Of a stretch of DNA of 64,000 nucleotides, positions 1 through 64,000 are shown in pieces. The notes under the pieces are model-generated. The model searched no databases, was not told the DNA's origin, and was given only the letters and a program-made list of their open reading frames with translations. This DNA comes from Chlorobiota bacterium (GTDB lineage: Bacteria > Bacteroidota > Bacteroidia > Bacteroidales > F082). Positions within the stretch are counted from its first letter, which is position 1, and every line of letters starts with the position of its first letter. The stretch is taken from positions 1 through 64,000 of the forward strand of contig JAUVKF010000001.1 of NCBI GenBank assembly GCA_030596395.1, in the 5' to 3' direction. The position numbers were made by a program, and so were the translations under genes.

Positions 1-701
1 AGTACCGCCCACAGCATCAAATCGGCTCCAATTTCCGATTTGGGATAAACTTCAGAGGCAAATGCTTTTACAAGCAAATAATAGGCCCAGTCGTTCAGGT
101 TCATGATGCTCTTGTAGTTTTGCAATTGATTCAGGAGATGAACAAAATTCGCATTACTAAAACTCAACCAGAATTCACTTATTCCTGCTTCATTAATTTG
201 TACAGGTGGATTGATCAATAGCTCATCATCAAAATTAAAGGAAAGATCATTTCCGTAAAAAGAAAATTCAACAACCGATAAATCTGCTTTTGTTTCAGCA
301 GTTTTCTTGATCATAGAAGGAATAACCGGCCGGGCTTTGCCATCCTCGATAACCATTAGTGGGTTCTTTAGTTGTTTAACCGTTCCGGCTTTCTCCACCT
401 CATCAGGTTTCGTCGGCTCGTATTTTGGCTCAGCAGGTGGTTTCGGGATATTGGGCGGAGCTTCCCCTTTAAAAACTTGAAACGACTCCCACCGCTCTTC
501 CAGAAATTCAGCAAACTCATTATCCCGTTGTTTCACATATTCGTCAAACTCGTTTTGCATCTGGTTAATAAACTCCTGCTGTTTTTGTTTGTAGGCTGCA
601 AACTCCGATTCCTGCTGCTTTTTATACTCCTCAAAAGTTTGTCCATACTGCTGGATAGTTATCAGCATTACCAGTAAAATCAGGATGTATTTTTTTTTCA
701 T
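1..701 (-). CDS. Secreted coiled-coil protein, C-terminus cut by window edge
   Basis: An open frame runs leftward from an ATG at 701 and leaves the window without a stop, so only about 233 residues are visible. The N-terminus is a signal peptide (MKKKYILILLVMLITIQQYGQ) in which a Lys-rich start precedes a hydrophobic core. Residues 22-70 are rich in Glu, Gln and Lys with repeated EEY/EFxxY spacing, which suggests a coiled coil. A Pro-rich linker follows around residues 78-100, then a more globular region. It starts 10 nt after the stop of the 350-aa gene upstream, so it is the third gene of the same leftward operon. I do not recognise a family with a known function; an envelope or periplasmic role is inferred from the signal peptide and neighbours. 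Confidence 0.75.
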   Translation of the reverse strand, partial: MKKKYILILLVMLITIQQYGQTFEEYKKQQESEFAAYKQKQQEFINQMQNEFDEYVKQRDNEFAEFLEERWESFQVFKGEAPPNIPKPPAEPKYEPTKPDEVEKAGTVKQLKNPLMVIEDGKARPVIPSMIKKTAETKADLSVVEFSFYGNDLSFNFDDELLINPPVQINEAGISEFWLSFSNANFVHLLNQLQNYKSIMNLNDWAYYLLVKAFASEVYPKSEIGADLMLWAV

Positions 702-711
702 TTTAGTAAGA

Positions 712-1764
712 TTAATGTTTGACTTCATCCTTGTTAAGAATAACAGACAGACGATTGCTATTGATCCGTAAACCCTTGATTCGGAAAGTGGGGTCAGTTT
801 TAACAATTTCACGTGAAAGATTTTGCGCGGAGGAAGAATAATGATCACCTAACTGACTTATTTCAACCTCAGGGTTGACAGCGGCTACCGTATAGCTCTG
901 AATAAGCGATTCGAGAAATGCTTTCCACAGGCCATTAGTCAATTTGTAAGATGCCTGATTGGTTCCTGAAAATGGTACTGAACCGGATAAGCTTTGATAC
1001 CTGAAGACGATTTGGGGGAATGCTATTTCCTCCCCGTTATAACGCGAAACAATCTCGTAGAACTGGTTAACAGACCGGTAGAAATAGTAAAACAGATCAA
1101 TTTCCTCATTGCCATTATTTTGCTTTGAGAGGCCATATACCTCACACTTTTCTTCAAGCTCAAACCTGTTTTTCAGTTGTCGTTCAGCTTGGTAAATATC
1201 AATTTTCAACATCAGACTATCCACTTTATCGCCAACAGGAATTGATCGGTTATATTTCAGTAAAACGATGGCTTCACCAAACGATGTAAAATATTGATCA
1301 ACAAGCTGAAATTGTTCCTGACTTGCATTAAGTGATGCAAGTAAGCGGTAATAATTAATGTATTTTGTGACAAATTGATTTGAGGCCGGATTGTTACCCT
1401 CCTTTGAATAATTATCGGTAATGCTTGATATTTTTGGTTTTAAGAAAAGGGCCGAAATTATTTTTGCCCTGAGCATTGCCAATGCAAAAGCTTCCTCCTG
1501 TTCTAAGCCAGGATCTGATATTCCAATTGCAAAAATTATGTTTTCGTCGGAGTCGGGAATATTGGAAAGCCAGGCAGGTAATAATACAGGGTGAAATGAT
1601 ATTTTGTTCAAATACCCGGAAGTATCCGAAGATTCAATTTCCCTGTCAAATATTTCCCTGAATTGGCGGTAATCATTGTCCACCCGCTTAGATATAGTCT
1701 CCTGTGCTGTTAGCTGATAACAGCAAATGATAATTAAGGCACTGAATATCAATCTCAGGTTCAT
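712..1764 (-). CDS. Secreted protein of unknown function, possible LPP20-like fold
   Basis: This encodes about 350 residues. I chose the ATG at 1764 rather than the one at 1785 because residues from MNLRLIFSALIII form a clean signal peptide ending near QLTAQE. Around residues 75-105 there is an IxFAIGISDPGL stretch followed by an Ala-rich helix (EEAFALAMLRAKIISAL). That layout resembles the start of LPP20-type domains, where a glycine-rich strand is followed by an Ala/Arg-rich helix. The gene lies between an LPP20-like lipoprotein and a truncated coiled-coil protein on the same strand, with a 10-nt gap downstream, so the three are probably co-transcribed. The function is unknown, and the similarity is a reading by eye. 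Confidence 0.7.
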   Translation of the reverse strand: MNLRLIFSALIIICCYQLTAQETISKRVDNDYRQFREIFDREIESSDTSGYLNKISFHPVLLPAWLSNIPDSDENIIFAIGISDPGLEQEEAFALAMLRAKIISALFLKPKISSITDNYSKEGNNPASNQFVTKYINYYRLLASLNASQEQFQLVDQYFTSFGEAIVLLKYNRSIPVGDKVDSLMLKIDIYQAERQLKNRFELEEKCEVYGLSKQNNGNEEIDLFYYFYRSVNQFYEIVSRYNGEEIAFPQIVFRYQSLSGSVPFSGTNQASYKLTNGLWKAFLESLIQSYTVAAVNPEVEISQLGDHYSSSAQNLSREIVKTDPTFRIKGLRINSNRLSVILNKDEVKH

Positions 1765-1985
1765 GGTCTTGCTATTTGTTAGCAATGGTTTTTAAATGAC
1801 TGACAGTAAAACCGGCAATAAGAACCCAGAAGTAATTTTATCCTGTTAAGGTTTACAATACCAACAATTTACATTTATAAAACAAGTCTTCACATAAAAT
1901 ATCCAGGAAAATGGATAATACCAAATACAATTGAAATTTACAACTGGAAATTACTTTGTTTACTTTACCGGTAACCTGGCAAAAT

Positions 1986-2582
1986 TTAATAGCCTTTTTC
2001 CTTTTCAAGTTTATCCATTTCTTCCTCGAACGTCTTTTTAAACTGCTCGTAATCGTAGTCAATCTTTAATTTGGCATCTTTTGACAAGCGCTCGTTTAAA
2101 GCTGTCATCAGTTCATCGCCGGCAAGCTCAATGGCAATATAGGTTTTATATTTACCATCACTTGTTTTAGTTGTTTTCTCACAAATGGTATTAATACCTG
2201 TAAGTTTTTGGTTGGCTACTTCGCGCGTAAGCGATTCGAACCTTTCTTCTACTTCTTCAACATTGTTCAACTCTCGCGAATTCACATAGTTGTCCACTAC
2301 AGACTTCACAGTTGTTTCAATTGACGCTGCCAATTCTGCACGTGCATTACTTTGTGCTTTTTTCTTGGCTGTTGCCTGATCAAGGCTTTCTCCAACCTGG
2401 TTGGCCCTGAAGAACTCATTGTTCGACTGGAATTCAGGCCCTGAACAATAAACTTCAATCAGCGTTTCACCCTGATCTTCAGCTTTAGCAACTTTTTCTT
2501 TTGATTTACAGCCACCAATGATAATAAATGCAGCCATCGTTGCAAGTAAAAAAATACTTCTGAATTTTGATAAATTTTTCAT
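1986..2582 (-). CDS. LPP20-family-like lipoprotein
   Basis: This is a 198-residue lipoprotein. The N-terminus has a positively charged start, a hydrophobic core and a lipobox ending in GGC near residues 23-25, so it should be lipidated and anchored in the outer or inner membrane. Residues 60-90 (SLDQATAKKKAQSNARAELA) form the Ala-rich helix typical of LPP20-type domains, and residues 130-165 give the alternating pattern expected of the following strands. The C-terminus is strongly charged (EEEMDKLEKEKGY). It is the promoter-proximal gene of the leftward three-gene set, with a TAnnTTTG element 46 nt upstream of its start. The biochemical role is not known. Confidence 0.75.
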   Translation of the reverse strand: MKNLSKFRSIFLLATMAAFIIIGGCKSKEKVAKAEDQGETLIEVYCSGPEFQSNNEFFRANQVGESLDQATAKKKAQSNARAELAASIETTVKSVVDNYVNSRELNNVEEVEERFESLTREVANQKLTGINTICEKTTKTSDGKYKTYIAIELAGDELMTALNERLSKDAKLKIDYDYEQFKKTFEEEMDKLEKEKGY

Positions 2583-2627
2583 AGTTTGTATTTTGATTGA
2601 TTATAAGATGGATAGATTACACTTTGT

Positions 2628-2635
2628 CAAATATA
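2628..2635 (-). promoter_or_regulatory. Bacteroidota -7 promoter element (TATATTTG)
   Basis: On the minus strand this reads TATATTTG, a full match to TAnnTTTG. It lies about 46 nt upstream of the lipoprotein start at 2582 and would drive the leftward operon. The 363-bp gap 2583-2945 also holds the rightward promoter at 2830; otherwise it is AT-rich with no further structure that I can see. Confidence 0.5.
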
Positions 2636-2829
2636 GTAAAATACTGCTAAAAATTAAACAGAATAAGTTGTCGATTTAAGAAATTCCCTCAATTTCTTAA
2701 AATAATAATTATAGTACCGCTGTTCTGATTCTTATTGCGTATCAATAACTACCGGCTGAAGTTTACTTTTACAAATTGGTATATTAAATTTTAACATTTC
2801 CTTAATCGCTGAACCAAAACTATTTATAC

Positions 2830-2837
2830 TAACTTTG
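2830..2837 (+). promoter_or_regulatory. -7 promoter element (TAACTTTG) for the cargo array
   Basis: TAACTTTG matches TAnnTTTG and lies 108 nt upstream of the first cargo gene at 2946, implying a leader of about 100 nt. No clear -33 element is visible. Confidence 0.45.
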
Positions 2838-2945
2838 TCGGCCAATAAAATGAATATAATTGTTAATTAATTTCTAAAAGAAACAATCATACTAAAGGAG
2901 TCATTTGTTAATGATATTTTCGCACATCAATTAAAACAATTTCAC

Positions 2946-5846
2946 ATGTATAAAAAAAAATTCGCAAACCTTACTTTGTTAGCACTATTAGTAATTCTTC
3001 CTTTTACCTGGATCAATGCTCAGGTATCGGGTCCTGTAAAAGTTAAGAAATCAGTTGCATTTGATAAATCGAGAAAATTATCAGATGTCAGACCTATTCC
3101 ACCAATTCAGCGTGATAGATCCTGGAAAAACCGGGTTGTAGAAAACAAGTTTAATTTCATTGATGAATTAAAAAATCAACCGATACTTGATACAGATCCT
3201 GTATTACAGAATTATGCACCCGGAATGAGATCAGAACCAACTATTTACGCGAACTTTCAAGGTGTTGGCAACAGGCATGGTGTAGCACCTCCGGATACCG
3301 ATGGAGATGTAGGCCCTGATCATTATATGCAAATAGTCAATATGTCGTTTGAAATTTTCGACAAAGATGGCAACAGTGTTTACGGGCCTGCTGACAACAT
3401 CACCCTTTGGGATGGATTTGACGGACCATGGTCAACCACAAACGATGGAGACCCGGTTGTTTTATATGATGAATATGCAGGACGATGGATTGCCAGCCAG
3501 TTTGCATTACCTTACTCGAATGGCCCTTGGTACGAATTAGTAGCCGTTTCCGAAACAGATGACCCAACCGGGGCATGGTACCGCTATGCATTTGAATTCG
3601 ACCACATGCCCGACTACCCAAAATTTGGCGTTTGGACTGACGGTTATTATTTATCAGTCAACCAGTTTGTGCCATGGGCTGGCGCCGGTATAAGTGCCCT
3701 GGACCGAGATGCGATGATCAATGGTGAATCGGAAGCAACAATGGTATTTTTTGATGTTGGCTATAATTATGGCAGCCTCATGCCCGCCGACCTTGATGGC
3801 GACAACCTGCCTCCCGAAGACCAGCCGATGGTATTCATTAACCTGGGTTCCAGTTATCTCCGGCTCTGGGAAGTGGAAATCGACTGGGATGATATTGACA
3901 ATTCTACATTAAGCTATGCAGGTGCTATTCCAACGGCCTCTTTTTCTACAAACGGTATTTCCATTAACCAGCCTGGCACAGGACAACAACTTGATCCATT
4001 GTCAGACAGGTTGATGTTCAGGCTTCAGTACAGGAATTTTGGCGATTACCAGGCCATGGTCACTAATCATACGGTAAATGCGGGAGGAGGACGCGCCGGT
4101 GTAAGGTGGTACGAAATAAGAAATGAAGGTGATGGTTGGGAAATGTACCAGCAGGGAACCTATGCCCCTGAAGATGGTAATAGCCGCTGGATGGGCAGCG
4201 TAGCCATGAACGCCAATGGTGATATAGCCGTTGGGTATTCTGTTTCCAGTTCTTCAACCTACCCTTCAATCAGGATAGCAGGCCAAACTAACGGTGCCCC
4301 GATGGGATTAGGCGTACTCGACATTGATGAGATTACAATTAAAGAAGGTACAGCTTCTCAATCCGGGGTTCACCGATGGGGTGATTATTCAAAAATGTCA
4401 GTTGATGTTGATGACGATGAAACGTTCTGGTACACACAGGAATATACAACAGGCGGATGGAGCTGGAAAACCCAGATCGCATCTTTTGGATTTGCCCAGC
4501 AACCTTCTGCTGATTTTGATGCAGATGAATTACTTATCCCGGTAGGCGAAGTGGTTAATTTTACTGACCTCACCACAGGAATTCCTGATGAATGGAGTTG
4601 GACATTTGTTGGTGGAGACCCCGAAAATTCGACTGATCAAAATCCTGAAAGCATACTTTATAATATCGAAGGCAGCTTTGATGTTCAATTGATTGCTTCT
4701 AACCTTATTGGTATAGATACAATCATAAAAGAAGATTATATCGTAGCCAGCACTACTGCACTGCCCGGGGTTGATTTTGAAGCAGATAAAGACTTCGTTT
4801 GCACAAACGAAGCAGTTAAGTTTACTGATCATACCACAGTAAGGCCAAACCAATGGCAATGGGAGTTTTCTCCTTCTACAGTTACATTCGTGAATGAAAC
4901 AGACCTGAATAGCCAGAACCCTGAAGTAGTTTTTGATGAAGCAGGCAATTATTCTGTAACACTTACAGCATGGAATCTGAACGGTTCTGCAAGTCTTACA
5001 ATTGAAGACATGGTGATTACAGGCGGTTATATACCATACTTTAAAGAAACCTTTGAAGACAATGGCTTTGCCAGTCAAAACTGGACTGTTGAGAACCCTG
5101 ACGATGATATAACCTGGAGTATTTATGAAGTAGGTGGAACCACTCCGGGCAACATGGCAGCGGGTATTAATTTTGGAATTTATTATGAAATGGGTGAACG
5201 TGACCGCCTGATATCTCCTCCGTTTAACCTGGAAGGATTAAGTTCGGCAGCACTCGAGTTCAGGCATGCTTATGCCAAACGCCATTTCGAAGTTACCGAC
5301 TCACTCATCATTTATGTATCTGATGATTGCGCAAATACATGGACACGCGTATTTGCAGCCGGCGAAGATGGCACGGGGAACTTTGCGACCCATGAGCAAG
5401 TTGATGAGTTCTGGCCCGAAGTCTACGAAGACTGGTGTGGAGCCGGTTGGGGCGCCAATTGTATTGATATCGACCTGACACCGTGGGCCGGTCAACCGGA
5501 TATTCGCATCGCTTTTGAGTCGTATAGTGCGTATGGTAACCCATTATTTATTGACAATATCACAATTAGCCAGTATGTGGATGTCAATGAAGTTGAAACA
5601 AGTGAAGATATTACTGTGTATCCTAACCCGACTACCAGAAACTTTAATGTGATCGTACCTGAAAACATTAATGTTGACAATATTCAACTTGTTAATCATA
5701 TTGGCCAGGTGGTATATTTTAAAGATATTGACCATTCAGCTAAATCATTTGAGATCAAGCCACAGGAAGGTTTGTCATCCGGAATTTATTTTCTGAAATC
5801 ACAGGGAGAAGGTAGTTTATACATCAACAAAGTGATTATCTATTAA
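2946..5846 (+). CDS. Giant T9SS cargo protein, PKD and anchor-J type domains (copy 1)
   Basis: This 966-residue secreted protein has a signal peptide (residues 1-25, ending NAQ). A large N-terminal region follows (about 95-515) with repeated strand-turn patterns and the motifs PPDTDGDVGPDH and DPVVLYDEYAGRW; it is probably a beta-propeller-like or sandwich module of unknown activity. Two PKD-type domains follow (about 519-603 and 605-693, with DADELLIPVGEVVNFTDL and FEADKDFVCTNEAVKFTD). Next comes a choice-of-anchor-J-like carbohydrate-binding type sandwich (about 695-875), then a T9SS type A sorting domain (from about 885, with VYPNPTTRNF and a final KVIIY). It should be exported by Sec and then T9SS and left on the cell surface or released. 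Two close paralogues of nearly identical length and domain order follow in tandem. No catalytic motif is recognised, so adhesion or polymer binding is an inference. Confidence 0.85.
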   Translation: MYKKKFANLTLLALLVILPFTWINAQVSGPVKVKKSVAFDKSRKLSDVRPIPPIQRDRSWKNRVVENKFNFIDELKNQPILDTDPVLQNYAPGMRSEPTIYANFQGVGNRHGVAPPDTDGDVGPDHYMQIVNMSFEIFDKDGNSVYGPADNITLWDGFDGPWSTTNDGDPVVLYDEYAGRWIASQFALPYSNGPWYELVAVSETDDPTGAWYRYAFEFDHMPDYPKFGVWTDGYYLSVNQFVPWAGAGISALDRDAMINGESEATMVFFDVGYNYGSLMPADLDGDNLPPEDQPMVFINLGSSYLRLWEVEIDWDDIDNSTLSYAGAIPTASFSTNGISINQPGTGQQLDPLSDRLMFRLQYRNFGDYQAMVTNHTVNAGGGRAGVRWYEIRNEGDGWEMYQQGTYAPEDGNSRWMGSVAMNANGDIAVGYSVSSSSTYPSIRIAGQTNGAPMGLGVLDIDEITIKEGTASQSGVHRWGDYSKMSVDVDDDETFWYTQEYTTGGWSWKTQIASFGFAQQPSADFDADELLIPVGEVVNFTDLTTGIPDEWSWTFVGGDPENSTDQNPESILYNIEGSFDVQLIASNLIGIDTIIKEDYIVASTTALPGVDFEADKDFVCTNEAVKFTDHTTVRPNQWQWEFSPSTVTFVNETDLNSQNPEVVFDEAGNYSVTLTAWNLNGSASLTIEDMVITGGYIPYFKETFEDNGFASQNWTVENPDDDITWSIYEVGGTTPGNMAAGINFGIYYEMGERDRLISPPFNLEGLSSAALEFRHAYAKRHFEVTDSLIIYVSDDCANTWTRVFAAGEDGTGNFATHEQVDEFWPEVYEDWCGAGWGANCIDIDLTPWAGQPDIRIAFESYSAYGNPLFIDNITISQYVDVNEVETSEDITVYPNPTTRNFNVIVPENINVDNIQLVNHIGQVVYFKDIDHSAKSFEIKPQEGLSSGIYFLKSQGEGSLYINKVIIY

Positions 5847-5859
5847 TCAAACCTGTATC

Positions 5860-8754
5860 ATGCAAAAATTGCTGACTTTGCTTATTGTGCTGGCAATCGT
5901 CAGTACGCAACCGGCTTTTTCACAACACACAATTAAAGGCGAAAAAAGTAGGATCACTAAAGTAGCTACCATCCGTCTTACTGATTTACCCTAGGAAGAC
6001 CCTGATGATTCGCCCGTTTTCAAAGCTCCGAATAAGAATTGGGCTCCCCCGCAATGGGATATTGATGAAGATGAAGTAATTTACATGGAGCCGGAGGGAT
6101 TTCGTACAAATGCAATGCAATCAGTAAAAGAAGGTTCACCGGCACCTGATACAAGTTTTCACGGCCTGGAAGACAGCGGCAGTTCCATCCCCCCGGATGT
6201 GAATGGCGCTGCCGGACCTGATCATTTGATGATCACATTGAATACCCAGATCAGGATACAGGATAGAATGGGGAACAACCTGTTCACAACTACACTGAAT
6301 ACTTTTTGGACACCCATGCCGGGTAACGGAAGTTCTTTCGATCCGAAAATCATTTACGACCCCTATGAAGACAGATGGATAATTGTAACACCAAGCAGCT
6401 CATCCCTTATGCTATCAAAACTTTATGTTGCCGTAAGCGCAACATCTGATTCTTTAGGGGAATGGCATATGTTTTGGCTTGATCCCGATCCGCAGAACCA
6501 GACCTGGTTTGATTACCCAAGTTTTGGTTTTAACAAAAAATGGATTACAATAAGTGGAAATATGTTTGGTAATGACTATTACCGCACAGTTTTTGTGATT
6601 GATAAGATGGCTGCCTACAGCGGTGAAGAATCACCCGCTTATACCCGTTTTGCCACAACTCAGGGGTTTACACTTGTACCATCAATAACATACGACACCG
6701 CTGCTGAGGATATGTACCTGATTTCTACCGCAAATGGCAATTCTGGTGGAAACGGCTACATCAGGAAGTTTAAAATAAGTGGAGAGGTGAACAACCCGAT
6801 TTTTGAGTACGAGGGTGCAATTGGCGTACCTGAACCCTGGGATAATTATGCCGGCTATTACGGCAACTTTCTACCCCAACTGGGTTCCAGCGAATTGATC
6901 AATTCTGTTGATTCACGCATGGAAACTGTAATCTACAGGAATAATAAAATCTGGGCTGTCCATCATATTTTCCTGCCCGCAAACAATCCTCAGCGCACCG
7001 CCGTTCAATGGTGGGAGTTGGATACCGATGGAACAATCCTGCAAAGGGGAAGAATTGACGACCCGACTAACGTGTTTTCATTCGCTTTTCCAACCATCGC
7101 AGTTAATGCAAATGAGGATATCTTTATCGGGCATAATGTATTCTCAGCTATGCAATATGCCTCTTCCGGATATTCATTCAAAGCATATTATGATGATGAC
7201 AACACCATTCGCACTTATTTCCAGTATAAAGACGGTGAAAACCCATATTACAAAACATTTGGTGCCGGAAGAAACCGCTGGGGTGATTACTCTGCTACCT
7301 GTGTTGACCCTGTAAATGGTTATGATTTCTGGACATTACAGGAATACGCAGCATCACCTGAAAACAAATGGGGTACCTGGTGGGCAAATTTAAGGCCACC
7401 CTTCCCTCCTGAGGCTGAATTTACCTCCGATGAAGTGTTGATCCCAACGGGCGAAACAGTTGACTTTACTGATTTATCCGCAGGTGTTCCTTCGTCATGG
7501 GAATGGATGTTTGAGGGTGGAACGCCTGAAACATCCGACCAGCAAAACCCGCAGGGAATTCTATTTAGTGAAGAAGGTGCTTTTGACATTAAATTGATAG
7601 TTACCAACGAATTGGGTACAGATACGATTACAAAAACAGATTATATTACCACAAGTTCTTCGTTGTTACCCGTAATTGATTTTGAGGCTGATAAATCAAG
7701 TGTGTGCATTGGCGAGCCTGTTGCGTTTACGGATAAATCAAAATACAGTCCAAATCAGTGGGAGTGGCAATTTAACCCTTCTACCGTAACATTTGTTGAT
7801 GAAACTGACCAGAACAGTCAAAATCCGATAGTTATATTCGATGCAGCCGAATCGTATTCTTTAACACTAACCGTATGGAATTTGAATGGCTCAGTTGACA
7901 CCACAGCCTACGATGTAGTGGTGTCCGGAGGTTTTACTCCCTATTTCAAAGAGACTTTTGAAATAGAACAATTCAGCCTGAAATCATGGAGTGTAGAAAA
8001 TCCGGATGATGACATTACCTGGGAGCTTCATGAAATTGGCGGTACCGAACCGGGAAATATGGCAGCAGGCGTTAATTTTTCGGAATATTTTTACATCGGG
8101 AGAAGAGACCGGCTGATTTCTCCATCTTTCAATCTTACAGGTTTAAACAATGCTGCACTGGAATTTCAGCATGCCTATGCAAAACGCCATGACGAGATCA
8201 CCGACTCGTTGATCGTATATGTTTCTGGTGATTGCGGCGAAAACTGGGAGCGTGTATTTGCAAGTGGAGAAAATGGCAGCGGTAATTTTGCAACGCATGA
8301 GAAAACAGAGTCGTTCTGGCCCGAAAATGCCTCCGACTGGTGTGGATTGGGATATGGCGCTTCCTGTATTGTTATCAACCTTACTCCCTGGACCGGGCAG
8401 GCAGATGTACGCATTGCTTTTGAAACAGTGAGTGGTTACGGCAATCCACTGTTTATCGACAATGTACAAATCAGTCAGTATGTAGGTGTGGAAGAAAGTA
8501 ATATTGAAAATACCGGAATAAGTATTTATCCCAACCCGGCAAATGGTTCGTTCCATTTTGATATGAATGGAGATGATACCTGCAACGAACTAATAATTTT
8601 TAACCAGATGGGGCAAATCGTTCACCAGGTTAAACTGGGTAAGAATGATAAATCTATTGAAATCAGTTCAGCGGCTGATTGGAATCCTGGAATTTATTTT
8701 GTCAAGGTAAAAGGCGATCAGCATACAACAACGAAAAGGATAGTTATTTATTAA
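5860..8754 (+). pseudogene. T9SS cargo protein copy 2, interrupted by an in-frame TAG
   Basis: The reading frame begins with an ATG at 5860, 13 nt after copy 1 ends, and encodes a good signal peptide (MQKLLTLLIVLAIVSTQPAF). It is interrupted at codon 45 by TAG (5992-5994) and then stays open in the same frame to 8754. With the stop bridged it is 964 codons, matching copies 1 and 3 (966 each). The sequence after the stop (VFKAPNKNWAPPQW) aligns with copy 3 (KFKAPNPGWQIPEW), so it was once coding. From the next ATG (6085) an 889-residue product could be made but would lack a signal peptide and could not reach T9SS. Domains are as in copy 1: N-terminal module, two PKD domains, anchor-J-like domain, sorting domain ending KRIVIY. 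It is either a recent nonsense pseudogene, a readthrough gene, or a sequencing or assembly error; the rest of the frame shows no decay. Confidence 0.8.
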
Positions 8755-8764
8755 TCACCTGTAA

Positions 8765-8911
8765 TCAGTTTCATTATTGATATTGCGGTTGATTGATGAC
8801 AATATATTTGAACGCAAACTTGATTTTTCTTACAAAGAAAATGGTGTTTATTACATTAGGCTGCAAGCAGGTGAACAGGTAGCTACTGGGAAGATGGTAT
8901 TGATGAGGTAA
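8765..8911 (+). pseudogene. Remnant of a T9SS type A sorting domain
   Basis: In the 374-bp gap between cargo copies 2 and 3, one frame reads DDNIFERKLDFSYKENGVYY, then IRLQAGEQVATGKMVLMR and a TAA at 8909-8911. This has the spacing of the last strands of a type A sorting domain (hydrophobic strand, GVYYIRL, basic strand near the C-terminus). There is no start codon or upstream domain attached, so it is the tail of a lost protein. It differs from the sorting domains of the three flanking copies and so came from another cargo gene. Confidence 0.6.
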
Positions 8912-9090
8912 GGTCTAATGTTCTCCAGTGGTCAGATGACTAATTTTTCGCAACAAAACAGTCGTCCGGCTACTTTTATTTTAATATTAAATCCCGATCA
9001 TACTTGTAATATGATTCGAAGTCCGGATTTACTGGCCTATCAAATTCATGAAACTTGAATGAATTAGATTCAGAATAAGTTGATCATTTG

Positions 9091-9098
9091 TATCTTTG
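9091..9098 (+). promoter_or_regulatory. -7 promoter element (TATCTTTG)
   Basis: A full TAnnTTTG match 30 nt upstream of the ATG of cargo copy 3 (9129). It suggests that copy 3 has its own promoter and does not depend on readthrough from copies 1 and 2. Confidence 0.5.
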
Positions 9099-9128
9099 AT
9101 CAGGAATTAATATTAATACCGTATTTTT

Positions 9129-12029
9129 ATGAAAAGGCCTGTCTCAATAATTTTTGTCATCTTAATATTTTGTACTTTTCAATCCAGGTCCCAGGTAATC
9201 TCAGGAACAAAAGGAAAAGCAATAAAACAAGCCAAAGTTGAAATCAGATCGCTTAAGCAAGAAACTGACGAAGGACAAAAATTTAAAGCCCCAAATCCGG
9301 GCTGGCAAATTCCTGAATGGACTTACAATAAATCAAAAGTTATATACAGGCAACCTGAATCTGATAATCAAAATCCTCAGCGATTGTTTCGCGAGAACTC
9401 CCCTCCTCCCGACACCTCATTCCAGGGACAAATTGACAACAACACTTCCATCCCACCTGATGTGAACGGCGCAGCCGGTCCAGACCATTTAATGCAAACC
9501 TTGAATACCGGCGTCAGGATTTCTGATAAAACGGGAAATTCACTCTATTCAACATCTTTATCTGCTTTTTGGTCGCCGATGCCGAATAACGGAAATACTT
9601 TCGACCCCAAGATTGTTTACGATCCGTACAACGACAGATGGATCATGATCACACCGAGTGGATCAACCCTGAGCGGTTCAAAAATATATATCGGTGCAAG
9701 CACTGGTTCCGATCCATTGGGCGAATGGAATATGTATTGGATTGATCCGGATACTACCAACCAGTTGTGGTTTGATTATCCCAACCTGGGATTCAACAAA
9801 AACTGGATCAGTATTGGTGGCATCATGCGGAATACCGCTTTTGAAGCAGTTGATTTTGTGGTATTTGCAATAGATCTACAGGCTGTCATCAACGGAGAAG
9901 AAAATCCAACTTATGGCAGGTTCACTACCACGTTGGGGTCGGCAATTGTTCCGTCTTTTACTTATGACCCCGATCAGGAGGAAATGTATCTCGTTTCAAC
10001 GGGCGATGGTAACGATGAAGGTTATGGCTATATCAATTTATTTAAACTGAGTGGGGATGAACAAAATCCAATATTCGAGCTACAAGGCTCAATAGGCATT
10101 CCCGAACCCTGGGAAAACTGGTCGTACGAAAACCATGATGACTTCCTTCCACAGCTGGGATCCAGCGAAAAACTGAATTCTGTGGATGCAAGGATGCACA
10201 CCATGATCAACCGCAACAATAAACTCTGGGCTGTCCATCATATTTATATACCGGCAGACAATCCACAAAGATGTGCTGTGCAATGGTGGCATATTGATAC
10301 CAGCGGAGTTATCCTGGAAAGGGGAAGAATTGACGACCCCACCAACGAATACTCGTTTGCCTATCCAAGTATCGCTGTTAATGCCAATGAGGATGTTTTT
10401 ATCGGACATGGTGTTTTCTCAGATAGTCAGTATGCCGGTGCAGGATACTCTTTTAAGGCGTATTACGATGATGCAAATTCGATGAGAAATTACTTCCAGT
10501 ATAAGGAAGGGCTTGCGGCTTATTACAAAACTTACGGAGGTGACAGAAACCGCTGGGGCGATTATTCATCTGTTTTCGTTGATCCAATACTTGATGTTGA
10601 TTTTTGGGCCATGCATGAATATGCTGAGTTACCGGCAAGCCAGGATCAATGGGGAACATGGCTGGCATTCCTGAGACCTTCCTTCCCTCCTGTTGCCGAT
10701 TTTACTTCAGATGAAGTGATCATTCCTACTGGAGAAACCATCAATTTCAATGACCTTACTATAGGTGTTCCAACAACATGGAACTGGACCTTTGAGCAGG
10801 GTGCTCCTACAACTTCAGAAAACCAGAATCCGCAAAATATTCTCTTCGACCAGGAAGGTGTTTTTGATGTTACACTTATTGTCTCCAATGAACTCGGAAC
10901 TGATACCATCATTAAGGAGGAGTATGTTACAGTAAGTTCTTCCATTTTGCCTGATGTGGAATTTGAGGCTGATAAGGACATAGTCTGTACAGGCGAAACC
11001 GTTTCGTTTACTGATCTGAGTTTGTACTCTCCCATCCAGTGGGAATGGCAGTTCGACCCTTCATCTGTAAGCTTTGTAAACGAAACCGATCAAACGAGCC
11101 AAAATCCGGAGGTCATTTTTGACAACGCTACAACTTACTCTGTAACTTTAACAGTCTGGAATTTAAACGGAAGTTTTGAACTTACAAAGTTTGATTTAAT
11201 TATAGCAGGAGGATATGTTGTATTTCAGGAAACCTTTGAAGAAGAAACATTCAGACCGGAAGAGTGGATTATTGAAAATCCAGATGACAACATAACATGG
11301 GAAATATTTGAAACCGGCGGGGCCCCTCCTGGTAATAAGTCTGTTGGTATTGACTTTTTTCATTATTATTCAATTGGCAAACGTGATCGCATAATCACGC
11401 CAGCAATTAATCTTGAGCAAACACAAGCCTTTTTGTTCTTCGAGTATGCTTATGCAAAGCGAATTCCTGAATTAACAGATTCGCTGATCGTTTATGTTTC
11501 GGGAGACTGCGGTGAAAACTGGACAAGGGTGTTTGCCGGAGGAGAGGATGGGACAGGAAATTTTGCCACGCACGAACAAACAGATGAGTTCTGGCCGGCG
11601 GTTAGTGCAGACTGGTGCATGGAAGGTTATGGTTCATCTTGCATTGCGATTGAATTAGCAGATTGGTTTGGATTATCAAACGTGAAAATTGCTTTCGAAT
11701 CGTGGAGTGGATATGGAAATCCATTGTTTATTGATAACCTGGAATTAGTTCCCTATGTAGGTGAAGATGAAATAACTAAAAAAAATCACGAATTACTTGT
11801 TTTCCCAAATCCTGCAAATGACTTATTGAATATTATACTGCCTGATGTCAATCAGTTTTATGAGCTCAGGCTAATTAATCAATTTGGTCAGGTTATGTAC
11901 AAAACCGAAATTCAGAATGGAATTAAGAAATATGAAACCCAGGTAAAACCGAATTGGCCGAAAGGAGTTTATTTCTTTCAGCTAGTTGGAATAGAGCGTA
12001 CAATTATTAAGGAAGTAATCATTTATTAG
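9129..12029 (+). CDS. Giant T9SS cargo protein, PKD and anchor-J type domains (copy 3)
   Basis: This 966-residue protein is collinear with the two preceding copies and closest to copy 2 in its N-terminal module (shared SIPPDVNGAAGPDHLM and the KIVYDPYNDRWIM-type motif). Residues 1-22 are a signal peptide. The N-terminal module runs to about 515. Two PKD-type domains lie at about 520-605 and 607-695 (each beginning with a DFTSDE or EFEADK strand). The anchor-J-like domain is at about 697-875, with paired Cys in CGENW and ADWCMEG. The T9SS type A sorting domain starts at about 887 (LVFPNPANDLL) and ends KEVIIY. It is predicted to be surface-exposed or released via T9SS. rsmE starts 22 nt downstream and may be reached by readthrough. 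The biological ligand is unknown. Confidence 0.85.
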   Translation: MKRPVSIIFVILIFCTFQSRSQVISGTKGKAIKQAKVEIRSLKQETDEGQKFKAPNPGWQIPEWTYNKSKVIYRQPESDNQNPQRLFRENSPPPDTSFQGQIDNNTSIPPDVNGAAGPDHLMQTLNTGVRISDKTGNSLYSTSLSAFWSPMPNNGNTFDPKIVYDPYNDRWIMITPSGSTLSGSKIYIGASTGSDPLGEWNMYWIDPDTTNQLWFDYPNLGFNKNWISIGGIMRNTAFEAVDFVVFAIDLQAVINGEENPTYGRFTTTLGSAIVPSFTYDPDQEEMYLVSTGDGNDEGYGYINLFKLSGDEQNPIFELQGSIGIPEPWENWSYENHDDFLPQLGSSEKLNSVDARMHTMINRNNKLWAVHHIYIPADNPQRCAVQWWHIDTSGVILERGRIDDPTNEYSFAYPSIAVNANEDVFIGHGVFSDSQYAGAGYSFKAYYDDANSMRNYFQYKEGLAAYYKTYGGDRNRWGDYSSVFVDPILDVDFWAMHEYAELPASQDQWGTWLAFLRPSFPPVADFTSDEVIIPTGETINFNDLTIGVPTTWNWTFEQGAPTTSENQNPQNILFDQEGVFDVTLIVSNELGTDTIIKEEYVTVSSSILPDVEFEADKDIVCTGETVSFTDLSLYSPIQWEWQFDPSSVSFVNETDQTSQNPEVIFDNATTYSVTLTVWNLNGSFELTKFDLIIAGGYVVFQETFEEETFRPEEWIIENPDDNITWEIFETGGAPPGNKSVGIDFFHYYSIGKRDRIITPAINLEQTQAFLFFEYAYAKRIPELTDSLIVYVSGDCGENWTRVFAGGEDGTGNFATHEQTDEFWPAVSADWCMEGYGSSCIAIELADWFGLSNVKIAFESWSGYGNPLFIDNLELVPYVGEDEITKKNHELLVFPNPANDLLNIILPDVNQFYELRLINQFGQVMYKTEIQNGIKKYETQVKPNWPKGVYFFQLVGIERTIIKEVIIY

Positions 12030-12051
12030 AGAACTTATTTAAAGCAGATAA

Positions 12052-12777
12052 ATGAACCTTTTTTACACAACTGAAACACCGGGCGATTTCTTCACTCTTA
12101 ATAGTGAAGAATCAAAACATATCATCCGCGTTCTGAGAATGAAGTCAGGAGATTCAATCAGGTTCACCGATGGCAAAGGGTTTTTTTATGATTGTGAAAT
12201 CACCGACCCTAACCCGAAAGCTTGTCAGCTAAAACTTATTAAAAAGTCTGAAGGTTCTGACAAACGACCATTTCGGTTGCATATCGCAATTGCTCCAACA
12301 AAGAATATAAGCCGCTTTGAATGGTTTCTTGAAAAAGCGACTGAGATCGGTATTGACAGGATCACACCGATAATTTGCGATCATTCCGAACGAAAAGAAA
12401 TCAAAATCAACCGGCTTGAACGGGTCATCATTGCTGCGATGAAACAATCTTTAAAATCGAACCTGCCTGAACTCAACTATGCAAATAATTTCAGGGAATT
12501 TATCAATCAGCCTTTTTCCGGACAAAAGTTCATTGCATATATTGATGACGGTGTTAAACTGGAATTGTCAAAAACATACCAGCCAACTAAGAATGCTTTG
12601 GTATTAATTGGACCCGAAGGTGATTTTAGCCCGGATGAAGTACAACAAGCCATCAATCAAGGGTTTCAGCCAGTCAAACTGGGACCATCAAGGCTAAGAA
12701 CTGAAACCGCAGGGGTGGTTGCTTGCCATACGATTAACCTACTTTCACTGCTTCAAGCGTCTTCGCTTGAAGATTAG
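12052..12777 (+). CDS. rsmE: 16S rRNA (uracil-1498-N3)-methyltransferase
   Basis: RsmE methylates N3 of U1498 in 16S rRNA, using S-adenosylmethionine, in the decoding region of the 30S subunit. The protein (241 aa, the normal length) has the N-terminal PUA-like part (HIIRVLRMKSGDSIRFTDG, about residues 22-40) and the SPOUT knot at the C-terminus: IGPEGDFSPDEV (about 185-196) and LGPSRLRTETAGVVA (about 211-225), which form the SAM-binding trefoil. It lies 22 nt after a cargo gene. Its last codons run through a 9-bp palindrome (12751-12772), so the ASSLED tail is probably encoded by an inserted repeat and not part of the conserved fold. Confidence 0.93.
   Translation: MNLFYTTETPGDFFTLNSEESKHIIRVLRMKSGDSIRFTDGKGFFYDCEITDPNPKACQLKLIKKSEGSDKRPFRLHIAIAPTKNISRFEWFLEKATEIGIDRITPIICDHSERKEIKINRLERVIIAAMKQSLKSNLPELNYANNFREFINQPFSGQKFIAYIDDGVKLELSKTYQPTKNALVLIGPEGDFSPDEVQQAINQGFQPVKLGPSRLRTETAGVVACHTINLLSLLQASSLED
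12751..12772. repeat. Short palindrome inside the 3' end of rsmE
   Basis: CTTCAAGCG (12751-12759), a 4-nt loop (TCTT) and CGCTTGAAG (12764-12772) form a perfect 9-bp stem. It overlaps the last coding codons of rsmE; the TAG follows at 12775. A near-identical palindrome sits at the end of the methylthiotransferase gene at 44590-44613. Confidence 0.7.
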
Positions 12778-12852
12778 AATTAAACAGTTATGCAATCTAA
12801 AACATGGATGCTTTAAACGGGAATTCCAGCACCGCGTGAACCAAACTTCTTC

Positions 12853-12860
12853 TATTTTTG
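12853..12860 (+). promoter_or_regulatory. Possible -7 element (TATTTTTG)
   Basis: A TAnnTTTG match 9 nt before the ATG at 12869. If it is used, the transcript would be nearly leaderless. Chance occurrence is possible in this AT-rich DNA. Confidence 0.3.
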
Positions 12861-12868
12861 CATTCAAC

Positions 12869-13519
12869 ATGAAAAAATTATCGGTTATTCTTTTGTTGGT
12901 AATATTGGCTCTAAACTTAACAAGCCAGGAAGTCAAAATTGCCCTGCTCAAATATTCAGGTGGTGGCGACTGGTATGCAAACCCGACATCACTGCCTAAC
13001 CTAGTGAATTTCTGTAACCGAAACATAAACACAAATATTTCAACAGATATTGCTACTGTTGAAGCAGGCAGTATTGAACTGTTTAACTATCCGTTGCTGC
13101 ATATAACCGGTCATGGTAATGTGATCTTTAGCCCTGAAGAAGCTGAGAACTTACGTAAATATTTATTAGCCGGAGGTTTTCTTCATATATCTGATAATTA
13201 CGGAATGGACCAATATATCAGGCGCGAAATGCAAAAAGTTTTTCCCGGACAGGAATTTGTTGAACTTCCCTTTTCTCACCCGATTTATCACCAGAAATAT
13301 ACTTTTCCGGATGGCTTGCCTAAAGTGCATCAGCATGATAATAAAGACCCGCAAGGCTTTGGTATTATTTATGAAGGCCGGCTGGTTTGTTTTTACGATT
13401 ACGAATGCGACCTTGGCGATGGATGGGAGTCGCCCGAAGTACACCATGATTCCCAGGTAAAAAGGGATGAAGCCTTAAAAATGGGGGCCAATATTGTTCA
13501 ATTTGTATTTACGCAATAG
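12869..13519 (+). CDS. Secreted DUF4159-domain protein
   Basis: I place the start at the ATG at 12869 (216 aa). It begins the signal peptide MKKLSVILLLVILALNL, whereas the longer frame from 12719 would overlap rsmE and lack one. The mature part starts EVKIALLKYSGGGDWYANP and contains LLHITGHGNVIFSPEEAENL and an HISDNYGMD motif. These match the DUF4159 family, whose fold resembles class I glutamine amidotransferase-like modules. The role is not established; the family often sits with AAA ATPase and von Willebrand gene sets, but none is adjacent here. A promoter-like element lies just upstream, so the gene is probably expressed independently of rsmE. Confidence 0.8.
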   Translation: MKKLSVILLLVILALNLTSQEVKIALLKYSGGGDWYANPTSLPNLVNFCNRNINTNISTDIATVEAGSIELFNYPLLHITGHGNVIFSPEEAENLRKYLLAGGFLHISDNYGMDQYIRREMQKVFPGQEFVELPFSHPIYHQKYTFPDGLPKVHQHDNKDPQGFGIIYEGRLVCFYDYECDLGDGWESPEVHHDSQVKRDEALKMGANIVQFVFTQ

Positions 13520-13606
13520 TCAAAATCTTAAGCTGTTCGGGATTGAAAATCCGAATTAAAAAGCTAAAGATTTATAATCTTCTACCTGCGGAAATTTTAT
13601 GGGCGA

Positions 13607-15508
13607 TTATTTCCCTTTCAAATATTTATCCAGGAAATCTTTCACCTGGCCATAGCCTTTTATTTCGTTTTCCTTTTTACGGAAACCATGGCCCTCATCA
13701 TCAAACAGTACATATTCAACCGCCACGTTGTTGGCTTTCACAGCCGCAACAATTTCATCAGATTCAACCTGAAGAACCCTCGGATCGTTAGCACCCTGAA
13801 GAACCATCAACGGCTTGGTAACATTCTGAGCATGGAAAACCGGAGAAATATTGTACAAACGAACCGAATCAGCTGTTGTGGGATCACCCATCTCGGCATA
13901 AAGCGCCTCACGAAAGGATTCCCAGTAAGGTGGTATTGATTTCAAGGTACGCAGCCAGTTTGTAACGCCAAAAATATTTACACCAACATCAAACTCTTCG
14001 GGAGCAAATGTTAATGCAGCCATCACCATGTAACCACCATAAGAACCTCCTATTATCCCAATTTTATCCGTATCAATCACAGCTGTCGATGCAAGGAAAT
14101 CTTTACCGGCAATGCAATCTTTCAGGTCGCCTTCACCATGATTCCGGTCATCCATTTTGAAAAAAGTTTTGCCATAGCCGCTGCTACCGCGATTGTTTAC
14201 AGCTAAAATGGCATAACCATGGTTAACAAGGTATTGAATCAATGCAAAGTACGAGAGCCTCGACTGGCCGCCCGGTCCGCCATGCACCCAAACCAGTGCA
14301 GGTACTTTCGCATTAGGAGAAGCAATCAATGGTTCGTAATAAACCGCAGGAATCTCGGTACCGTCAAACGACTTGAAACGAACAACTTTTCCAGCCACCA
14401 GATCATCAGGATTAATCTCCGGGTTGAGCGTGTTGGTAAGTCTCTTCAATTCTTTTGTTTCAAAATTATAAATGTAGATGTTGTTTGGCGAGGTGGATGA
14501 TCCAACAGTCATTCTCATCAGTTTTTCACTTTTTGAGATACTTACACTTGTTACACCACCATCCTCAAATTGCGGGAGGTCTATTTGTTGTCCGCTTTCA
14601 AGATCGAACAAATAAATCGCTGTACGGGCATCTTCATTCACACCCATCACTCTATACTTTTCATTGTAAGAATTGTAGGCATACCAGATATTCCACTTGG
14701 TTTCCCAAACTTTCTTTTTCTCACCGGTTTCGAGCTTGTAACTCATCAGGTATTGGAATTCAGCGCCTTCATTTGTCAGAAAATAAAGATGCTCACCCGC
14801 AAGGTCAAAAAACTGCGGACTGTAGCTGGCATCACCTTCATGCTCCGAAATGTGTTTGGTTTCGCCGGTTGACACATTGTAAATGTACATATCATTGTTG
14901 TTGGTGGTGATGCTTTTGGTGAGCGAAAGAAAATTCTTGTCTTTTGAGATGGCACCCACATCAAGGCCTTCATTGTTTTGATAGATCAACTTTGACTTGA
15001 AATTGGCGATATCCATTTCATACAAATCAAAAAACTTAGGGTCACGTTCGTTCGATCCAAAGAAAAATCCTTTTTTATCCCTGGTCCATCCCATGAAACC
15101 CGTTTTTGCATTTTCAGCCGGTGTTAACTCGGTAACATTGTATTCTGCATCAAGCATATAGATGTGGCTGATCTCGTTTCCACCCTTATCAGATGAATAC
15201 AATATGCGTTCATCTTCCGGAAAATAAGAAATACCAAAAACAGATTCTTCTGTGGATTTAGTAAGTTGTGTAGAAGCAGAACCATCAACAGGCAAGGCAA
15301 AAGCGTTGTAAATCCCTGTTTCGTTGCTGGTTACCAGCAGTTTGGTCTCATCAGGCGAGAAGCTACCGCCATAAATGTTTACGTTTTCATAAAACTGTCC
15401 GATGGAATACTTTTTAACCTCCCTGGGTTTTTTCTTTCCTGATTTTTCACCTTGCTGCGAACAGGCAACAAAGACAATACTTAAAATAATGATTGCGATT
15501 TTTTTCAT
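13607..15508 (-). CDS. S9 family prolyl-oligopeptidase-type lipoprotein peptidase
   Basis: This is a 633-residue serine peptidase of the S9 family (acylaminoacyl/dipeptidyl peptidase type). It begins with a lipoprotein signal (MKKIAIIILSIVFVACSQQ, lipid on Cys 16), so it acts in the periplasm or at a membrane face. Residues about 40-370 contain WD40/PD40-type beta-propeller blades (repeated SPDETKLL, SISKSEKLMRM). The C-terminal alpha/beta hydrolase domain carries the catalytic triad: Ser489 in GGSYGGY, Asp575 in GANDPRV and His607 in DEGHGF. The oxyanion region WVHGGPGGQ is intact. It is probably single-transcribed, with a TAnnTTTG element 38 nt upstream. It likely trims oligopeptides; substrate preference cannot be read from the sequence. 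Confidence 0.9.
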   Translation of the reverse strand: MKKIAIIILSIVFVACSQQGEKSGKKKPREVKKYSIGQFYENVNIYGGSFSPDETKLLVTSNETGIYNAFALPVDGSASTQLTKSTEESVFGISYFPEDERILYSSDKGGNEISHIYMLDAEYNVTELTPAENAKTGFMGWTRDKKGFFFGSNERDPKFFDLYEMDIANFKSKLIYQNNEGLDVGAISKDKNFLSLTKSITTNNNDMYIYNVSTGETKHISEHEGDASYSPQFFDLAGEHLYFLTNEGAEFQYLMSYKLETGEKKKVWETKWNIWYAYNSYNEKYRVMGVNEDARTAIYLFDLESGQQIDLPQFEDGGVTSVSISKSEKLMRMTVGSSTSPNNIYIYNFETKELKRLTNTLNPEINPDDLVAGKVVRFKSFDGTEIPAVYYEPLIASPNAKVPALVWVHGGPGGQSRLSYFALIQYLVNHGYAILAVNNRGSSGYGKTFFKMDDRNHGEGDLKDCIAGKDFLASTAVIDTDKIGIIGGSYGGYMVMAALTFAPEEFDVGVNIFGVTNWLRTLKSIPPYWESFREALYAEMGDPTTADSVRLYNISPVFHAQNVTKPLMVLQGANDPRVLQVESDEIVAAVKANNVAVEYVLFDDEGHGFRKKENEIKGYGQVKDFLDKYLKGK

Positions 15509-15545
15509 AATAATGTAGTGTTAAAGTTTTAAATTATGATTTCCT

Positions 15546-15553
15546 CAAAATTA
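15546..15553 (-). promoter_or_regulatory. -7 promoter element (TAATTTTG)
   Basis: TAnnTTTG on the minus strand, 38 nt upstream of the S9 peptidase start at 15508. Confidence 0.45.
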
Positions 15554-15676
15554 GATAATTTAGTAAGAAAACAAAACCCTGTAAAACAGAGATTTATGAT
15601 AATATACGTTCACAATAAATTGTTGCTGATACTGCATTTTAACATTTGTTTAATATTTTCTTTGTAATGACTCCCT

Positions 15677-15684
15677 TATATTTG
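15677..15684 (+). promoter_or_regulatory. -7 promoter element (TATATTTG)
   Basis: A full TAnnTTTG match 24 nt upstream of the thioredoxin-like gene at 15709. It is arranged divergently with the element serving the S9 peptidase. Confidence 0.5.
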
Positions 15685-15708
15685 CGACCAAATAACAAAA
15701 CATAAAAA

Positions 15709-16236
15709 ATGAAACAAAGAATCTTAATCCTTTCAATACTGTTATTGTTTGCGGGAGTTGTTACCCAGGCACAAAGCGGTCCTTCAAATAAAATAAATGA
15801 CATCAGTTTTAATGCAAAAGTGGTTGACCTGAATGAGGCCAAATATGAAGCGAAATCGCTTGACAACATTCTTAAGAAATACAAAGAAAAAGTAATATAT
15901 CTCGACTTTTGGGCTAGCTGGTGCGGACCATGTAAAAGGGAAATGCCATATTCCCAGAATGTGAAAAAAGATTTTGCAGATGAAGATGTTGCATTTGTTT
16001 ACATTTCTACAGATAAAAATTCTGAAAAATGGAGAAACATGATCGATCAATTGCAAATTTCAGGCGATCATTATCGGGCAAGTCCGAAGGTAAGGAACGA
16101 GATCATTAAAAAGTTTAACCTTCAGTATATTCCCCGTTATGTGTTGATCAATAAAGATGGCAAAGTAGTTGATGAAAACGCAAAACGACCAAGCGATCCT
16201 ATCCTTATTAAGGACATTGAAAAGTTACTGATGTAA
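15709..16236 (+). CDS. Secreted TlpA/ResA-type thioredoxin-fold protein
   Basis: This 175-residue thiol-disulfide oxidoreductase has a cleavable signal peptide (about 1-22, ending TQAQS) that places it in the periplasm. The thioredoxin domain holds the active site WCGPC (Cys72 and Cys75) preceded by LDFWAS, and the cis-Pro region IPRYVLINKDGKV near residues 140-152. This is the TlpA/ResA/DsbE subgroup, which usually keeps specific exported thiols reduced. It is flanked by an S9 peptidase (divergent) and a flavoprotein (downstream) with no clear partner, so the client protein is unknown. Confidence 0.88.
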   Translation: MKQRILILSILLLFAGVVTQAQSGPSNKINDISFNAKVVDLNEAKYEAKSLDNILKKYKEKVIYLDFWASWCGPCKREMPYSQNVKKDFADEDVAFVYISTDKNSEKWRNMIDQLQISGDHYRASPKVRNEIIKKFNLQYIPRYVLINKDGKVVDENAKRPSDPILIKDIEKLLM

Positions 16237-16307
16237 ACGGGGTTTAACAAGCAAGGAACATAACAACTATCAAAGAAGGTAGTTTTGTAAATAAAATAAA
16301 GATCAAG

Positions 16308-16341
16308 CAGGTTTTTTTATTTTTGACAATAATTAAACCTG
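16308..16341 (+). promoter_or_regulatory. Promoter -7 (TATTTTTG) within a small inverted repeat before a TTG start
   Basis: CAGGTTT (16308-16314) and AAACCTG (16335-16341) form a 7-bp inverted repeat. Between them TATTTTTG (16318-16325) matches TAnnTTTG. The TTG start of the flavoprotein lies at 16349, about 23 nt beyond the -7 element. The inverted repeat spans the predicted RNA start and could be an operator, but that is inference. Confidence 0.4.
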
Positions 16342-16348
16342 TTTCTTT

Positions 16349-17374
16349 TTGGAATATTTTGATGTTATCATCGTTGGTGCCGGTCCTGCCGGGATGTGGT
16401 GTGCTGAGAAACTGAGCGACACCAATCTATCTGTTCTACTGCTTGAAAAAAACAACGAACCGGGTAACAAAATTTGTGCCGGGGGTATTACCCGGAAAGG
16501 GATTTTGATGCTTGATATTCCTGACGAAATAGTTGAACAGAAAGTCAACAACTTTGTGCTGCACTCAAGACATTTTAAACATGCCAAAGAATGGCCGGTT
16601 CCGATAACTTATACAGTTAACAGGTTGGAATTTGGCAACTGGCAACTCCAGCGATTAAAGAATACAGATATTCAATATCGCAACAATGCCAGGGTAACAG
16701 CAATCAAAGAAAATCAAATAATTATCAATGGTAGAGAGGCGATTGGGTTCAAGTACCTTGTTGGCGCTGACGGGCCTGTTTCCATCGTCAGGAAACACCT
16801 GAAACTTCCGGTTGAAAAGGTACTCGCAACCGTTCAGTACTATATTCCCCTGGAAACTGTCGAGCCAAAAATGGAGTTATTCTTAGACCATAAATATTTT
16901 CATTCATGGTATGTCTGGCTGTTTCCACATAAAAATCGTATTGCTGTTGGCGCCTGTAGTAACGCGAAGTGGCTGTCGGGCAAGAAATTGAAAAACAACT
17001 TTCACAGATGGCTCAAAGAAAAGGGAATTGATGTATCGAATGCTGAGTATCAATCTTTTCCTATCAGTTATGATTACAGGGGTTTGAAGTTTAACAATAC
17101 TTTTCTGGTTGGAGAAGCAGCAGGAATGGCATCAGGATTTACCGGGGAAGGAATTTATCAATCATTGGTTTCGGGAGAAGTTGTTTCAAACATAATCAAA
17201 GGAGAACCTTACGAAGAACTATTGGCCGAAATCCTGCAATACAACGATTATCAACATAAATTTCTGGAACTACTTCAAAAAATAGGACCGCTACGCGGAT
17301 TGGCTCATGATCTTATCATTTTATTGTTGAGAAACAGCTTTGTCAACAAACGAATAACCGAAGGATTCTCATAA
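16349..17374 (+). CDS. FAD-dependent oxidoreductase of the geranylgeranyl reductase-like family
   Basis: This 341-residue flavoprotein has the N-terminal dinucleotide-binding motif VIIVGAGPAGMWCAEKL (residues 6-22) followed by an acidic end of strand 2 (LLLEKNN). A second FAD motif (NTFLVGEAAGMASGFTGEGI, about 250-269) contains the GD/GEAAG signature of the GR2/PHBH family that includes geranylgeranyl reductases. The start must be TTG at 16349: a TAA sits five codons upstream, there is no ATG before the FAD motif, and a promoter element is placed 24 nt before it. It may reduce isoprenoid chains of quinones or lipids, consistent with the UbiA-type prenyltransferase at 30.8 kb, but the substrate is uncertain. 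Its stop overlaps the convergent PNP gene by 6 nt. Confidence 0.85.
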   Translation: MEYFDVIIVGAGPAGMWCAEKLSDTNLSVLLLEKNNEPGNKICAGGITRKGILMLDIPDEIVEQKVNNFVLHSRHFKHAKEWPVPITYTVNRLEFGNWQLQRLKNTDIQYRNNARVTAIKENQIIINGREAIGFKYLVGADGPVSIVRKHLKLPVEKVLATVQYYIPLETVEPKMELFLDHKYFHSWYVWLFPHKNRIAVGACSNAKWLSGKKLKNNFHRWLKEKGIDVSNAEYQSFPISYDYRGLKFNNTFLVGEAAGMASGFTGEGIYQSLVSGEVVSNIIKGEPYEELLAEILQYNDYQHKFLELLQKIGPLRGLAHDLIILLLRNSFVNKRITEGFS

Positions 17375-18181
17375 ACTTCGAAGCAAACCCTTAAACAAAA
17401 CCAGCATCTGTTTTTCTGCAATGGCGGCATTTCTCAATATATCATCTATAACAACAGCCTGTAAATTATCAGGATCGCACAAATCAGTTACAACTGATAT
17501 GGCAGCAACTTTCATATTCATCTGGTTAGCAACAATAACCTCGGGTACGGTTGACATACCAACCACATCGGCGCCCATGGTTCGGATAAACCGGTATTCG
17601 GCTCTTGTTTCCAGGCTGGGCCCTGTCCAGGCCACATAAACACCTTTGTCTATATCTATGTTATTTTCCTTTGCAATTTGTTCCATTTTTTCAATCAATC
17701 CGCGATCATAAGGCCTGCTCATATCAGGAAAGCGCGGGCCGAATTGATAGTGGTTTTTACCAACAAGCGGATTACCGGGCAACATATTGATATGATCATC
17801 AATGATCATCAGTGAAGCCGATTTGTAGGTTGGGTTAACTGCACCACATGCGTTGGAAACAAGCAGCGTTTCAATACCTAGCAACTTCATCACCCTAACG
17901 GGAAAAGTAATTTCCTGCAAGCTATATCCTTCATAATAATGAAACCGGCCCTGCATAACAAGCGTTTCAACGCCTTCGAGTATACCGTAAATTAACTTAC
18001 CATGGTGAAACTCAACTGTTGCTTCAGGGAAATGCGGAATGTCCTCATAATCAATACAAAGCTTAATATCTATTTCATCTGCAAGTTTTCCAAGTCCGGT
18101 TCCCAGAATAATACCAACGCCAACATGATCAACTCCTTTTGAGCGGAGAAAATCAGCGGTTTCAACTGCTTTTTTATACAT
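17369..18181 (-). CDS. Purine-nucleoside phosphorylase
   Basis: PNP cleaves purine ribonucleosides and deoxyribonucleosides with phosphate to the free base and ribose-1-phosphate for purine salvage in the cytoplasm. The protein has the trimeric class I signature: ILGTGLGKLADEI (phosphate loop, about 26-38), FHHGKLIYG, LVMQGRFHYYEGY, VSNACGAVN and GPSLETRAEYR with the Met/Thr base pocket (ADVVGMSTVPEV). I start it at 18181 (270 aa, the normal length) rather than 18217, because a TAnnTTTG promoter element lies at 18205-18212, inside the longer frame. It is convergent with the flavoprotein and overlaps it by 6 nt. Confidence 0.92.
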   Translation of the reverse strand: MYKKAVETADFLRSKGVDHVGVGIILGTGLGKLADEIDIKLCIDYEDIPHFPEATVEFHHGKLIYGILEGVETLVMQGRFHYYEGYSLQEITFPVRVMKLLGIETLLVSNACGAVNPTYKSASLMIIDDHINMLPGNPLVGKNHYQFGPRFPDMSRPYDRGLIEKMEQIAKENNIDIDKGVYVAWTGPSLETRAEYRFIRTMGADVVGMSTVPEVIVANQMNMKVAAISVVTDLCDPDNLQAVVIDDILRNAAIAEKQMLVLFKGLLRSL

Positions 18182-18204
18182 TAGATTTTTCGTTTTCAAT
18201 TCTA

Positions 18205-18212
18205 CAAACCTA
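18205..18212 (-). promoter_or_regulatory. -7 promoter element (TAGGTTTG), fixes the PNP start
   Basis: On the minus strand this reads TAGGTTTG, 24 nt upstream of the ATG at 18181. Transcription would begin downstream of the alternative start at 18217, so the shorter protein is preferred. Confidence 0.5.
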
Positions 18213-18315
18213 ATCATTTTGCGGTTTTGATTATTTCCTGACAGGCCTCGTTATTGCCAAAACGCAAAAGATAGATTAAATTAAAAGTAATTTAGCAGCA
18301 TCAAATAATTGGCAC

Positions 18316-20571
18316 ATGGTACGATCATTTATAATTGCGGTTGGAATAATTTTCCTGGCAACCCAAATAGTTTCACAGCCTGTATTCCCGGAAAACGGAG
18401 AGTTATATATCGATAATGTTGTACCGAGAATTGACATCACGGTTGATCCAGATTCGCTTGAATGGCTTTATGAGCATGAAAACCTGGAAAGTGATATTGA
18501 ATTTACAGCCCAATTTGTATTCGACAACGGTAACATCAGGGATACTATTTATCCTGTCGGGTTCAGGTTAAGAGGCAATACTTCCAGGTATTCGCAAAAG
18601 AAATCTTTCAAGATTGCATTTAATCGTTTTACTTCAGGTGGCAAATATTATGGTGTAGAAAAACTAAATCTGAATGGAGAACACAACGATCCTTCGGTGA
18701 TCCGGTCGAAAGTTTGCTGGGATATTTTGCGGAAGATGGAAATCCCTGCACCACGGTCAAATCATGTTCGGGTTTTCATTAATGGAGACTACTATGGCCT
18801 GTACATCAGCGTGGAGCATATAGACGAAGAGTTCGTAAAATCACGTTTTAACTACAACGACGGCAACCTGTACAAATGCCTCTACCCTGCCGATTTAAAT
18901 TATATCGGAGATGACCCTGATTTATACAAACTTGAACATGGCGATAGGCGTATTTATGAGTTGAAAATTAATAAAGAAGCCGACGATTATTCTGATTTTG
19001 CTCATTTCATTGATGTGCTCAACAATACATCCGATGCAAATTTTAAATGCGACATGGATGAAGTTTTCAATACTTATGATTATCTGAAAGTTATAGCAGC
19101 AGATATTTTATTTGGCAATTGGGATGGTTATATTTACAATCAAAACAACTTTTACGTTTACCACAATACAATAAGCGACAAATTTGAATACATAATCTAC
19201 GACCTTGACAACACATTGGGAATAGATTGGATAGGCCGTGACTGGGGCGACAGGAATATGTACGACTGGCAGCGACATGGCAGTCATTACCGACCGCTTT
19301 ATGAAAGGATTATAGATAACCAGGAATTGCGTGATCAATACACCTTTTATATGAAACAGCTGGTTTCGGAGACCCTGGATTTGGATTCGCTGATCACTGC
19401 CATTGAAGACCGGAGGGATATGATTGCACCTTACCTGATGAGTGATCCTTTTTATCCATTGGATTATGGGTATTCCATAAACGATTTCTATAACTCCTTT
19501 CATCAGCCGTTGGGCGGGCATGTGGATTACGGTTTGTTTCCCTACCTGCAAACAAGGGTTGATGCCATCAATGATCAACTGGAAAATACGACAATGAAAC
19601 CTGTTATCAAATACATCAGTCACAATCGTGGTTCATCTTCCGAAGTGTGGGTTAAGGCTTTTGTTGATGTGAACAATATACCGCCAGATGTTTCAATTAA
19701 ATATACTATTGAAGGTGAGGCTGAAAATGAAGCTTCCATGTATGATGACGGACAACACAACGATGAAGAGACAGGTGATCAAATTTATGGCGGTCTTATC
19801 GACAATATACCGGAAAACTCCTCGCTTACTTACCAGGTATCGGTAATTGACAACGGCGATAATGAAAACACCCTGCCCTGCGACCCTGTGCTGGTACCAC
19901 CGGGAGGAGGAAGCGATATCATGCTTTACATCAATGAGTTTATGGCTTCGAACGACACGACCATTGCCGATGAACATGGTGATTATGATGATTGGATTGA
20001 GGTGTATAACCCGGAAAGTGAAACCATATGGCTCGGCGATAACTACCTGACCGATAATTTAACGAAACCTGATAAATGGCAAATGCCTGATGCTTATATT
20101 GAACCGGGAGAGTTCCTGATCTTCTGGGCTGACGGTGAGCCCGAACAGGGGCCTTTCCACACCAGTTTTAAACTAAGCAAGGATGGTGAGGAAATTGGAA
20201 TTTTTAATTCGGAACTGGCAACAATTGATGAATATTTATTTGATCAGCAGGAAGCTGATATTTCCGAAGGCAGGTTACCCAATGGCGGATCCGCATGGGT
20301 ATTTTTTGAAAAGCCTACACCGGGAGCAAGTAATGAGGCTTCAAGTATTCCTGAAACCACAAATACAAATTTAATAGTTGTCTATCCGAATCCGGCAAAA
20401 GGTACCGTTGTGAATTTGTCCGAAGCATGCAATTTCACGATTTATGATATGATGGGACAGCTAATTGTCCAACAGAAAAATTCACATTTAATTAACATAA
20501 GCCAATACAACAAAGGAATATATTTTGTTGTTATTGATAATGGACAAACATTAAAATTGATCATTCAATGA
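18316..20571 (+). CDS. CotH kinase-family T9SS cargo with lamin-tail domain
   Basis: This 751-residue secreted protein starts with a signal peptide (about 1-22). The CotH domain follows (about 35-370): [59 protein letters not shown] and [11 protein letters not shown]. The last carries the Asp residues used by CotH protein kinases to bind metal. A short Ig-like segment follows (about 425-530). A lamin-tail domain is at about 535-660 ([21 protein letters not shown]-type turn, [12 protein letters not shown]). A compact T9SS sorting domain closes it (VVYPNPAKG to LIIQ). Bacterial CotH proteins phosphorylate partner proteins or act in surface polymer assembly; which applies here is not known. msrB starts in a 4-nt overlap at its stop. 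Confidence 0.88.
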
Positions 20572-21071
20572 TGAAAAACGGCCTTGCGCGATTATTTTTT
20601 ATTACTATAATAATCGCTTTTTCATTCTATTTAAGCGGACAATCTTCACAAGAAAACATGAAAGAAAACAACCAGCCGGTAAAAACAGAAAAACAATGGA
20701 AACAGGAGTTAACTGATGAAGAATACCGTGTTCTTCGTCAATGCGGAACTGAGCCTGCATTTACCGGAAAGTACTATAACCACAAAGAGGACGGTACATA
20801 TGTTTGTGCAGCATGTGGCGCAAAATTGTTCCGTTCCGATACCAAATATGAATCCGGTTCAGGATGGCCGAGCTTTTATGCCGCTATCGATAAAAAAACC
20901 ATCAAAGAAGTTGAAGATAACAACTTTAGTATGCGTCGGATTGAGATCAAGTGTGCAAATTGCGACAGCCACCTGGGGCACGTATTTCCTGATGGACCCA
21001 AACCAACCGGTCTTCGTTATTGTGTGAATTCGGTTTCGCTGGGTTTTAGTAAAGATGGGGGAAAAGAATAA
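20568..21071 (+). CDS. msrB: Peptide-methionine (R)-S-oxide reductase, exported form
   Basis: MsrB reduces the R form of methionine sulfoxide in proteins. In this 167-residue protein the catalytic Cys is Cys152 ([10 protein letters not shown]). The zinc site is Cys80, Cys83, Cys129 and Cys132 (CAACGAKLF and [12 protein letters not shown]). Cys59 in RQCGTEPAF may act as the resolving residue. The SGSGWPSF segment at about 96-103 forms part of the substrate pocket. An N-terminal hydrophobic segment (about 7-24) predicts export to the periplasm, where oxidised envelope proteins would be repaired. Its ATG overlaps the CotH stop (ATGA), so translation is coupled to a secreted T9SS cargo. Confidence 0.93.
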
Positions 21072-21107
21072 CGAAAACTTAATACATCAAGGTCAGTCGC
21101 CAGCATT

Positions 21108-21136
21108 CCCGCCTTCGCTCCGCTACGGTCGGGCAG
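21108..21136. repeat. GC-rich dispersed repeat
   Basis: This is a GC-rich segment (CCCGCCTTCGCTCCGCTACG followed by GTCGGGCAGG) in an AT-rich 276-bp gap (21072-21347). It resembles the CGGGCAGG-type palindromes at 23297, 24815 and 50749, which suggests a family of short intergenic repeats. The gap otherwise holds only the small hairpin at 21282. Confidence 0.45.
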
Positions 21137-21281
21137 GCAATATCCAGTGCATCCAAATATTTCATCAATCCTCCAAAACAACCCAATATCTAAGATTTTT
21201 GACAACCCTATTCTATCTTGATATTTTCCCATAAAATTGGCAACCAAAGCTCATAACTTTCGTACAAGATTATAAGATATG

Positions 21282-21305
21282 ACACCTCAGAATGTTTTGA
21301 GGTGT
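21282..21305 (+). terminator. Hairpin between msrB and a small secreted protein gene
   Basis: ACACCTCA (21282-21289) and TGAGGTGT (21298-21305) pair in an 8-bp stem with an 8-nt loop. No strong T run follows, so it may be a weak terminator or a regulatory palindrome 43 nt upstream of the next gene. Confidence 0.35.
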
Positions 21306-21347
21306 TCTGTAGTATATGAAAAAATGCAACTTTAAAAAGATACGAAT

Positions 21348-21815
21348 ATGAAAAAGCTACTGGTATTTGTTGTTATTATCGCTTCGTTAACAACCGTTTA
21401 TGCACAGGAAAGCGATGCCCCGTTTAAAAAATGTAACACTATAAAGATCATTCCTAAGGGTGATGCGGACAGTCTGATGGTACACTTTGCAGCGTTTTTA
21501 GAAGACGAAGGTTACAGCATTCGCAGGATCAATGAAAAGAAGACAAACCTGCGTACGGCTCCTTTCAATATGATTTCGCATAAGCAAACAAATGCGATCA
21601 TTCATGTAATGGCCCCACGTAAAACCGAAGACAACTTTCTGACCGTTACAGCTTTTGCCAAGCAGGATGAGTATGGTAAATCGATGTATAAAATGAAGAA
21701 ATCATCCGCCAATTTCACATTGGGTGGTTTGTTGTTTAAGGAAGTAAATTTCCTGGCGAATAAGTTTGCCGATACATACAATTACACCTTGGTGTATATG
21801 AAGAATAAGCATTAG
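21348..21815 (+). CDS. Small secreted protein of unknown function
   Basis: This is a 155-residue protein with a clear signal peptide (MKKLLVFVVIIASLTTVYAQ). The mature part alternates hydrophobic strands and turns (NTIKIIPKGDADSLMVHFAA, YSIRRINEKKTNLRTAPF, FLTVTAFAKQDEYG). This suggests a small alpha/beta domain, possibly similar to DUF4252 or DUF4410-type periplasmic modules, but I cannot assign a family. There is one Cys (in KKCNTIK). It stands alone between msrB and the convergent SemiSWEET gene. Confidence 0.7.
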   Translation: MKKLLVFVVIIASLTTVYAQESDAPFKKCNTIKIIPKGDADSLMVHFAAFLEDEGYSIRRINEKKTNLRTAPFNMISHKQTNAIIHVMAPRKTEDNFLTVTAFAKQDEYGKSMYKMKKSSANFTLGGLLFKEVNFLANKFADTYNYTLVYMKNKH

Positions 21816-21855
21816 TATTCTGTAAGTTTTGTATCACAGTTAAAACACATTTCTA

Positions 21856-22116
21856 TTACTTATATTTTATTTTTAAAATCAGTATTGAAATAATGAATAC
21901 TGATGTAATTGCATTAGCCAGTATAACTGGCAAGTCATTGATAAAAATCCCATAAATCAGCCACAGAATAACCCCAGTGCTTAATATGATATACATGGCC
22001 AGGGAAAGGTCACGTGTATTTCTTGTCCGTATTGTTTTGATAGCCTGAGGAACAAAAGCAATTGTTGTAAAAGTTGCTGCAACAAGTCCGATCAATGTTA
22101 TCCAATTTATTTCCAT
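21856..22116 (-). CDS. SemiSWEET-family sugar transporter
   Basis: The 86-residue protein is one triple-helix bundle: helices at about 4-24, 38-58 and 62-82, with the PQ-loop motif FVPQAIKTIRTRNTRDLSL between helices 1 and 2. SemiSWEETs form homodimers that pass sugars such as glucose or sucrose across the inner membrane by facilitated diffusion. The length is exactly typical. The LILKIKYK C-terminus is basic, so it should face the cytoplasm. There is no operon partner: the neighbouring genes are convergent (left) and divergent (right). Confidence 0.88.
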   Translation of the reverse strand: MEINWITLIGLVAATFTTIAFVPQAIKTIRTRNTRDLSLAMYIILSTGVILWLIYGIFINDLPVILANAITSVFIISILILKIKYK

Positions 22117-22221
22117 TGGGATGTTTATTTATAGGATATTCATCGTAAAGATAAAAATTACCATCCAAAAACTCCTACAGCCTTTTATATAAGCAATTTG
22201 GTATAAGTGGCTGAAGTTTTA

Positions 22222-22229
22222 TAAATTTG
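22222..22229 (+). promoter_or_regulatory. -7 promoter element (TAAATTTG)
   Basis: TAAATTTG matches TAnnTTTG. RNA would start near 22235, downstream of the first possible start (22227), which fixes translation at the ATG at 22275. Confidence 0.45.
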
Positions 22230-22274
22230 ATTGAGGATATAAAAAGTTGTAGCGAAAAAGAAAAGGAGAAATTC

Positions 22275-22712
22275 ATGAACATAAAGAAGCTCATACTGGC
22301 AACGTTGGCTGGAAGCATCACAATGTGGATTCTTGCCGGTTTATGGCACGAATTACTCATGGCAAAGTTCTACGCTGGCGAGACCGAAGCGACACATGAA
22401 GGAACAGGCGTTATCTTCCTTGCGTATATGATGCTCAGCATCCTGATGGCCTATATATATCCACTCGGCTATAAGGGAGGACGACCAGCAGTCGAAGGTT
22501 TGAGGTTCGGCATCGTGATTGGTCTGTTGTGGGTATTCCCGCACGGGCTCGCCATGGCAGGCGCACATGGTGATTCTATTTCATATGTTATCATAAATTC
22601 GGCATGGCATATGATCGAACAAGGAGTTGGCGGCATCATCATCGGTCTTGTCTATGGAAAGATTCAGGCTGTAGCTAAAAATAAGACTGAGCAACCTGAA
22701 AACCAACACTAA
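22275..22712 (+). CDS. Four-helix integral membrane protein, unknown function
   Basis: This encodes 145 residues. Start choice: the ATG at 22275 has an AGGAG-type site 6 nt upstream (22265-22268), rare in this phylum, and the promoter element at 22222 rules out the longer frame. Hydrophobic segments lie at about 5-25, 42-62, 74-95 and 108-130. Conserved-looking residues are GLWHELLMAKFYAG, AYIYPLGYKGGRPAVEG and WHMIEQGVGGIIIGLVYGK; the His and Glu within helices could bind a metal or proton. The arrangement is like DUF1761/DUF1440-type membrane proteins, without certainty. GC-rich third positions and the Shine-Dalgarno site differ from its neighbours, which may indicate transfer. Confidence 0.65.
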   Translation: MNIKKLILATLAGSITMWILAGLWHELLMAKFYAGETEATHEGTGVIFLAYMMLSILMAYIYPLGYKGGRPAVEGLRFGIVIGLLWVFPHGLAMAGAHGDSISYVIINSAWHMIEQGVGGIIIGLVYGKIQAVAKNKTEQPENQH

Positions 22713-22750
22713 AATAAATAAAGATTTTTACCAGAAAACTTTTATAAAAA

Positions 22751-23224
22751 ATGAAAGCTGCTTCTCTTAGTTATCTCAAACAAGAAATGAAGAACCGTTC
22801 TTCAAATGAATTATTGGAGGCTTGTTTACGGTTGGCTCGTTTTAAAAAAGAAAACAAGGAATTACTTACATACTTGCTTTTTGAAATACAAGATGAACAA
22901 ACTTATATTGAATCAATAAAAAAGGAAATAGACGGGCAATTCCAGGAAATTAACAAAAGCAATATCTATTTTGCAAAAAAGAGTCTGCGCAAAATTGTAA
23001 GAACCACAAATAAATTCATTCGGTATTCAGGTCGTAAACAAACCGAAGTTGAATTGCTTGTACATTTTTGTCAGTGCCTGAAAGAATCTGGTATTCCCAT
23101 GGATAATAGTATTGCGCTTAGCAACATCTATAACCGGCAAATTCAGAAAATTAAAAAAGCCATAAGCACACTCCACGAAGATTTACAATATGATTATGGC
23201 ATAGAATTAAAATTACTTCTTTGA
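22751..23224 (+). CDS. Conserved helical cytosolic protein, unknown function
   Basis: The 157-residue protein is almost wholly alpha-helical and charged, with no signal peptide or membrane segment. Visible features are an N-terminal LSYLKQEMKNRSSNELLEAC, a Lys/Arg-rich centre (FAKKSLRKIVRTTNKFIRYSG, residues about 76-96) and a C-terminal helix ending YDYGIELKLLL. The basic surface could bind nucleic acid, but no known motif is present. It lies 38 nt after the membrane protein on the same strand and may be co-transcribed. I have a vague recollection of similar uncharacterised proteins in this phylum; no function can be given. Confidence 0.65.
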   Translation: MKAASLSYLKQEMKNRSSNELLEACLRLARFKKENKELLTYLLFEIQDEQTYIESIKKEIDGQFQEINKSNIYFAKKSLRKIVRTTNKFIRYSGRKQTEVELLVHFCQCLKESGIPMDNSIALSNIYNRQIQKIKKAISTLHEDLQYDYGIELKLLL

Positions 23225-23296
23225 TGTTTCGGGTCAGCTAAATTGGAGCTAAATAAAGTTGAAGGATGCTTTTCATTTTTATAGTACTACCACGAA

Positions 23297-23317
23297 CCTG
23301 CCGGCCGGACAGGCGGG
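23297..23317. repeat. GC-rich palindrome (CCTGCC...GGCGGG type)
   Basis: This 21-bp GC-rich segment within the 630-bp gap 23225-23854 begins CCTGCCGGCC and ends GGACAGGCGGG. It resembles other CAGGCGGG-containing repeats in the window (21108, 24815, 50749). No gene is visible in the gap; the rest is AT-rich apart from the repeat structure at 23516-23625. Confidence 0.45.
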
Positions 23318-23515
23318 TTTAGTGGAACCCCGACAAATGCAATTATGATTGAATGCATAAATGCGATAATAAAAATATTCGGAGTATTGAATCGGGAGTG
23401 ACAAGGGAACCATCTCCAAAATGCTTATAAAGAAGATACATTCTGACTGGTATAGGTTGGGGAAATTTGATAATTTTAAATAATGTCTATCTGCATTGCA
23501 AACGAGGGGAAGATA

Positions 23516-23625
23516 GGAGGTTTATGGGAGGTTTATAGGAGGTTAGTTAACTTATCACCTATTATACATATTTACTTATATCACTGATTTTATGTTGTTT
23601 AACAATTTTTTACTCCTATAAACCT
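23516..23625. repeat. 11-bp tandem repeats with a distant inverted copy
   Basis: GGAGGTTTATG, GGAGGTTTATA and GGAGGTTA follow one another at 23516-23545. At 23613-23625, CTCCTATAAACCT is the perfect 13-bp inverse complement of AGGTTTATAGGAG at 23529-23541. The arms are 71 nt apart, so single-stranded DNA or RNA could fold into a stem. It sits 230-340 nt upstream of the ECF sigma factor gene. Confidence 0.6.
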
Positions 23626-23854
23626 ACACTATAGCATAGGTAAAAAACTATGATAAGCCTTACTTGACGCATAGCTAATTAATGCCTCTCTTTACACCTT
23701 GAAACACCAGAAGTTCAAGTTTGACAAAAAAACAAACTTAAACAAGGTGAGACAAAAAGGAATGATTACTACAAATTGGCAACAACGATTACACTGCCGA
23801 TTAAAAAGCCCCACAACATTATGAGCTTGGTAATGTCACGAAAAGTGATAAAGA

Positions 23855-24460
23855 ATGGAAGTTTCTACCAAGTTAACAAGCAAAGGTCAACGCGATTATC
23901 AAATTGTTCAGCGTGCATTAGAAAACAATGATCAACAGGCTTACGCCGAATTACTTAAAAACTACCGTGACTCTCTTTACTACATAATGCTAAAAATGAC
24001 CGGCGATCCGACAGAAGCCGATGATCTTACTATTGAAGCTTTTGGTAAGGCATTTCAAAATCTGAAAAATTACACGCCAAGCTATGCTTTCAGTACCTGG
24101 CTTTTTAGGATAGCCACTAACAATTGCATAGATTATATGCGTAAAAAATCCAAGGTTGATGCTGTAATTAATATTAACAAGCAAGAAAGCGATTATATTA
24201 GGACCATACAAATGCCCACCTCGAACCCGAATCCTGAAGAGCAGTTTATCAACGATCAGAAAGTTGATTTGATGAGGGAAGTAGTCCAGCGTTTGAAACC
24301 GCATTATCGCAAACTGATCGAACTTAGATACTTTAAAGAGTTTTCATATGCTGAGATTGTCGAACAAATCGATTTACCACTTGGCACCATAAAAGCACAA
24401 ATATTCAGAGCCAGGGAACTTATGTTCCAAATGCTAAAAGACCAAAAAGAAGTTATTTAG
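23855..24460 (+). CDS. ECF-type RNA polymerase sigma-70 factor
   Basis: This 201-residue sigma factor has region 2 at about 30-105 (YAELLKNYRDSLYYIMLKMT, then DLTIEAFGKAFQNLKNY and FSTWLFRIATNNCIDYMRKK) and region 4 at about 135-195 (LKPHYRKLIELRYFKEFSYA, then EIVEQIDLPLGTIKAQIFRA), the latter forming the DNA-binding helix-turn-helix. It lacks regions 1 and 3, the ECF layout. There is no adjacent anti-sigma gene, so it may be the stand-alone housekeeping ECF common in this phylum. An efficient terminator follows 23 nt downstream. An unusual repeat region lies upstream. Confidence 0.9.
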   Translation: MEVSTKLTSKGQRDYQIVQRALENNDQQAYAELLKNYRDSLYYIMLKMTGDPTEADDLTIEAFGKAFQNLKNYTPSYAFSTWLFRIATNNCIDYMRKKSKVDAVININKQESDYIRTIQMPTSNPNPEEQFINDQKVDLMREVVQRLKPHYRKLIELRYFKEFSYAEIVEQIDLPLGTIKAQIFRARELMFQMLKDQKEVI

Positions 24461-24483
24461 TTTACTATAGATTTACATGATGG

Positions 24484-24515
24484 AAAAAGCCGCAATTTTT
24501 GCGGCTTTTTTATTT
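24484..24515 (+). terminator. Rho-independent terminator after the sigma factor
   Basis: AAAAAGCCGCAA (24484-24495) pairs with TTGCGGCTTTTT (24499-24510) around a 3-nt loop, and the T run continues. It is a strong symmetric terminator that could serve both strands. Confidence 0.85.
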
Positions 24516-24624
24516 TAGGAAAAATATTCTTATCACATATATGACCATTGCACAGAAACTCAAACATCTTCCTGAACAAATTATCCCAACTGTGTGAATA
24601 AACATCCAATTGGTCTAAACTAAA

Positions 24625-24652
24625 AAAGGGAAGCGTTTTATGCTTCCCTTTT
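24625..24652 (-). terminator. Terminator downstream of tRNA-Asp
   Basis: On the minus strand, AAAGGGAAGC pairs with GCTTCCCTTT across a 7-nt loop and is followed by a short T run. It begins immediately after the tRNA 3' end. Confidence 0.75.
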
Positions 24653-24653
24653 G

Positions 24654-24728
24654 CGGTCCGGACGGGACTCGAACCCGCGACCCCGTGCGTGACAGGCACG
24701 TATTCTAACCAAACTGAACTACCGGACC
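24654..24728 (-). tRNA. tRNA-Asp (GTC)
   Basis: The minus strand folds as a complete cloverleaf. The acceptor GGTCCGG pairs with CCGGACC, with discriminator G. The anticodon stem encloses the loop CTGTCAC with anticodon GTC. The T arm is GCGGG TTCGAGT CCCGT. The CCA end is not fully encoded (CA only). A TAnnTTTG element is placed 35 nt upstream and a terminator follows directly, so it is a single-gene unit. Confidence 0.95.
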
Positions 24729-24762
24729 ATTATTTTGTATGAACTTCCGAAAAATCGGACTG

Positions 24763-24770
24763 CAAAAATA
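24763..24770 (-). promoter_or_regulatory. -7 promoter element (TATTTTTG) for tRNA-Asp
   Basis: TATTTTTG on the minus strand, 35 nt upstream of the mature tRNA 5' end. Confidence 0.5.
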
Positions 24771-24814
24771 CAGCCTTTTTTCAATTCTCCAAATATTTTG
24801 CAGTAAATAAATTC

Positions 24815-24854
24815 GTGATGCCTGTCCGTCCGATTCAGGCGGGCAAAGCATCAC
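24815..24854. repeat. Palindromic intergenic repeat (GTGATGC ... GCATCAC)
   Basis: GTGATGC (24815-24821) and GCATCAC (24848-24854) bracket a GC-rich core (CTGTCCGTCCG and CAGGCGGGC). It lies in the 215-bp gap between tRNA-Asp and the end of comEC and resembles the repeats at 21108, 23297 and 50749. Confidence 0.55.
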
Positions 24855-24943
24855 TCCTATTTCTCCCTCTCCTAACATGAGAGGGCCGATGTGAGGTTAT
24901 CCGAGGGGCTGAGGTGAAGTCATAAAAAAGAGCCAGGGTGAGG

Positions 24944-27034
24944 TCAAAAATCCTTTATAAATGCACCTTCTTTAGCAACATCATAATAAGCAATTCCTGC
25001 CTTTTCTGAAGATTTGATTATTTTATTTCGTTTCCAATAAGGCACCGAGCCGTCAATAATCAGTATTCCAAAGTCAACACATTGCTGAAGGTCTTCAATT
25101 TTTAAGTTACTATTTCCCTGTACAATAACAGCATCAACCTCTATAATGTTTTTTCCGGGAAAAAATCGCTTTGCATGCTTGATTGTCATGCATTTATAGT
25201 CGCCAAATAAGTAAATTTCGCCATCATAATAAAGATCAAAACTCTGCTTATCGTCATCCAGGTTAATATCTTCAGTTTTATCTAATCCCATTTCGATTCT
25301 TCCGTTTTTAATGTGATAGTCAATTTTGCTTTCATCATTTAGCAACAACGAATCCATTACTATTACATGTTTATTACCCCTGATCATATCAATTGCACTG
25401 TGCTTGTTAATATTATAAACGATAAACCTGTTCTGATTCAGGACATTGTATTTATGTAAGGTTTGAAAAGCTAGCAGCAAGAATAAAATTATAGTTGTGG
25501 GCAAAATAAACCGAAGGTTTCGCTTAAGGAGCCAATAATAAAGTGTAACTATCAACCCATAAACTAAAATAACTTTTATCCATGGAAAATAAAGTCCTTC
25601 TATTCCGTTGGCCGGGAGATATTTAACCATGCCTACAACATAATTCATAATGAACACGAAACTTGATAAAACCAACCCGATCAATTGAGGCAGGAGAGGC
25701 ATCCAGGAGACCATGATGAAAAGCATTCCAACAGCAATAATTCCAAAGGAAACCGGAAAGATAAAAATGTTGGTTAACCAGAAATAAGTGGGTAAATAAT
25801 GAAAATAATGGGCTGCTAATGGAAATGTACCCAATTGTGCAGCGGTTGATACAACAACAATTGACCAGATTTTATCGAGTATCGGGTTCTTTATATAAAA
25901 CAACGAATAAATTGGACGATAAAAAATAAGAATTCCCAAAACTGCTGCATATGATAGCTGAAACCCCAGATTAAACAACAGCATCGGATCGACAATAAGC
26001 ATGATCACTGCTGCTGCAGCCAGTGTGTTGTAGGGGTCACGACTTCGGTTAATTGCCGAACCGACAATAAATAATGAAAGCATCAGGGAGGCTCGCCAAA
26101 CGGAAGGAGTCATGCCGGTTAGCAATGCATAAGCCCACACAAACAACAACAATAAAATGGTTTTTGTTAGGATGATGAATCGGCCTTTCCTTAAAAAGCC
26201 AAGTAAAAAGTTTAGCACCAGGTACACAATACCTACATGTAAACCCGAAACACATAAAATGTGCATCGCCCCTGCCCTCACATAATCCTGCTCCAGTTCG
26301 GTATCCATTGCATCATCGTAACCCAATAAAACGGCGGCAGCTACAGCAAATTCCCTGTCGTCCAAACCGTTCTCTATCAATGCATTTATAACCGACAGCC
26401 TTGCACGGTTTGCGATGGCCACAACATAGCTTTCAGCATCATTTCCCAGCTTTTCCCATTTATTGTTTTGTACATATGCAATTGCTGATACACCACTTCT
26501 GATTAAAAATCCCCCATAATCAAACTCACCCGGGTTTTTCGGTCCGCCAGGCTTATTCAGTTGAGCCGAAAACAACAACTTATCGCCATACGCCAACGAA
26601 CTGCTGAGGCTGTCCTTTGCAAAATACGTCATTACTTTTACCGGCTTCGGCAATACAAAAGCGCTGTCGGCAAGTTCAGTTATTTTTATGACTGTTTTAA
26701 CCGATTGCTCAGAAATTGAAGGTTGCTTAACGATAGTCCCGATGTACATCCTGCTGGTTTCAGGTAAGTCGAAACTCATCCTCAAAAAATGGTGATTGGT
26801 AAAAAACAAGCCAATGAGGATTATTGCAAAACCTAATATTACTCCATTTACCCAACGAAATTGCCACGACTTGAATTTATAAAATAAAATCGCTGAGATC
26901 GCGAGCAAAATAAAGATGGCAGACAATAAATACCCCGAAGATAAACCTCTGAACGAATCAATATGATAGGCAAGTAATAAACCAATCACATAGAAAGAAA
27001 GAATGCGAACAAAGGGTCTGGCCGACCAATGCAT
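24944..27034 (-). CDS. comEC: ComEC/Rec2-family DNA uptake channel
   Basis: ComEC forms the inner-membrane channel for single-stranded DNA during natural transformation. The protein (696 aa) has two or three N-terminal hydrophobic helices, a DUF4131-type soluble domain (about 85-195) and the Competence domain with seven or more helices (about 215-490). The signature VRAGAMHILCVSGLHVGIVY lies at about 250-270. The C-terminal 170 residues lack the HxHxDH metallo-beta-lactamase motif of full ComEC and hold only a short, apparently degraded beta domain. This is the shorter form that I associate with this phylum. It is the last gene of the DUF502-surE-lpxB operon. Confidence 0.88.
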   Translation of the reverse strand: MHWSARPFVRILSFYVIGLLLAYHIDSFRGLSSGYLLSAIFILLAISAILFYKFKSWQFRWVNGVILGFAIILIGLFFTNHHFLRMSFDLPETSRMYIGTIVKQPSISEQSVKTVIKITELADSAFVLPKPVKVMTYFAKDSLSSSLAYGDKLLFSAQLNKPGGPKNPGEFDYGGFLIRSGVSAIAYVQNNKWEKLGNDAESYVVAIANRARLSVINALIENGLDDREFAVAAAVLLGYDDAMDTELEQDYVRAGAMHILCVSGLHVGIVYLVLNFLLGFLRKGRFIILTKTILLLLFVWAYALLTGMTPSVWRASLMLSLFIVGSAINRSRDPYNTLAAAAVIMLIVDPMLLFNLGFQLSYAAVLGILIFYRPIYSLFYIKNPILDKIWSIVVVSTAAQLGTFPLAAHYFHYLPTYFWLTNIFIFPVSFGIIAVGMLFIMVSWMPLLPQLIGLVLSSFVFIMNYVVGMVKYLPANGIEGLYFPWIKVILVYGLIVTLYYWLLKRNLRFILPTTIILFLLLAFQTLHKYNVLNQNRFIVYNINKHSAIDMIRGNKHVIVMDSLLLNDESKIDYHIKNGRIEMGLDKTEDINLDDDKQSFDLYYDGEIYLFGDYKCMTIKHAKRFFPGKNIIEVDAVIVQGNSNLKIEDLQQCVDFGILIIDGSVPYWKRNKIIKSSEKAGIAYYDVAKEGAFIKDF

Positions 27035-27102
27035 GGCTCTGGTTTTAGGCTGTACAAGTTAAAGAATTTTAAGGAATCAAATTCAATAGCTTTTGAAAAG
27101 GG

Positions 27103-28218
27103 TTAGCTCTTAATTTCTTTCAGCACTATTTCTGCTGCCCTCCCGGATGCGCCGGCTTGTCCCAGTTTTTCTTTAAGTTCAGTATAATCAGATTGTAACT
27201 GCTTGATTTTGTTTGTATCGTTCAGTAAAAGATCCAGTTCCTTCATCAGATTCTTTTTGGTCAGGTCCTTCTGGACTAACTCTTTAACAGCCAATTTGTC
27301 CAGAATCAGATTCACCAATGAAATGTATTTAACATGCACAATCCATTTCGCAATGATGTATGAAGCGCTATGACCCTTGTAACATACTACTTCTGGTGTG
27401 CCAATTAACGCAGTTTCAAGTGTTGCCGTACCTGAGGTTACAAAAGCAGCAGAAGCATATTGCAGAATATCACGCATTTTATTCATTAACATCTTAACTG
27501 GAAGATCGCCGATAATCTGTTTATAAAAATGATGGGTGATTGAACTTACACCGGCAACTACAAATTGGTAATTTTCAAATTCAGGAACTACCTCAAGCAT
27601 GATTTTAAGCATCTTAGCCACTTCCTGTTTTCTGCTACCCGGAAGGATTGCTATCAGAGGTTTATCTTCAAGTTTATTGGCTTTGTAAAATTCTTCTTTT
27701 GGTGTTATTTTCTCATTTGACAAGGAATCCAGTAAAGGATGTCCAACGAATTCAACATCAAGACCATACTTATTATAAAAATCCTTCTCGAAGGGAAGAA
27801 TTACCATCATCTTGTCAACTACCCGCCTTATTTTCTTAACACGCGAACGTTTCCACGCCCACACCTGGGGCGAAATATAATAGATGACCTTGAATCCTTT
27901 TGCGTGGGCGAATTCGGCGATGCGCAGGTTAAACCCCGGATAATCAACAAGTATGAGGGCATCGGGTTGATAATGTTGTATATCACTTTTGCAGAAAGCG
28001 AGATTATCCATGATGGTCATCAGATTTTTAAACACTTCAACAAAACCCATAAAAGCCAGGTCGCGGTAATGTTTAACCAGTTCTCCACCTGCCTTTTTCA
28101 TCAGGTCACCTCCCCAAACACGGAATTCTGCTTCCGGATCTTTCTCTTTTATTGCAACCATCAGGTTGGATGCGTGCAAATCACCCGAGGCTTCACCGGC
28201 TATGATGTAATATTTCAT
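27103..28218 (-). CDS. lpxB: Lipid-A-disaccharide synthase
   Basis: LpxB joins UDP-2,3-diacylglucosamine and lipid X to make the lipid A disaccharide at the cytoplasmic face of the inner membrane. The 371-residue sequence has the N-terminal GEASGDLHASNLM motif (residues 8-20), LVDYPGFNLRIAEFA, YYISPQVWAWK (about 116-126) and VGHPLLD. The C-terminal half carries LPGSRKQEV, FVTSGTATLETALIGTPEVV and a final amphipathic helix. The length is normal for the family. It sits 11 nt after a small membrane protein gene in a five-gene operon, with comEC downstream. Confidence 0.95.
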   Translation of the reverse strand: MKYYIIAGEASGDLHASNLMVAIKEKDPEAEFRVWGGDLMKKAGGELVKHYRDLAFMGFVEVFKNLMTIMDNLAFCKSDIQHYQPDALILVDYPGFNLRIAEFAHAKGFKVIYYISPQVWAWKRSRVKKIRRVVDKMMVILPFEKDFYNKYGLDVEFVGHPLLDSLSNEKITPKEEFYKANKLEDKPLIAILPGSRKQEVAKMLKIMLEVVPEFENYQFVVAGVSSITHHFYKQIIGDLPVKMLMNKMRDILQYASAAFVTSGTATLETALIGTPEVVCYKGHSASYIIAKWIVHVKYISLVNLILDKLAVKELVQKDLTKKNLMKELDLLLNDTNKIKQLQSDYTELKEKLGQAGASGRAAEIVLKEIKS

Positions 28219-28229
28219 TCTGGATCCGG

Positions 28230-28511
28230 CTAAAAAAGAAAATAAAGCAATGTTAAGGCAAAAGTCACAATCAATATCCCACGGCCTGTTTTATCATAAT
28301 TCAGGTTTACAAAATAGTATTTGATAGCGAAAAGATTAATGGCAATACTTAACAGGAACAAATACTCTTGTTTACGCAGCATATGGGTGTTAAACATCTC
28401 CAATACAAGTATATCAATCAGGTAAAGAACCATGAAAAATACAGCAGGCAGGAGCACTCCAAATAAAATACCTGCGAAAAATTGATCTCGTTTAAACAGT
28501 TTTTCCCACAT
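28230..28511 (-). CDS. Small membrane protein in the surE-lpxB operon
   Basis: The 93-residue protein has hydrophobic helices at about 11-33, 45-62 and 72-93, so it is a small integral membrane protein. Charged residues cluster at the N-terminus (MWEKLFKRDQF) and in the loops. It is packed between surE (10-nt gap) and lpxB (11-nt gap). That spacing suggests a linked envelope function, such as a helper for lipid A synthesis or transport, but nothing in the sequence proves it. Confidence 0.7.
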   Translation of the reverse strand: MWEKLFKRDQFFAGILFGVLLPAVFFMVLYLIDILVLEMFNTHMLRKQEYLFLLSIAINLFAIKYYFVNLNYDKTGRGILIVTFALTLLYFLF

Positions 28512-28521
28512 TTTAAATTAA

Positions 28522-29283
28522 TTATTCAAAGTTCAATTTATCAACATATTCATGAGCTGTAAAATCAAATTTTACCGGAACTACTGAAATATAATTATCC
28601 GCCAGTGCCTGTTCATCTGTATTACTTCGTTTATCACCATTCACAAACCTGCCCCCTAACCAATAATAGGTACGGCCGTACGGATCTTTGCGCTCTTCAA
28701 ATTCTTCCACCCATCTGGCTTTTGCCTGACGGCATACTTTTATCCCTTTAATTGGGCTCTGCGATATTCTTGGAATATTCACATTAAGGCACACGCCTTC
28801 TGGCAGGCCTTCATCCAGCACTTTCCATGTAATTTTTAATATCCAATCCTCAACATGGCTAAAGTCGGCATCAGGCATATAATCCATCAATGAGAATCCA
28901 ATAGCAGGAATTCCATCTATCGCTGCTTCCAGTACAGCGGCCATGGTTCCCGAATAAATAATATTAATTGAAGCATTAGAACCGTGGTTTATTCCCGATA
29001 CAACCAAGTCGGGTGTACGGTTTAGCAGGCGATGTTTCCCGAGCTTAACATTGTCGGTTGGTGTTCCGTTTGTAACATACTCTTTGTAATCTTTTTTGTC
29101 CTTTAAAATTCTGGGCATCAAAGGTGTTTGAATAGTTACAGCATGTGCCATCCCCGACATCACCTGCTCGGATGCAATAACCACCACCTCACCCAGTTGC
29201 TGCATAATTTCAATTAATTTACGCAGTCCGGGGGCTTTGATGCTGTCATCGTTTGTTACTAATATCAACGGTTTTTTATCCAT
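28522..29283 (-). CDS. surE: 5'/3'-nucleotidase SurE
   Basis: SurE is a metal-dependent phosphatase that removes phosphate from nucleoside 5'- and 3'-monophosphates and is linked to stationary-phase survival. The 253-residue protein shows the metal-binding start ILVTNDDSIKAPG (Asp12, Asp13), the NGTPTDNVKLG loop (about 72-82), and VVSGINHGSNASINIIYSGT (about 94-113) with the second metal ligand Asn and catalytic Ser. The length is typical. It follows DUF502 by 6 nt and is co-transcribed with lpxB and comEC. Confidence 0.95.
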   Translation of the reverse strand: MDKKPLILVTNDDSIKAPGLRKLIEIMQQLGEVVVIASEQVMSGMAHAVTIQTPLMPRILKDKKDYKEYVTNGTPTDNVKLGKHRLLNRTPDLVVSGINHGSNASINIIYSGTMAAVLEAAIDGIPAIGFSLMDYMPDADFSHVEDWILKITWKVLDEGLPEGVCLNVNIPRISQSPIKGIKVCRQAKARWVEEFEERKDPYGRTYYWLGGRFVNGDKRSNTDEQALADNYISVVPVKFDFTAHEYVDKLNFE

Positions 29284-29289
29284 ATATTT

Positions 29290-29877
29290 TTAGTCAATAT
29301 TTGTTACCCCAGCCGAAATCACAAATTTCATTACCTCGGTTGAGGAAGCATTTATGGGTGTAATATGATCAGCCGGTACGATAAATAAATTGCCCGACCA
29401 GGCATATGAATGCGGCAAATATACCGCTACTTTTTCATTTGACTGGCCTATAATCGAAAGATCGTTGTTGGTGACAAAACCTATTTTTTCGAGTGCGGTG
29501 TTGTTGCTGATTTTCACAAGAACAGGCTGATTAAAGCGTTTCTTTTTACCGACAAATGCCGAAACAAGGTCTTTCACAGCCGTGTAAACAATTTTAATCA
29601 GCGGAGCTTTGGCCAGCAATTTGTCGAAATAATTGATAATCGGCTGAAAAATAATGGTTGAACCGAGGAAACCAATTAATGTGATAATAAGCAAGAGGAT
29701 AATCAATCCGAGGCCGGGGATATAAATTCCGATGATCTCGTCAACATAACCCTGCAAAAGACCATTGATATAAAGAAATAGTTTGACAATTGCCCATATT
29801 GTGACGGTAATGGGTGCAATTAAAAGCAAGCCCTGAAAGAAGTAATTGAGTAAGCGGGATGATATTTTACCTTTCAT
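29290..29877 (-). CDS. DUF502 membrane protein
   Basis: The 195-residue protein has two transmembrane helices (about 12-36 and 52-74) followed by a soluble domain. The LLNYFFQGLLLIAPITVTIW start and the QPIINYFDKLLAKAPLIKIV, VKDLVSAF and LPHSYAWSGNLFIVP motifs are those of DUF502. Members are uncharacterised inner-membrane proteins. It is the first gene of the surE-lpxB-comEC operon, with a promoter element 23 nt upstream. Confidence 0.85.
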   Translation of the reverse strand: MKGKISSRLLNYFFQGLLLIAPITVTIWAIVKLFLYINGLLQGYVDEIIGIYIPGLGLIILLLIITLIGFLGSTIIFQPIINYFDKLLAKAPLIKIVYTAVKDLVSAFVGKKKRFNQPVLVKISNNTALEKIGFVTNNDLSIIGQSNEKVAVYLPHSYAWSGNLFIVPADHITPINASSTEVMKFVISAGVTNID

Positions 29878-29899
29878 AATCTATATTGTTGTTTACGTG

Positions 29900-29907
29900 C
29901 AAAAATA
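29900..29907 (-). promoter_or_regulatory. -7 promoter element (TATTTTTG) for the surE-lpxB operon
   Basis: A TAnnTTTG match on the minus strand, 23 nt upstream of the DUF502 start at 29877. Confidence 0.5.
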
Positions 29908-29936
29908 TAGCATAAAAGGAAAGGATACTGAGCGAT

Positions 29937-30524
29937 CTATGCAAATCGCAACAGTTCTTCGTACAAGCTGTGTGTTGGCAGGCCCATCACATTAAAGTAA
30001 GAACCATCAATTCGTTCGATGGCAACATGGCCTATCCATTCCTGTATGCCATAGGCACCCGCTTTATCAAATGGTTTAAAGGTATCGATATAATGATTGA
30101 TTTCTTGCAATGATAGTGTTTTGAATACTACACTTGTTGTAACAGAAAAAGTATGCTGTTTATCAAGCGCCTTGATAGTGACACCTGTTATCACCTCATG
30201 TGTTTTGCCGGAAAGCTGTTGCAGTATCTCAATGGCTTCAGCTTTACCAGCAGGTTTTCCAAGAATTTCACCATCTAATGTAACAACAGTATCGGAAGCA
30301 ATAATTAGTGTGTTATCATGAAGGTCATCCTTTGTAAAGGCATCTGCTTTTATTCGGCTTAAAAATTCAGCTGCTTCCACTGGATTTAAATCATCAGGAA
30401 AAACCTCATCAATATGTTTAGGCTCAACCCTGAACCTTAGCCCCATTTCCTCAAGCAGTTGCTTACGCCTGGGTGAAGCAGAGGCAAGAATGATATCGTA
30501 ATGCTTTAATCTCTCAGCTAACAT
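29937..30524 (-). CDS. maf: Maf-family nucleoside triphosphate pyrophosphatase
   Basis: Maf proteins hydrolyse non-canonical or excess nucleoside triphosphates (dTTP/UTP or m7GTP, depending on subgroup) to monophosphates. The 195-residue protein has the N-terminal ILASASPRRKQLLEEMGL motif (residues 11-28), the catalytic ASDTVVTLDGEILGKP (about 75-90) with the general-base Asp, and the GKTHEVITGV loop. The C-terminal GAYGIQEWIGHVAIERIDGS motif is present. The length is normal. It is separated from the upstream UbiA-type gene by a 280-bp repeat-containing gap. Confidence 0.92.
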   Translation of the reverse strand: MLAERLKHYDIILASASPRRKQLLEEMGLRFRVEPKHIDEVFPDDLNPVEAAEFLSRIKADAFTKDDLHDNTLIIASDTVVTLDGEILGKPAGKAEAIEILQQLSGKTHEVITGVTIKALDKQHTFSVTTSVVFKTLSLQEINHYIDTFKPFDKAGAYGIQEWIGHVAIERIDGSYFNVMGLPTHSLYEELLRFA

Positions 30525-30613
30525 ATCCTTAATTGTTTCTAATCGTTACTAAATGAACATTGAAATTTTCTTATCAAATATTATTATTGAATTCCATAAT
30601 AAGTGGAAATAAG

Positions 30614-30668
30614 GGGAATAGGATTATAAAGGGAATAGGATCATTAAAACCATTATACCCTTATACCC
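30614..30668. repeat. G-rich and C-rich short tandem repeats in an intergenic gap
   Basis: The gap 30525-30804 holds GGGAATAGGAT twice (30614-30624 and 30631-30641, period 17) and TTATACCC twice in direct tandem (30653-30660, 30661-30668). The C-rich block is roughly the inverse of the G-rich block, like the arrangement at 23516-23625. No gene or clear promoter is visible in the rest of the gap. Confidence 0.5.
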
Positions 30669-30804
30669 ATATTTCCTCTATCATATTTACAAAATATATT
30701 TTTATAACCTGCTAATTAAGAATTGATTTACAATCTGATTAGTTACACTTATATTTATAACTCTGATTACCAAAACCTGCATTAAGAGGCTGTTTAGGAA
30801 TTAA

Positions 30805-31755
30805 TTAAACTTCAAAATAAACCAATATCATCGACAATATACCAATAAGCATAAGCACTTTGATAAATAATGAAAGCTTGTTGAAGTCTGATTTTGTGTT
30901 TGCTTTTATCAGCCAGACAATTATTGCAACGAAAAGGACATCAATTGCAATAAAATATCCGAATAGCAACAGGAAGCCGGCCTGGTAAAAAAATGTTTGA
31001 AACCACACCGAAAAAATGAATCCTGCGATGGCCACCACCATTCCTAATATCCTTGATTTTCTTTGTCCATAAGCAACTGCAAACGTCCCGCAACCATATC
31101 GGTCGTCTCCTTCAAAATCCTCGATATCTTTAACCACCTCCCGTAATAAGCTGACAATAAATGCAAAACCCATGTACATCAATACAAAGTGGTTTACCAA
31201 TGGAAATTGTGTCTGAACCGATGAAAATACCATTGCATTGTTACTGAGTGCAAAAAATTCAAATACCCAGACCAATCCGAAGGAGAGCGAGCTTAAAAAG
31301 GCAACCACAATATTTCCAACAAGCGGCATACATTGATAACGCTCAGAATAAAACCACAGCAAACCTGCTGCAAACACAAATATCAATGCATAGTTGATCT
31401 GGTTTAACATCCACGATAAAACAGTACCCAATATCACACCTGCAACCGTAAAAATCCAATAAAGCAATTGAATTGTTGCAACAGGAAAACGTTTCCCTAC
31501 CTGGTTTGCCCCGGGTTTGTTGATGCTATCGGCCTGCATATCAAAAAAATCGTTGATCAGGTAACCACCGATAGTTATGAGTAATGTTGAAACAACCAGC
31601 AGTATAAAATGAAACATTGACATTCCTGATTCCAATCCACTAGTCTGTAGAATAGGTTGAATCACAAAAAATAGCGTAAATACCATGCTGAAAGTCACAA
31701 TCAGCAGGTTTGGCCAGCGGATGAGTTTAAGGACATTTAACATTGATTCGCGCAA
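30805..31755 (-). CDS. UbiA-family prenyltransferase (geranylgeranylglycerol-phosphate type)
   Basis: The 316-residue membrane enzyme has eight to nine predicted helices. The first Asp-rich motif (NDFFDMQADSINKPG, about 73-87) and the second (DIEDFEGDDRYG, about 210-221) bind Mg-diphosphate of the isoprenoid donor. The sequence resembles the group annotated as geranylgeranylglycerol-phosphate geranylgeranyltransferase in this phylum; the acceptor cannot be decided by eye and may instead be a quinone or heme precursor. Translation could also start at an internal ATG at 31743. It follows the HAD phosphatase by 18 nt in a leftward operon. Confidence 0.82.
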   Translation of the reverse strand: MRESMLNVLKLIRWPNLLIVTFSMVFTLFFVIQPILQTSGLESGMSMFHFILLVVSTLLITIGGYLINDFFDMQADSINKPGANQVGKRFPVATIQLLYWIFTVAGVILGTVLSWMLNQINYALIFVFAAGLLWFYSERYQCMPLVGNIVVAFLSSLSFGLVWVFEFFALSNNAMVFSSVQTQFPLVNHFVLMYMGFAFIVSLLREVVKDIEDFEGDDRYGCGTFAVAYGQRKSRILGMVVAIAGFIFSVWFQTFFYQAGFLLLFGYFIAIDVLFVAIIVWLIKANTKSDFNKLSLFIKVLMLIGILSMILVYFEV

Positions 31756-31773
31756 TTTTTTACCATGTATTAT

Positions 31774-32295
31774 TTACCAACTATACGCTTCTTCACTCAT
31801 CCATTTTCGCTGCACTTTAAGCACTTGTTCTACAATATCGCGAACACAGCCCTCCCCTCCTTTTTTATCAGAGATAAATATTGAAATTTCTTTGATCTCC
31901 TCAACCGCATCGGCAGGACAAACAGGGATTCCAATCATTTTCATCACGTAATAGTCTGGGATGTCATCACCCATGTACACCACATGTTTCGGGTTAATAT
32001 TTCGTTCTGAAAGATATTTCTTCAGCACTACTTCTTTATTTTTCACCCCTAGAAATACATCTTTTATGCCCAGTGTTCCAAACCTGTTTTCCATCGACCT
32101 GGAAAAACCACCGGAAATGATCACCACATTAAATCCTAATTTTACGATAAGTTGCAAAACATATCCGTCTTTAACATTGGCACTCCTAAGCGGCTGACCT
32201 TCGTCCATTAAAATCACTTTTCCGTTAGTCATCACACCGTCATAGTCAAAAATAAAGGTGTCGACATCTTTTAATAATGCTTTATAATTAGCCAT
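31774..32295 (-). CDS. HAD-family phosphatase, KdsC type (KDO-8-phosphate phosphatase)
   Basis: The 173-residue protein lacks a cap domain and has the KdsC layout: FIFDYDGVMTNGKV (nucleophile Asp and acid/base Asp, residues about 14-27), VVIISGGFSRSMENR (Ser/Thr motif) and YMGDDIPDYYVMKMIGIPVC (metal-binding Asp pair, about 107-126). KdsC removes phosphate from 3-deoxy-D-manno-octulosonate 8-phosphate for the lipopolysaccharide core. The start overlaps the stop of the DUF2520 gene by 8 nt. An alternative use in sialic- or nonulosonic-acid synthesis is possible for this fold. Confidence 0.88.
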   Translation of the reverse strand: MANYKALLKDVDTFIFDYDGVMTNGKVILMDEGQPLRSANVKDGYVLQLIVKLGFNVVIISGGFSRSMENRFGTLGIKDVFLGVKNKEVVLKKYLSERNINPKHVVYMGDDIPDYYVMKMIGIPVCPADAVEEIKEISIFISDKKGGEGCVRDIVEQVLKVQRKWMSEEAYSW

Positions 32296-33073
32296 GGTAT
32301 TTATTTCTGATTTGCATTGATATTAAATGATATAATTCCCTGTATTCCGGTAAATTGCTTAACATTTTCTCGTGTTCCGAGATGGTTGAAGTATCATTTC
32401 TTTTTGCCGGGCCTGTTTGCGCTTGTTCCGGCCCAAGCGTTTTTATTTTATTGGCTGTTTCCCTGATCAGCGGGAGCAGCAGATCTAAACTAATTCCTTT
32501 TTCTTTTAGTATATCTCCAGCAATATGATATAAATGATTTGTGAAATTATTGACCATTACGGCAGCTAGGTGCAGGTATCTTCTATCTTCTGAGTTTATA
32601 TACTGCACGTCCTTACTTAGTTTTCCGGCCAGTTCTTTTAATAGTGCTTCTATTTCCTGGTTATTCCCTTCAATACAAAATGGGACATCAGAAAGGTCAA
32701 TTTCTTTGTTTTTTGTAAATGTTTGCAATGGATAAAAAACCCCGAAATGTTTTGCCGAAGATAAAACTTCAATTGAACTGAACCCAGAAGTATGCGCGAT
32801 AATACCTTCCGATTTTTGCAAACCTTCAAATGCTTCTCTAATAATAGAATCAGGAACCGAAACCAGGATCAGGTCAACGTTCGGGTTCAATGAATTTGGG
32901 CCATTAACTACATCACAATCTACTTGTTGAGCAAATTGCTTTGCATGCGCGACTGTTGGCGAATAAACCTCAGCTATATTTAAGCCTTCCTTTATAAAAG
33001 CAAGGGCCAGATGCGAAGCTACATTGCCCGAGCCAATAAAACTGATATTTCGAATTTGTTTTTGTTTATCCAA
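32288..33073 (-). CDS. Rossmann-fold and DUF2520-domain protein
   Basis: The 261-residue protein has an N-terminal NAD(P)-type Rossmann fold (ISFIGSGNVASHLALAFIKE, residues about 10-29) and a C-terminal helical DUF2520 domain (about 120-255) resembling 6-phosphogluconate/pyrroline-5-carboxylate dehydrogenase-like dimerisation regions. The motif IAHTSGFSSIEVL is characteristic. The substrate is unknown. Its stop overlaps the KdsC-type gene by 8 nt, so the two are translationally coupled, suggesting a linked but undefined metabolic step. Confidence 0.85.
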   Translation of the reverse strand: MDKQKQIRNISFIGSGNVASHLALAFIKEGLNIAEVYSPTVAHAKQFAQQVDCDVVNGPNSLNPNVDLILVSVPDSIIREAFEGLQKSEGIIAHTSGFSSIEVLSSAKHFGVFYPLQTFTKNKEIDLSDVPFCIEGNNQEIEALLKELAGKLSKDVQYINSEDRRYLHLAAVMVNNFTNHLYHIAGDILKEKGISLDLLLPLIRETANKIKTLGPEQAQTGPAKRNDTSTISEHEKMLSNLPEYRELYHLISMQIRNKYHG

Positions 33074-33085
33074 ACCGGTTGGCTG

Positions 33086-33655
33086 TTAAAAGTTTTTCTG
33101 CATTTCCTTTTTTAGGTTGATCAATGCATTATTAACCGAATTAATTTCCTTTTCAAAGCCTTTGATGAGGATATCTTTGGCCAGATCACTTCCCGGAGCA
33201 ATTTTATCAAGATTTGCAGCCGAAGTACTGATCAATTTCAGGATATCCTCCTTGGCCATCTTAACAAGCTCCCAGGCTTTGTCCGAAATATACAATTGCT
33301 GCGACATATTGTGCTCATATTCTTCCCTGATGCTGTTAACCAGCAATGTTTCAAGCTTACTAACCGTTTGACCGGGTTGAATTATCCGGGGAATGATATT
33401 AACCGGATTGATACGTTCAAGAAACAAAGCTACTCTTTCGTACGCTTGTAAACGCAGTCCAAGAAGCTTCTTATCTTTTTCCAACTTCCGATCTGATTCT
33501 ATCTGGGTACGGATTATATCCTGGTTAGCATTAATTGCCTCGATGGCTTTCTGTTGTTGTTTAGCAAGAAAATAAGGCATAACAAGGATAACAACCAGTA
33601 ATACAATTGTCGGTATTGCAAGTAGTAAGGCACAGGTAATATCTATCATGATCAA
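33086..33655 (-). CDS. Membrane-anchored helical protein, unknown function
   Basis: The 189-residue protein has one N-terminal transmembrane helix (about 7-30) followed by a long helical region. Residues 33-75 are rich in Gln, Lys and Glu and look like a coiled coil, then come AYERVALFLERINPVNIIPR and SIREEYEHNMSQQLYISDKA. I believe similar uncharacterised proteins occur in related bacteria, but the family has no known activity. It is the first gene of the DUF2520-kdsC-UbiA operon (12-nt gap), so a role near envelope biogenesis is possible. Confidence 0.7.
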   Translation of the reverse strand: MIMIDITCALLLAIPTIVLLVVILVMPYFLAKQQQKAIEAINANQDIIRTQIESDRKLEKDKKLLGLRLQAYERVALFLERINPVNIIPRIIQPGQTVSKLETLLVNSIREEYEHNMSQQLYISDKAWELVKMAKEDILKLISTSAANLDKIAPGSDLAKDILIKGFEKEINSVNNALINLKKEMQKNF

Positions 33656-33828
33656 GTTGGTTTTATTTCAAATAAAAGTATACAAAAAAACGACTTTTTT
33701 GATTTAATGTGTTGGAATTTAATTTTGATTTTTCCCACATTTTATTTTATAGAATTTCTGAGCCATTCTTTAATCAATCTGAAGACGTCGCATGCCTTTG
33801 TTACTTAATTAACAATTGCTTATTTAAG

Positions 33829-33836
33829 TATCTTTG
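33829..33836 (+). promoter_or_regulatory. -7 promoter element (TATCTTTG)
   Basis: A full TAnnTTTG match 28 nt upstream of the aminotransferase start at 33865. Confidence 0.5.
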
Positions 33837-33864
33837 CTGACTTCAAAAATCAAATTAACCTAAA

Positions 33865-35073
33865 ATGGATAAAAGTATATTGGCCGACAGGATAGCAAGC
33901 ATGACTGAGTCGGCAACACTGGCGATGACACGTAAGAGCCGCGAATTAAAAGACAAAGGCGTTGATGTAATTGCTTTGAGTATTGGAGAACCTGACTTCA
34001 ATACGCCAGTACTCGTTAAGGAAGCTGGCAAAAGATCTATTGACGATAACATTACCCATTATCCACCAGTCCCTGGCCTGCCTGCTCTTCGTGAAGGTAT
34101 TTCTAATAAGCTTAAACGCGATAACGGACTTGATTTCAAACCCTCTCAAATCGTTGTATCAAATGGTGCCAAACAGTCAATTGCCAATATTATGTTTTGC
34201 GTTTTAAATGAAGGTGATGAGGTAATTATTCCAAAACCTTACTGGGTTTCATACCCCTCAATGGTTCAAATGGCAGGAGGAATATCAGTTTATATAGATG
34301 CCGGTATTGAGCAGGATTTTAAGGTGACACCTGAACAAATTGAAAAAGCGATAACGCCAAATACCAAAGTATTTTTGTTTAACTCGCCCAGCAATCCGAC
34401 GGGTTCGGTTTATACCGAAAAGGAAATTGATGCAATTGCAAAGTTATTCGAGAAATATCCTGACATTCTGATCATTTCTGATGAGATTTATGAGTTGATT
34501 GTTTTTGATGGTATTCATAAAAGCCTGGCCGAATATCCATCAATCAAACACCAGGTTGTGATTGTCAACGGAGTATCAAAAGGCTTTGCCATGACCGGAT
34601 GGCGGATTGGATATATTGCAGCGCCACAGTTCATCGCCGATGCCTGTTCAAAATTTCAAGGCCAATATACATCAGGTGCAGGTACCATTTCGCAAATGGC
34701 CGCTCTGGAGGCCATGAACACAGTACCTTCGGAATCGGAAGAACTGAAAACAATGAAGAAAGCATTTGTGGAAAGACGGGATTTATTGATTGATTTAATG
34801 AAGAATGTTCCTGGTGTAAAGACAAATGTACCTCAGGGAGCTTTTTATCTTTTCCCCGATTTCAGGCATTATTTTGGCAAATCGAATGGCGAAAGCATTA
34901 TCAATAACAGCAACGACCTGTGCATGTTCCTGCTCGAAAAAGCACATACAGCTGTAGTACCCGGTGAGGCCTTTGGTACGCCTGACTGTATTCGCTTTTC
35001 CTATGCAGCTTCAAAAAACGATATTACGGAAGCTGTCAATCGAATAGCAAAAGCATTGCAATCCCTGAAATAA
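33865..35073 (+). CDS. PLP-dependent aminotransferase, class I (aspartate aminotransferase type)
   Basis: The 402-residue enzyme has the type I fold. Substrate and cofactor residues are in SIGEPDFNTP (40-48), the Asn of FNSPSNPTGSVY (about 172-184), the PLP-pyridine Asp in ISDEIYE (about 204-210), Lys239 as Schiff base in VSKGFAMTGWRIGY, and the carboxylate-binding Arg near FSYAASK. It transfers amino groups between amino acids and 2-oxo acids, most likely aspartate/oxaloacetate, in the cytoplasm. It stands alone after a TAnnTTTG promoter. The 358-bp gap that follows (35074-35431) is AT-rich and shows no structure I can name. Confidence 0.92.
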   Translation: MDKSILADRIASMTESATLAMTRKSRELKDKGVDVIALSIGEPDFNTPVLVKEAGKRSIDDNITHYPPVPGLPALREGISNKLKRDNGLDFKPSQIVVSNGAKQSIANIMFCVLNEGDEVIIPKPYWVSYPSMVQMAGGISVYIDAGIEQDFKVTPEQIEKAITPNTKVFLFNSPSNPTGSVYTEKEIDAIAKLFEKYPDILIISDEIYELIVFDGIHKSLAEYPSIKHQVVIVNGVSKGFAMTGWRIGYIAAPQFIADACSKFQGQYTSGAGTISQMAALEAMNTVPSESEELKTMKKAFVERRDLLIDLMKNVPGVKTNVPQGAFYLFPDFRHYFGKSNGESIINNSNDLCMFLLEKAHTAVVPGEAFGTPDCIRFSYAASKNDITEAVNRIAKALQSLK

Positions 35074-35431
35074 ATTGATATTTACATTGATTTTAAATAA
35101 AAAATCCGTTGACTGACTCTACGTGTTTTAGAGACAAATAGGAGGATATTCCAAATAATTTTGTCAACCTTTCATAATAATTATTCCAATAGATGGATTT
35201 GAACAGTTCATTGTTAACAACTATCATTATTCAGCATTACGCGATGATTATCTAGTTTCTACTTTTATATCAATTATTTCCATCTAATCAATGGATTTAA
35301 TTTAACAACTGGGTAAAATGCAAAATGACCAAAATTATCTCTTTATTTTTTCTAAACATTTCTATGTTTTAAGCTCAGCTTGGTTGTTATTGATGATGTA
35401 ACCTCATTATTAACATAAATAAAGTAGAGTT

Positions 35432-36667
35432 ATGAAAAAATTATTATTATTCATTGCTGCGATAGCAATACTCGCAGCATGCACGAAAAAAAACGCCAAT
35501 GATGAAACCATTGACAAATGGAATGGATACAGTAACCTGAAAGGTGGTGAACTGGTACAAACTTTATGGGCCGGTAAGACCACAGATGTTGGGACTGTTA
35601 CATATGGCATTGATGATGACGCCAACTTTTATGCTACCTACGAAACAATTGATAGTTGGGTGATAACTGAAACTCATTTCTTTATTGGTGATAAAGGAGT
35701 CATGCCAGTAAATAAAAAAGACCATCCCAAACTTGGCCATTTTCCTTACAAGGATGATTTCAACCCCGGAGTAACAACTGTTACTTATACTTTTGAACTA
35801 ATTGGTCTTCCGCCAGCAGATGTAAACGGTTTTGTAATTGCTGCACACTCTGTTGTGCATAATACTGATACCGGTGACGAAGAAACTGCCTGGGGATTTG
35901 GGGACAAAAAATTCTCTGACAAAGGTTGGGGTTGGTATACAACTGAGTATTTTCAACAAGAAGATAATCCCTATTATATTTTGTTAGGAACAGCATATTC
36001 AGGTGGCACTATGACCATATACAGAATAGATGCAACCAATGAAACGTCAGAAGAGTTTTATACTGAAACATTTGAATCAGCACCAGATGCAATTGATGGT
36101 AATGCTTATGATCCTGCTAGTAGTAATTTCTTTTTTACTGCAACTTCAAGTGGTATATCTGAGTTAAGAGTTCTTAATCTTCTTGATGACAATCCATCTT
36201 ATTCTGCTGGGTCACTAGATGGTATTGCAGCTAGCGCGACTTTTAATGATGGTAAATTCTATTATGTAAACGAAACCAATGAAATAATAGAGGTGACATT
36301 AGCAGGAACCGATTCATTATCCATAGATAGTGAAACTACCTTTAGTACGATCCCATCTTCAATTACTGTAAATGATATAGCATTCGAACCAATTGGAGAT
36401 CATCTTTATATCATTGGTGTGTACCAAACCAATGTCGAATTAATTGAATTAGAAGTTTCAACTAACACCTATGCTACCACAACACTCGATGAAAGTGTAG
36501 GGGAAAATGCACAAATTGCGTACGGTGATGACGGTACCCTTTATATGATTGATGCAGATTATTCATTCTATGAATTACAACCTGAAACAGGTGTTACTAT
36601 CCCTATTGTCAATGACTCAATTGTACCGGTTCCGATTTTTGATCTTTCAAGAGGCCCTACAATGTAA
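35432..36667 (+). CDS. Lipoprotein of a tandem pair, unknown function (copy 1)
   Basis: This 411-residue lipoprotein has the lipobox ILAACTKK (Cys about 16). The N-terminal module (about 25-205) carries LWAGKTTDVGTVTYGIDDD, ETHFFIGDKG, GHFPYKDDF, FVIAAHSVVHN and EETAWGFGD...GWGWYTTEYF. I think this module occurs in surface proteins of Bacteroidota. The C-terminal half (about 210-405) resembles beta-propeller blades (VNDIAFEPIGDHLYIIGVYQ, IAYGDDGTLYMID). It would sit at a membrane surface. The next gene is a paralogue with matching motifs, so the pair arose by tandem duplication. The ligand or enzymatic activity is not known. Confidence 0.75.
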   Translation: MKKLLLFIAAIAILAACTKKNANDETIDKWNGYSNLKGGELVQTLWAGKTTDVGTVTYGIDDDANFYATYETIDSWVITETHFFIGDKGVMPVNKKDHPKLGHFPYKDDFNPGVTTVTYTFELIGLPPADVNGFVIAAHSVVHNTDTGDEETAWGFGDKKFSDKGWGWYTTEYFQQEDNPYYILLGTAYSGGTMTIYRIDATNETSEEFYTETFESAPDAIDGNAYDPASSNFFFTATSSGISELRVLNLLDDNPSYSAGSLDGIAASATFNDGKFYYVNETNEIIEVTLAGTDSLSIDSETTFSTIPSSITVNDIAFEPIGDHLYIIGVYQTNVELIELEVSTNTYATTTLDESVGENAQIAYGDDGTLYMIDADYSFYELQPETGVTIPIVNDSIVPVPIFDLSRGPTM

Positions 36668-36728
36668 ATTGTCAGTAATAAAACTTTTAAAGGGTCATCA
36701 AAATAAACTTTCTCGTTTTTTAAGGTTC

Positions 36729-36765
36729 GGAGGTCCGGGATTTCTCAGCCCGGGCCTCCATTTTT
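36729..36765 (+). terminator. Rho-independent terminator after lipoprotein copy 1
   Basis: GGAGGTCCGGG (36729-36739) pairs with CCCGGGCCTCC (36749-36759) with one G-U wobble and a 9-nt loop, followed by ATTTTT. It separates the two paralogues, which therefore have separate transcripts. The rest of the 405-bp gap to 37072 shows no supported gene. Confidence 0.8.
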
Positions 36766-37072
36766 AAATCTCACTCAATTATACTAACCAATCTTTCCTG
36801 ATTGAAGAAAAAGGATAAACTTCTCATTTGTAAACAATTCTTTTCATATTTAACCATCTACTCAACTTTCTTACCTGAAAATCGTATAAGATTTATGCAG
36901 GCAGGAAAATATCTGCTCAATCTACTCGGCATACTCGGCTTTAACAAATTGAATAATAAAAAATTTAAACGAGAATGTTATCCAAATTACTTGTTACGAA
37001 CACCAAACTTTCCTCGAAACAGGCAATTGATAATGTTATGGTATGTAACAATTAATAACTAAATCCTATAAG

Positions 37073-38356
37073 ATGAAAAAAGCATTATTATTCATTGCTG
37101 TAATCGCTGTAATTGCAGGATGTACAAAAAAAGAAGTAAACAATGATTCACCTATTGATATTTTCAATGGGTATGGCCATTTGAAAGGGAGTGAACCAGC
37201 CGCTACCTTATGGGCAGGTAAAAATACGGATGTAGGTACAGTTACCTACGGCATTGAACAAATTGATGGAGTTGGGTATTTTACCGCTACTTATGATTTG
37301 ACCGGAGGATGGACAATGTCAGAATCTCATTTGTATGCAGGTCCTCTTGGTGACATGCCGTTGAATAAGCCTGGAAATCCAAAAATCGGGAGATTCCCTT
37401 ATGCTGAAGATCACAGTCCAAATGTAACAACCTACACTTATTATGTAAATTGTAATGATCTTCCTGAATACGAAGATCCAGGATTTACAACTGCTGCACA
37501 CGCTGTAGTTCATGGACCGAATGGACAGGAAGAAACCGCATGGCGTGATGGCGACCATAATTTTCCTGGAAAAAGATGGGGTTGGTATGATGATTTTTAC
37601 TATGATGACGCAGGAAATCCGATAACAGTTCTTTATGGTACTGAGTATACAAATGATGGTTACCTGAATGTTTACCTCTTAGATGTTACAAATGGTACTA
37701 TTACCCACCTGTTAAACGAGCTGGTAGGTTCTCAGGGAACTGAATTTGACGGTACTGCATTTGATGAGGAAAATGGCTATTTCTACTTTGTAGATTATAA
37801 CACTTCTGAACTCTATTATATCGAACTGTATGGTGATTCTGACGTTGTTTCAATTGGAACACTGAATGGAGTTGCATCAAATGCTACATATTATGATGGT
37901 AGTTACTACTATGTAGATGCAAATACCAACGAATTAATTCAGGTTCAACTGAGTGTATCAGATGATGGTTCTCTTTACATAATTTCAGAAGTCGTTATCA
38001 GTACAGTTCCATTTTCTGTAAACGTTAATGATATTGCATTTGATCTATCTGGCAATACCATGTACATCATAGGTAATTATAATGGTACCGTACAGTTAAT
38101 TGAATATGATTTAGGATCAGATACCTATTCATCACTGGATATTGATGTTCCAACTAATGCACAGATTGCGTTTGGTAGTGATGGTTCATTATATGTAGTT
38201 TCATCAGGAAGCAATGGTGAGGTGATTATTGAAATAATTGATCCGGATACAGGAAGTTCAACACTTATAACAGGTAATGCTAATGATAATGATGATGATA
38301 ATGGAACTGAGGAAGTTAATCCGTTTACTGACCTGGCACCAGGACCATTAATGTAA
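37073..38356 (+). CDS. Lipoprotein of a tandem pair, unknown function (copy 2)
   Basis: This 427-residue paralogue of the preceding lipoprotein has the lipobox VIAGCTKKE. It has the same N-terminal module (LWAGKNTDVGTVTYGIEQID, SHLYAGPLGDMPLNKPGNPK, AAHAVVHGPNGQEETAWRDG, WGWYDDFYY) and the same propeller-like C-terminus (VASNATYYDGSYYYVDANTN, VNVNDIAFDLSGNTMYIIG). Copy 2 adds an acidic Asn/Asp-rich insert before the final LAPGPLM; copy 1 ends LSRGPTM, so the C-terminal tail is conserved. This conserved end may be functional. A terminator follows. The function is unknown. Confidence 0.75.
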   Translation: MKKALLFIAVIAVIAGCTKKEVNNDSPIDIFNGYGHLKGSEPAATLWAGKNTDVGTVTYGIEQIDGVGYFTATYDLTGGWTMSESHLYAGPLGDMPLNKPGNPKIGRFPYAEDHSPNVTTYTYYVNCNDLPEYEDPGFTTAAHAVVHGPNGQEETAWRDGDHNFPGKRWGWYDDFYYDDAGNPITVLYGTEYTNDGYLNVYLLDVTNGTITHLLNELVGSQGTEFDGTAFDEENGYFYFVDYNTSELYYIELYGDSDVVSIGTLNGVASNATYYDGSYYYVDANTNELIQVQLSVSDDGSLYIISEVVISTVPFSVNVNDIAFDLSGNTMYIIGNYNGTVQLIEYDLGSDTYSSLDIDVPTNAQIAFGSDGSLYVVSSGSNGEVIIEIIDPDTGSSTLITGNANDNDDDNGTEEVNPFTDLAPGPLM

Positions 38357-38410
38357 AGATAGAATAAAAATACCCGGACGCCTGAAATACATAATCAGGC
38401 TTCAATCCAA

Positions 38411-38437
38411 ACACGCGCAAAAGCGCGTGTTTTTTTT
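38411..38437 (+). terminator. Rho-independent terminator after lipoprotein copy 2
   Basis: ACACGCGC (38411-38418), loop AAAA, GCGCGTGT (38423-38430), then seven T. A smaller GCCTGA/TCAGGC stem (38382-38400) precedes it. Confidence 0.9.
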
Positions 38438-38450
38438 GCTTTAATATTTT

Positions 38451-38458
38451 TACTTTTG
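38451..38458 (+). promoter_or_regulatory. -7 promoter element (TACTTTTG)
   Basis: A full TAnnTTTG match 20 nt upstream of the ATG at 38479 and just after the preceding terminator, which marks the start of the rfaE1-menG-porT unit. Confidence 0.55.
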
Positions 38459-38478
38459 CCTGTTATAATACGTTCAAT

Positions 38479-39480
38479 ATGCTCACTACCGAAATTGTCT
38501 CGCGCTTATTTACAGGCTTTAACAACCTGAATGTAATGATTATAGGGGATGTTATGGTTGACTCATATATTTGGGGAAATGTAGAACGAATTTCACCCGA
38601 AGCTCCGGTACCCATTGTAAACGTCGAAAAACGTGAAAACCGAATGGGCGGTGCTGCTAATGTGGGGTTAAATGTTAAATCGCTGGGCGCTAATGCAATC
38701 CTTTGTTCAGTTATTGGCCACGACCGGAAAGGAATTGATTTCCTGAACCTTCTTGTAAAAGAAGACATGACAAACGAAGGCATTGTAAGAAGCGATGATC
38801 GGCTAACTACTACCAAATTTCGTGTATTTGGAAACCATTCACAAATGCTTCGTGTAGATGAAGAATACACTGATGATTTGAAAGAAGATGATTTTAACCG
38901 GTTAATTGAAAAAATCAAGCAATTATTTGATACCCGGCGAATTGATGTCATTATCTTTCAGGATTACGACAAAGGTGTAATAAACCAACAATTAATCGAT
39001 TACGTGGTTGCAGCAGCTGAAGAACTGAATATCCCGGTGGTTGTAGACCCAAAACAGAAGAATTTCCTTAACTACAAGCGTGTTACACTTTTCAAACCCA
39101 ACCTTAAAGAGGTGAAAGAAGGCTTAAATATAAACTTCGACCCCAATAAACAAACTGAGTTAGAGGATGCTATATCGAGATTATCAAGCTTATTAGAAGC
39201 CGAAATGGTGCTGAATACGCTGTCGGAGAAAGGTGTTTACATAAAATGGAAAGATGGCTCACAAATTATACCGGCACACTTAAGAAATATAGCAGATGTT
39301 TCTGGTGCAGGCGATACCGTGATCAGTGTTGCCGCCCTGTGCCTGGCTCTTGGTATCGAAGCACCGGATATGGCAGCAATTGCAAATCTTGCCGGCGGAT
39401 TGGTGTGTGAAGAGGTTGGTGTTGTTCCTATTGATAAAATCAGGTTGCAGGATGAAGTAATTCGTATTCTAACCAATTAA
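38479..39480 (+). CDS. PfkB-family kinase, D-glycero-beta-D-manno-heptose-7-phosphate kinase type
   Basis: The 333-residue kinase resembles the N-terminal domain of HldE/RfaE. It phosphorylates D-glycero-D-manno-heptose-7-phosphate at C1 for ADP-heptose, used in the lipopolysaccharide core. Motifs: IGDVMVDSYIWGNVERISPE (about 22-41), RMGGAANVGLNVKSLGA (about 54-70), VVDPKQKNFLNYK, and DVSGAGDTVISVAAL (about 273-287) holding the catalytic base Asp. No adenylyltransferase domain is fused, so a separate RfaE2 is expected. It is followed by menG after 15 nt and then porT. Confidence 0.85.
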   Translation: MLTTEIVSRLFTGFNNLNVMIIGDVMVDSYIWGNVERISPEAPVPIVNVEKRENRMGGAANVGLNVKSLGANAILCSVIGHDRKGIDFLNLLVKEDMTNEGIVRSDDRLTTTKFRVFGNHSQMLRVDEEYTDDLKEDDFNRLIEKIKQLFDTRRIDVIIFQDYDKGVINQQLIDYVVAAAEELNIPVVVDPKQKNFLNYKRVTLFKPNLKEVKEGLNINFDPNKQTELEDAISRLSSLLEAEMVLNTLSEKGVYIKWKDGSQIIPAHLRNIADVSGAGDTVISVAALCLALGIEAPDMAAIANLAGGLVCEEVGVVPIDKIRLQDEVIRILTN

Positions 39481-39495
39481 TTCATCAGCAAATTA

Positions 39496-40206
39496 ATGCC
39501 TCAGCTACAAAAAAAACAAGCAAAAAAAGAGCGGGTACGCTTAATGTTTAACGACATTGCTCATCGGTACGATTTCCTGAATCATTTTTTGTCGTTGGGA
39601 ATTGATATTCAATGGCGTAAAAAAGTTAAAAGGTACCTTAAACCATTTCAACCCAAAGAGATCCTGGACGTTGCTACCGGTACCGGCGACCTTGCCATCG
39701 AACTTAAAAAGTTAAATCCCGACAGAATTATTGGAATTGATATTGCCATCGAAATGCTCACTGTTGGTAATGAAAAGCTTAGCAAGAAAAAAATCAGCAA
39801 CATTGTTTTACAACAAGGAGACTCAGAGAACCTGAAGTTTAACGATGAAACATTTGATGCAGTTACCGTTGCGTTCGGAGTCAGGAATTTTGAAAACCTG
39901 AATAAAGGCTTAGCCGAAATGTGCAGAGTAATGAAAAAAGGCGGGCATGTGGCCATCCTTGAATTTTCGAAACCCAAATCCTTCCCTTTCAAACAGTTTT
40001 ATAATTTCTATTTCAAATATATCCTGCCAGGGTTTGGCAAACTAATATCAAAGCACAACGATGCCTATACTTACCTGCCCGAATCAGTTGAAAGTTTCGC
40101 AGAGGATGTGACCTTCCTGAAAGAAATGGAATTGGCCGGCTTTATTGAGCCGAAACAAAGGAGGTTAACTTTCGGGGTTGCAACTCTATACACCGGGTCA
40201 AAATAG
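39496..40206 (+). CDS. menG: Demethylmenaquinone methyltransferase
   Basis: This SAM-dependent methyltransferase of the UbiE/MenG family (236 aa) methylates demethylmenaquinone in the last step of menaquinone synthesis. Motifs: VRLMFNDIAHRYDFLNHFLS (about 14-33), the SAM-binding ILDVATGTGDLAIEL (about 56-70), VTVAFGVRNFENLNKGLAEM (about 119-138) and the C-terminal GVATLYTGSK. Menaquinone is the acceptor for the NQR encoded at 55-61 kb. It is in the same transcriptional direction as the heptose kinase and porT. Confidence 0.93.
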   Translation: MPQLQKKQAKKERVRLMFNDIAHRYDFLNHFLSLGIDIQWRKKVKRYLKPFQPKEILDVATGTGDLAIELKKLNPDRIIGIDIAIEMLTVGNEKLSKKKISNIVLQQGDSENLKFNDETFDAVTVAFGVRNFENLNKGLAEMCRVMKKGGHVAILEFSKPKSFPFKQFYNFYFKYILPGFGKLISKHNDAYTYLPESVESFAEDVTFLKEMELAGFIEPKQRRLTFGVATLYTGSK

Positions 40207-40234
40207 ATGCTCATTACTTTTTGGAATATTGGAG

Positions 40235-40242
40235 TAAATTTG
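40235..40242 (+). promoter_or_regulatory. -7 promoter element (TAAATTTG) for porT
   Basis: A TAnnTTTG match 25 nt upstream of the ATG at 40268; it also favours that start over internal alternatives. Confidence 0.45.
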
Positions 40243-40267
40243 CCCTCATTTTACGGGTTTATATACT

Positions 40268-41077
40268 ATGTTCTTCATATATACGTTAACCAATAAATTA
40301 AAAATCAGTTTGAAAAGAACGATCATTATATTCGCCTCATTATTCATCTTATTCAATATACAGTCGTTTGAAGCCAATGCCCAGAAACGAAAAGTGATGA
40401 ACTTGCAGAATTATGACGAGCATCCTTATCACTTCGGATTTATATTGGGTATTAACCATATGCTATTTAGTGTTACGCCTGTATCAAACCTGTCAACAAT
40501 TCATACCGATCGTGCTGAATTTCCGGATATTTTCGTTGACTCATTATCGGTATTAAGTGTTACCTCCAATCCTACACCTGGTTTTACAATTGGTATTCTT
40601 GGGAACCTGAGACTGGGGAAATACGCAGATATGCGCTTTATCCCATCGCTTTCTTTCGGAGAGAGAATGCTGAGATACAATATTTTAAGCTGGGACGAAG
40701 GCGAAGAAACTTTGCTTGACATCAACAAAAGTATTACCTCCACCTTTATTGATTTTCCACTGGAATTCAGGTATAAATCCAAACGATTAAACAATTTCAG
40801 AGCTTATGTACTGGGCGGGGTAAAATACACGCTTGATCTGGCTTCACAGAAAAAAGAGGAAAGCAGTGATGAAGTAACAGTTAAAATCAGGAAACACGAC
40901 CTTTCGTTAGAAGTTGGGGTAGGTGTTGATTTTTACACTACTTACTTTAAATTCGGTACCCAGGTAAAAATGGGCTATGGCCTCAACAACCTGGTCAAAT
41001 ACGAGGGTAATATTTATACAAACAGTATCGAATCATTACGATCAAAGGTATTTTTGCTTTCCTTTACATTTGAATAA
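40268..41077 (+). CDS. porT: Type IX secretion protein PorT, outer-membrane beta-barrel
   Basis: PorT is a needed component of the T9SS outer-membrane machinery. The 269-residue protein has a hydrophobic leader (about 15-38, ending NAQ). A beta-barrel follows, with alternating amphipathic strands from HFGFILGINHMLF through GFTIGILGNLRLGKYADMRF, FIDFPLEFRYKSKR, YVLGGVKYTLDLA and YFKFGTQVKMGYGLNNLV to the final aromatic residue (LSFTFE). The position after menG is, as far as I recall, the usual one in this phylum. The start may instead be an internal TTG (signal peptide KRTIIIFASLF). It would service the cargo proteins encoded at 3-12 and 18-20 kb. Confidence 0.85.
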   Translation: MFFIYTLTNKLKISLKRTIIIFASLFILFNIQSFEANAQKRKVMNLQNYDEHPYHFGFILGINHMLFSVTPVSNLSTIHTDRAEFPDIFVDSLSVLSVTSNPTPGFTIGILGNLRLGKYADMRFIPSLSFGERMLRYNILSWDEGEETLLDINKSITSTFIDFPLEFRYKSKRLNNFRAYVLGGVKYTLDLASQKKEESSDEVTVKIRKHDLSLEVGVGVDFYTTYFKFGTQVKMGYGLNNLVKYEGNIYTNSIESLRSKVFLLSFTFE

Positions 41078-41087
41078 AATTTCAGTA

Positions 41088-41792
41088 ATGACACCTGAAA
41101 AATCCGATCATCGGGATCAACTTTTCGAGAAACTGATTGGCAAAGCTGAGCTTAAACAATCAGTATATCACCAAACATTCAGTTCATTTAAATTATTGAA
41201 AAAAGGTATTGATAAACTTACTACCCAATACCACGAGTACTATGATCAAAACAAACCAAAATATCATGTTGAGTTTGATGCCAGATTGAGGGGAGATTTT
41301 GAGATTGAACTAAAGTTTGGTGGTGATATCCTGCTGTTTTTGATGCACACCAATGTTTTTGAGTTTTCGCGGGAGCACAGTGTGATGAAAACTAAATATA
41401 TAAAAGATGACCCTGAAAGGTCCTTCTGTGGTATGATCTGCATTTATAATTTCCTTGCCGATTCGTTTAAATACAACCGCGTAAATGATGTTGGCTACAT
41501 GATTGGAAGGATTTTTATTAATAAGGACAAGCATTATTTTATTGAAGGAAAGAAAGAACTGGGATTTTTGTTCAATAATTTTGGAGATTATATTTTCGAG
41601 AGTGAATCGGTTGAGACAATTGTTGAAGCAGCAATAAAATACACCTTAAACTTCGACCTGCTCACACCTCCATACTTAAAGATGCAGGAAGTTACTATAA
41701 ATGAGATGAAAAATACGCTTGATGCCATCTCTTTAAAAACAGGTAAACGGCTTGGTTTCAAGTTCCAGGCTGATGTTGAGGAAAATAAATAG
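41088..41792 (+). CDS. Hypothetical cytosolic protein downstream of porT
   Basis: The 234-residue protein has no signal peptide or membrane segment. The start is the ATG at 41088 (MTPEKSDHRDQLF), 10 nt after porT; the longer frame would overlap porT. Visible stretches are YHVEFDARLRGDFEIELKFG, FLMHTNVFEFSREHSVMKTK and YMIGRIFINKDKHYFIEGKK, which look like a mixed alpha/beta fold. Its tight linkage to porT suggests it may serve the same pathway, or simply share expression. I do not recognise the family. Confidence 0.72.
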   Translation: MTPEKSDHRDQLFEKLIGKAELKQSVYHQTFSSFKLLKKGIDKLTTQYHEYYDQNKPKYHVEFDARLRGDFEIELKFGGDILLFLMHTNVFEFSREHSVMKTKYIKDDPERSFCGMICIYNFLADSFKYNRVNDVGYMIGRIFINKDKHYFIEGKKELGFLFNNFGDYIFESESVETIVEAAIKYTLNFDLLTPPYLKMQEVTINEMKNTLDAISLKTGKRLGFKFQADVEENK

Positions 41793-41870
41793 ATACCATT
41801 ATTCCTTTTTTCGTTTTTTATAAATTTCACCAAAATCATTTTATAATTAAAATTATTTTTTACTTTTGCA

Positions 41871-41878
41871 GCCGCTAA
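41871..41878 (+). promoter_or_regulatory. -7 promoter element (TACTTTTG) for tRNA-Glu
   Basis: TACTTTTG is placed 8 nt upstream of the mature tRNA 5' end. Confidence 0.55.
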
Positions 41879-41886
41879 AGAAAAAT

Positions 41887-41960
41887 GCACCGTTCGTCTA
41901 GCCAGGTCAGGACGCCAGGTTTTCATCCTGGTAACACGGGTTCAAATCCCGTACGGTGTA
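41887..41960 (+). tRNA. tRNA-Glu (TTC)
   Basis: Full cloverleaf: acceptor GCACCGT with ACGGTGT (one G-U pair), D arm around TCTAGCCAGGTCAGGA, anticodon stem CCAGG/CCTGG with loop TTTTCAT (anticodon TTC), and T arm ACGGG TTCAAAT CCCGT. Discriminator A; the following CA is genomic but a full CCA is not encoded. A terminator hairpin that forms part of a 118-bp inverted repeat starts directly at its 3' end. Confidence 0.95.
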
Positions 41961-42078
41961 CAAGCAAAGCCCGACACGATAGTGTTGGGTTTTTTATTTT
42001 CAGCTGTTGGAAATTTATTTTCATAAAGCTGAAAATAAAAAAGACAAAAATGAGCGAAGCGGAGTTGGGCTTTGCTTG
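41961..42078. repeat. 118-bp nested inverted repeat adjoining tRNA-Glu
   Basis: The outer arms CAAGCAAAGCCC (41961-41972) and GGGCTTTGCTTG (42067-42078) are perfect 12-bp complements. The inner arms TTTTTTATTTTCAGCT (41990-42005) and its exact 16-bp complement (42027-42042) nest inside. The left half also contains a terminator stem (CCCGACAC / GTGTTGGG then T6) for the tRNA. The segment between outer and inner arms differs in the two halves, so this is not a simple single palindrome. It begins at the first base after the tRNA discriminator. Confidence 0.75.
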
Positions 42079-42290
42079 ATACCCCCCCTTTTTGGATTCG
42101 CGCAAGCAAATCCCGATAATCCCTCCCGCAATTAGTCTATTAATGATTAAAAATCATATTTCATTTGCATCCAGATTACAAATCCGGATGAGTTGGGGAA
42201 TCGGGAAATTCGAAAAGCCCTTAACTTTTCAACCCTCCGGAAGCAAACCCACCCGGAGGATTAAATTTTAAGAGTCCCTCAATTTTTCTT

Positions 42291-42298
42291 TACCTTTG
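42291..42298 (+). promoter_or_regulatory. -7 promoter element (TACCTTTG)
   Basis: A full TAnnTTTG match 52 nt upstream of the ferredoxin reductase-like gene at 42351. The 42079-42290 stretch upstream shows no gene. Confidence 0.5.
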
Positions 42299-42350
42299 CC
42301 CCCCCGAAAAACTACCTGAACTTTATCCAATATTATTTTGTTTAGAATAA

Positions 42351-43007
42351 ATGGAAAACAACAATAAACATCGTTTACAATCAGTAAGGTCACTAACCGA
42401 TTCCACTTATGTTCTTGAAATAGAGCGAAGGGGAATGGAGTTTGAGGCCGGACAACATATACTGCTGGGAGAACCTATTAATATCCATAAACGGGAGTAC
42501 TCGATCTATAGTGGGACTAAAGATGAAAATCTCGAAGTGCTGATCAAAGAAGTTGAAGATGGGCTTGTTTCAAAACAGCTAAAAAAGTTGCAGCAGGGAG
42601 ACATGCTTGAAATAGAAGGCCCGCTTGGTTTTTTTTCTATCGACCCGGAAATGATCAGACAAAAACGGAAATTCTTATTTGTGGCAAGCGGAACCGGGAT
42701 CGCACCATTTCACAGTATGATCAGAAGCATTCACGATCTGGATTATCAGCTACTTCATGGTGTAAGATATACTGAAGAAGCTTACGAAAAGAACACATAT
42801 AATTTGGAAAGGCATGTGGTTTGCACCAGCGGTGATGACAAAGGTGACTTTAATGGTCGCGTTACTGAATATATCAAACAGAATGAATTTGATAAGGACA
42901 CCATTTGCTACTTCTGCGGAAATTTTAACATGATCAGGGAAGCGATGAGTTTGCTTGAGAAAAAAGGAATTCCACCGGCACAGCTTCACGCAGAGGTGTA
43001 TTTTTAA
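42351..43007 (+). CDS. Ferredoxin-NADP reductase-like flavoprotein
   Basis: The 218-residue protein has the FAD-binding beta-barrel with the RxYS-type motif KREYSIYSGT (about 46-55). The NAD(P)-binding part has FVASGTGIAPFHSMIRSI (about 108-125) and the C-terminal CGNFNMIREAMSLLEKKGIP. It is compact compared with plant-type FNRs (about 250 aa) and lacks a fused ferredoxin domain. It would move electrons between NAD(P)H and a ferredoxin, flavodoxin or rubredoxin; the partner is not encoded beside it. Confidence 0.88.
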   Translation: MENNNKHRLQSVRSLTDSTYVLEIERRGMEFEAGQHILLGEPINIHKREYSIYSGTKDENLEVLIKEVEDGLVSKQLKKLQQGDMLEIEGPLGFFSIDPEMIRQKRKFLFVASGTGIAPFHSMIRSIHDLDYQLLHGVRYTEEAYEKNTYNLERHVVCTSGDDKGDFNGRVTEYIKQNEFDKDTICYFCGNFNMIREAMSLLEKKGIPPAQLHAEVYF

Positions 43008-43086
43008 GGAGTGTTGGAATGCTGGAATAGATATAACTCAGAAACAAGATTGATACTACTCCATTACTCCAACATTCCATCACTCC
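43008..43086. repeat. Imperfect 21-bp inverted repeat between genes
   Basis: The arm at 43008-43028 (GGAGTGTTGGAATGCTGGAA...) and the arm at 43066-43086 are complementary at 18 of 21 positions with a 37-nt loop. The arms are built of GGAAT/GGAGT-like units, a pattern that suggests short tandem repeats diverging within each arm. It lies between the reductase and the methylthiotransferase. Confidence 0.6.
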
Positions 43087-43150
43087 AAACTGAAATAGGT
43101 ACTAAGTAATACAGTACTCTAACAAAAGGAAAGGTCATTAGCATTACTCT

Positions 43151-44611
43151 ATGAAATACCACATCGTACAGCTGGGATGCCAGATGAATATTTCTGACAG
43201 TGAGCGCGTAAAGCAGGTCATCGAGGGAATGGGGTTTGTGCTCACCGAAAAAGAAGAGGAAGCTCATCTTCTCGGTGTAATCGCTTGCTCGGTGAGGCAG
43301 AAAGGCATCGACAAGGTATATTCGATGGTAAACAAATGGAATAAATGGAAGAACAGGAAAAGCCTGATCACATTTGTTTCGGGTTGTGTGTTGCCGACCG
43401 ACCGTGAACAATTCCTCAAATTGTTTGATATGGTTTTTCCGATGAGCGACCTGCCTGATTTTCCGGATATGATCCATCAATACGGTATTGTAACGCCTGC
43501 AGGATTGCAACCGCTCGATAAAGGAATAGAAGACCTGAGATTTGAAAAAGCCATTGATGAAAAGGAAGCCACTTTTTCGTTGATGCCTGCTGAAATCATA
43601 CCCGGAAACCAGGAGAAAAGCATATTACGACCTGATAAAGGCATTGAGAATTTCTGGGACATCTCACCCAAATACGAATCATCATTTGAAGCATTTATTC
43701 CCATACAAAATGGATGCAATAAGTTTTGCACTTTCTGCGCAGTGCCTTATACCAGGGGACGTGAGGTATCGCGTCCAGCTGTTGAAATTTTAAAAGAGTT
43801 AAAACAGCTGATTAACAAGGGTTTTAAATCCATCACATTGCTTGGTCAAAATGTGAACTCATACGGTTTGGATAAAAAAGGTGAAGAAATTAGTTTTTCA
43901 GAATTGCTGGGTAAAATCGGGAAATATGGTGAGGAATCCGGCAAAGATTTCTGGGTGTATTTTACTTCTCCGCATCCGCGCGATATGGGTGATGATGTGA
44001 TTGAAGTTATTTCAAAGTACAAATGTCTTGCAAAGCAGATCCATATCCCGGTACAGTCAGGAGATAACGGCATGTTGATCAGGATGAACAGGAAACATTC
44101 GATTGAAAAATACAGGGAGATAATTCAGAGCATCAAACAGTTAATACCGGAAGCTACTATCTTCACTGATATCATTGTAGGCTTTACCGGAGAAACAGAA
44201 AAAGAGTTTGAGAATACACGAAAAGTCATGGAGGAATTTAAGTACAATATGGCTTACATCGCACAGTACTCTCCTAGGCCCGGTGCTGCCAGTTCGCGCT
44301 GGTCTGATGACATCCCTAAGCATGTTAAAAAAGAAAGATACCACGAGCTGACAGAGGAGTTGATGAAACACTCTTTAGAATACAACAAAAATCTCATTGG
44401 GAAAACTGTAAAAGTTCTTATCCGGGGAAAGGACCGGAAAGAAGGATATCTGTCAGCATTAACAGAAGGGAAGATCATCGTCAGGTTTTCTTCAAATGAT
44501 GAATCACTGATTGGGAGATTTGCAGAAGTGAAAATATCATCGGCTGTGCCATTTTCAACAGAGGGAGAACTTATTAAATTAAAAACTTTCGCTTCAAGCG
44601 TTGAGGCTTGA
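43151..44611 (+). CDS. Radical SAM methylthiotransferase, MiaB-like
   Basis: The 486-residue protein is of the MiaB/RimO class. Auxiliary iron-sulfur cluster ligands are Cys10 (LGCQMN), Cys46 (IACSVRQ) and Cys79 (SGCVLP). The radical SAM cluster is Cys189, Cys193, Cys196 (GCNKFCTFCAVPYTRG), followed by LLGQNVNSYG and IHIPVQSGDNGMLIRMNRKH. A TRAM-like C-terminus (about 425-475) ends in a repeat-derived tail ASSVEA. A segment of about 70 residues (about 100-170) between the N-terminal and radical SAM domains is longer than usual. It probably adds 2-methylthio to i6A37 of tRNAs, but the divergence leaves room for another substrate. MtaB is encoded 18 nt downstream. Confidence 0.85.
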   Translation: MKYHIVQLGCQMNISDSERVKQVIEGMGFVLTEKEEEAHLLGVIACSVRQKGIDKVYSMVNKWNKWKNRKSLITFVSGCVLPTDREQFLKLFDMVFPMSDLPDFPDMIHQYGIVTPAGLQPLDKGIEDLRFEKAIDEKEATFSLMPAEIIPGNQEKSILRPDKGIENFWDISPKYESSFEAFIPIQNGCNKFCTFCAVPYTRGREVSRPAVEILKELKQLINKGFKSITLLGQNVNSYGLDKKGEEISFSELLGKIGKYGEESGKDFWVYFTSPHPRDMGDDVIEVISKYKCLAKQIHIPVQSGDNGMLIRMNRKHSIEKYREIIQSIKQLIPEATIFTDIIVGFTGETEKEFENTRKVMEEFKYNMAYIAQYSPRPGAASSRWSDDIPKHVKKERYHELTEELMKHSLEYNKNLIGKTVKVLIRGKDRKEGYLSALTEGKIIVRFSSNDESLIGRFAEVKISSAVPFSTEGELIKLKTFASSVEA

Positions 44612-44613
44612 AG
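44590..44613. repeat. Short palindrome across the stop codon of the MiaB-like gene
   Basis: GCTTCAAGC (44590-44598), loop GTTGAG, GCTTGAAGC (44605-44613). The TGA stop is at 44609-44611, inside the right arm. The palindrome is nearly the same as that at the 3' end of rsmE (12751-12772). Confidence 0.7.
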
Positions 44614-44629
44614 CAGTTACTTATGATAG

Positions 44630-45937
44630 ATGAAGAAAGTAGCTTTTAAAACATTAGGGTGCAGGTTGAATTTGTACGAAACAGATGCCATTGCTTCTGA
44701 GTTCTCGAAAAACAATTACCGCATTGTCGATTTTGGAGAAGATGCCGATGTTTTTGTAATAAATACCTGTACCGTTACCAACCAGAGCGACCAGAAATCA
44801 CGCCAGGTAATCAACCAGGCCAGTAAATTGAATAAGGATGCCCTGACTATTGTAACCGGCTGCATGGCCACCAATTATAAAGAAAGACTGCAGGAAAGCG
44901 ATAAGATTGATTATGTGGTTGATAACGAGCATAAAACTTCTGTTTTGTCAGTTGTGGAGTCACATTACCAGGGTCATGAAGTTGACCCGGATCAGTTTGA
45001 AAAGGATGTTTTTGGATTTGCTCCGGCAGAAGAAACCTTTCATACGCGCAGCTTCATTAAAATACAGGACGGATGTGATAACTTCTGCACTTTTTGTATT
45101 GTACCAAAAGTTCGTGGAAGAGCGATTAGCAGGCCTGCTGAAGAGATATTTGAAAACATCAGGCAGGTGGTTGATTTTGGCTATAACGAGATCGTACTTA
45201 CTGGTGTAAACCTGGGCCGATACAAACACAAAGATTACGATTTTGAAAAATTAGTTGAAGATATCCTGAGAATTGAGGGTAATTTTCGTGTCCGTATTTC
45301 CTCAATTGAACCAGACGGTTATTCAGAAAGTTTCTTTCGATTATTTCAGAATTCAAAACTCGCTCCTCATATGCATATATGCCTGCAAAGTGGTTCGGAG
45401 GATGTTTTACTCCGAATGAGGCGGATGTACACTGCTAAAGAATTTGAGCAGATTGCAACAAAACTTAAAACCGATTACCCAAATTTCAACTTAACCACTG
45501 ATCTTATTGTCGGTTTTCCTGGAGAAACAGAGGAGGATTTCAACAAAACCCTCGACCTCACAAAAAAGATTGGTTTCGGTCATGTTCACACCTTTAAGTA
45601 TTCGGTGCGAAAAGGCACACGTGCTGAACGCATGCAGGATCATATACCGGAAAAAGTAAAAACAGAAAGGAGCGGGATACTTCGAAAGGTAATTGAGGAA
45701 ACTAAATTAAAATACCGTCGATCATTCATCGGAAAAGAACAAACTGTATTGATCGAAACTTTTGATAAACAAGGCTTTGCAAAGGGTTATGGAGAAAATT
45801 ATATACCTGTTTTGATCAAAGAGCAAAACCTTGAACACAATAATTTCTATCCAGTAAAAATATCAGGTATTGAAACTTTGGATGAACCTGTATTGATTGG
45901 GGAAATCATTAAGATCACAAATTCACTGTCAAAATAA
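44630..45937 (+). CDS. mtaB: tRNA t6A37 C2-methylthiotransferase MtaB
   Basis: MtaB adds a methylthio group to N6-threonylcarbamoyl-A37 of ANN-decoding tRNAs. The 435-residue protein has N-terminal cluster ligands in TLGCRLN, INTCTVTNQSD and VTGCMATN. The radical SAM motif GCDNFCTFCIVPKVRG is at about 148-163, followed by VLTGVNLGRYKH and LQSGSEDVLLRMRRMYT. A C-terminal TRAM domain covers about 370-430. The spacing is typical. It is adjacent to the MiaB-like gene, which makes two tRNA position-37 modifiers in a row. Confidence 0.9.
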   Translation: MKKVAFKTLGCRLNLYETDAIASEFSKNNYRIVDFGEDADVFVINTCTVTNQSDQKSRQVINQASKLNKDALTIVTGCMATNYKERLQESDKIDYVVDNEHKTSVLSVVESHYQGHEVDPDQFEKDVFGFAPAEETFHTRSFIKIQDGCDNFCTFCIVPKVRGRAISRPAEEIFENIRQVVDFGYNEIVLTGVNLGRYKHKDYDFEKLVEDILRIEGNFRVRISSIEPDGYSESFFRLFQNSKLAPHMHICLQSGSEDVLLRMRRMYTAKEFEQIATKLKTDYPNFNLTTDLIVGFPGETEEDFNKTLDLTKKIGFGHVHTFKYSVRKGTRAERMQDHIPEKVKTERSGILRKVIEETKLKYRRSFIGKEQTVLIETFDKQGFAKGYGENYIPVLIKEQNLEHNNFYPVKISGIETLDEPVLIGEIIKITNSLSK

Positions 45938-45971
45938 AGATGTAAAAATTTCATTGTGTAAAAAAATATCG

Positions 45972-45979
45972 TACTTTTG
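45972..45979 (+). promoter_or_regulatory. -7 promoter element (TACTTTTG) for rpsT
   Basis: A full TAnnTTTG match 34 nt upstream of the rpsT start at 46014. Confidence 0.55.
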
Positions 45980-46013
45980 CACGCTCAATTTTTATTTCAA
46001 ATAAAATTAGATT

Positions 46014-46268
46014 ATGGCTAATCATCCATCAGCACTTAAACGAATCAGGCAGAACGAAGCAAGGAGAATTCACAACCGTTATTACCAAAAATCAATGCGT
46101 AATGCAGTTAGAAAATTCAGAACCCTTGAAAACAAGAAAGAAGCAACTGAACAATTGCCAAAACTGTATGCAATGATTGACAAGCTGGCGAAAAGGAACA
46201 TGATCCACAAAAACAAAGCTGCTAACATCAAATCAGGTATTACTAAGTTCGCGAACAGCCTTTCGTAA
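46014..46268 (+). CDS. rpsT: 30S ribosomal protein S20
   Basis: S20 is a small basic three-helix protein binding 16S rRNA in the body of the 30S subunit. The 84-residue sequence begins MANHPSALKRIRQNEARRIH and ends with a Lys-rich helix (MIHKNKAANIKSGITKFANS), which is typical. It is monocistronic with its own promoter and a terminator 22 nt downstream. Confidence 0.97.
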   Translation: MANHPSALKRIRQNEARRIHNRYYQKSMRNAVRKFRTLENKKEATEQLPKLYAMIDKLAKRNMIHKNKAANIKSGITKFANSLS

Positions 46269-46290
46269 AACATAATTGAAGATATTGAAG

Positions 46291-46320
46291 CCCGGATGTT
46301 AATTACGTCCGGGTTTTTTA
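46291..46320 (+). terminator. Rho-independent terminator after rpsT
   Basis: CCCGGATG (46291-46298) pairs with CGTCCGGG (46306-46313), with one G-U, followed by six T. Confidence 0.85.
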
Positions 46321-46500
46321 TTGGTTTTAACTCACCCCTAATTCCACCAGTAGTGGCCTCACTAAGGGTTTAATACATAAGAATATAACAATCTGTTTTT
46401 GATTCAAAAAAAAAGCTGTTGGTGGGAACACATATAACGGAATGAATTTGGCACAGAGAGAATAAAAAAAATACTACTTTTACTTTTCAAACCAAAACTA

Positions 46501-47199
46501 ATGTCAGATCACTATAAAAAACTTCCCATCAGCCAATGGGCAGAAGATGACCGCCCACGTGAAAAGCTGATGCTGAAAGGTAAAGGTCAATTATCTAAAG
46601 CAGAGCTTATTGCCATACTGATCGGATCGGGAAACACCGAAGAATCTGCGGTTCAACTTGCTCAAAAAATCCTGAATTCGATAAACAACAACCTGGCTGA
46701 ACTATCAAACCTGAGTTTGTCCGACCTTAAAAAGTTCAAAGGTATTGGCGAAGCAAAAGCCATCAGTATTATGGCAGCTTTAGAATTGGGTAAAAGGCGA
46801 TTGTCGGAAGACGTGTTGGTTAGAAAGAAAATAAAATCCAGTGAAGATGCATTTCATATATTATACGCTGAATTATCGGATAAGCAATATGAAGAATTCT
46901 GGGTATTGATGCTTGACCGTGCAAACCAGGTAATCAGGAAGGTTAACATCAGTGAAGGTGGTATGGCAGGAACCGTTGCCGATCCGAAAAAGATATTTAA
47001 AATGGCCCTCGACCTGAATGCCAGTTCGCTAATCTTGTCCCACAACCATCCTTCAAACAATTTAAAACCAAGTCAGAATGATATTGACCTGACCAAAAAA
47101 TTAAGGTCAGCCGGAAAGTTATTGGACATTGAAGTGCTTGATCATCTGATATTTGGTAACGATACTTATTATAGTTTTGCAGATGAAAACATTATGTAA
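46501..47199 (+). CDS. radC: RadC-like JAMM/MPN-domain protein
   Basis: The 232-residue protein has an N-terminal helix-hairpin-helix-like region (about 30-100, LSDLKKFKGIGEAKAISIMA) and the JAMM metalloprotease-like domain with SHNHPSNNLKPSQNDIDLTK (about 179-198; His-x-His and Asp ligands). The family was named for DNA repair, but the radC102 allele was later reassigned to recG, so its role is unclear; expression in natural competence is known elsewhere. The start at 46501 (MSDHYKKLPISQWAEDDRPR) is standard. It stands alone. Confidence 0.92.
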   Translation: MSDHYKKLPISQWAEDDRPREKLMLKGKGQLSKAELIAILIGSGNTEESAVQLAQKILNSINNNLAELSNLSLSDLKKFKGIGEAKAISIMAALELGKRRLSEDVLVRKKIKSSEDAFHILYAELSDKQYEEFWVLMLDRANQVIRKVNISEGGMAGTVADPKKIFKMALDLNASSLILSHNHPSNNLKPSQNDIDLTKKLRSAGKLLDIEVLDHLIFGNDTYYSFADENIM

Positions 47200-47203
47200 A
47201 ATA

Positions 47204-47295
47204 CAAATCTCAATAAACAAAATCCAAATAATATCCAATGATTAAATCCCAAATAACAAATCTTTTATAAATTGAATATTGGAATTTGAGATTTG
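47204..47295. repeat. Inverted repeat between radC and wecB
   Basis: CAAATCTCAA (47204-47213) and TTGAGATTTG (47286-47295) are perfect 10-bp arms. The 72 nt between them contain shorter CAAAT/CCAAT-rich segments that partly pair. It occupies most of the 137-bp gap. Confidence 0.6.
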
Positions 47296-47336
47296 TTAAG
47301 AGTCTTTTGTAATTTGGCACTTTTAACCCAAGCCTC

Positions 47337-48488
47337 ATGCTCAAAATAGTAACCATTATCGGTGCCCGCCCGCAAATTATTAAAGCTGCTGCTTTGAGTA
47401 GGGCAATCAGGTCTCATTTTAAAGATAAGATCAGGGAAATTATCGTGCAGACAGGGCAACATTACGACAGAAATATGTCGCAAGTATTTATTGAAGAGTT
47501 GGGCATTCCAAAACCCAGTTATAATTTAGAGGTCGGCAGCGCTTTGCATGGCAAACAAACTGGACGGATGATTGAACGTATTGAGGAAGTCCTATTGGAG
47601 GAGCAGCCTGATTACGTTGTTGTTTACGGAGATACCAATTCAACACTTGCCGGATCTATCGCTGCATCAAAAGTTCAAATCCCCATTATTCACATAGAAG
47701 CCGGACTCAGGTCGAACAATAAATCGATGCCTGAAGAAATAAACCGCATTTTGTGCGACCATACTGCTACCCTCCTTTTTACACCAACCAAAACAGGTTA
47801 TTATAACCTGATCAAAGAAGGATTTAACACCAAAAGTAAACCACCTTATTCTGCAGATAACCCGGGAATATTTCATTGTGGTGATGTGATGTACGACAAC
47901 AGCCTCTATTTTAAACATATCGCAAACCAGAAAAGCCAAATATTTGAAGAGCTGGATATTGTAACCCAACCATTTTACCTGGGCACTATCCATCGTGATA
48001 ACAATACAGACAACCCCGAAAGATTATCTGCAATATTTTCGGCTTTGAATAAGATCAGTCAACATGAGAAAACTATGATGGTGTTGCCTTTGCACCCGCG
48101 AACATCAAAAGCATTGGACATTAATATTGATCGTTCGCTTTTAGAAGAAATAGATAAGAACCCATTCATTAAAATTACCCAGCCGATTTCATTTCTTGAT
48201 ATGATCATGCTTGAGAGTAATTGTGAAATGGTGTTTACAGATTCAGGGGGATTACAGAAGGAAGCTTACTTTTTTGAAAAACCGGTAATTATTCTTCGTG
48301 CCGAAACCGAGTGGCTGGAAATTGAAAGTGTTGAAGCAGGTATAGTTACCGATGCTGATGAGAACAGGATAATTGAGGCTCACGATCACTTTAAAAATAA
48401 CTGGCTAAAACTGGCTTTCCCTTCTGTTTTTGGTGACGGACATGCTGCCGAGTTTATTTGCGAAACTATATTATCAAACAGTAATTAG
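47337..48488 (+). CDS. wecB: UDP-N-acetylglucosamine 2-epimerase (non-hydrolysing)
   Basis: WecB interconverts UDP-GlcNAc and UDP-ManNAc for surface polysaccharide and lipid-linked sugar synthesis. The 383-residue GT-B-fold protein has VTIIGARPQIIKAAALS (about 4-20), VVYGDTNSTLAG (about 97-108), HIEAGLRSNNKSMPEEINR (about 118-136), the catalytic His/Asp region of GTIHRDNNTDNPERL and the C-terminal FTDSGGLQKEAYFFEKPVII. The active-site residues are intact and the length is typical. No other polysaccharide genes adjoin it here, so it may be part of a dispersed pathway. Confidence 0.93.
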   Translation: MLKIVTIIGARPQIIKAAALSRAIRSHFKDKIREIIVQTGQHYDRNMSQVFIEELGIPKPSYNLEVGSALHGKQTGRMIERIEEVLLEEQPDYVVVYGDTNSTLAGSIAASKVQIPIIHIEAGLRSNNKSMPEEINRILCDHTATLLFTPTKTGYYNLIKEGFNTKSKPPYSADNPGIFHCGDVMYDNSLYFKHIANQKSQIFEELDIVTQPFYLGTIHRDNNTDNPERLSAIFSALNKISQHEKTMMVLPLHPRTSKALDINIDRSLLEEIDKNPFIKITQPISFLDMIMLESNCEMVFTDSGGLQKEAYFFEKPVIILRAETEWLEIESVEAGIVTDADENRIIEAHDHFKNNWLKLAFPSVFGDGHAAEFICETILSNSN

Positions 48489-48638
48489 TTATAAAAAAAA
48501 GAAGCCTTATCCACAACAGTTCAGGCCACAAATTACAGATTGCAGATTGTGGACTATAAGCAGTAAACTACAGTCTGATACACAATTCTATATCCTTCAT
48601 AAATAACACCAAAGTATTGTTTGTTAAATAAATATTAG

Positions 48639-48646
48639 TATTTTTG
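48639..48646 (+). promoter_or_regulatory. -7 promoter element (TATTTTTG), S6 operon
   Basis: A full TAnnTTTG match 49 nt upstream of rpsF (48696), with a TTG at 48617-48619 positioned as a possible -33 element (19-nt spacing). Confidence 0.55.
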
Positions 48647-48695
48647 CGCTCCCAATTTTGGGACTTAATAATCAATTAATTAACAAATTTTAATT

Positions 48696-49067
48696 ATGAA
48701 CCAGTACGAAACCGTTTTCATTTTAACTCCCGTTTTGTCTGAAGAACAGATGAAGGAAGCGGTAAAGAAGTATGAAGATTTCCTTACCAGCAATGGTGCT
48801 GAGATGGTTCATCGCGAAAACTGGGGCATGCGAAAAATGGCATACCCAATTCAGAAAAAATCGAGTGGATTTTACCAGGTTTTGGAATATAAATCTGAAG
48901 GCAACCTGATATCCAGACTCGAAGTCGATTTCAAACGCGATGAACGGATACTGCGCTTCCTTACCGTCAAGCTAGACAAACATGCAATTGCATACAGCGA
49001 AAAAAGACGTAAGAAAATCAAAGAAGCTAAAAAAGAAGAAAAGGAAGCTAAATCATCATCAAATTAG
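48696..49067 (+). CDS. rpsF: 30S ribosomal protein S6
   Basis: S6 binds with S18 in the platform of the 30S subunit. The 123-residue protein has the ferredoxin-like fold: [20 protein letters not shown] (strand 1 and helix), [20 protein letters not shown] (about 42-61), [19 protein letters not shown] (about 75-93) and a charged Lys/Glu-rich tail. It is first in the rpsF-rpsR-rplI operon; rpsR follows after 6 nt. Confidence 0.97.
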
Positions 49068-49073
49068 GAAATC

Positions 49074-49346
49074 ATGGCACAACAAAAAAATAGCGACATA
49101 AAATATTTGACCCCGATAGCGGTTGATACCAAAAAGAAAAAGTATTGCCGATTCAAAAAAAGTCGTATCAAATACATCGACTATAAAGATCCTAATTTCC
49201 TGTTGAAATTTGTCAATGAGCAGGGAAAGATCTTACCACGTCGTCTTACAGGTACATCAACCAAATATCAAAAGAAAGTTGCAAAGGCAGTTAAACGAGC
49301 AAGACACCTTGCCCTTATGCCATATGTAGCTGACTTATTAAAATAA
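49074..49346 (+). CDS. rpsR: 30S ribosomal protein S18
   Basis: This is the 90-residue S18, partner of S6 in the 30S platform. The [20 protein letters not shown] segment (about 24-43) and the C-terminal basic [20 protein letters not shown] (about 60-79) are diagnostic. It is in an operon with rpsF (6-nt gap upstream) and rplI (15-nt gap downstream). Confidence 0.97.
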
Positions 49347-49361
49347 AGGAGGGGTATTAAT

Positions 49362-49811
49362 ATGGAAATAATTCTTAAAAAAGACATTACTAATCTGGGT
49401 TATAAAAATGACCTGATTAAAGTAAAAGACGGCTATGCAAGAAATTACCTGATCCCAAAGGGTATGGCAATAATTGCTACCGAATCGAGCAAAAAGGAAC
49501 TGGCTGAACTGAAGAAGCAACAGGCCTTTAAAGAAGACAAGATCAGGAATGAAGCTGAAACCATTGCCAAAGCATTGGAAGGAACTGAATTGACTATTGG
49601 TGTAAAAGCAGGAACCTCAGGAAAGATATTTGGTTCGGTAAACAACATCATGATTGCCAATGCTATTTTGGAACAGAAGAAAATGGAGATCGACCGTAAA
49701 ACAGTTATTCTAAAAGAAGACCACATTAAAGAAATTGGCAAATACAAAGCCACGGTTAAATTACACAAAGAAGTGGAAGTAGAAATTGACCTTGATGTTA
49801 TTGCTGAATAA
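49362..49811 (+). CDS. rplI: 50S ribosomal protein L9
   Basis: The 149-residue L9 binds 23S rRNA. The N-terminal domain shows MEIILKKDITNLGYKNDLIK and the GYARNYLIPKGMA motif (about 25-37). The long connecting helix (about 42-75) and the C-terminal domain with EVEVEIDLDVIAE follow. It is the last gene of the S6 operon, with a terminator 29 nt downstream. A GGAGG lies 11 nt before its ATG, unusual for this genome. Confidence 0.96.
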   Translation: MEIILKKDITNLGYKNDLIKVKDGYARNYLIPKGMAIIATESSKKELAELKKQQAFKEDKIRNEAETIAKALEGTELTIGVKAGTSGKIFGSVNNIMIANAILEQKKMEIDRKTVILKEDHIKEIGKYKATVKLHKEVEVEIDLDVIAE

Positions 49812-49840
49812 CTGCTGAAGAAATAATTACTAAATTTAGA

Positions 49841-49867
49841 CCCTCTTGTAGTACAGGAGGGTTTTTT
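49841..49867 (+). terminator. Rho-independent terminator of the S6-S18-L9 operon
   Basis: CCCTCTTGT (49841-49849) pairs with ACAGGAGGG (49853-49861) with one G-U, followed by six T. Confidence 0.85.
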
Positions 49868-49881
49868 ATTTAACTCAAATC

Positions 49882-49963
49882 TGTCATTCTGAGCGTAAGC
49901 GAAGAATCTTAAATGCCTGCAAAGCAAGATTCTTCATTTCGCTTTGCTACATTCAGAATGACA
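49882..49963. repeat. TGTCATTCTGA-type inverted repeat
   Basis: TGTCATTCTGA (49882-49892) is complementary to TCAGAATGACA (49953-49963). An inner pair AGAATCTT (49903-49910) / AAGATTCT (49926-49933) and GC-rich AGCGAAG units complete a hairpin-like element. I believe this short repeat is widespread in Bacteroidota and some other bacteria and is probably a non-autonomous element. Confidence 0.75.
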
Positions 49964-49975
49964 AAAAGGTTATAA

Positions 49976-50731
49976 ATGTTATCCAAACCAAAAATAAAAC
50001 TCATAAATTCCTTAAAACAGGGAAAATTCCGCAAGCAACATGGACTATTTGTTGCCGAAGGCACTACCAATGTGATTGACTTTATCAAAGGAGGCGTTGA
50101 GATTGATGCACTTTTTGCAACAGGAAACTGGACAAAGACAAACAGCAGTAAAATTTCTGGTCGAACAATAACAGAAATTGATAAAAAAGAGCTAAAGAAA
50201 ATATCATTCCTTAAAAATCCATCGGAAGTAGTAGGTGTTTTCAGGATACCTGAGTTTGATCCGATTGACATAAACAATATATCAGATATTGTTTTAATGC
50301 TTGATGATATAAGAGATCCGGGAAATCTGGGAACCATCATCCGTACTGCAGACTGGTTTGGGATAAAAGATATTATTTGTTCTGAAAAATCGGTTGATGT
50401 ATTCAATCCAAAAGTAGTACAAGCCAGCATGGGTTCATTATCAAGGGTAAAAGTTCATTTTACTGACCTGAAAATCTTCCTGACATCAAAACCTGATTAT
50501 CTGAAGGTGTTTGGAACAGTGCTGGACGGTGAAAATATAATTGAAATCCCTAAACCAAAAAATGGAATCATACTGATTGGCAATGAAACTCATGGTATCG
50601 CGGAAGAACTTATAGCCCTTGTGGATCGAAAGATAACTATTCCTTTAATTGAAAACTCACCCAGTGGTTCCGCTGAATCATTAAATGTTTCCATTGCTAC
50701 TGCTATTGTGTGTTACGAGTTTCGTAGGTAA
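49976..50731 (+). CDS. SpoU/TrmH-family RNA 2'-O-methyltransferase
   Basis: The 251-residue protein has an N-terminal substrate-binding domain (about 1-90, with KPKIKLINSLKQGKFRKQHG and FVAEGTTNVID) and the SPOUT methylase domain. Motif 1 is LDDIRDPGNLGTIIRTADWF (about 112-131), then GIKDIICSEKSVDVFNPKVV, motif 2 ILIGNETHGIAEEL (about 198-211) and motif 3 IPLIENSPSGSAESLNVSIA (about 222-241). It methylates a ribose in rRNA or tRNA; the target cannot be told apart from related enzymes by eye. Confidence 0.9.
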   Translation: MLSKPKIKLINSLKQGKFRKQHGLFVAEGTTNVIDFIKGGVEIDALFATGNWTKTNSSKISGRTITEIDKKELKKISFLKNPSEVVGVFRIPEFDPIDINNISDIVLMLDDIRDPGNLGTIIRTADWFGIKDIICSEKSVDVFNPKVVQASMGSLSRVKVHFTDLKIFLTSKPDYLKVFGTVLDGENIIEIPKPKNGIILIGNETHGIAEELIALVDRKITIPLIENSPSGSAESLNVSIATAIVCYEFRR

Positions 50732-50748
50732 AATGACCCACCCCTAAT

Positions 50749-50794
50749 CCCTCCCCCTCCTGCATTCCTTTTCGGCGGGCAGGATGGAGGGGAA
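50749..50794. repeat. GC-rich palindromic repeat
   Basis: CCCCTCCTGC and GCAGGATGGAGGGG form an imperfect palindrome around TTTTCGGCGGGC. It resembles the GC-rich elements at 21108, 23297 and 24815. Confidence 0.5.
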
Positions 50795-50832
50795 TTTACA
50801 AGGAATTAACACAATTGCACGTGTATTATGGT

Positions 50833-50840
50833 TATTTTTG
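50833..50840 (+). promoter_or_regulatory. -7 promoter element (TATTTTTG), decides a start
   Basis: A full TAnnTTTG match 22 nt upstream of the ATG at 50863. RNA starting near 50847 could not include the upstream ATG codons, so translation begins at 50863. Confidence 0.5.
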
Positions 50841-50862
50841 CATGCAATTTAAAAGGATAAAA

Positions 50863-51096
50863 ATGTTTCTCAAAATATTACTGATCACCATTGTTTTCAT
50901 GGCATTAGCCTTTGCCGGATTTGCTGTTAAAATGTTCTTCAAAAAAGATGGTGAATTCAAAAAATCATGTTCGTCCGTTCATCCAAAAACAGGAGAAAGA
51001 CTTGGATGCGCTTGTGGCGGTGATGGTGACGGAAGCTGTAAGAACAAAGAAATAGAAGACCCTCATGTCAAAGTACAACCTTTGCAGGTTGATTAG
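50863..51096 (+). CDS. Small Cys-rich membrane protein, NqrM-like candidate
   Basis: The 77-residue protein has one N-terminal transmembrane helix (about 3-25, followed by KMFFKKDGEFKKSC). It then has four cysteines in C-x(12)-C-x-C-x(6)-C (about Cys35, 48, 50 and 57). One short helix plus a four-Cys C-terminus is the layout of DUF539/NqrM, which delivers iron to the NqrD/NqrE site of the sodium-pumping NADH:quinone oxidoreductase. The nqr operon and apbE are within 10 kb, but NqrM-family similarity is read from the pattern only. Alternative: an unrelated metal-binding membrane peptide. A promoter element fixes the start. Confidence 0.5.
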   Translation: MFLKILLITIVFMALAFAGFAVKMFFKKDGEFKKSCSSVHPKTGERLGCACGGDGDGSCKNKEIEDPHVKVQPLQVD

Positions 51097-51195
51097 CACC
51101 AACCTTCCAGAGTCTGAAAGACCTGGAAGAGTTGGAGAAATACACAAGCGTCATTTTTAAAAAATTATCGCATTAAAATAGCAGACTCTTCCAGG

Positions 51196-51245
51196 TTCTG
51201 CGAACCCTGGAAGGTCTTTGTTCTGCAAACCCTGGAAGGTCTTTA
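51196..51245. repeat. 25-bp direct repeat pair (CCTGGAAGGTCTTT type)
   Basis: TTCTGCGAACCCTGGAAGGT CTTTG (51196-51220) is followed immediately by a copy with one internal difference and a changed last base (51221-51245). An inverted, diverged CCTTCCAGAG-type segment lies at about 51104. The unit overlaps the end of the rubrerythrin gene by 3 nt. Confidence 0.65.
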
Positions 51246-51818
51246 ATAATTAATCTCTTTGATTTCGAAGTAAGATTGAGGATGCAAACAAGCCGGGCAG
51301 GTTTTTGGTGCTTTTTTACCCTCGTGCAGGTATCCACAATTGCGGCACTTCCAAACGATAACGCCTTCTCTTTCAAAAACCATTCCGTCCTCAAGGTTTT
51401 TATGCAGTTTCAAATACCGGTTTTCATGCGCTTTTTCCACTTCAGCAATCATTCGGAATGCTACGGCAACCGCTTTAAATCCTTCTTTTTCTGCAATATC
51501 TGCAAACATTGGATAAAGCTCTGTCCATTCTTCATTTTCACCGGCAGCTGCGGCTTTCAGGTTTTCCATTGTGTTTCCGATTACGCCTGCAGGATAAGCA
51601 GCAGTAATTTCAACTACTCCACCTTCCAAAAATTTGAAGAATCGTTTTGCATGCTCTTTTTCATTCAAAGCGGTTTCGGCAAAGATTGCAGAGATTTGCT
51701 CAAGTCCTTCTTTTTTGGCTTGCTTTGCAAAATAATCATAACGCATTCTGGCCTGTGACTCACCGGCAAATGCTTTCAGCAGGTTCTGCTCTGTTTTTGT
51801 TCCTTTTAAACTGTTCAT
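51243..51818 (-). CDS. Rubrerythrin
   Basis: Rubrerythrin reduces hydrogen peroxide to water in anaerobes and microaerophiles. The 191-residue protein has the ferritin-like di-iron domain: [20 protein letters not shown] (about 14-33), the [16 protein letters not shown] helix (about 45-60) with the ExxH iron ligands, and [18 protein letters not shown] with a second ExxH. A C-terminal rubredoxin-like FeS4 domain (CRNCGY and CPACLHPQ, about 155-175) completes it. It belongs to the same leftward set as the Fur-like regulator and the flavin reductase-rubredoxin protein, which could supply its electrons. Confidence 0.95.
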
Positions 51819-51928
51819 ACTTTATTTTGTTTTGGAGATTAATAATTTAAGTTTTCTTTGTTACAATGCTTCAATGATTAAATGGTTTTACATCAATCAT
51901 TATCTCATTAAATCATTACTTCATTTCC

Positions 51929-52645
51929 TCATTGCTTACTGAAATCTTCTTTTTCAGCATCACATATCGGACAGGTCCAGTCATCGGGCAAGTCCTCAAA
52001 CAGTGTTCCCGGTGGAATACCATTGTCAGGATCACCCTCAGCCGGGTCATACTCATAACCACACAGGTCGCACGAATAACTGCTTCCCGAAGATTGTGTT
52101 TCTGTTTGCACTACAGGTGCTTCTTCAGATAATTTTCCTTTGTCAATATATGTGGGAGCATTTTTAGGAGCCACACCTTTTTTCACATCCCGATAGTGTG
52201 AATAAGTCAGCGGTTCCTTTGATCCGTCAATAAGGTCATTTTTAACCATTTTTCCTATGAAGATAACATGTGAATTAAGTACAACTTCCTGTTCAACCTG
52301 GCAATCGAACCAGGCAATGCATTCGTCGGTAACTATTGGCGCCCCTGATTCAGCAATTATATAATTAACACCGTCAAATTTATTTATTGATGAACTGCTG
52401 TTGTAACCAAATTTGCCAATCAGTTCAGTACTTGTATTCTTATCTAATACTGATATTGAAAACGCATTACTTTTCCTGATGATATCAATACTGTAATTAT
52501 CCTTACTGCAACTGATTGCAAAACGGGGAGGGTCAGCTGTAACCTGGAAAGCAGTATTGGCAATATAACCGGCCAGCTTGCCTTTGTGTTGAGCACTAAT
52601 AATGTAAAGGCCATAGCTTACTTTGAAAAAGGCTTTAATGTTCAT
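51929..52645 (-). CDS. Flavin reductase-like domain fused to rubredoxin
   Basis: The 238-residue protein joins an FMN-binding flavin reductase-like domain (about 1-165, [20 protein letters not shown] and [15 protein letters not shown]) to a C-terminal rubredoxin (about 190-238, [20 protein letters not shown] and [15 protein letters not shown]) with four Cys for one iron. The N-terminal domain takes electrons from NAD(P)H-derived flavin and the rubredoxin could pass them to rubrerythrin, encoded 110 nt further downstream in the same orientation. It starts overlapping the Fur-type gene by 1 nt (TAATG), so translation is coupled. Confidence 0.9.
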
Positions 52646-53073
52646 TATTCGTTGTTTTTTGAGTGGTTGAATTTTCCAATGATCTGTATTTTAATATCTG
52701 AGATTTCAAATTCAGGAATTTGTTTCTTAGCCAGATGTTCTTTGACTAAGCGGTCGAGTTCGTCATCAAAATAATCCTCAATGCGATTATCATTTTCATC
52801 CTGTAAATGATGGTGTTTTAAAAGGATGGCATCATATCGCATAACACCAGAGAGCGTTTCTATTTTTCGGATAATCCCTTTATTAACAAATGTTTCAAGT
52901 ACTTTATAAATAGTACCTGTGGCAATGTTTGGATGGGTTTTTCTAATCCGGGTTAAAAGCTGATCTGCCGTGGGATGATTGCTGTTTATTACAGCCTCAA
53001 GTACCGCAATACGTTGAGGTGTAATTCTCAAACCCGCTTCCTTCAACCTTAATTGCAAATCACCTATTGTCAT
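52645..53073 (-). CDS. Fur-family regulator (PerR-like), missing the CxxC zinc site
   Basis: The 142-residue protein has the Fur N-terminal winged helix ([20 protein letters not shown], about 7-26, and [14 protein letters not shown], helix-turn-helix) and the C-terminal dimer domain with [20 protein letters not shown] (about 91-110). In most Fur and PerR proteins the region after HHH is HLICxxCG; here no Cys is present (QDEND), so the structural zinc site is lost or moved. It heads the flavin reductase-rubredoxin and rubrerythrin set and probably represses it until peroxide or metal status changes, as PerR does. A TAnnTTTG element is 45 nt upstream. Confidence 0.88.
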
Positions 53074-53117
53074 TGAGTAAAATAGCTATTTAAGAATAAT
53101 TCTCTTTTAAGAATTAT

Positions 53118-53125
53118 ACAAATTT
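53118..53125 (-). promoter_or_regulatory. -7 promoter element (TAAATTTG) for the Fur-like operon
   Basis: A TAnnTTTG match on the minus strand, 45 nt upstream of the ATG at 53073. The nearby AATTATA/TTAAGAATAATTCTCTTTTA region (about 53090-53115) contains AAGAATAATTCTC-like inverted sequences suggestive of a Fur/PerR box. Confidence 0.45.
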
Positions 53126-53220
53126 AATCAATTCACATGGCTTTGTCCAGTAAAAACCTGAGAAAAACATTCAAAAATTGAAATTGATAAGCGGTATAAA
53201 TAAGAAAGTAGTTGAACTGA

Positions 53221-54255
53221 CTACTCAAAACTCCTGGTAATATGCGATTGAAATCCTTCAGTAGCGAATGTATTGTAGTTCCCTTCTTTATCAGAATAAA
53301 TAAAAAAGGCTTCCAATCCTTCACTTTGACTCAGAAAAGACTTAGACTTTTCCAATCCCATCACCATAAACGCAGTGGCATAAGCATCGGCAACTGAAGC
53401 ATGATCAGCAATTACCGATGCACTTAATAAGGAATGTTGCACCGGATACCCGGTTTGTGGATCAATTGTATGAGAATACCTGACTCCATTTTCCTCATAA
53501 AACTTCCTGTAGTTTCCTGAAGTAGCCACACATTTATCCCTTAACTCAATAACAGCCTGTAAATCCCTACTATTATTCATTTTATCAGCGGGTTTTTCAA
53601 TACCCACTTTCCAGTAAGTTCCATCGGGTTTTTGTCCCCTTGCTTTCACTTCACCACCAATATCAACCAGGTAATTATCGATATTTTTGGTTTCTAACCA
53701 ATAACCTACCAGATCAACCGAATATCCCTGGGCAATGGCGTTAAAGTCAATGGCTATTCGCTCATCTTCTTTAAATAGCCAATCATTGTCAATATTCATT
53801 TTCTGATATCCTACAAATTGAAGAATTGAGTCGATGATCAGGCTGTCGACATTTCTGTTTTCATCAAAACCAAAACCCCATGCTTTAACTAAAGGACCAA
53901 CAGTAAAATCGAACGCGCCATTCGTGTTTTCGGCAACAGTTTTCGACAGTTTGAAAATTTCAATGAAATAAGTATCAAGCCGAACCGAAGTGTCATTGTT
54001 ATTCACTTTTGAGATAACTGAATTTGGAACCCACAACGAAACTGACTGATCAAAATCATTGAGTAGAGAATCAATTTCATACTGTAAGTTGCGGTTCAAA
54101 CTGTCATAGTAGGATATGGCGTAGTAAGTTCCCTGTGCTTCACCGAGCAGTTTTACAGGCTTGTTCTCTTGCTGAAATGTGCAAGAAGAAAGAAATAATA
54201 GTATAAAAAAGGGGAGCTGGTACTTCTGTAATTTCTGTTCTACATGATTATACAT
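53221..54255 (-). CDS. apbE: FAD:protein FMN transferase, lipoprotein
   Basis: ApbE attaches FMN from FAD to a Thr of target proteins on the outer face of the inner membrane. The 344-residue protein has a lipoprotein signal (FFILLFLSSCTFQQ, Cys about 26). Motifs: GTYYAISYYDS, DFNAIAQGYSVDLVGYW (about 165-181), VDIGGEVKARGQKP (about 191-204), ATSGNYRKFYEENG, and SHTIDPQTGYPVQ (about 262-274), which bind FAD and Mg. The NQR subunits NqrB and NqrC need this modification (motif SGATP and SGGT in this window). The outer-membrane-like gene upstream is 18 nt away in the same operon, and nqrF lies beyond it, so apbE is coregulated or at least adjacent to its targets. Confidence 0.93.
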   Translation of the reverse strand: MYNHVEQKLQKYQLPFFILLFLSSCTFQQENKPVKLLGEAQGTYYAISYYDSLNRNLQYEIDSLLNDFDQSVSLWVPNSVISKVNNNDTSVRLDTYFIEIFKLSKTVAENTNGAFDFTVGPLVKAWGFGFDENRNVDSLIIDSILQFVGYQKMNIDNDWLFKEDERIAIDFNAIAQGYSVDLVGYWLETKNIDNYLVDIGGEVKARGQKPDGTYWKVGIEKPADKMNNSRDLQAVIELRDKCVATSGNYRKFYEENGVRYSHTIDPQTGYPVQHSLLSASVIADHASVADAYATAFMVMGLEKSKSFLSQSEGLEAFFIYSDKEGNYNTFATEGFQSHITRSFE

Positions 54256-54273
54256 TCTTTGGCCTTCCTCCTC

Positions 54274-55011
54274 TTAAAACCGGTACGAGAGGTTAAATGA
54301 AAAGGCAGCAGTTGTTTTCATTTCCTCATTGTGTTGTCCGGCTTCAGGAAAATAACGGATACCCAATGATAAAACAGCAGCCAGGCTCAACGGCTGGATA
54401 GGACTGAAAATTACCCCGTTATTAATAAGCAGTTTTCCATAAAATGAGTCTGGATTAATTTGATTATCGTTATTATGGTGATTATCATGACCAGTACCAA
54501 CTCTAATTCCAGGTCCCAGAAAATAACGGATTTTCCCCTGTCCTGTCGGGTAGAAATTAAAGTTTAAACCGCTATAAAACTTACTAATTACAAAATCGTC
54601 GTTTACATTAATGTGTGTCGCATACCCTAAAGAAAAGGGAATCTGAATACCGACTTTACCGTTACTTATGATACGCTCGTAAGAAATTGTAAAATTACTT
54701 ATAACAAGGTCGAATAAGTGGAAAGTAATCAGGTTCTTCTTGAAGTCGTAGGTGTTAATAATTTTTGTCTTTTTTTGAAGGAGTCTGACTTCACCATTTT
54801 CATAGGTAATTAAATTGACCCGGTCAGGATTGATTATATAAACCTGTCCGTCATCTGCATCATAGTTTTCGTACCTGATTTCAGCGGCAGTAATCTTAAT
54901 ATTTTTCGCAGCTATCCGCTTTTGCTGATCGCGAAAGTAAATGTAATCCTGGGCGAAAAGACCTGAGGAAAATACAAGAAACAGAACAAAAAGGATAGTG
55001 AGATTTTTCAT
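54274..55011 (-). CDS. Secreted outer-membrane beta-barrel protein, unknown function
   Basis: The 245-residue protein has a signal peptide (MKNLTILFVLFLVFSSGLFA). An N-terminal strand region (about 22-85, AAEIRYENYDADDGQVYIIN) precedes a series of amphipathic strands (SNFTISYERIISNGKVGIQI, SGLNFNFYPTGQGKIRYFLG, AVLSLGIRYFPEAG) ending in an aromatic-tailed FNLSYRF. This predicts a small outer-membrane barrel. A His/Asn-rich stretch (GHDNHHNNDN) near residue 180 may bind metal, but is low complexity. It precedes apbE in the same operon; the function is unknown. Confidence 0.7.
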   Translation of the reverse strand: MKNLTILFVLFLVFSSGLFAQDYIYFRDQQKRIAAKNIKITAAEIRYENYDADDGQVYIINPDRVNLITYENGEVRLLQKKTKIINTYDFKKNLITFHLFDLVISNFTISYERIISNGKVGIQIPFSLGYATHINVNDDFVISKFYSGLNFNFYPTGQGKIRYFLGPGIRVGTGHDNHHNNDNQINPDSFYGKLLINNGVIFSPIQPLSLAAVLSLGIRYFPEAGQHNEEMKTTAAFSFNLSYRF

Positions 55012-55131
55012 TGTGTTGTTATTTTATTAGGGAATAATAATCATTATTTATATAAAGACAATTTTCAGCAGAAATAGTTGCTTAAAAACAAGAGAGCAAT
55101 TCAATTTTTCAAATCGCCCCTTTATTAAGTT

Positions 55132-56403
55132 TTATCCGCCGAAATCATCAAATGCAATCATCTCTTCCGGCACACCCAGGTCGTCCAGCATTTTCTGAAC
55201 GGCATCATTCATCATTGGCGGGCCACAGAGATAATATTCAATATCTTCCGGTTCGGGATGATTTTTCAGGTAATTGTCATAGATCACCTGGTGAATAAAT
55301 CCGGTATAACCTTTCCAATTATCTGCTTCTATTGGTTCCGACAAGGCAACATTAAATTTAAAATTAGGATTATTTTTCTCAATTTTCTCGAAATCATCCA
55401 TATAGAACAATTCTCGCGAAGACCGGCCACCATACCAGAAAGTAGCTTTTCTTTTTGTGTGCTTTGTATCAAACTGATCAAAAATGTGAGAACGCATTGG
55501 CGCCATTCCTGCTCCACCACCAATAAACATCATCTCACGTTCAGTATCTTTTATAAAGAATTCACCATAAGGTCCTGATATCGTTACCTTATCGCCTGGT
55601 TTACGCGAGAATACAAAAGATGAACAAATTCCTGGATTAACATTCATCCAGCCATTCTTTTTCCTGTCAAATGGTGGTGTTGCAATCCTGATATTCAACA
55701 TTACGACATTACCTTCTGCCGGATGGTTTGCCATTGAGTAAGCACGATAAATCGGTTCGGGATTTTTCATCTTCAAATCCCACAGTTTGAATTTATCCCA
55801 CTCATCGCGATATTCCTCTTCAACATCCATATCTTTAAAATCAACAAAAACTTTCGGCACATCAATTTGAATGTAACCGCCAGATTTGAAATCAAGTGTT
55901 TCTCCTTCAGGCAACTTCACAACAAACTCTTTAATAAATGTTGCAACATTATGATTTGAAACAACTTCACACTCCCACTTCTTAATTCCAAATATCTCAG
56001 GTGGAACCTGGATACTCATATCATTTCGAACCTTTACCTGGCATGCGAGCCGCCAGTCACTCATTTGTTCCTTCCGGGTGAAAAACCCTTTTTCAGTAGG
56101 CAAAATGGTTCCGGCGCCTTCGGGTACTTGCACACGGCACATACCACAGGTTCCTCCTCCACCGCATGCTGAAGGAATAAATATTTTTTGCGCCGAAAGC
56201 GTTGAAAGCAGTGTATTACCAGGATCGGTTTCTATTTCTTTCTCATCATTGATATTTATCATTACTTTTCCCTGGGGCATCAATTTCTTCCTGGCATACA
56301 GTAAGATACTGACCAGTAAAAGGGTAACTACAAGAAAAATAACAATACTTACCAGAATAACCGTTCCTATACCAATTTGCAACAAAGTCATGTTGATATA
56401 CAT
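55132..56403 (-). CDS. nqrF: Na+-NQR subunit F (NADH dehydrogenase, FAD and 2Fe-2S)
   Basis: NqrF accepts electrons from NADH. The 423-residue protein has an N-terminal membrane helix (about 10-35) and a plant-type 2Fe-2S domain (SACGGGGTCGMCRVQV and LACQVKVRN; the Cys spacing C-x5-C-x2-C plus the distal Cys). An FAD-binding domain (YRAYSMANHPAEGN) and an NADH-binding domain (MFIGGGAGMAPMRSHIFDQF, then YYLCGPPMMNDAVQ) follow. It is last in the nqr operon, with nqrE 9 nt upstream. Confidence 0.96.
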   Translation of the reverse strand: MYINMTLLQIGIGTVILVSIVIFLVVTLLLVSILLYARKKLMPQGKVMININDEKEIETDPGNTLLSTLSAQKIFIPSACGGGGTCGMCRVQVPEGAGTILPTEKGFFTRKEQMSDWRLACQVKVRNDMSIQVPPEIFGIKKWECEVVSNHNVATFIKEFVVKLPEGETLDFKSGGYIQIDVPKVFVDFKDMDVEEEYRDEWDKFKLWDLKMKNPEPIYRAYSMANHPAEGNVVMLNIRIATPPFDRKKNGWMNVNPGICSSFVFSRKPGDKVTISGPYGEFFIKDTEREMMFIGGGAGMAPMRSHIFDQFDTKHTKRKATFWYGGRSSRELFYMDDFEKIEKNNPNFKFNVALSEPIEADNWKGYTGFIHQVIYDNYLKNHPEPEDIEYYLCGPPMMNDAVQKMLDDLGVPEEMIAFDDFGG

Positions 56404-56412
56404 TTAAAGTGA

Positions 56413-57030
56413 CTACAATTTAATTCCAAGAAAACTCATAAAAGCGATACCCATCAAGCCGGTAATAATAAAAGTAATACCTAAACCCCGCAGTGCCGGT
56501 GGTACATTTGAATAACGAATCTTTTCGCGAATAGCAGCAATACCAATAATTGCAAGGAAGAACCCTACTCCGCTTCCAAGGCCAAATGATGTAGCCTGAG
56601 CAAGATTTTGGTATTCCCTTTCCTGCATAAACAGTGAACCTCCTAAAATTGCACAGTTAACTGCGATTAGGGGAAGGAAGATACCCAGTGATGCATAAAG
56701 TGCCGGAGAATATTTCTCTACCACCATCTCAACCAATTGAACCATTGAGGCAATTATGGCAATAAAAAGGATAAAGCTCAGGAAACTCAAGTCAACACCA
56801 GCAAATTCGGGATCGAGCCAAGCTAAAGCACCAGCCTTTAAAACATACTCATTCAATAAATAATCAACCGGTACTGTTATTCCCAGTACAAATGTAACTG
56901 CAAGGCCAAGGCCGAATGAAGTATCAACAGTTTTAGAGACAGCAAGATATGAACACATGCCCAGGAAATAGGCAAATACCATGTTGTCGATAAAAATGGA
57001 TTTAATAAATATGTTAAATATTTCTTGCAT
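56413..57030 (-). CDS. nqrE: Na+-NQR subunit E (ion-translocating membrane subunit)
   Basis: The 205-residue integral membrane protein has six helices and the shared NqrDE/RnfAE fold: MVFAYFLGMCSYLAVSK (helix 1, about 17-33), INSIDE-type loop LNEYVLKAGALAWLD, and the C-terminal NVPPALRGLGITFIITGLMG. A conserved Cys in the first helix (GMCSYL) and in the half-membrane loop (VNCAILGG, about 123-130) binds the iron site shared with NqrD. It is separated from nqrD by an inserted four-helix-bundle gene, which is abnormal for the operon. Confidence 0.95.
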   Translation of the reverse strand: MQEIFNIFIKSIFIDNMVFAYFLGMCSYLAVSKTVDTSFGLGLAVTFVLGITVPVDYLLNEYVLKAGALAWLDPEFAGVDLSFLSFILFIAIIASMVQLVEMVVEKYSPALYASLGIFLPLIAVNCAILGGSLFMQEREYQNLAQATSFGLGSGVGFFLAIIGIAAIREKIRYSNVPPALRGLGITFIITGLMGIAFMSFLGIKL

Positions 57031-57047
57031 GATCGTACGTTTTTCAA

Positions 57048-57096
57048 TTGATACTTGATTCCAGATATTTGATACTTGATATTAGATTCAAGATTT
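57048..57096. repeat. Left 7-bp repeat array flanking the inserted gene
   Basis: Seven heptads with consensus TTGATAC/T (TTGATAC, TTGATTC, CAGATAT, TTGATAC, TTGATAT, TAGATTC, AAGATTT) lie between nqrE and the four-helix-bundle gene. The array is the degenerate inverse of the heptads at 57514-57555 (TGGATAC on the opposite strand). Confidence 0.65.
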
Positions 57097-57122
57097 TACT
57101 TTCTAATGATTTCATTCATTTT

Positions 57123-57500
57123 TTATTTATCAAACTTGTTATGACCTTTGTTTAATGCGTCTAGAAACCTATTCATTTTTTTACCCAATAATTCAATTCG
57201 TGAATGCAAATCAAAATACACTTCTTCATTGGTAAAAGATTTTGTTTCAAAGAGTGTTTCAAGATGGTCTAAAGTTTCATCATTTGAGCTTAGTGCATAT
57301 ACAATGAATTTAATAAAGTCCTGCTTATATATTCTTCTCCCGTATCCCTCTACAATTGTTGATTTTACTGACTTACTCGACCTTCTTATCTGACTACCTT
57401 CTTCATACATCTCAAATTTAGGTAGCGTCAATGACATCGCATGGAGATCTATCACCAATCCTCTTGCCAATTGCCATATTTCTAATTTCTTATAACTCAT
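57123..57500 (-). CDS. IVS/S23-type four-helix-bundle protein, inserted in the nqr operon
   Basis: The 125-residue protein has the signature of the 23S rRNA intervening-sequence protein family: [20 protein letters not shown] (about 5-24), [19 protein letters not shown] (about 37-55), [20 protein letters not shown] (about 62-81) and a helical C-terminus. This family (four-helix bundle, related to the Avd accessory protein of diversity-generating retroelements) occurs within 23S rRNA IVS elements and scattered in genomes; its function is unresolved. Here it splits nqrD from nqrE, runs in the same direction, and is bracketed by heptad repeat arrays at 57048-57096 and 57514-57555. The frame is intact. 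Confidence 0.85.
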
Positions 57501-57513
57501 TTAACATTTCAAT

Positions 57514-57555
57514 ATCCAGTATCCAGCATCCAGTATCCAGCATCCAGCATCCAGT
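57514..57555. repeat. Right 7-bp repeat array (ATCCAGY x6)
   Basis: Six perfect-period heptads, ATCCAGT, ATCCAGC, ATCCAGT, ATCCAGC, ATCCAGC, ATCCAGT, abut the nqrD stop codon. Read on the minus strand they give TGGATAC/TGGATGC units that differ from the left array (TTGATAC) by one or two bases. Confidence 0.8.
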
Positions 57556-58212
57556 TTAATTTTCTTCTATCAATTCCCTGTTTCTATATCTCTGAACCCA
57601 AATAATAACACCAACAGTAATCAAGGCCATTGGTGGTAGAATCATAAGGCCATTATTCTGGTACCCAAAATCGTAAAAACCCTCAGGTACGATTTGTAAG
57701 CCAAAAACTGTTCCTGAGCCAAGTAACTCCCTGAAAAAGGCTACAATTACAAGGATAATACCATAACCCAGGGCATTACCGATTCCATCAAGGAAGGCTG
57801 GCCATGGCTTGTTTCCCATCGCAAATGCTTCAAGGCGACCCATAATGATACAGTTGGTAATGATCAACCCGACAAATACGGAGAGTTGTTTACTAACATC
57901 ATAAACAAAAGCTTTTAAAACCTGGTCGACAAGAATAACCATTGTAGCGATTACAACCAGTTGAACAATAATCCTGATGCGGGGTGGTAACCCATTTCTT
58001 AGTAATGATATAATCACATTGGAAACAGCCAGAACCACTATTACCGAAATGGACATAACGATGGCCGGCTTTAGTTTAGCAGTTACAGCAAGTGCTGAAC
58101 AAATACCAAGTACCTGCACAGTGATTGGGTTATTTGCACCTAAAGGTTCTTTAATTAGCCTTAAATTTTTTGCCGAGAACAGTGGTTCACGTTCTTTTTT
58201 CTCTGTGCTCAT
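57556..58212 (-). CDS. nqrD: Na+-NQR subunit D (ion-translocating membrane subunit)
   Basis: The 218-residue membrane subunit pairs with NqrE. The N-terminus is soluble (REPLFSAKNLRLIKEPLGAN); helix 1 holds the conserved Cys in VLGICSALAVT and a second Cys lies in the half-helix TNCIIMGRLEAFAMG (about 124-138), both ligands of the shared Fe. The sequence ends in the heptad array. It follows nqrC by only 3 nt, in contrast with its broken link to nqrE. Confidence 0.95.
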   Translation of the reverse strand: MSTEKKEREPLFSAKNLRLIKEPLGANNPITVQVLGICSALAVTAKLKPAIVMSISVIVVLAVSNVIISLLRNGLPPRIRIIVQLVVIATMVILVDQVLKAFVYDVSKQLSVFVGLIITNCIIMGRLEAFAMGNKPWPAFLDGIGNALGYGIILVIVAFFRELLGSGTVFGLQIVPEGFYDFGYQNNGLMILPPMALITVGVIIWVQRYRNRELIEEN

Positions 58213-58215
58213 CTC

Positions 58216-58953
58216 TTATTTTTGTTTTTCGATATACGGTAAATAACTCTCTAATACATCCTTAAGCATGTCGTTTACACTATTACTGGTTATGGTTCCA
58301 CCAGAGATGGCATCCACACCATGAATTTGTTGATTCTGCGGCAGTATCTTAACCCCACCTTTAACAACCATTACAGAGGTAAACTCATTATTGGAATCAA
58401 AAATTTGCTTACCGATAAATTGCTCGGTAAAATCATCTGTAGTAATTTCAGCTCCTAATCCGGGGGTTTCGGCTTTGTGGCCGAAAGTAACACCAACAAT
58501 GGTATTTAAATCATTGCCCAACGCTATATTACCCCAAACAGGGCCCCAGAGGCCAGTACCAAGAAGTGGAAAAATGTAGATAACCTCCCCTTTGTTCTTA
58601 ACTTTATAAATTGGTAATTCAAAATCTTCCCCTTTTGATTTAAGATAAAGTTGCTCCTTCATATTGAGTTTAAAGGCTGCGCCATTTTCTTTGCTACCAT
58701 CGGTAAGTGATTCAACAACATTGCCATTCTGGTCAACTACAATCGCCTCGGTAACATACTCATTGAATTTATTGATTGTCTCTTCTTTCTCAACACCTTC
58801 AATTTTAGCAGAAGATAAAATACCACCCATTTTCTCAATCGCCATATTGCGCTCCTGAAATGGCTTCAAAAGCATAGCCGCAGTAGACAACAACGCAGCC
58901 GCAATTATCACCATGATGGCAGCATACCTGAAAATATATCCGTTACTATACAT
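58216..58953 (-). CDS. nqrC: Na+-NQR subunit C (covalent FMN)
   Basis: NqrC is anchored by one N-terminal helix (about 8-30) with the rest in the periplasm. The covalent FMN attaches to the Thr of the SGGTIT motif (about 221-227, DAISGGTITSNSVNDML), in the position of the SGAT consensus; the first Ala is replaced by Gly. Other motifs are GLWGPVWGNIALGNDL and VGVTFGHKAETPGLGAEI. ApbE, encoded 4 kb away, should perform the modification. Confidence 0.95.
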   Translation of the reverse strand: MYSNGYIFRYAAIMVIIAAALLSTAAMLLKPFQERNMAIEKMGGILSSAKIEGVEKEETINKFNEYVTEAIVVDQNGNVVESLTDGSKENGAAFKLNMKEQLYLKSKGEDFELPIYKVKNKGEVIYIFPLLGTGLWGPVWGNIALGNDLNTIVGVTFGHKAETPGLGAEITTDDFTEQFIGKQIFDSNNEFTSVMVVKGGVKILPQNQQIHGVDAISGGTITSNSVNDMLKDVLESYLPYIEKQK

Positions 58954-58972
58954 AATAGTGCAATTTTATTTT

Positions 58973-60118
58973 TTAACTTGTTACAGCTTTCAGGCGTTTA
59001 AGCCTACGTTTAATATTCGCTTCGATCACATAGTGATCAATTAATGGTGCAAATACATTCATCAGCAAAATTGCAAGCATTACACCTTCGGGATAGGCAG
59101 GGTTAAATACCCTGATCAATACAGCGATCATCCCGATAAGGAACCCATAGATATACATTCCTTTTTTGGTTTGCGCTGCTGTTACAGGATCAGTAGCCAT
59201 AAATACGGCTCCAAAAGCAAAACCACCCATAACCAGATGATAGTGAGCTGGTAGATCCATATATTCATTTAATCCCCACAGGTTAAATAACAACCCCATT
59301 ACATAACCCCCTGCAAAAACTGTCAGCATCACCCGCCAGTTTCCAATGCCTGTGGCCAGTAAAATTATAGCGCCAATCAGGATCATCAGTGTGGATGTTT
59401 CCCCATTTGATCCCGGAATAAAACCCATGAACATATCAAATACTGAAGGCAGGTTATCGAAATTCCCCACCAGTGCATCACCCATAGGTGTAGCACCTGA
59501 AAATGCATCAGCTTTATCTGCGATCCAAACTTTGTCACCGGATATATCACTCGGATAAGCAAAGAACAGGAAAGCACGTGCCAGCAATGCCGGATTCAGG
59601 ATATTCATTCCTGAACCTCCAAAAACTTCCTTACCAAATATTACAGCAAATGCAACTGCCAGCGCCACCTGCCATAATGGGGTTTCTGGTGGAACGATCA
59701 TCGGGATCAAAAGGCCTGTAACAAAAAACCCCTCTGCTACTTCATGATTCCTGATCTGGGCGAATAGAATTTCAATCCCCAGGCCTACACCATAAGAAAT
59801 AATGATTATCGGCAACATTTTGAGGAAGCCATAAAAAAACATAGTCCAGAAATCCGGACTCTCCCCTATTGAAAGAAAATGCTGGTAACCAATATTCCAC
59901 ATGCCGAAAAACAGGGCTGGCAGCAAGGCAATAAATACCACGATCATTGTCCTTTTCATATCGATTGCATCCCGGATGTGTGCACCTTTTTTTGTTACAG
60001 TATCGGGCACATACATCAAGGTTTCCACGGAATCGAACATGGAATTAAGTTTTTCAAACTTTCCTCCTTTTTCGAAATGGGGTTTTTGTTTATCTAAAAA
60101 ATTTCTTAATGCTTTCAT
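58973..60118 (-). CDS. nqrB: Na+-NQR subunit B (covalent FMN, riboflavin, quinone site)
   Basis: The 381-residue membrane subunit has about ten helices. The FMN-attachment motif is DAFSGATPMGDAL (about 210-222; Thr target in SGATP). GKEVFGGSGMNILNPALLAR (about 168-187) and HYHLVMGGFAFGAVFMATDP (about 284-303) are hallmark motifs of the NqrB/RnfD family. It oxidises the flavin chain and reduces quinone, coupled to sodium export. It is followed by nqrC after 19 nt and preceded by nqrA. Confidence 0.96.
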   Translation of the reverse strand: MKALRNFLDKQKPHFEKGGKFEKLNSMFDSVETLMYVPDTVTKKGAHIRDAIDMKRTMIVVFIALLPALFFGMWNIGYQHFLSIGESPDFWTMFFYGFLKMLPIIIISYGVGLGIEILFAQIRNHEVAEGFFVTGLLIPMIVPPETPLWQVALAVAFAVIFGKEVFGGSGMNILNPALLARAFLFFAYPSDISGDKVWIADKADAFSGATPMGDALVGNFDNLPSVFDMFMGFIPGSNGETSTLMILIGAIILLATGIGNWRVMLTVFAGGYVMGLLFNLWGLNEYMDLPAHYHLVMGGFAFGAVFMATDPVTAAQTKKGMYIYGFLIGMIAVLIRVFNPAYPEGVMLAILLMNVFAPLIDHYVIEANIKRRLKRLKAVTS

Positions 60119-60141
60119 GCAGTATATACTTCTGAAATTTA

Positions 60142-61491
60142 TTAACTCATCTCCTGGCGCATCAGGTCCAATCCTTTACGAACCGTATCCTGGATTTCGG
60201 TTTTTGATGTATCAATTACTTCGCAAAGGGCAAAGTCTTCGTCATCAATTTCATATATACCCAGGTTCTCCATTAAATCAATATCTTCAACCAATATGGC
60301 TTTAATTAATTGCAAAGGGTAAATGTCGAATGGAAATACTTCTTCCATTTGTCCTGTTATAACATATGCCCTGTGACCTCCATGTACATTGGTATCGAGG
60401 CGGTACTTTTTGTTAGGCATGAGCCTGGACAGAAAAACACCCGAAAAACTGAACTTATTAAATCCTGGCATTATCCAGCCAAAAAACTCATGTTTATTGC
60501 CTTCAGGAATAACAGTTATCAGCGAATCATAGAAACGAACAAAGCCGTCTTTTTCGATTTTTACACCCGTTAAAACGTTTCCGCTGATAAAGCGGTTATT
60601 GTTTTCATTAACATTCCCACTTATCATGTTGGTAATTCGGGCGCCCAAAAATGTTTTGTAATACCTCGGCTTAAGAACTTCCGAACCGGCCAATGCAACA
60701 ATCCTTTCGGTATTATATTTACCCTCAAGAGCCAGCCGACCTATTGTCAACACCTCCTGCGGGCCGACATACCAGATGATTTCACCTTTGTTAATAGGAT
60801 CAACCCTGCTTGCATGAACACTAACATTACCGGCAGGATGCGGGCCTGAAAAACTATTGACTTGAACATTTTTTGAATTCAGGAATACTTTTGATGTCGT
60901 ATTCTTGTTGTCAATATTTAAATGCACTTTGCCGCTGGTTAATTTAACCAGCACATCAATGCCTGCCTGAAAAACTTTTCCCTGTCCATGCACTATCAAA
61001 TCAAAGTCGGGTGCAAGTGGAGCCGTGTCAAAAGCGCTGACAAAAATTGCTTTCGGATCATCTTTCGGATCGGCTACCGTTGAGTAAGGCCGCTGCCTGA
61101 TCATAGGCCAGATTCCGCTTTTCAACAAAAGGTCGGTCAAACTTTCTTTTGTTGCAGCTTTCAAATCAATTTTACCAAAATCAACAGCTTCCTGCTTTTC
61201 ATCCGACTCGATAATCACCCGCAACAATTTTCGCTTTGCCCCCCTGATTATACCAACAACTTTTCCGCTTACAGGCGATGTAAATTGAATATTGTCCCTG
61301 TACTTGTCGAAGAACAAAGGTGATCCGGCTTTAACCGTGTCACCTTCTATAACCAACATTTTTGGGAAACACCCGATGAAGTCAGGCGGTTTGATGGAAA
61401 ATCTTTTAGCATTTAAGTCAACAATGGTTTTTTCGGCCTCGCCTAACAGCTTGATATCAAGGCCTTTTTTGATCTTATGAACAGTTGACAT
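60142..61491 (-). CDS. nqrA: Na+-NQR subunit A (cytoplasmic)
   Basis: The 449-residue cytosolic subunit is the first gene of the operon. The N-terminus reads KIKKGLDIKLLGEAEKTIVD and the DFIGCFPKMLVIEGDTVKAG lipoyl-like domain follows (about 37-56). Characteristic motifs are ESLTDLLLKSGIWPMIRQRP and FSGPHPAGNVSVHASRVDPI (about 215-234). Its length matches the family. It contributes to quinone binding with NqrB. No TAnnTTTG promoter could be identified in the 254-bp gap before it. Confidence 0.96.
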   Translation of the reverse strand: MSTVHKIKKGLDIKLLGEAEKTIVDLNAKRFSIKPPDFIGCFPKMLVIEGDTVKAGSPLFFDKYRDNIQFTSPVSGKVVGIIRGAKRKLLRVIIESDEKQEAVDFGKIDLKAATKESLTDLLLKSGIWPMIRQRPYSTVADPKDDPKAIFVSAFDTAPLAPDFDLIVHGQGKVFQAGIDVLVKLTSGKVHLNIDNKNTTSKVFLNSKNVQVNSFSGPHPAGNVSVHASRVDPINKGEIIWYVGPQEVLTIGRLALEGKYNTERIVALAGSEVLKPRYYKTFLGARITNMISGNVNENNNRFISGNVLTGVKIEKDGFVRFYDSLITVIPEGNKHEFFGWIMPGFNKFSFSGVFLSRLMPNKKYRLDTNVHGGHRAYVITGQMEEVFPFDIYPLQLIKAILVEDIDLMENLGIYEIDDEDFALCEVIDTSKTEIQDTVRKGLDLMRQEMS

Positions 61492-61745
61492 ATATATATA
61501 GGTTCATGTGATAAATACGTGTGCGAAATTATACAAATATGTATAATTAATAGATATTAAAAAGAGATTTTCAGAATTTTTAATGGCTCTAAATTACAAA
61601 GCGAACCCGATTAAAATCAACTTGAAATCAGATAGTCACTCAGCGGCTTCTTTATATTTCTTTGTTGAATGATCTCATACATTTCAGGTTTGTAAAAAAT
61701 AGTATTTTCACCAATTATTCATGTTAATAAATTACCTATCAATCC

Positions 61746-63020
61746 ATGAAAAAAGTCCTTCTGCTTATGCTGGTTTTTGCATTTTCAATTGGCAATTATG
61801 CCCAGCAAGTGAAAAATGAAGACATTATTTACGATGAAAATATACATACCGTATTACTTCATTCGGTAGGAAACCAGCTTAAGCCACCGGTAATCAGGCT
61901 TGGCTCAAACGACAAACTGCAATTGTCGTTCGACGATATGAGCAGTGAAACTTTCCGTTTTAAATATACATTCGTCCATTGCGATCAAAACTGGAATACA
62001 ACTGATCTGGAACAATTTGAATACCTTGATGGGTACGAAGAAGATGAAATCATAAATTACCAGTTTTCAGTGAATGCCATTCCAGGATATATTCATTACA
62101 ATCATATTTTCCCAGGCAGGGATATGAATGTCAAACTTTCGGGTAATTATATATTGAAGGTGTATGTTGACGACCCCTCGGATGAAAACGTAATTTTTAC
62201 CCGCAGGTTTTTTGTGATTGAACCCCTGGTAAATATCAAAGCAACCATTCCTTATTATCCGAAAAAACTTGAGTTCACCCGCTTTAAGCAGCAAATCGAT
62301 CTGCAACTTTTTACCCCCGACCTGTTCAATGCCGAGCCGATGCAAAGGATAAATGTTAGCATTCAGCAAAATGGCAGGTGGGACAATGTTAAAACAGGGC
62401 TCAAACCAACCTCCATAAGCCTGAATATGCTCGATTACAACTATCCAAACGGAATTGTTTTTGATGGAGGCAACGATTTCAGGCATTTTAACATGGAAAG
62501 CTATTGGTACAAATCGATGTATATCAGGGAAATTATCAGTAATAAAGATGGCTATGATGTGATCCTGCACACTGAGGGTTCGCGCAAAGGCAGGGAATAT
62601 GAAACGCTGGGCGACCTTAACGGAAGGCGTGTAGTTAAAGCCCGGAAGGAGCAGGTTACAGCTACTGAAGGCGAATATGCCTGGGTAATTTTCTCACTGA
62701 AAACATCTGAATATAAAGATGCTAATGTCTATATTTTAGGTCAGTTAAACGACTGGCGTTTGGACGGTAAAAGCCGTATGAAATACGACAGCAGGAACAG
62801 GATGTATGTTGGAGACATGTTTCTGAAACAGGGCTATTACGAATACAATTATTTGGTGGTACCTGATGGCAGAACAAAAGGTGATATTACTGAAATAGAA
62901 GGCGACCATTGGGAAGCCGACAACGATTACACCATATATGTGTATTACCGCGAGAAAGTACCTGAGTACGACCGGTTGGTCGGGTATTTGAATTTTAATT
63001 CGAGGCAGGCGGAAAGATAA
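61746..63020 (+). CDS. Type IX secretion system plug protein (DUF5103)
   Basis: The 424-residue protein has a signal peptide (MKKVLLLMLVFAFSIGNYAQ) and the DUF5103 domain, shown in the flavobacterial SprA translocon structure to be the plug that closes the SprA barrel. Motifs: IHTVLLHSVGNQLKPPVIRL (about 33-52), FKYTFVHCDQNWNTTDLEQF (about 75-94), YHYNHIF-like GYIHYNHIFPGRD and TRRFFVIEPLVN. Its C-terminal half resembles E-set/carbohydrate-binding sandwich folds (ANVYILGQLNDWRLD). With PorT and the cargo proteins it indicates a working T9SS in this organism. Confidence 0.88.
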   Translation: MKKVLLLMLVFAFSIGNYAQQVKNEDIIYDENIHTVLLHSVGNQLKPPVIRLGSNDKLQLSFDDMSSETFRFKYTFVHCDQNWNTTDLEQFEYLDGYEEDEIINYQFSVNAIPGYIHYNHIFPGRDMNVKLSGNYILKVYVDDPSDENVIFTRRFFVIEPLVNIKATIPYYPKKLEFTRFKQQIDLQLFTPDLFNAEPMQRINVSIQQNGRWDNVKTGLKPTSISLNMLDYNYPNGIVFDGGNDFRHFNMESYWYKSMYIREIISNKDGYDVILHTEGSRKGREYETLGDLNGRRVVKARKEQVTATEGEYAWVIFSLKTSEYKDANVYILGQLNDWRLDGKSRMKYDSRNRMYVGDMFLKQGYYEYNYLVVPDGRTKGDITEIEGDHWEADNDYTIYVYYREKVPEYDRLVGYLNFNSRQAER

Positions 63021-63027
63021 GTACCGC

Positions 63028-64000
63028 CTACTCCCACCTTAAAGAATCAATAGGATCCAGTTTAGCAGCTTTGTTTGCCGGTATGATCCCTGAAAGCAGG
63101 GCGACCACAAAACAGATGCCCACGCCCAACGCTATCCAGGCCCAGGGCACAATAAATGAACTTCCGGTAATCATCGAAACAATATTACCGATCAACATAC
63201 CGGCTACAATGCCAAGTATACCACCAATTTGGGCAATCACAACGGCCTCGGCCAAAAATTGATTGCGGATGGTTTTTTGCCTGGCACCTATGGCTTTTCT
63301 TACACCTATTTCCCTTGTTCTCTCTGTCACCGAGACCAGCATGATATTCATTAAGCCTATTGCAGCGCCGAGCAAAGTAATCAGTCCGATAACAGTTGCG
63401 CCAATCTGTAATTTGCTGGTCAAACCGATGAGTATATTGGCCACATTGTCGCTTTTAATAATGGCAAATGAATCTTCGTCCCCCAACCTGTCTTTCCTTA
63501 CTTTGCGGAATAACCCAATTGCCTCACCAATGGCGGCATCCATCATCTTAGGATCAGAAACCATTACACTGATGCGGTAATTCATGTTGGGGCGTGAAAA
63601 ATATTGCCGTACGTTGCTTATCGGTACCATACACGATCTTCCGCCACTAAAACCAATACTTGAACCTTTTTCTTTCAAAACCCCGATTACCTTGTATTTT
63701 CCGGCTCCTATCGATATCACTTTTCCAATCGGTTCTTCTTTGCTTTTAAACAATGTATTGGCTATTTCATGTCCGATAATAACCACATGATTACCATAAT
63801 GAATCTCATTTTCATTAAAGGTCCTTCCTTTCGCTATCTCTTCACCGGCGGTATAGATATAGTTTTCATCGGTACCCATTACAGCAATATTGGGATTGGT
63901 TTTTTCGGAGCCGTATTTTAAGGTTGCTGTACCTGTACCATAGCTGAATATGGCTGCGGTTGCAGGAAAGTCATACTGTGTTTTGAAGTCGAGGGCTTGC
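63028..64000 (-). CDS. MacB/FtsX-type ABC transporter permease, N-terminus cut by window edge
   Basis: The frame reads leftward and is open from the window end; the visible part is about 323 residues and lacks the start. A periplasmic MacB-core-like segment comes first, with ATAAIFSYGTGTATLKYGSE, VVIIGHEIANTLF and KYKVIGVLKEKGSS. Three C-terminal helices follow with the FtsX motif INIMLVSVTERTREIGVRKA IGA and a final LDPIDSLRWE, typical of MacB-like permeases. It works with an ATPase and often an outer-membrane channel in export or lipoprotein release. No ATPase gene is visible in this window; it may lie beyond the edge. Confidence 0.85.
   Translation of the reverse strand, partial: QALDFKTQYDFPATAAIFSYGTGTATLKYGSEKTNPNIAVMGTDENYIYTAGEEIAKGRTFNENEIHYGNHVVIIGHEIANTLFKSKEEPIGKVISIGAGKYKVIGVLKEKGSSIGFSGGRSCMVPISNVRQYFSRPNMNYRISVMVSDPKMMDAAIGEAIGLFRKVRKDRLGDEDSFAIIKSDNVANILIGLTSKLQIGATVIGLITLLGAAIGLMNIMLVSVTERTREIGVRKAIGARQKTIRNQFLAEAVVIAQIGGILGIVAGMLIGNIVSMITGSSFIVPWAWIALGVGICFVVALLSGIIPANKAAKLDPIDSLRWE

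Follow-up and report, generated by a model that had tools for sequence, protein, structure and literature searches.

An in-frame amber stop, probably a recent nonsense substitution, in one of three T9SS cargo paralogues of a Bacteroidales draft genome

The cargo array and its interrupted gene

The stretch of DNA analysed here (64,000 nucleotides; the window) forms the beginning of contig C51 (153,064 bases) in a draft genome of 3,415,522 bases, 113 contigs and 94% completeness. Three paralogous T9SS cargo genes lie in a row on its forward strand (Table 1). Copies 1 and 3 each have an uninterrupted frame of 966 codons, and copy 2, the ATG of which sits 13 bases past the copy 1 stop, carries an in-frame TAG. 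Copy 2 shares 56-58% identity with copy 3 and 41-43% with copy 1. All three copies have PKD domains and a C-terminal T9SS sorting domain scoring above curated cut-offs; when copy 2 is read through its stop with X, PKD, PKD_4 and Por_Secre_tail are all above their cut-offs, with the sorting domain reaching 48.4 bits for TIGR04183 (cut-off 23) and 50.6 bits for PF18962 (cut-off 27). The genome also encodes SprA (no internal stop; 2560 bits to TIGR04189, covering positions 2-2318 of the 2319 in the profile) and has at least 150 T9SS sorting-domain matches, 150 of 194 first-look candidates having been scored. The sorting domain and SprA thus bear out the assignment of copy 2 as T9SS cargo made in an earlier, sequence-only reading of the locus, whereas its label of a 'giant' cargo is not apt for a gene of this length.

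Table 1. Features of the array (positions in the window) and genes or relics of the source genome with a single in-frame stop that were judged real (contig:position)
Feature	Position	Strand	Remarks
Copy 1, intact T9SS cargo paralogue, 966 aa	2946-5846	+	Open frame; PKD and Por_Secre_tail
Copy 2, T9SS cargo gene with stop at codon 45	5860-8754	+	964 codons; ends with TAA 8752-8754
Copy 2, part before the stop, 44 codons	5860-5991	+	Hydrophobic N-terminus MQKLLTLLIVLAIVSTQPAFSQ and start of variable linker
Copy 2, in-frame TAG	5992-5994	+	Codon 45 in the frame of ATG 5860
Copy 2, longest ATG-started frame past the stop, 889 aa	6085-8754	+	Open frame; without signal peptide
Short frame between copies 2 and 3	8802-8908		Similar to the tail of a further T9SS sorting domain
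Copy 3, intact T9SS cargo paralogue, 966 aa	9129-12029	+	Open frame; residues about 90-518 modelled as beta-propeller
RNA methyltransferase (PF04452, PF20260) and DUF4159 protein	12052-13519		After the array
Copy 2	C51:5992		TAG
Repeat-rich T9SS cargo frame	C27:23507		TAG
Short T9SS cargo	C24:434		TAG
Short sorting-domain relic	C51:79455		TAA
Transposase-like gene	C26:21803		TGA; Y1_Tnp 15.8, under cut-off 23

The TAG, which the full contig in the source-genome assembly shows as well, is confirmed to be in frame from the copy 2 ATG and to follow the apparent signal peptide, as had been claimed. The signal peptide was called by eye rather than by a predictor, and 29 other copy-2-type proteins have N-termini that align with the one containing it. 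The stop falls in a stretch of low conservation that links the signal peptide to the first conserved motif, ahead of every Pfam-named domain of copy 2. Beyond it lie 919 sense codons with zero further stops. Nine in-frame starts are listed in the first 150 codons past the stop, and at none of these did inspection by eye reveal a hydrophobic N-terminus. With the standard code, the TAG parts the Sec signal peptide of copy 2 from its sorting domain. Copy 2 resembles T9SS type A cargo in its N-terminal hydrophobic segment, its PKD domains and its Por_Secre_tail (PF18962 / TIGR04183), and in the presence of SprA, but differs in being interrupted upstream of all its Pfam-named domains. It derives from the T9SS cargo family, and its standard product would not be secreted whole.

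A structure model of copy 3, of middling confidence (pLDDT 73.5, pTM 0.55), has the beta-propeller followed by the Pfam PKD domains. Unlike known T9SS type A cargo, the propeller region is without a Pfam match (none at E 0.001) and is seen by the model only. The best Foldseek rows cover the whole copy 3 model poorly (TM to query 0.08-0.26). When the propeller region was compared within Foldseek's list, many propellers matched, the best being CylK (Z 24.8; 3.3 A over 334 residues, 10% identity), a likeness that says nothing on function, as a common fold shows none. The cargo proteins may act as surface-bound or released binding proteins.

The short frame between copies 2 and 3 matches PF18962 at E 0.019 and 15.7 bits, under the cut-off of 27, and is possibly a relic of a lost cargo gene. 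The RNA methyltransferase that follows the array is also found after cargo copies in three relatives (L141, L064 and L060), and the setting of the array is thus conserved. Matches to the promoter motif TANNTTTG are no commoner than chance (73 versus 79.8 expected), so we make no claim on the transcription unit.

Relatives of the array and the age of the stop

A search with read-through copy 2 covered 173 genomes of its taxonomic family, and 63 genomes have a match at E <=1e-60; the comparison collections hold one genome per species, and the rows considered are the best 150 of a longer list. Stops occur in 5 of these 150 rows. Three rows have a single stop, namely the TAG of copy 2 and a TAA in each of G047 and G064, at other places. 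The remaining two, in G011 and G180, have many stops arising from out-of-frame stretches, and recoding was rejected for them on that account. Among the best 53 rows (>1000 bits), 45 span residue 45, of which 43 are from other genomes, and none of the 43 has a stop; the other 8 start past residue 45 and are uninformative on the position of the TAG. In a viral contig collection, searching for a 45-base pattern in which the stop was replaced by N gave no match.

A tree of 47 copies resolves a single group for the copy-1 type (9 rows, copy 1 and 8 other proteins) and another for the copy-3 type (8 rows), the latter being nested among the 30 rows of the copy-2 type; the terminal branches of copies 1, 2 and 3 are 0.40, 0.40 and 0.37, respectively. 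The named records that match copy 3 are metagenome assemblies of Bacteroidales and other Bacteroidota. Five relatives (L136 to L140) have a larger T9SS protein, of 1212-1217 aa where complete and cut by the end of the stretch in L138, 12-31 bases upstream of the copy-2 orthologue, a place taken by copy 1 in the window. No strong match to it is present among the matches listed for the source genome, from which it may have been lost or in which it may not have been assembled. One copy-3-type relative (L059:1548-4492) is broken into two overlapping frames, 831 and 150 aa long, in what looks like a frameshift.

Conservation downstream of the stop was compared at columns invariant in all other copy-2/3-type proteins. 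Copy 2 departs from the invariant residue at 2 of 157 such columns, which places it 34th of 38 when counting upward; the intact copy 3 does so at 4 of 159, a value tied for the highest. When the conservation threshold is loosened, the rank of copy 2 is 28 of 38 at 95% and 25 of 38 at 90%. Copy 2 is therefore above the middle of the range spanned by intact copies, but still inside it. The 44 relatives in this comparison were picked as open frames and are stop-free by construction, such that the fair test for stop counts is the family search described above. For a neutral gene with the codon make-up of copy 2, three more stops are expected by about 0.025-0.029 substitutions per site; the lack of any stop in the 919 codons places neutral divergence since loss below approximately that value, or about 0.008 if indels occur at a tenth of the rate of substitutions, an assumed rate. 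The absence of a further stop, together with conservation within the intact range, implies that any neutral decay has been short, roughly less than 0.03 substitutions per site. The stop, if real, is either recent on a species scale or the protein is still made; the former is far likelier, since readthrough and recoding find no support in the analyses described below.

Other interrupted genes in the source genome

A coding-usage scan of 1,987,755 bases (58% of the genome) gave 35 candidate interruptions (21 TAA, 8 TAG and 6 TGA), which were sorted by eye. Many of these are adjacent genes that share a frame, and several short candidates were left undecided and uncounted. Five single-stop genes or relics, copy 2 included, were judged real (three TAG, one TAA and one TGA; Table 1), which reveals that a lone in-frame stop is not rare in this genome. 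The scan was not blind, in that its thresholds were loosened once the C24 case was known and contigs C24 and C27 were fetched for the cases that they hold.

Both of these cases, each a further TAG, come from inspecting 16 cargo tails chosen for their short open frames out of the 150 listed. In C27, a cargo frame of 1865 codons ends in the TAG and is followed by 317 codons with more repeats and a sorting domain (TIGR04183, 51.4 bits); the stop would, from the sequence, cut off the sorting signal. In C24, the TAG lies 75 codons past a likely ATG, with an N-terminal hydrophobic segment before it and PF18962 (42.7 bits) beyond it.

These two cases suggested an amber-only pattern, which was set aside in view of the TAA and TGA cases in the wider scan. 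By mutational opportunity, with transitions weighted 2, the expected shares are 0.325 for TAG, 0.451 for TAA and 0.224 for TGA, and three or more TAGs among five interrupted genes has P 0.20; there is no clear amber bias, five cases giving little power. Four of the five interruptions are in T9SS cargo genes or relics, which make up 12.6% of codons in the sampled frames (nominal P 0.001). This enrichment was likewise set aside as biased, because copy 2 was given at the outset and two others came from the targeted look at cargo tails.

Origin and meaning of the stop

The TAG of copy 2 is probably a single recent nonsense substitution that has left a null allele in a dispensable member of a T9SS cargo family. 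On this account, one substitution would have created the TAG, and translation would halt after 44 residues, giving only the signal peptide and a short tail; products of restart frames further on would be without a signal peptide and could not reach the secretion system, while the cell would retain copies 1 and 3 along with many other cargo proteins. We infer that the TAG base is real and that no whole copy 2 product is made. With a premature stop relative to intact homologues, copy 2 is a candidate nonsense pseudogene, any loss being too recent for relaxed constraint downstream to show either way, and it resembles the single-nonsense pseudogenes of draft genomes in having one stop, an otherwise intact sequence and intact relatives; we found no difference in kind between it and them. 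PMC8400371 mentions a Flavobacterium isolate with a gliding gene that carries a premature stop. No paper on the array of copies 1-3 was among those listed by the literature searches.

The ambiguity of cause, real loss versus assembly error, is also common to copy 2 and to the draft-genome pseudogenes described in PMC11017572, according to which many apparent bacterial pseudogenes are assembly errors. It is possible, albeit rather unlikely, that the TAG is a consensus error, a minority allele or the mark of a strain mixture, with most cells lacking it and copy 2 being intact in nature. The source genome is, after all, an incomplete draft in many contigs, copy 2 has no visible decay downstream of the stop, and other family members with a single stop come from fragmented drafts (G047, about 320 contigs; G064, about 520 contigs); out-of-frame stretches occur in G011 and G180. 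However, consensus substitution errors are usually rarer than real nonsense alleles, and the short relic further along the same contig looks like real decay. Of the alternatives raised in the sequence-only reading, recent loss and a wrong base are those that we retain; readthrough and a variable switch are without support.

Readthrough or recoding, with decoding of the amber codon as an amino acid efficient enough for the complete protein to be secreted, is very improbable. The conservation of the downstream sequence within the intact range is also expected if the protein is still made, and an in-frame TAG is present in two other cargo frames of the source genome; an early count of three TAGs in three cargo genes gave P 0.034 when the mutational share of TAG was taken as the expectation, but the interrupted set was then found to include TAA and TGA. 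In-frame stops in prokaryotes are reported in PMC7918605 to be widespread, with many being short-lived and some having signs of maintained coding. Copy 2 is like the readthrough candidates described there in having an in-frame TAG with conserved coding beyond it; the stop in the example given there is, however, shared between species, whereas that of copy 2 is absent from the 43 spanning matches in other genomes. The decoding machinery gives readthrough no support. None of the 36 tRNA genes found (Rfam tRNA search, with anticodons from ARAGORN) has a CTA anticodon, in an assembly that is 94% complete and with 150 of 242 first-look candidates scored, so that a missed gene is possible. A pattern search for such a tRNA gave 50 hits, compared with 113 for the reversed pattern, and no CTA tRNA was among the 50; hits in C92 and C5 are within tRNA-Arg (TCT) and tRNA-Leu (TAG), respectively, and one in C20 overlaps the end of tRNA-Arg (CCG). 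Two PF03462 class-I release-factor proteins are present and are read as RF1 and RF2, assigned without a specific model for either. TAG is in regular use as a terminator, ending 286 of the 1330 frames of at least 150 aa in the 1,987,755 bases (TAA 839, TGA 205). A readthrough structure was rejected, as the folding of three stretches of RNA, around the stop or past it, is no stronger than that of shuffled sequences (z 0.15, -0.70 and -0.30).

There is similarly very little chance that T9SS cargo genes are switched off by point nonsense under local selection, for example phage pressure, and later revert in the population as a form of standing surface diversification. The concentration of the real-judged interruptions in cargo genes or relics is in line with this proposal, subject to the bias in how the cases were met, and PMC11379459 proposes a model for gut Bacteroidales in which locally adaptive mutations arise and revert, with premature stops as an example and with the stop-adjacent codons TTA and TCA enriched in some B. 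fragilis gene categories. Nevertheless, a comparison of 104 cargo genes, chosen with a model from 20 sorting-domain places, with 1226 other frames, which may include some cargo genes, revealed no enrichment of stop-adjacent codons beyond controls: odds ratios were 1.10 for TTA, 0.99 for TCA, 0.70 for TCG, 0.91 for TTG, 1.13 for CAA, 1.20 for GAA, 1.02 for AAA and 1.03 for GGA, against 0.95-1.23 for control codons that are not stop-adjacent. Without this signature in cargo genes, repeated nonsense and reversion finds no support, and neither the same result nor the stop-free matches from other genomes lend any to the variable switch suggested earlier.

The overall results indicate that the copy 2 stop is an ordinary feature, and they counsel caution in that a single stop in a draft genome should not be read as regulation. 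Orthologues of all three cargo types in the array are present across the taxonomic family, and the preferred reading, recent nonsense loss of copy 2, suggests that a genome with at least 150 T9SS cargo genes readily tolerates losing one.
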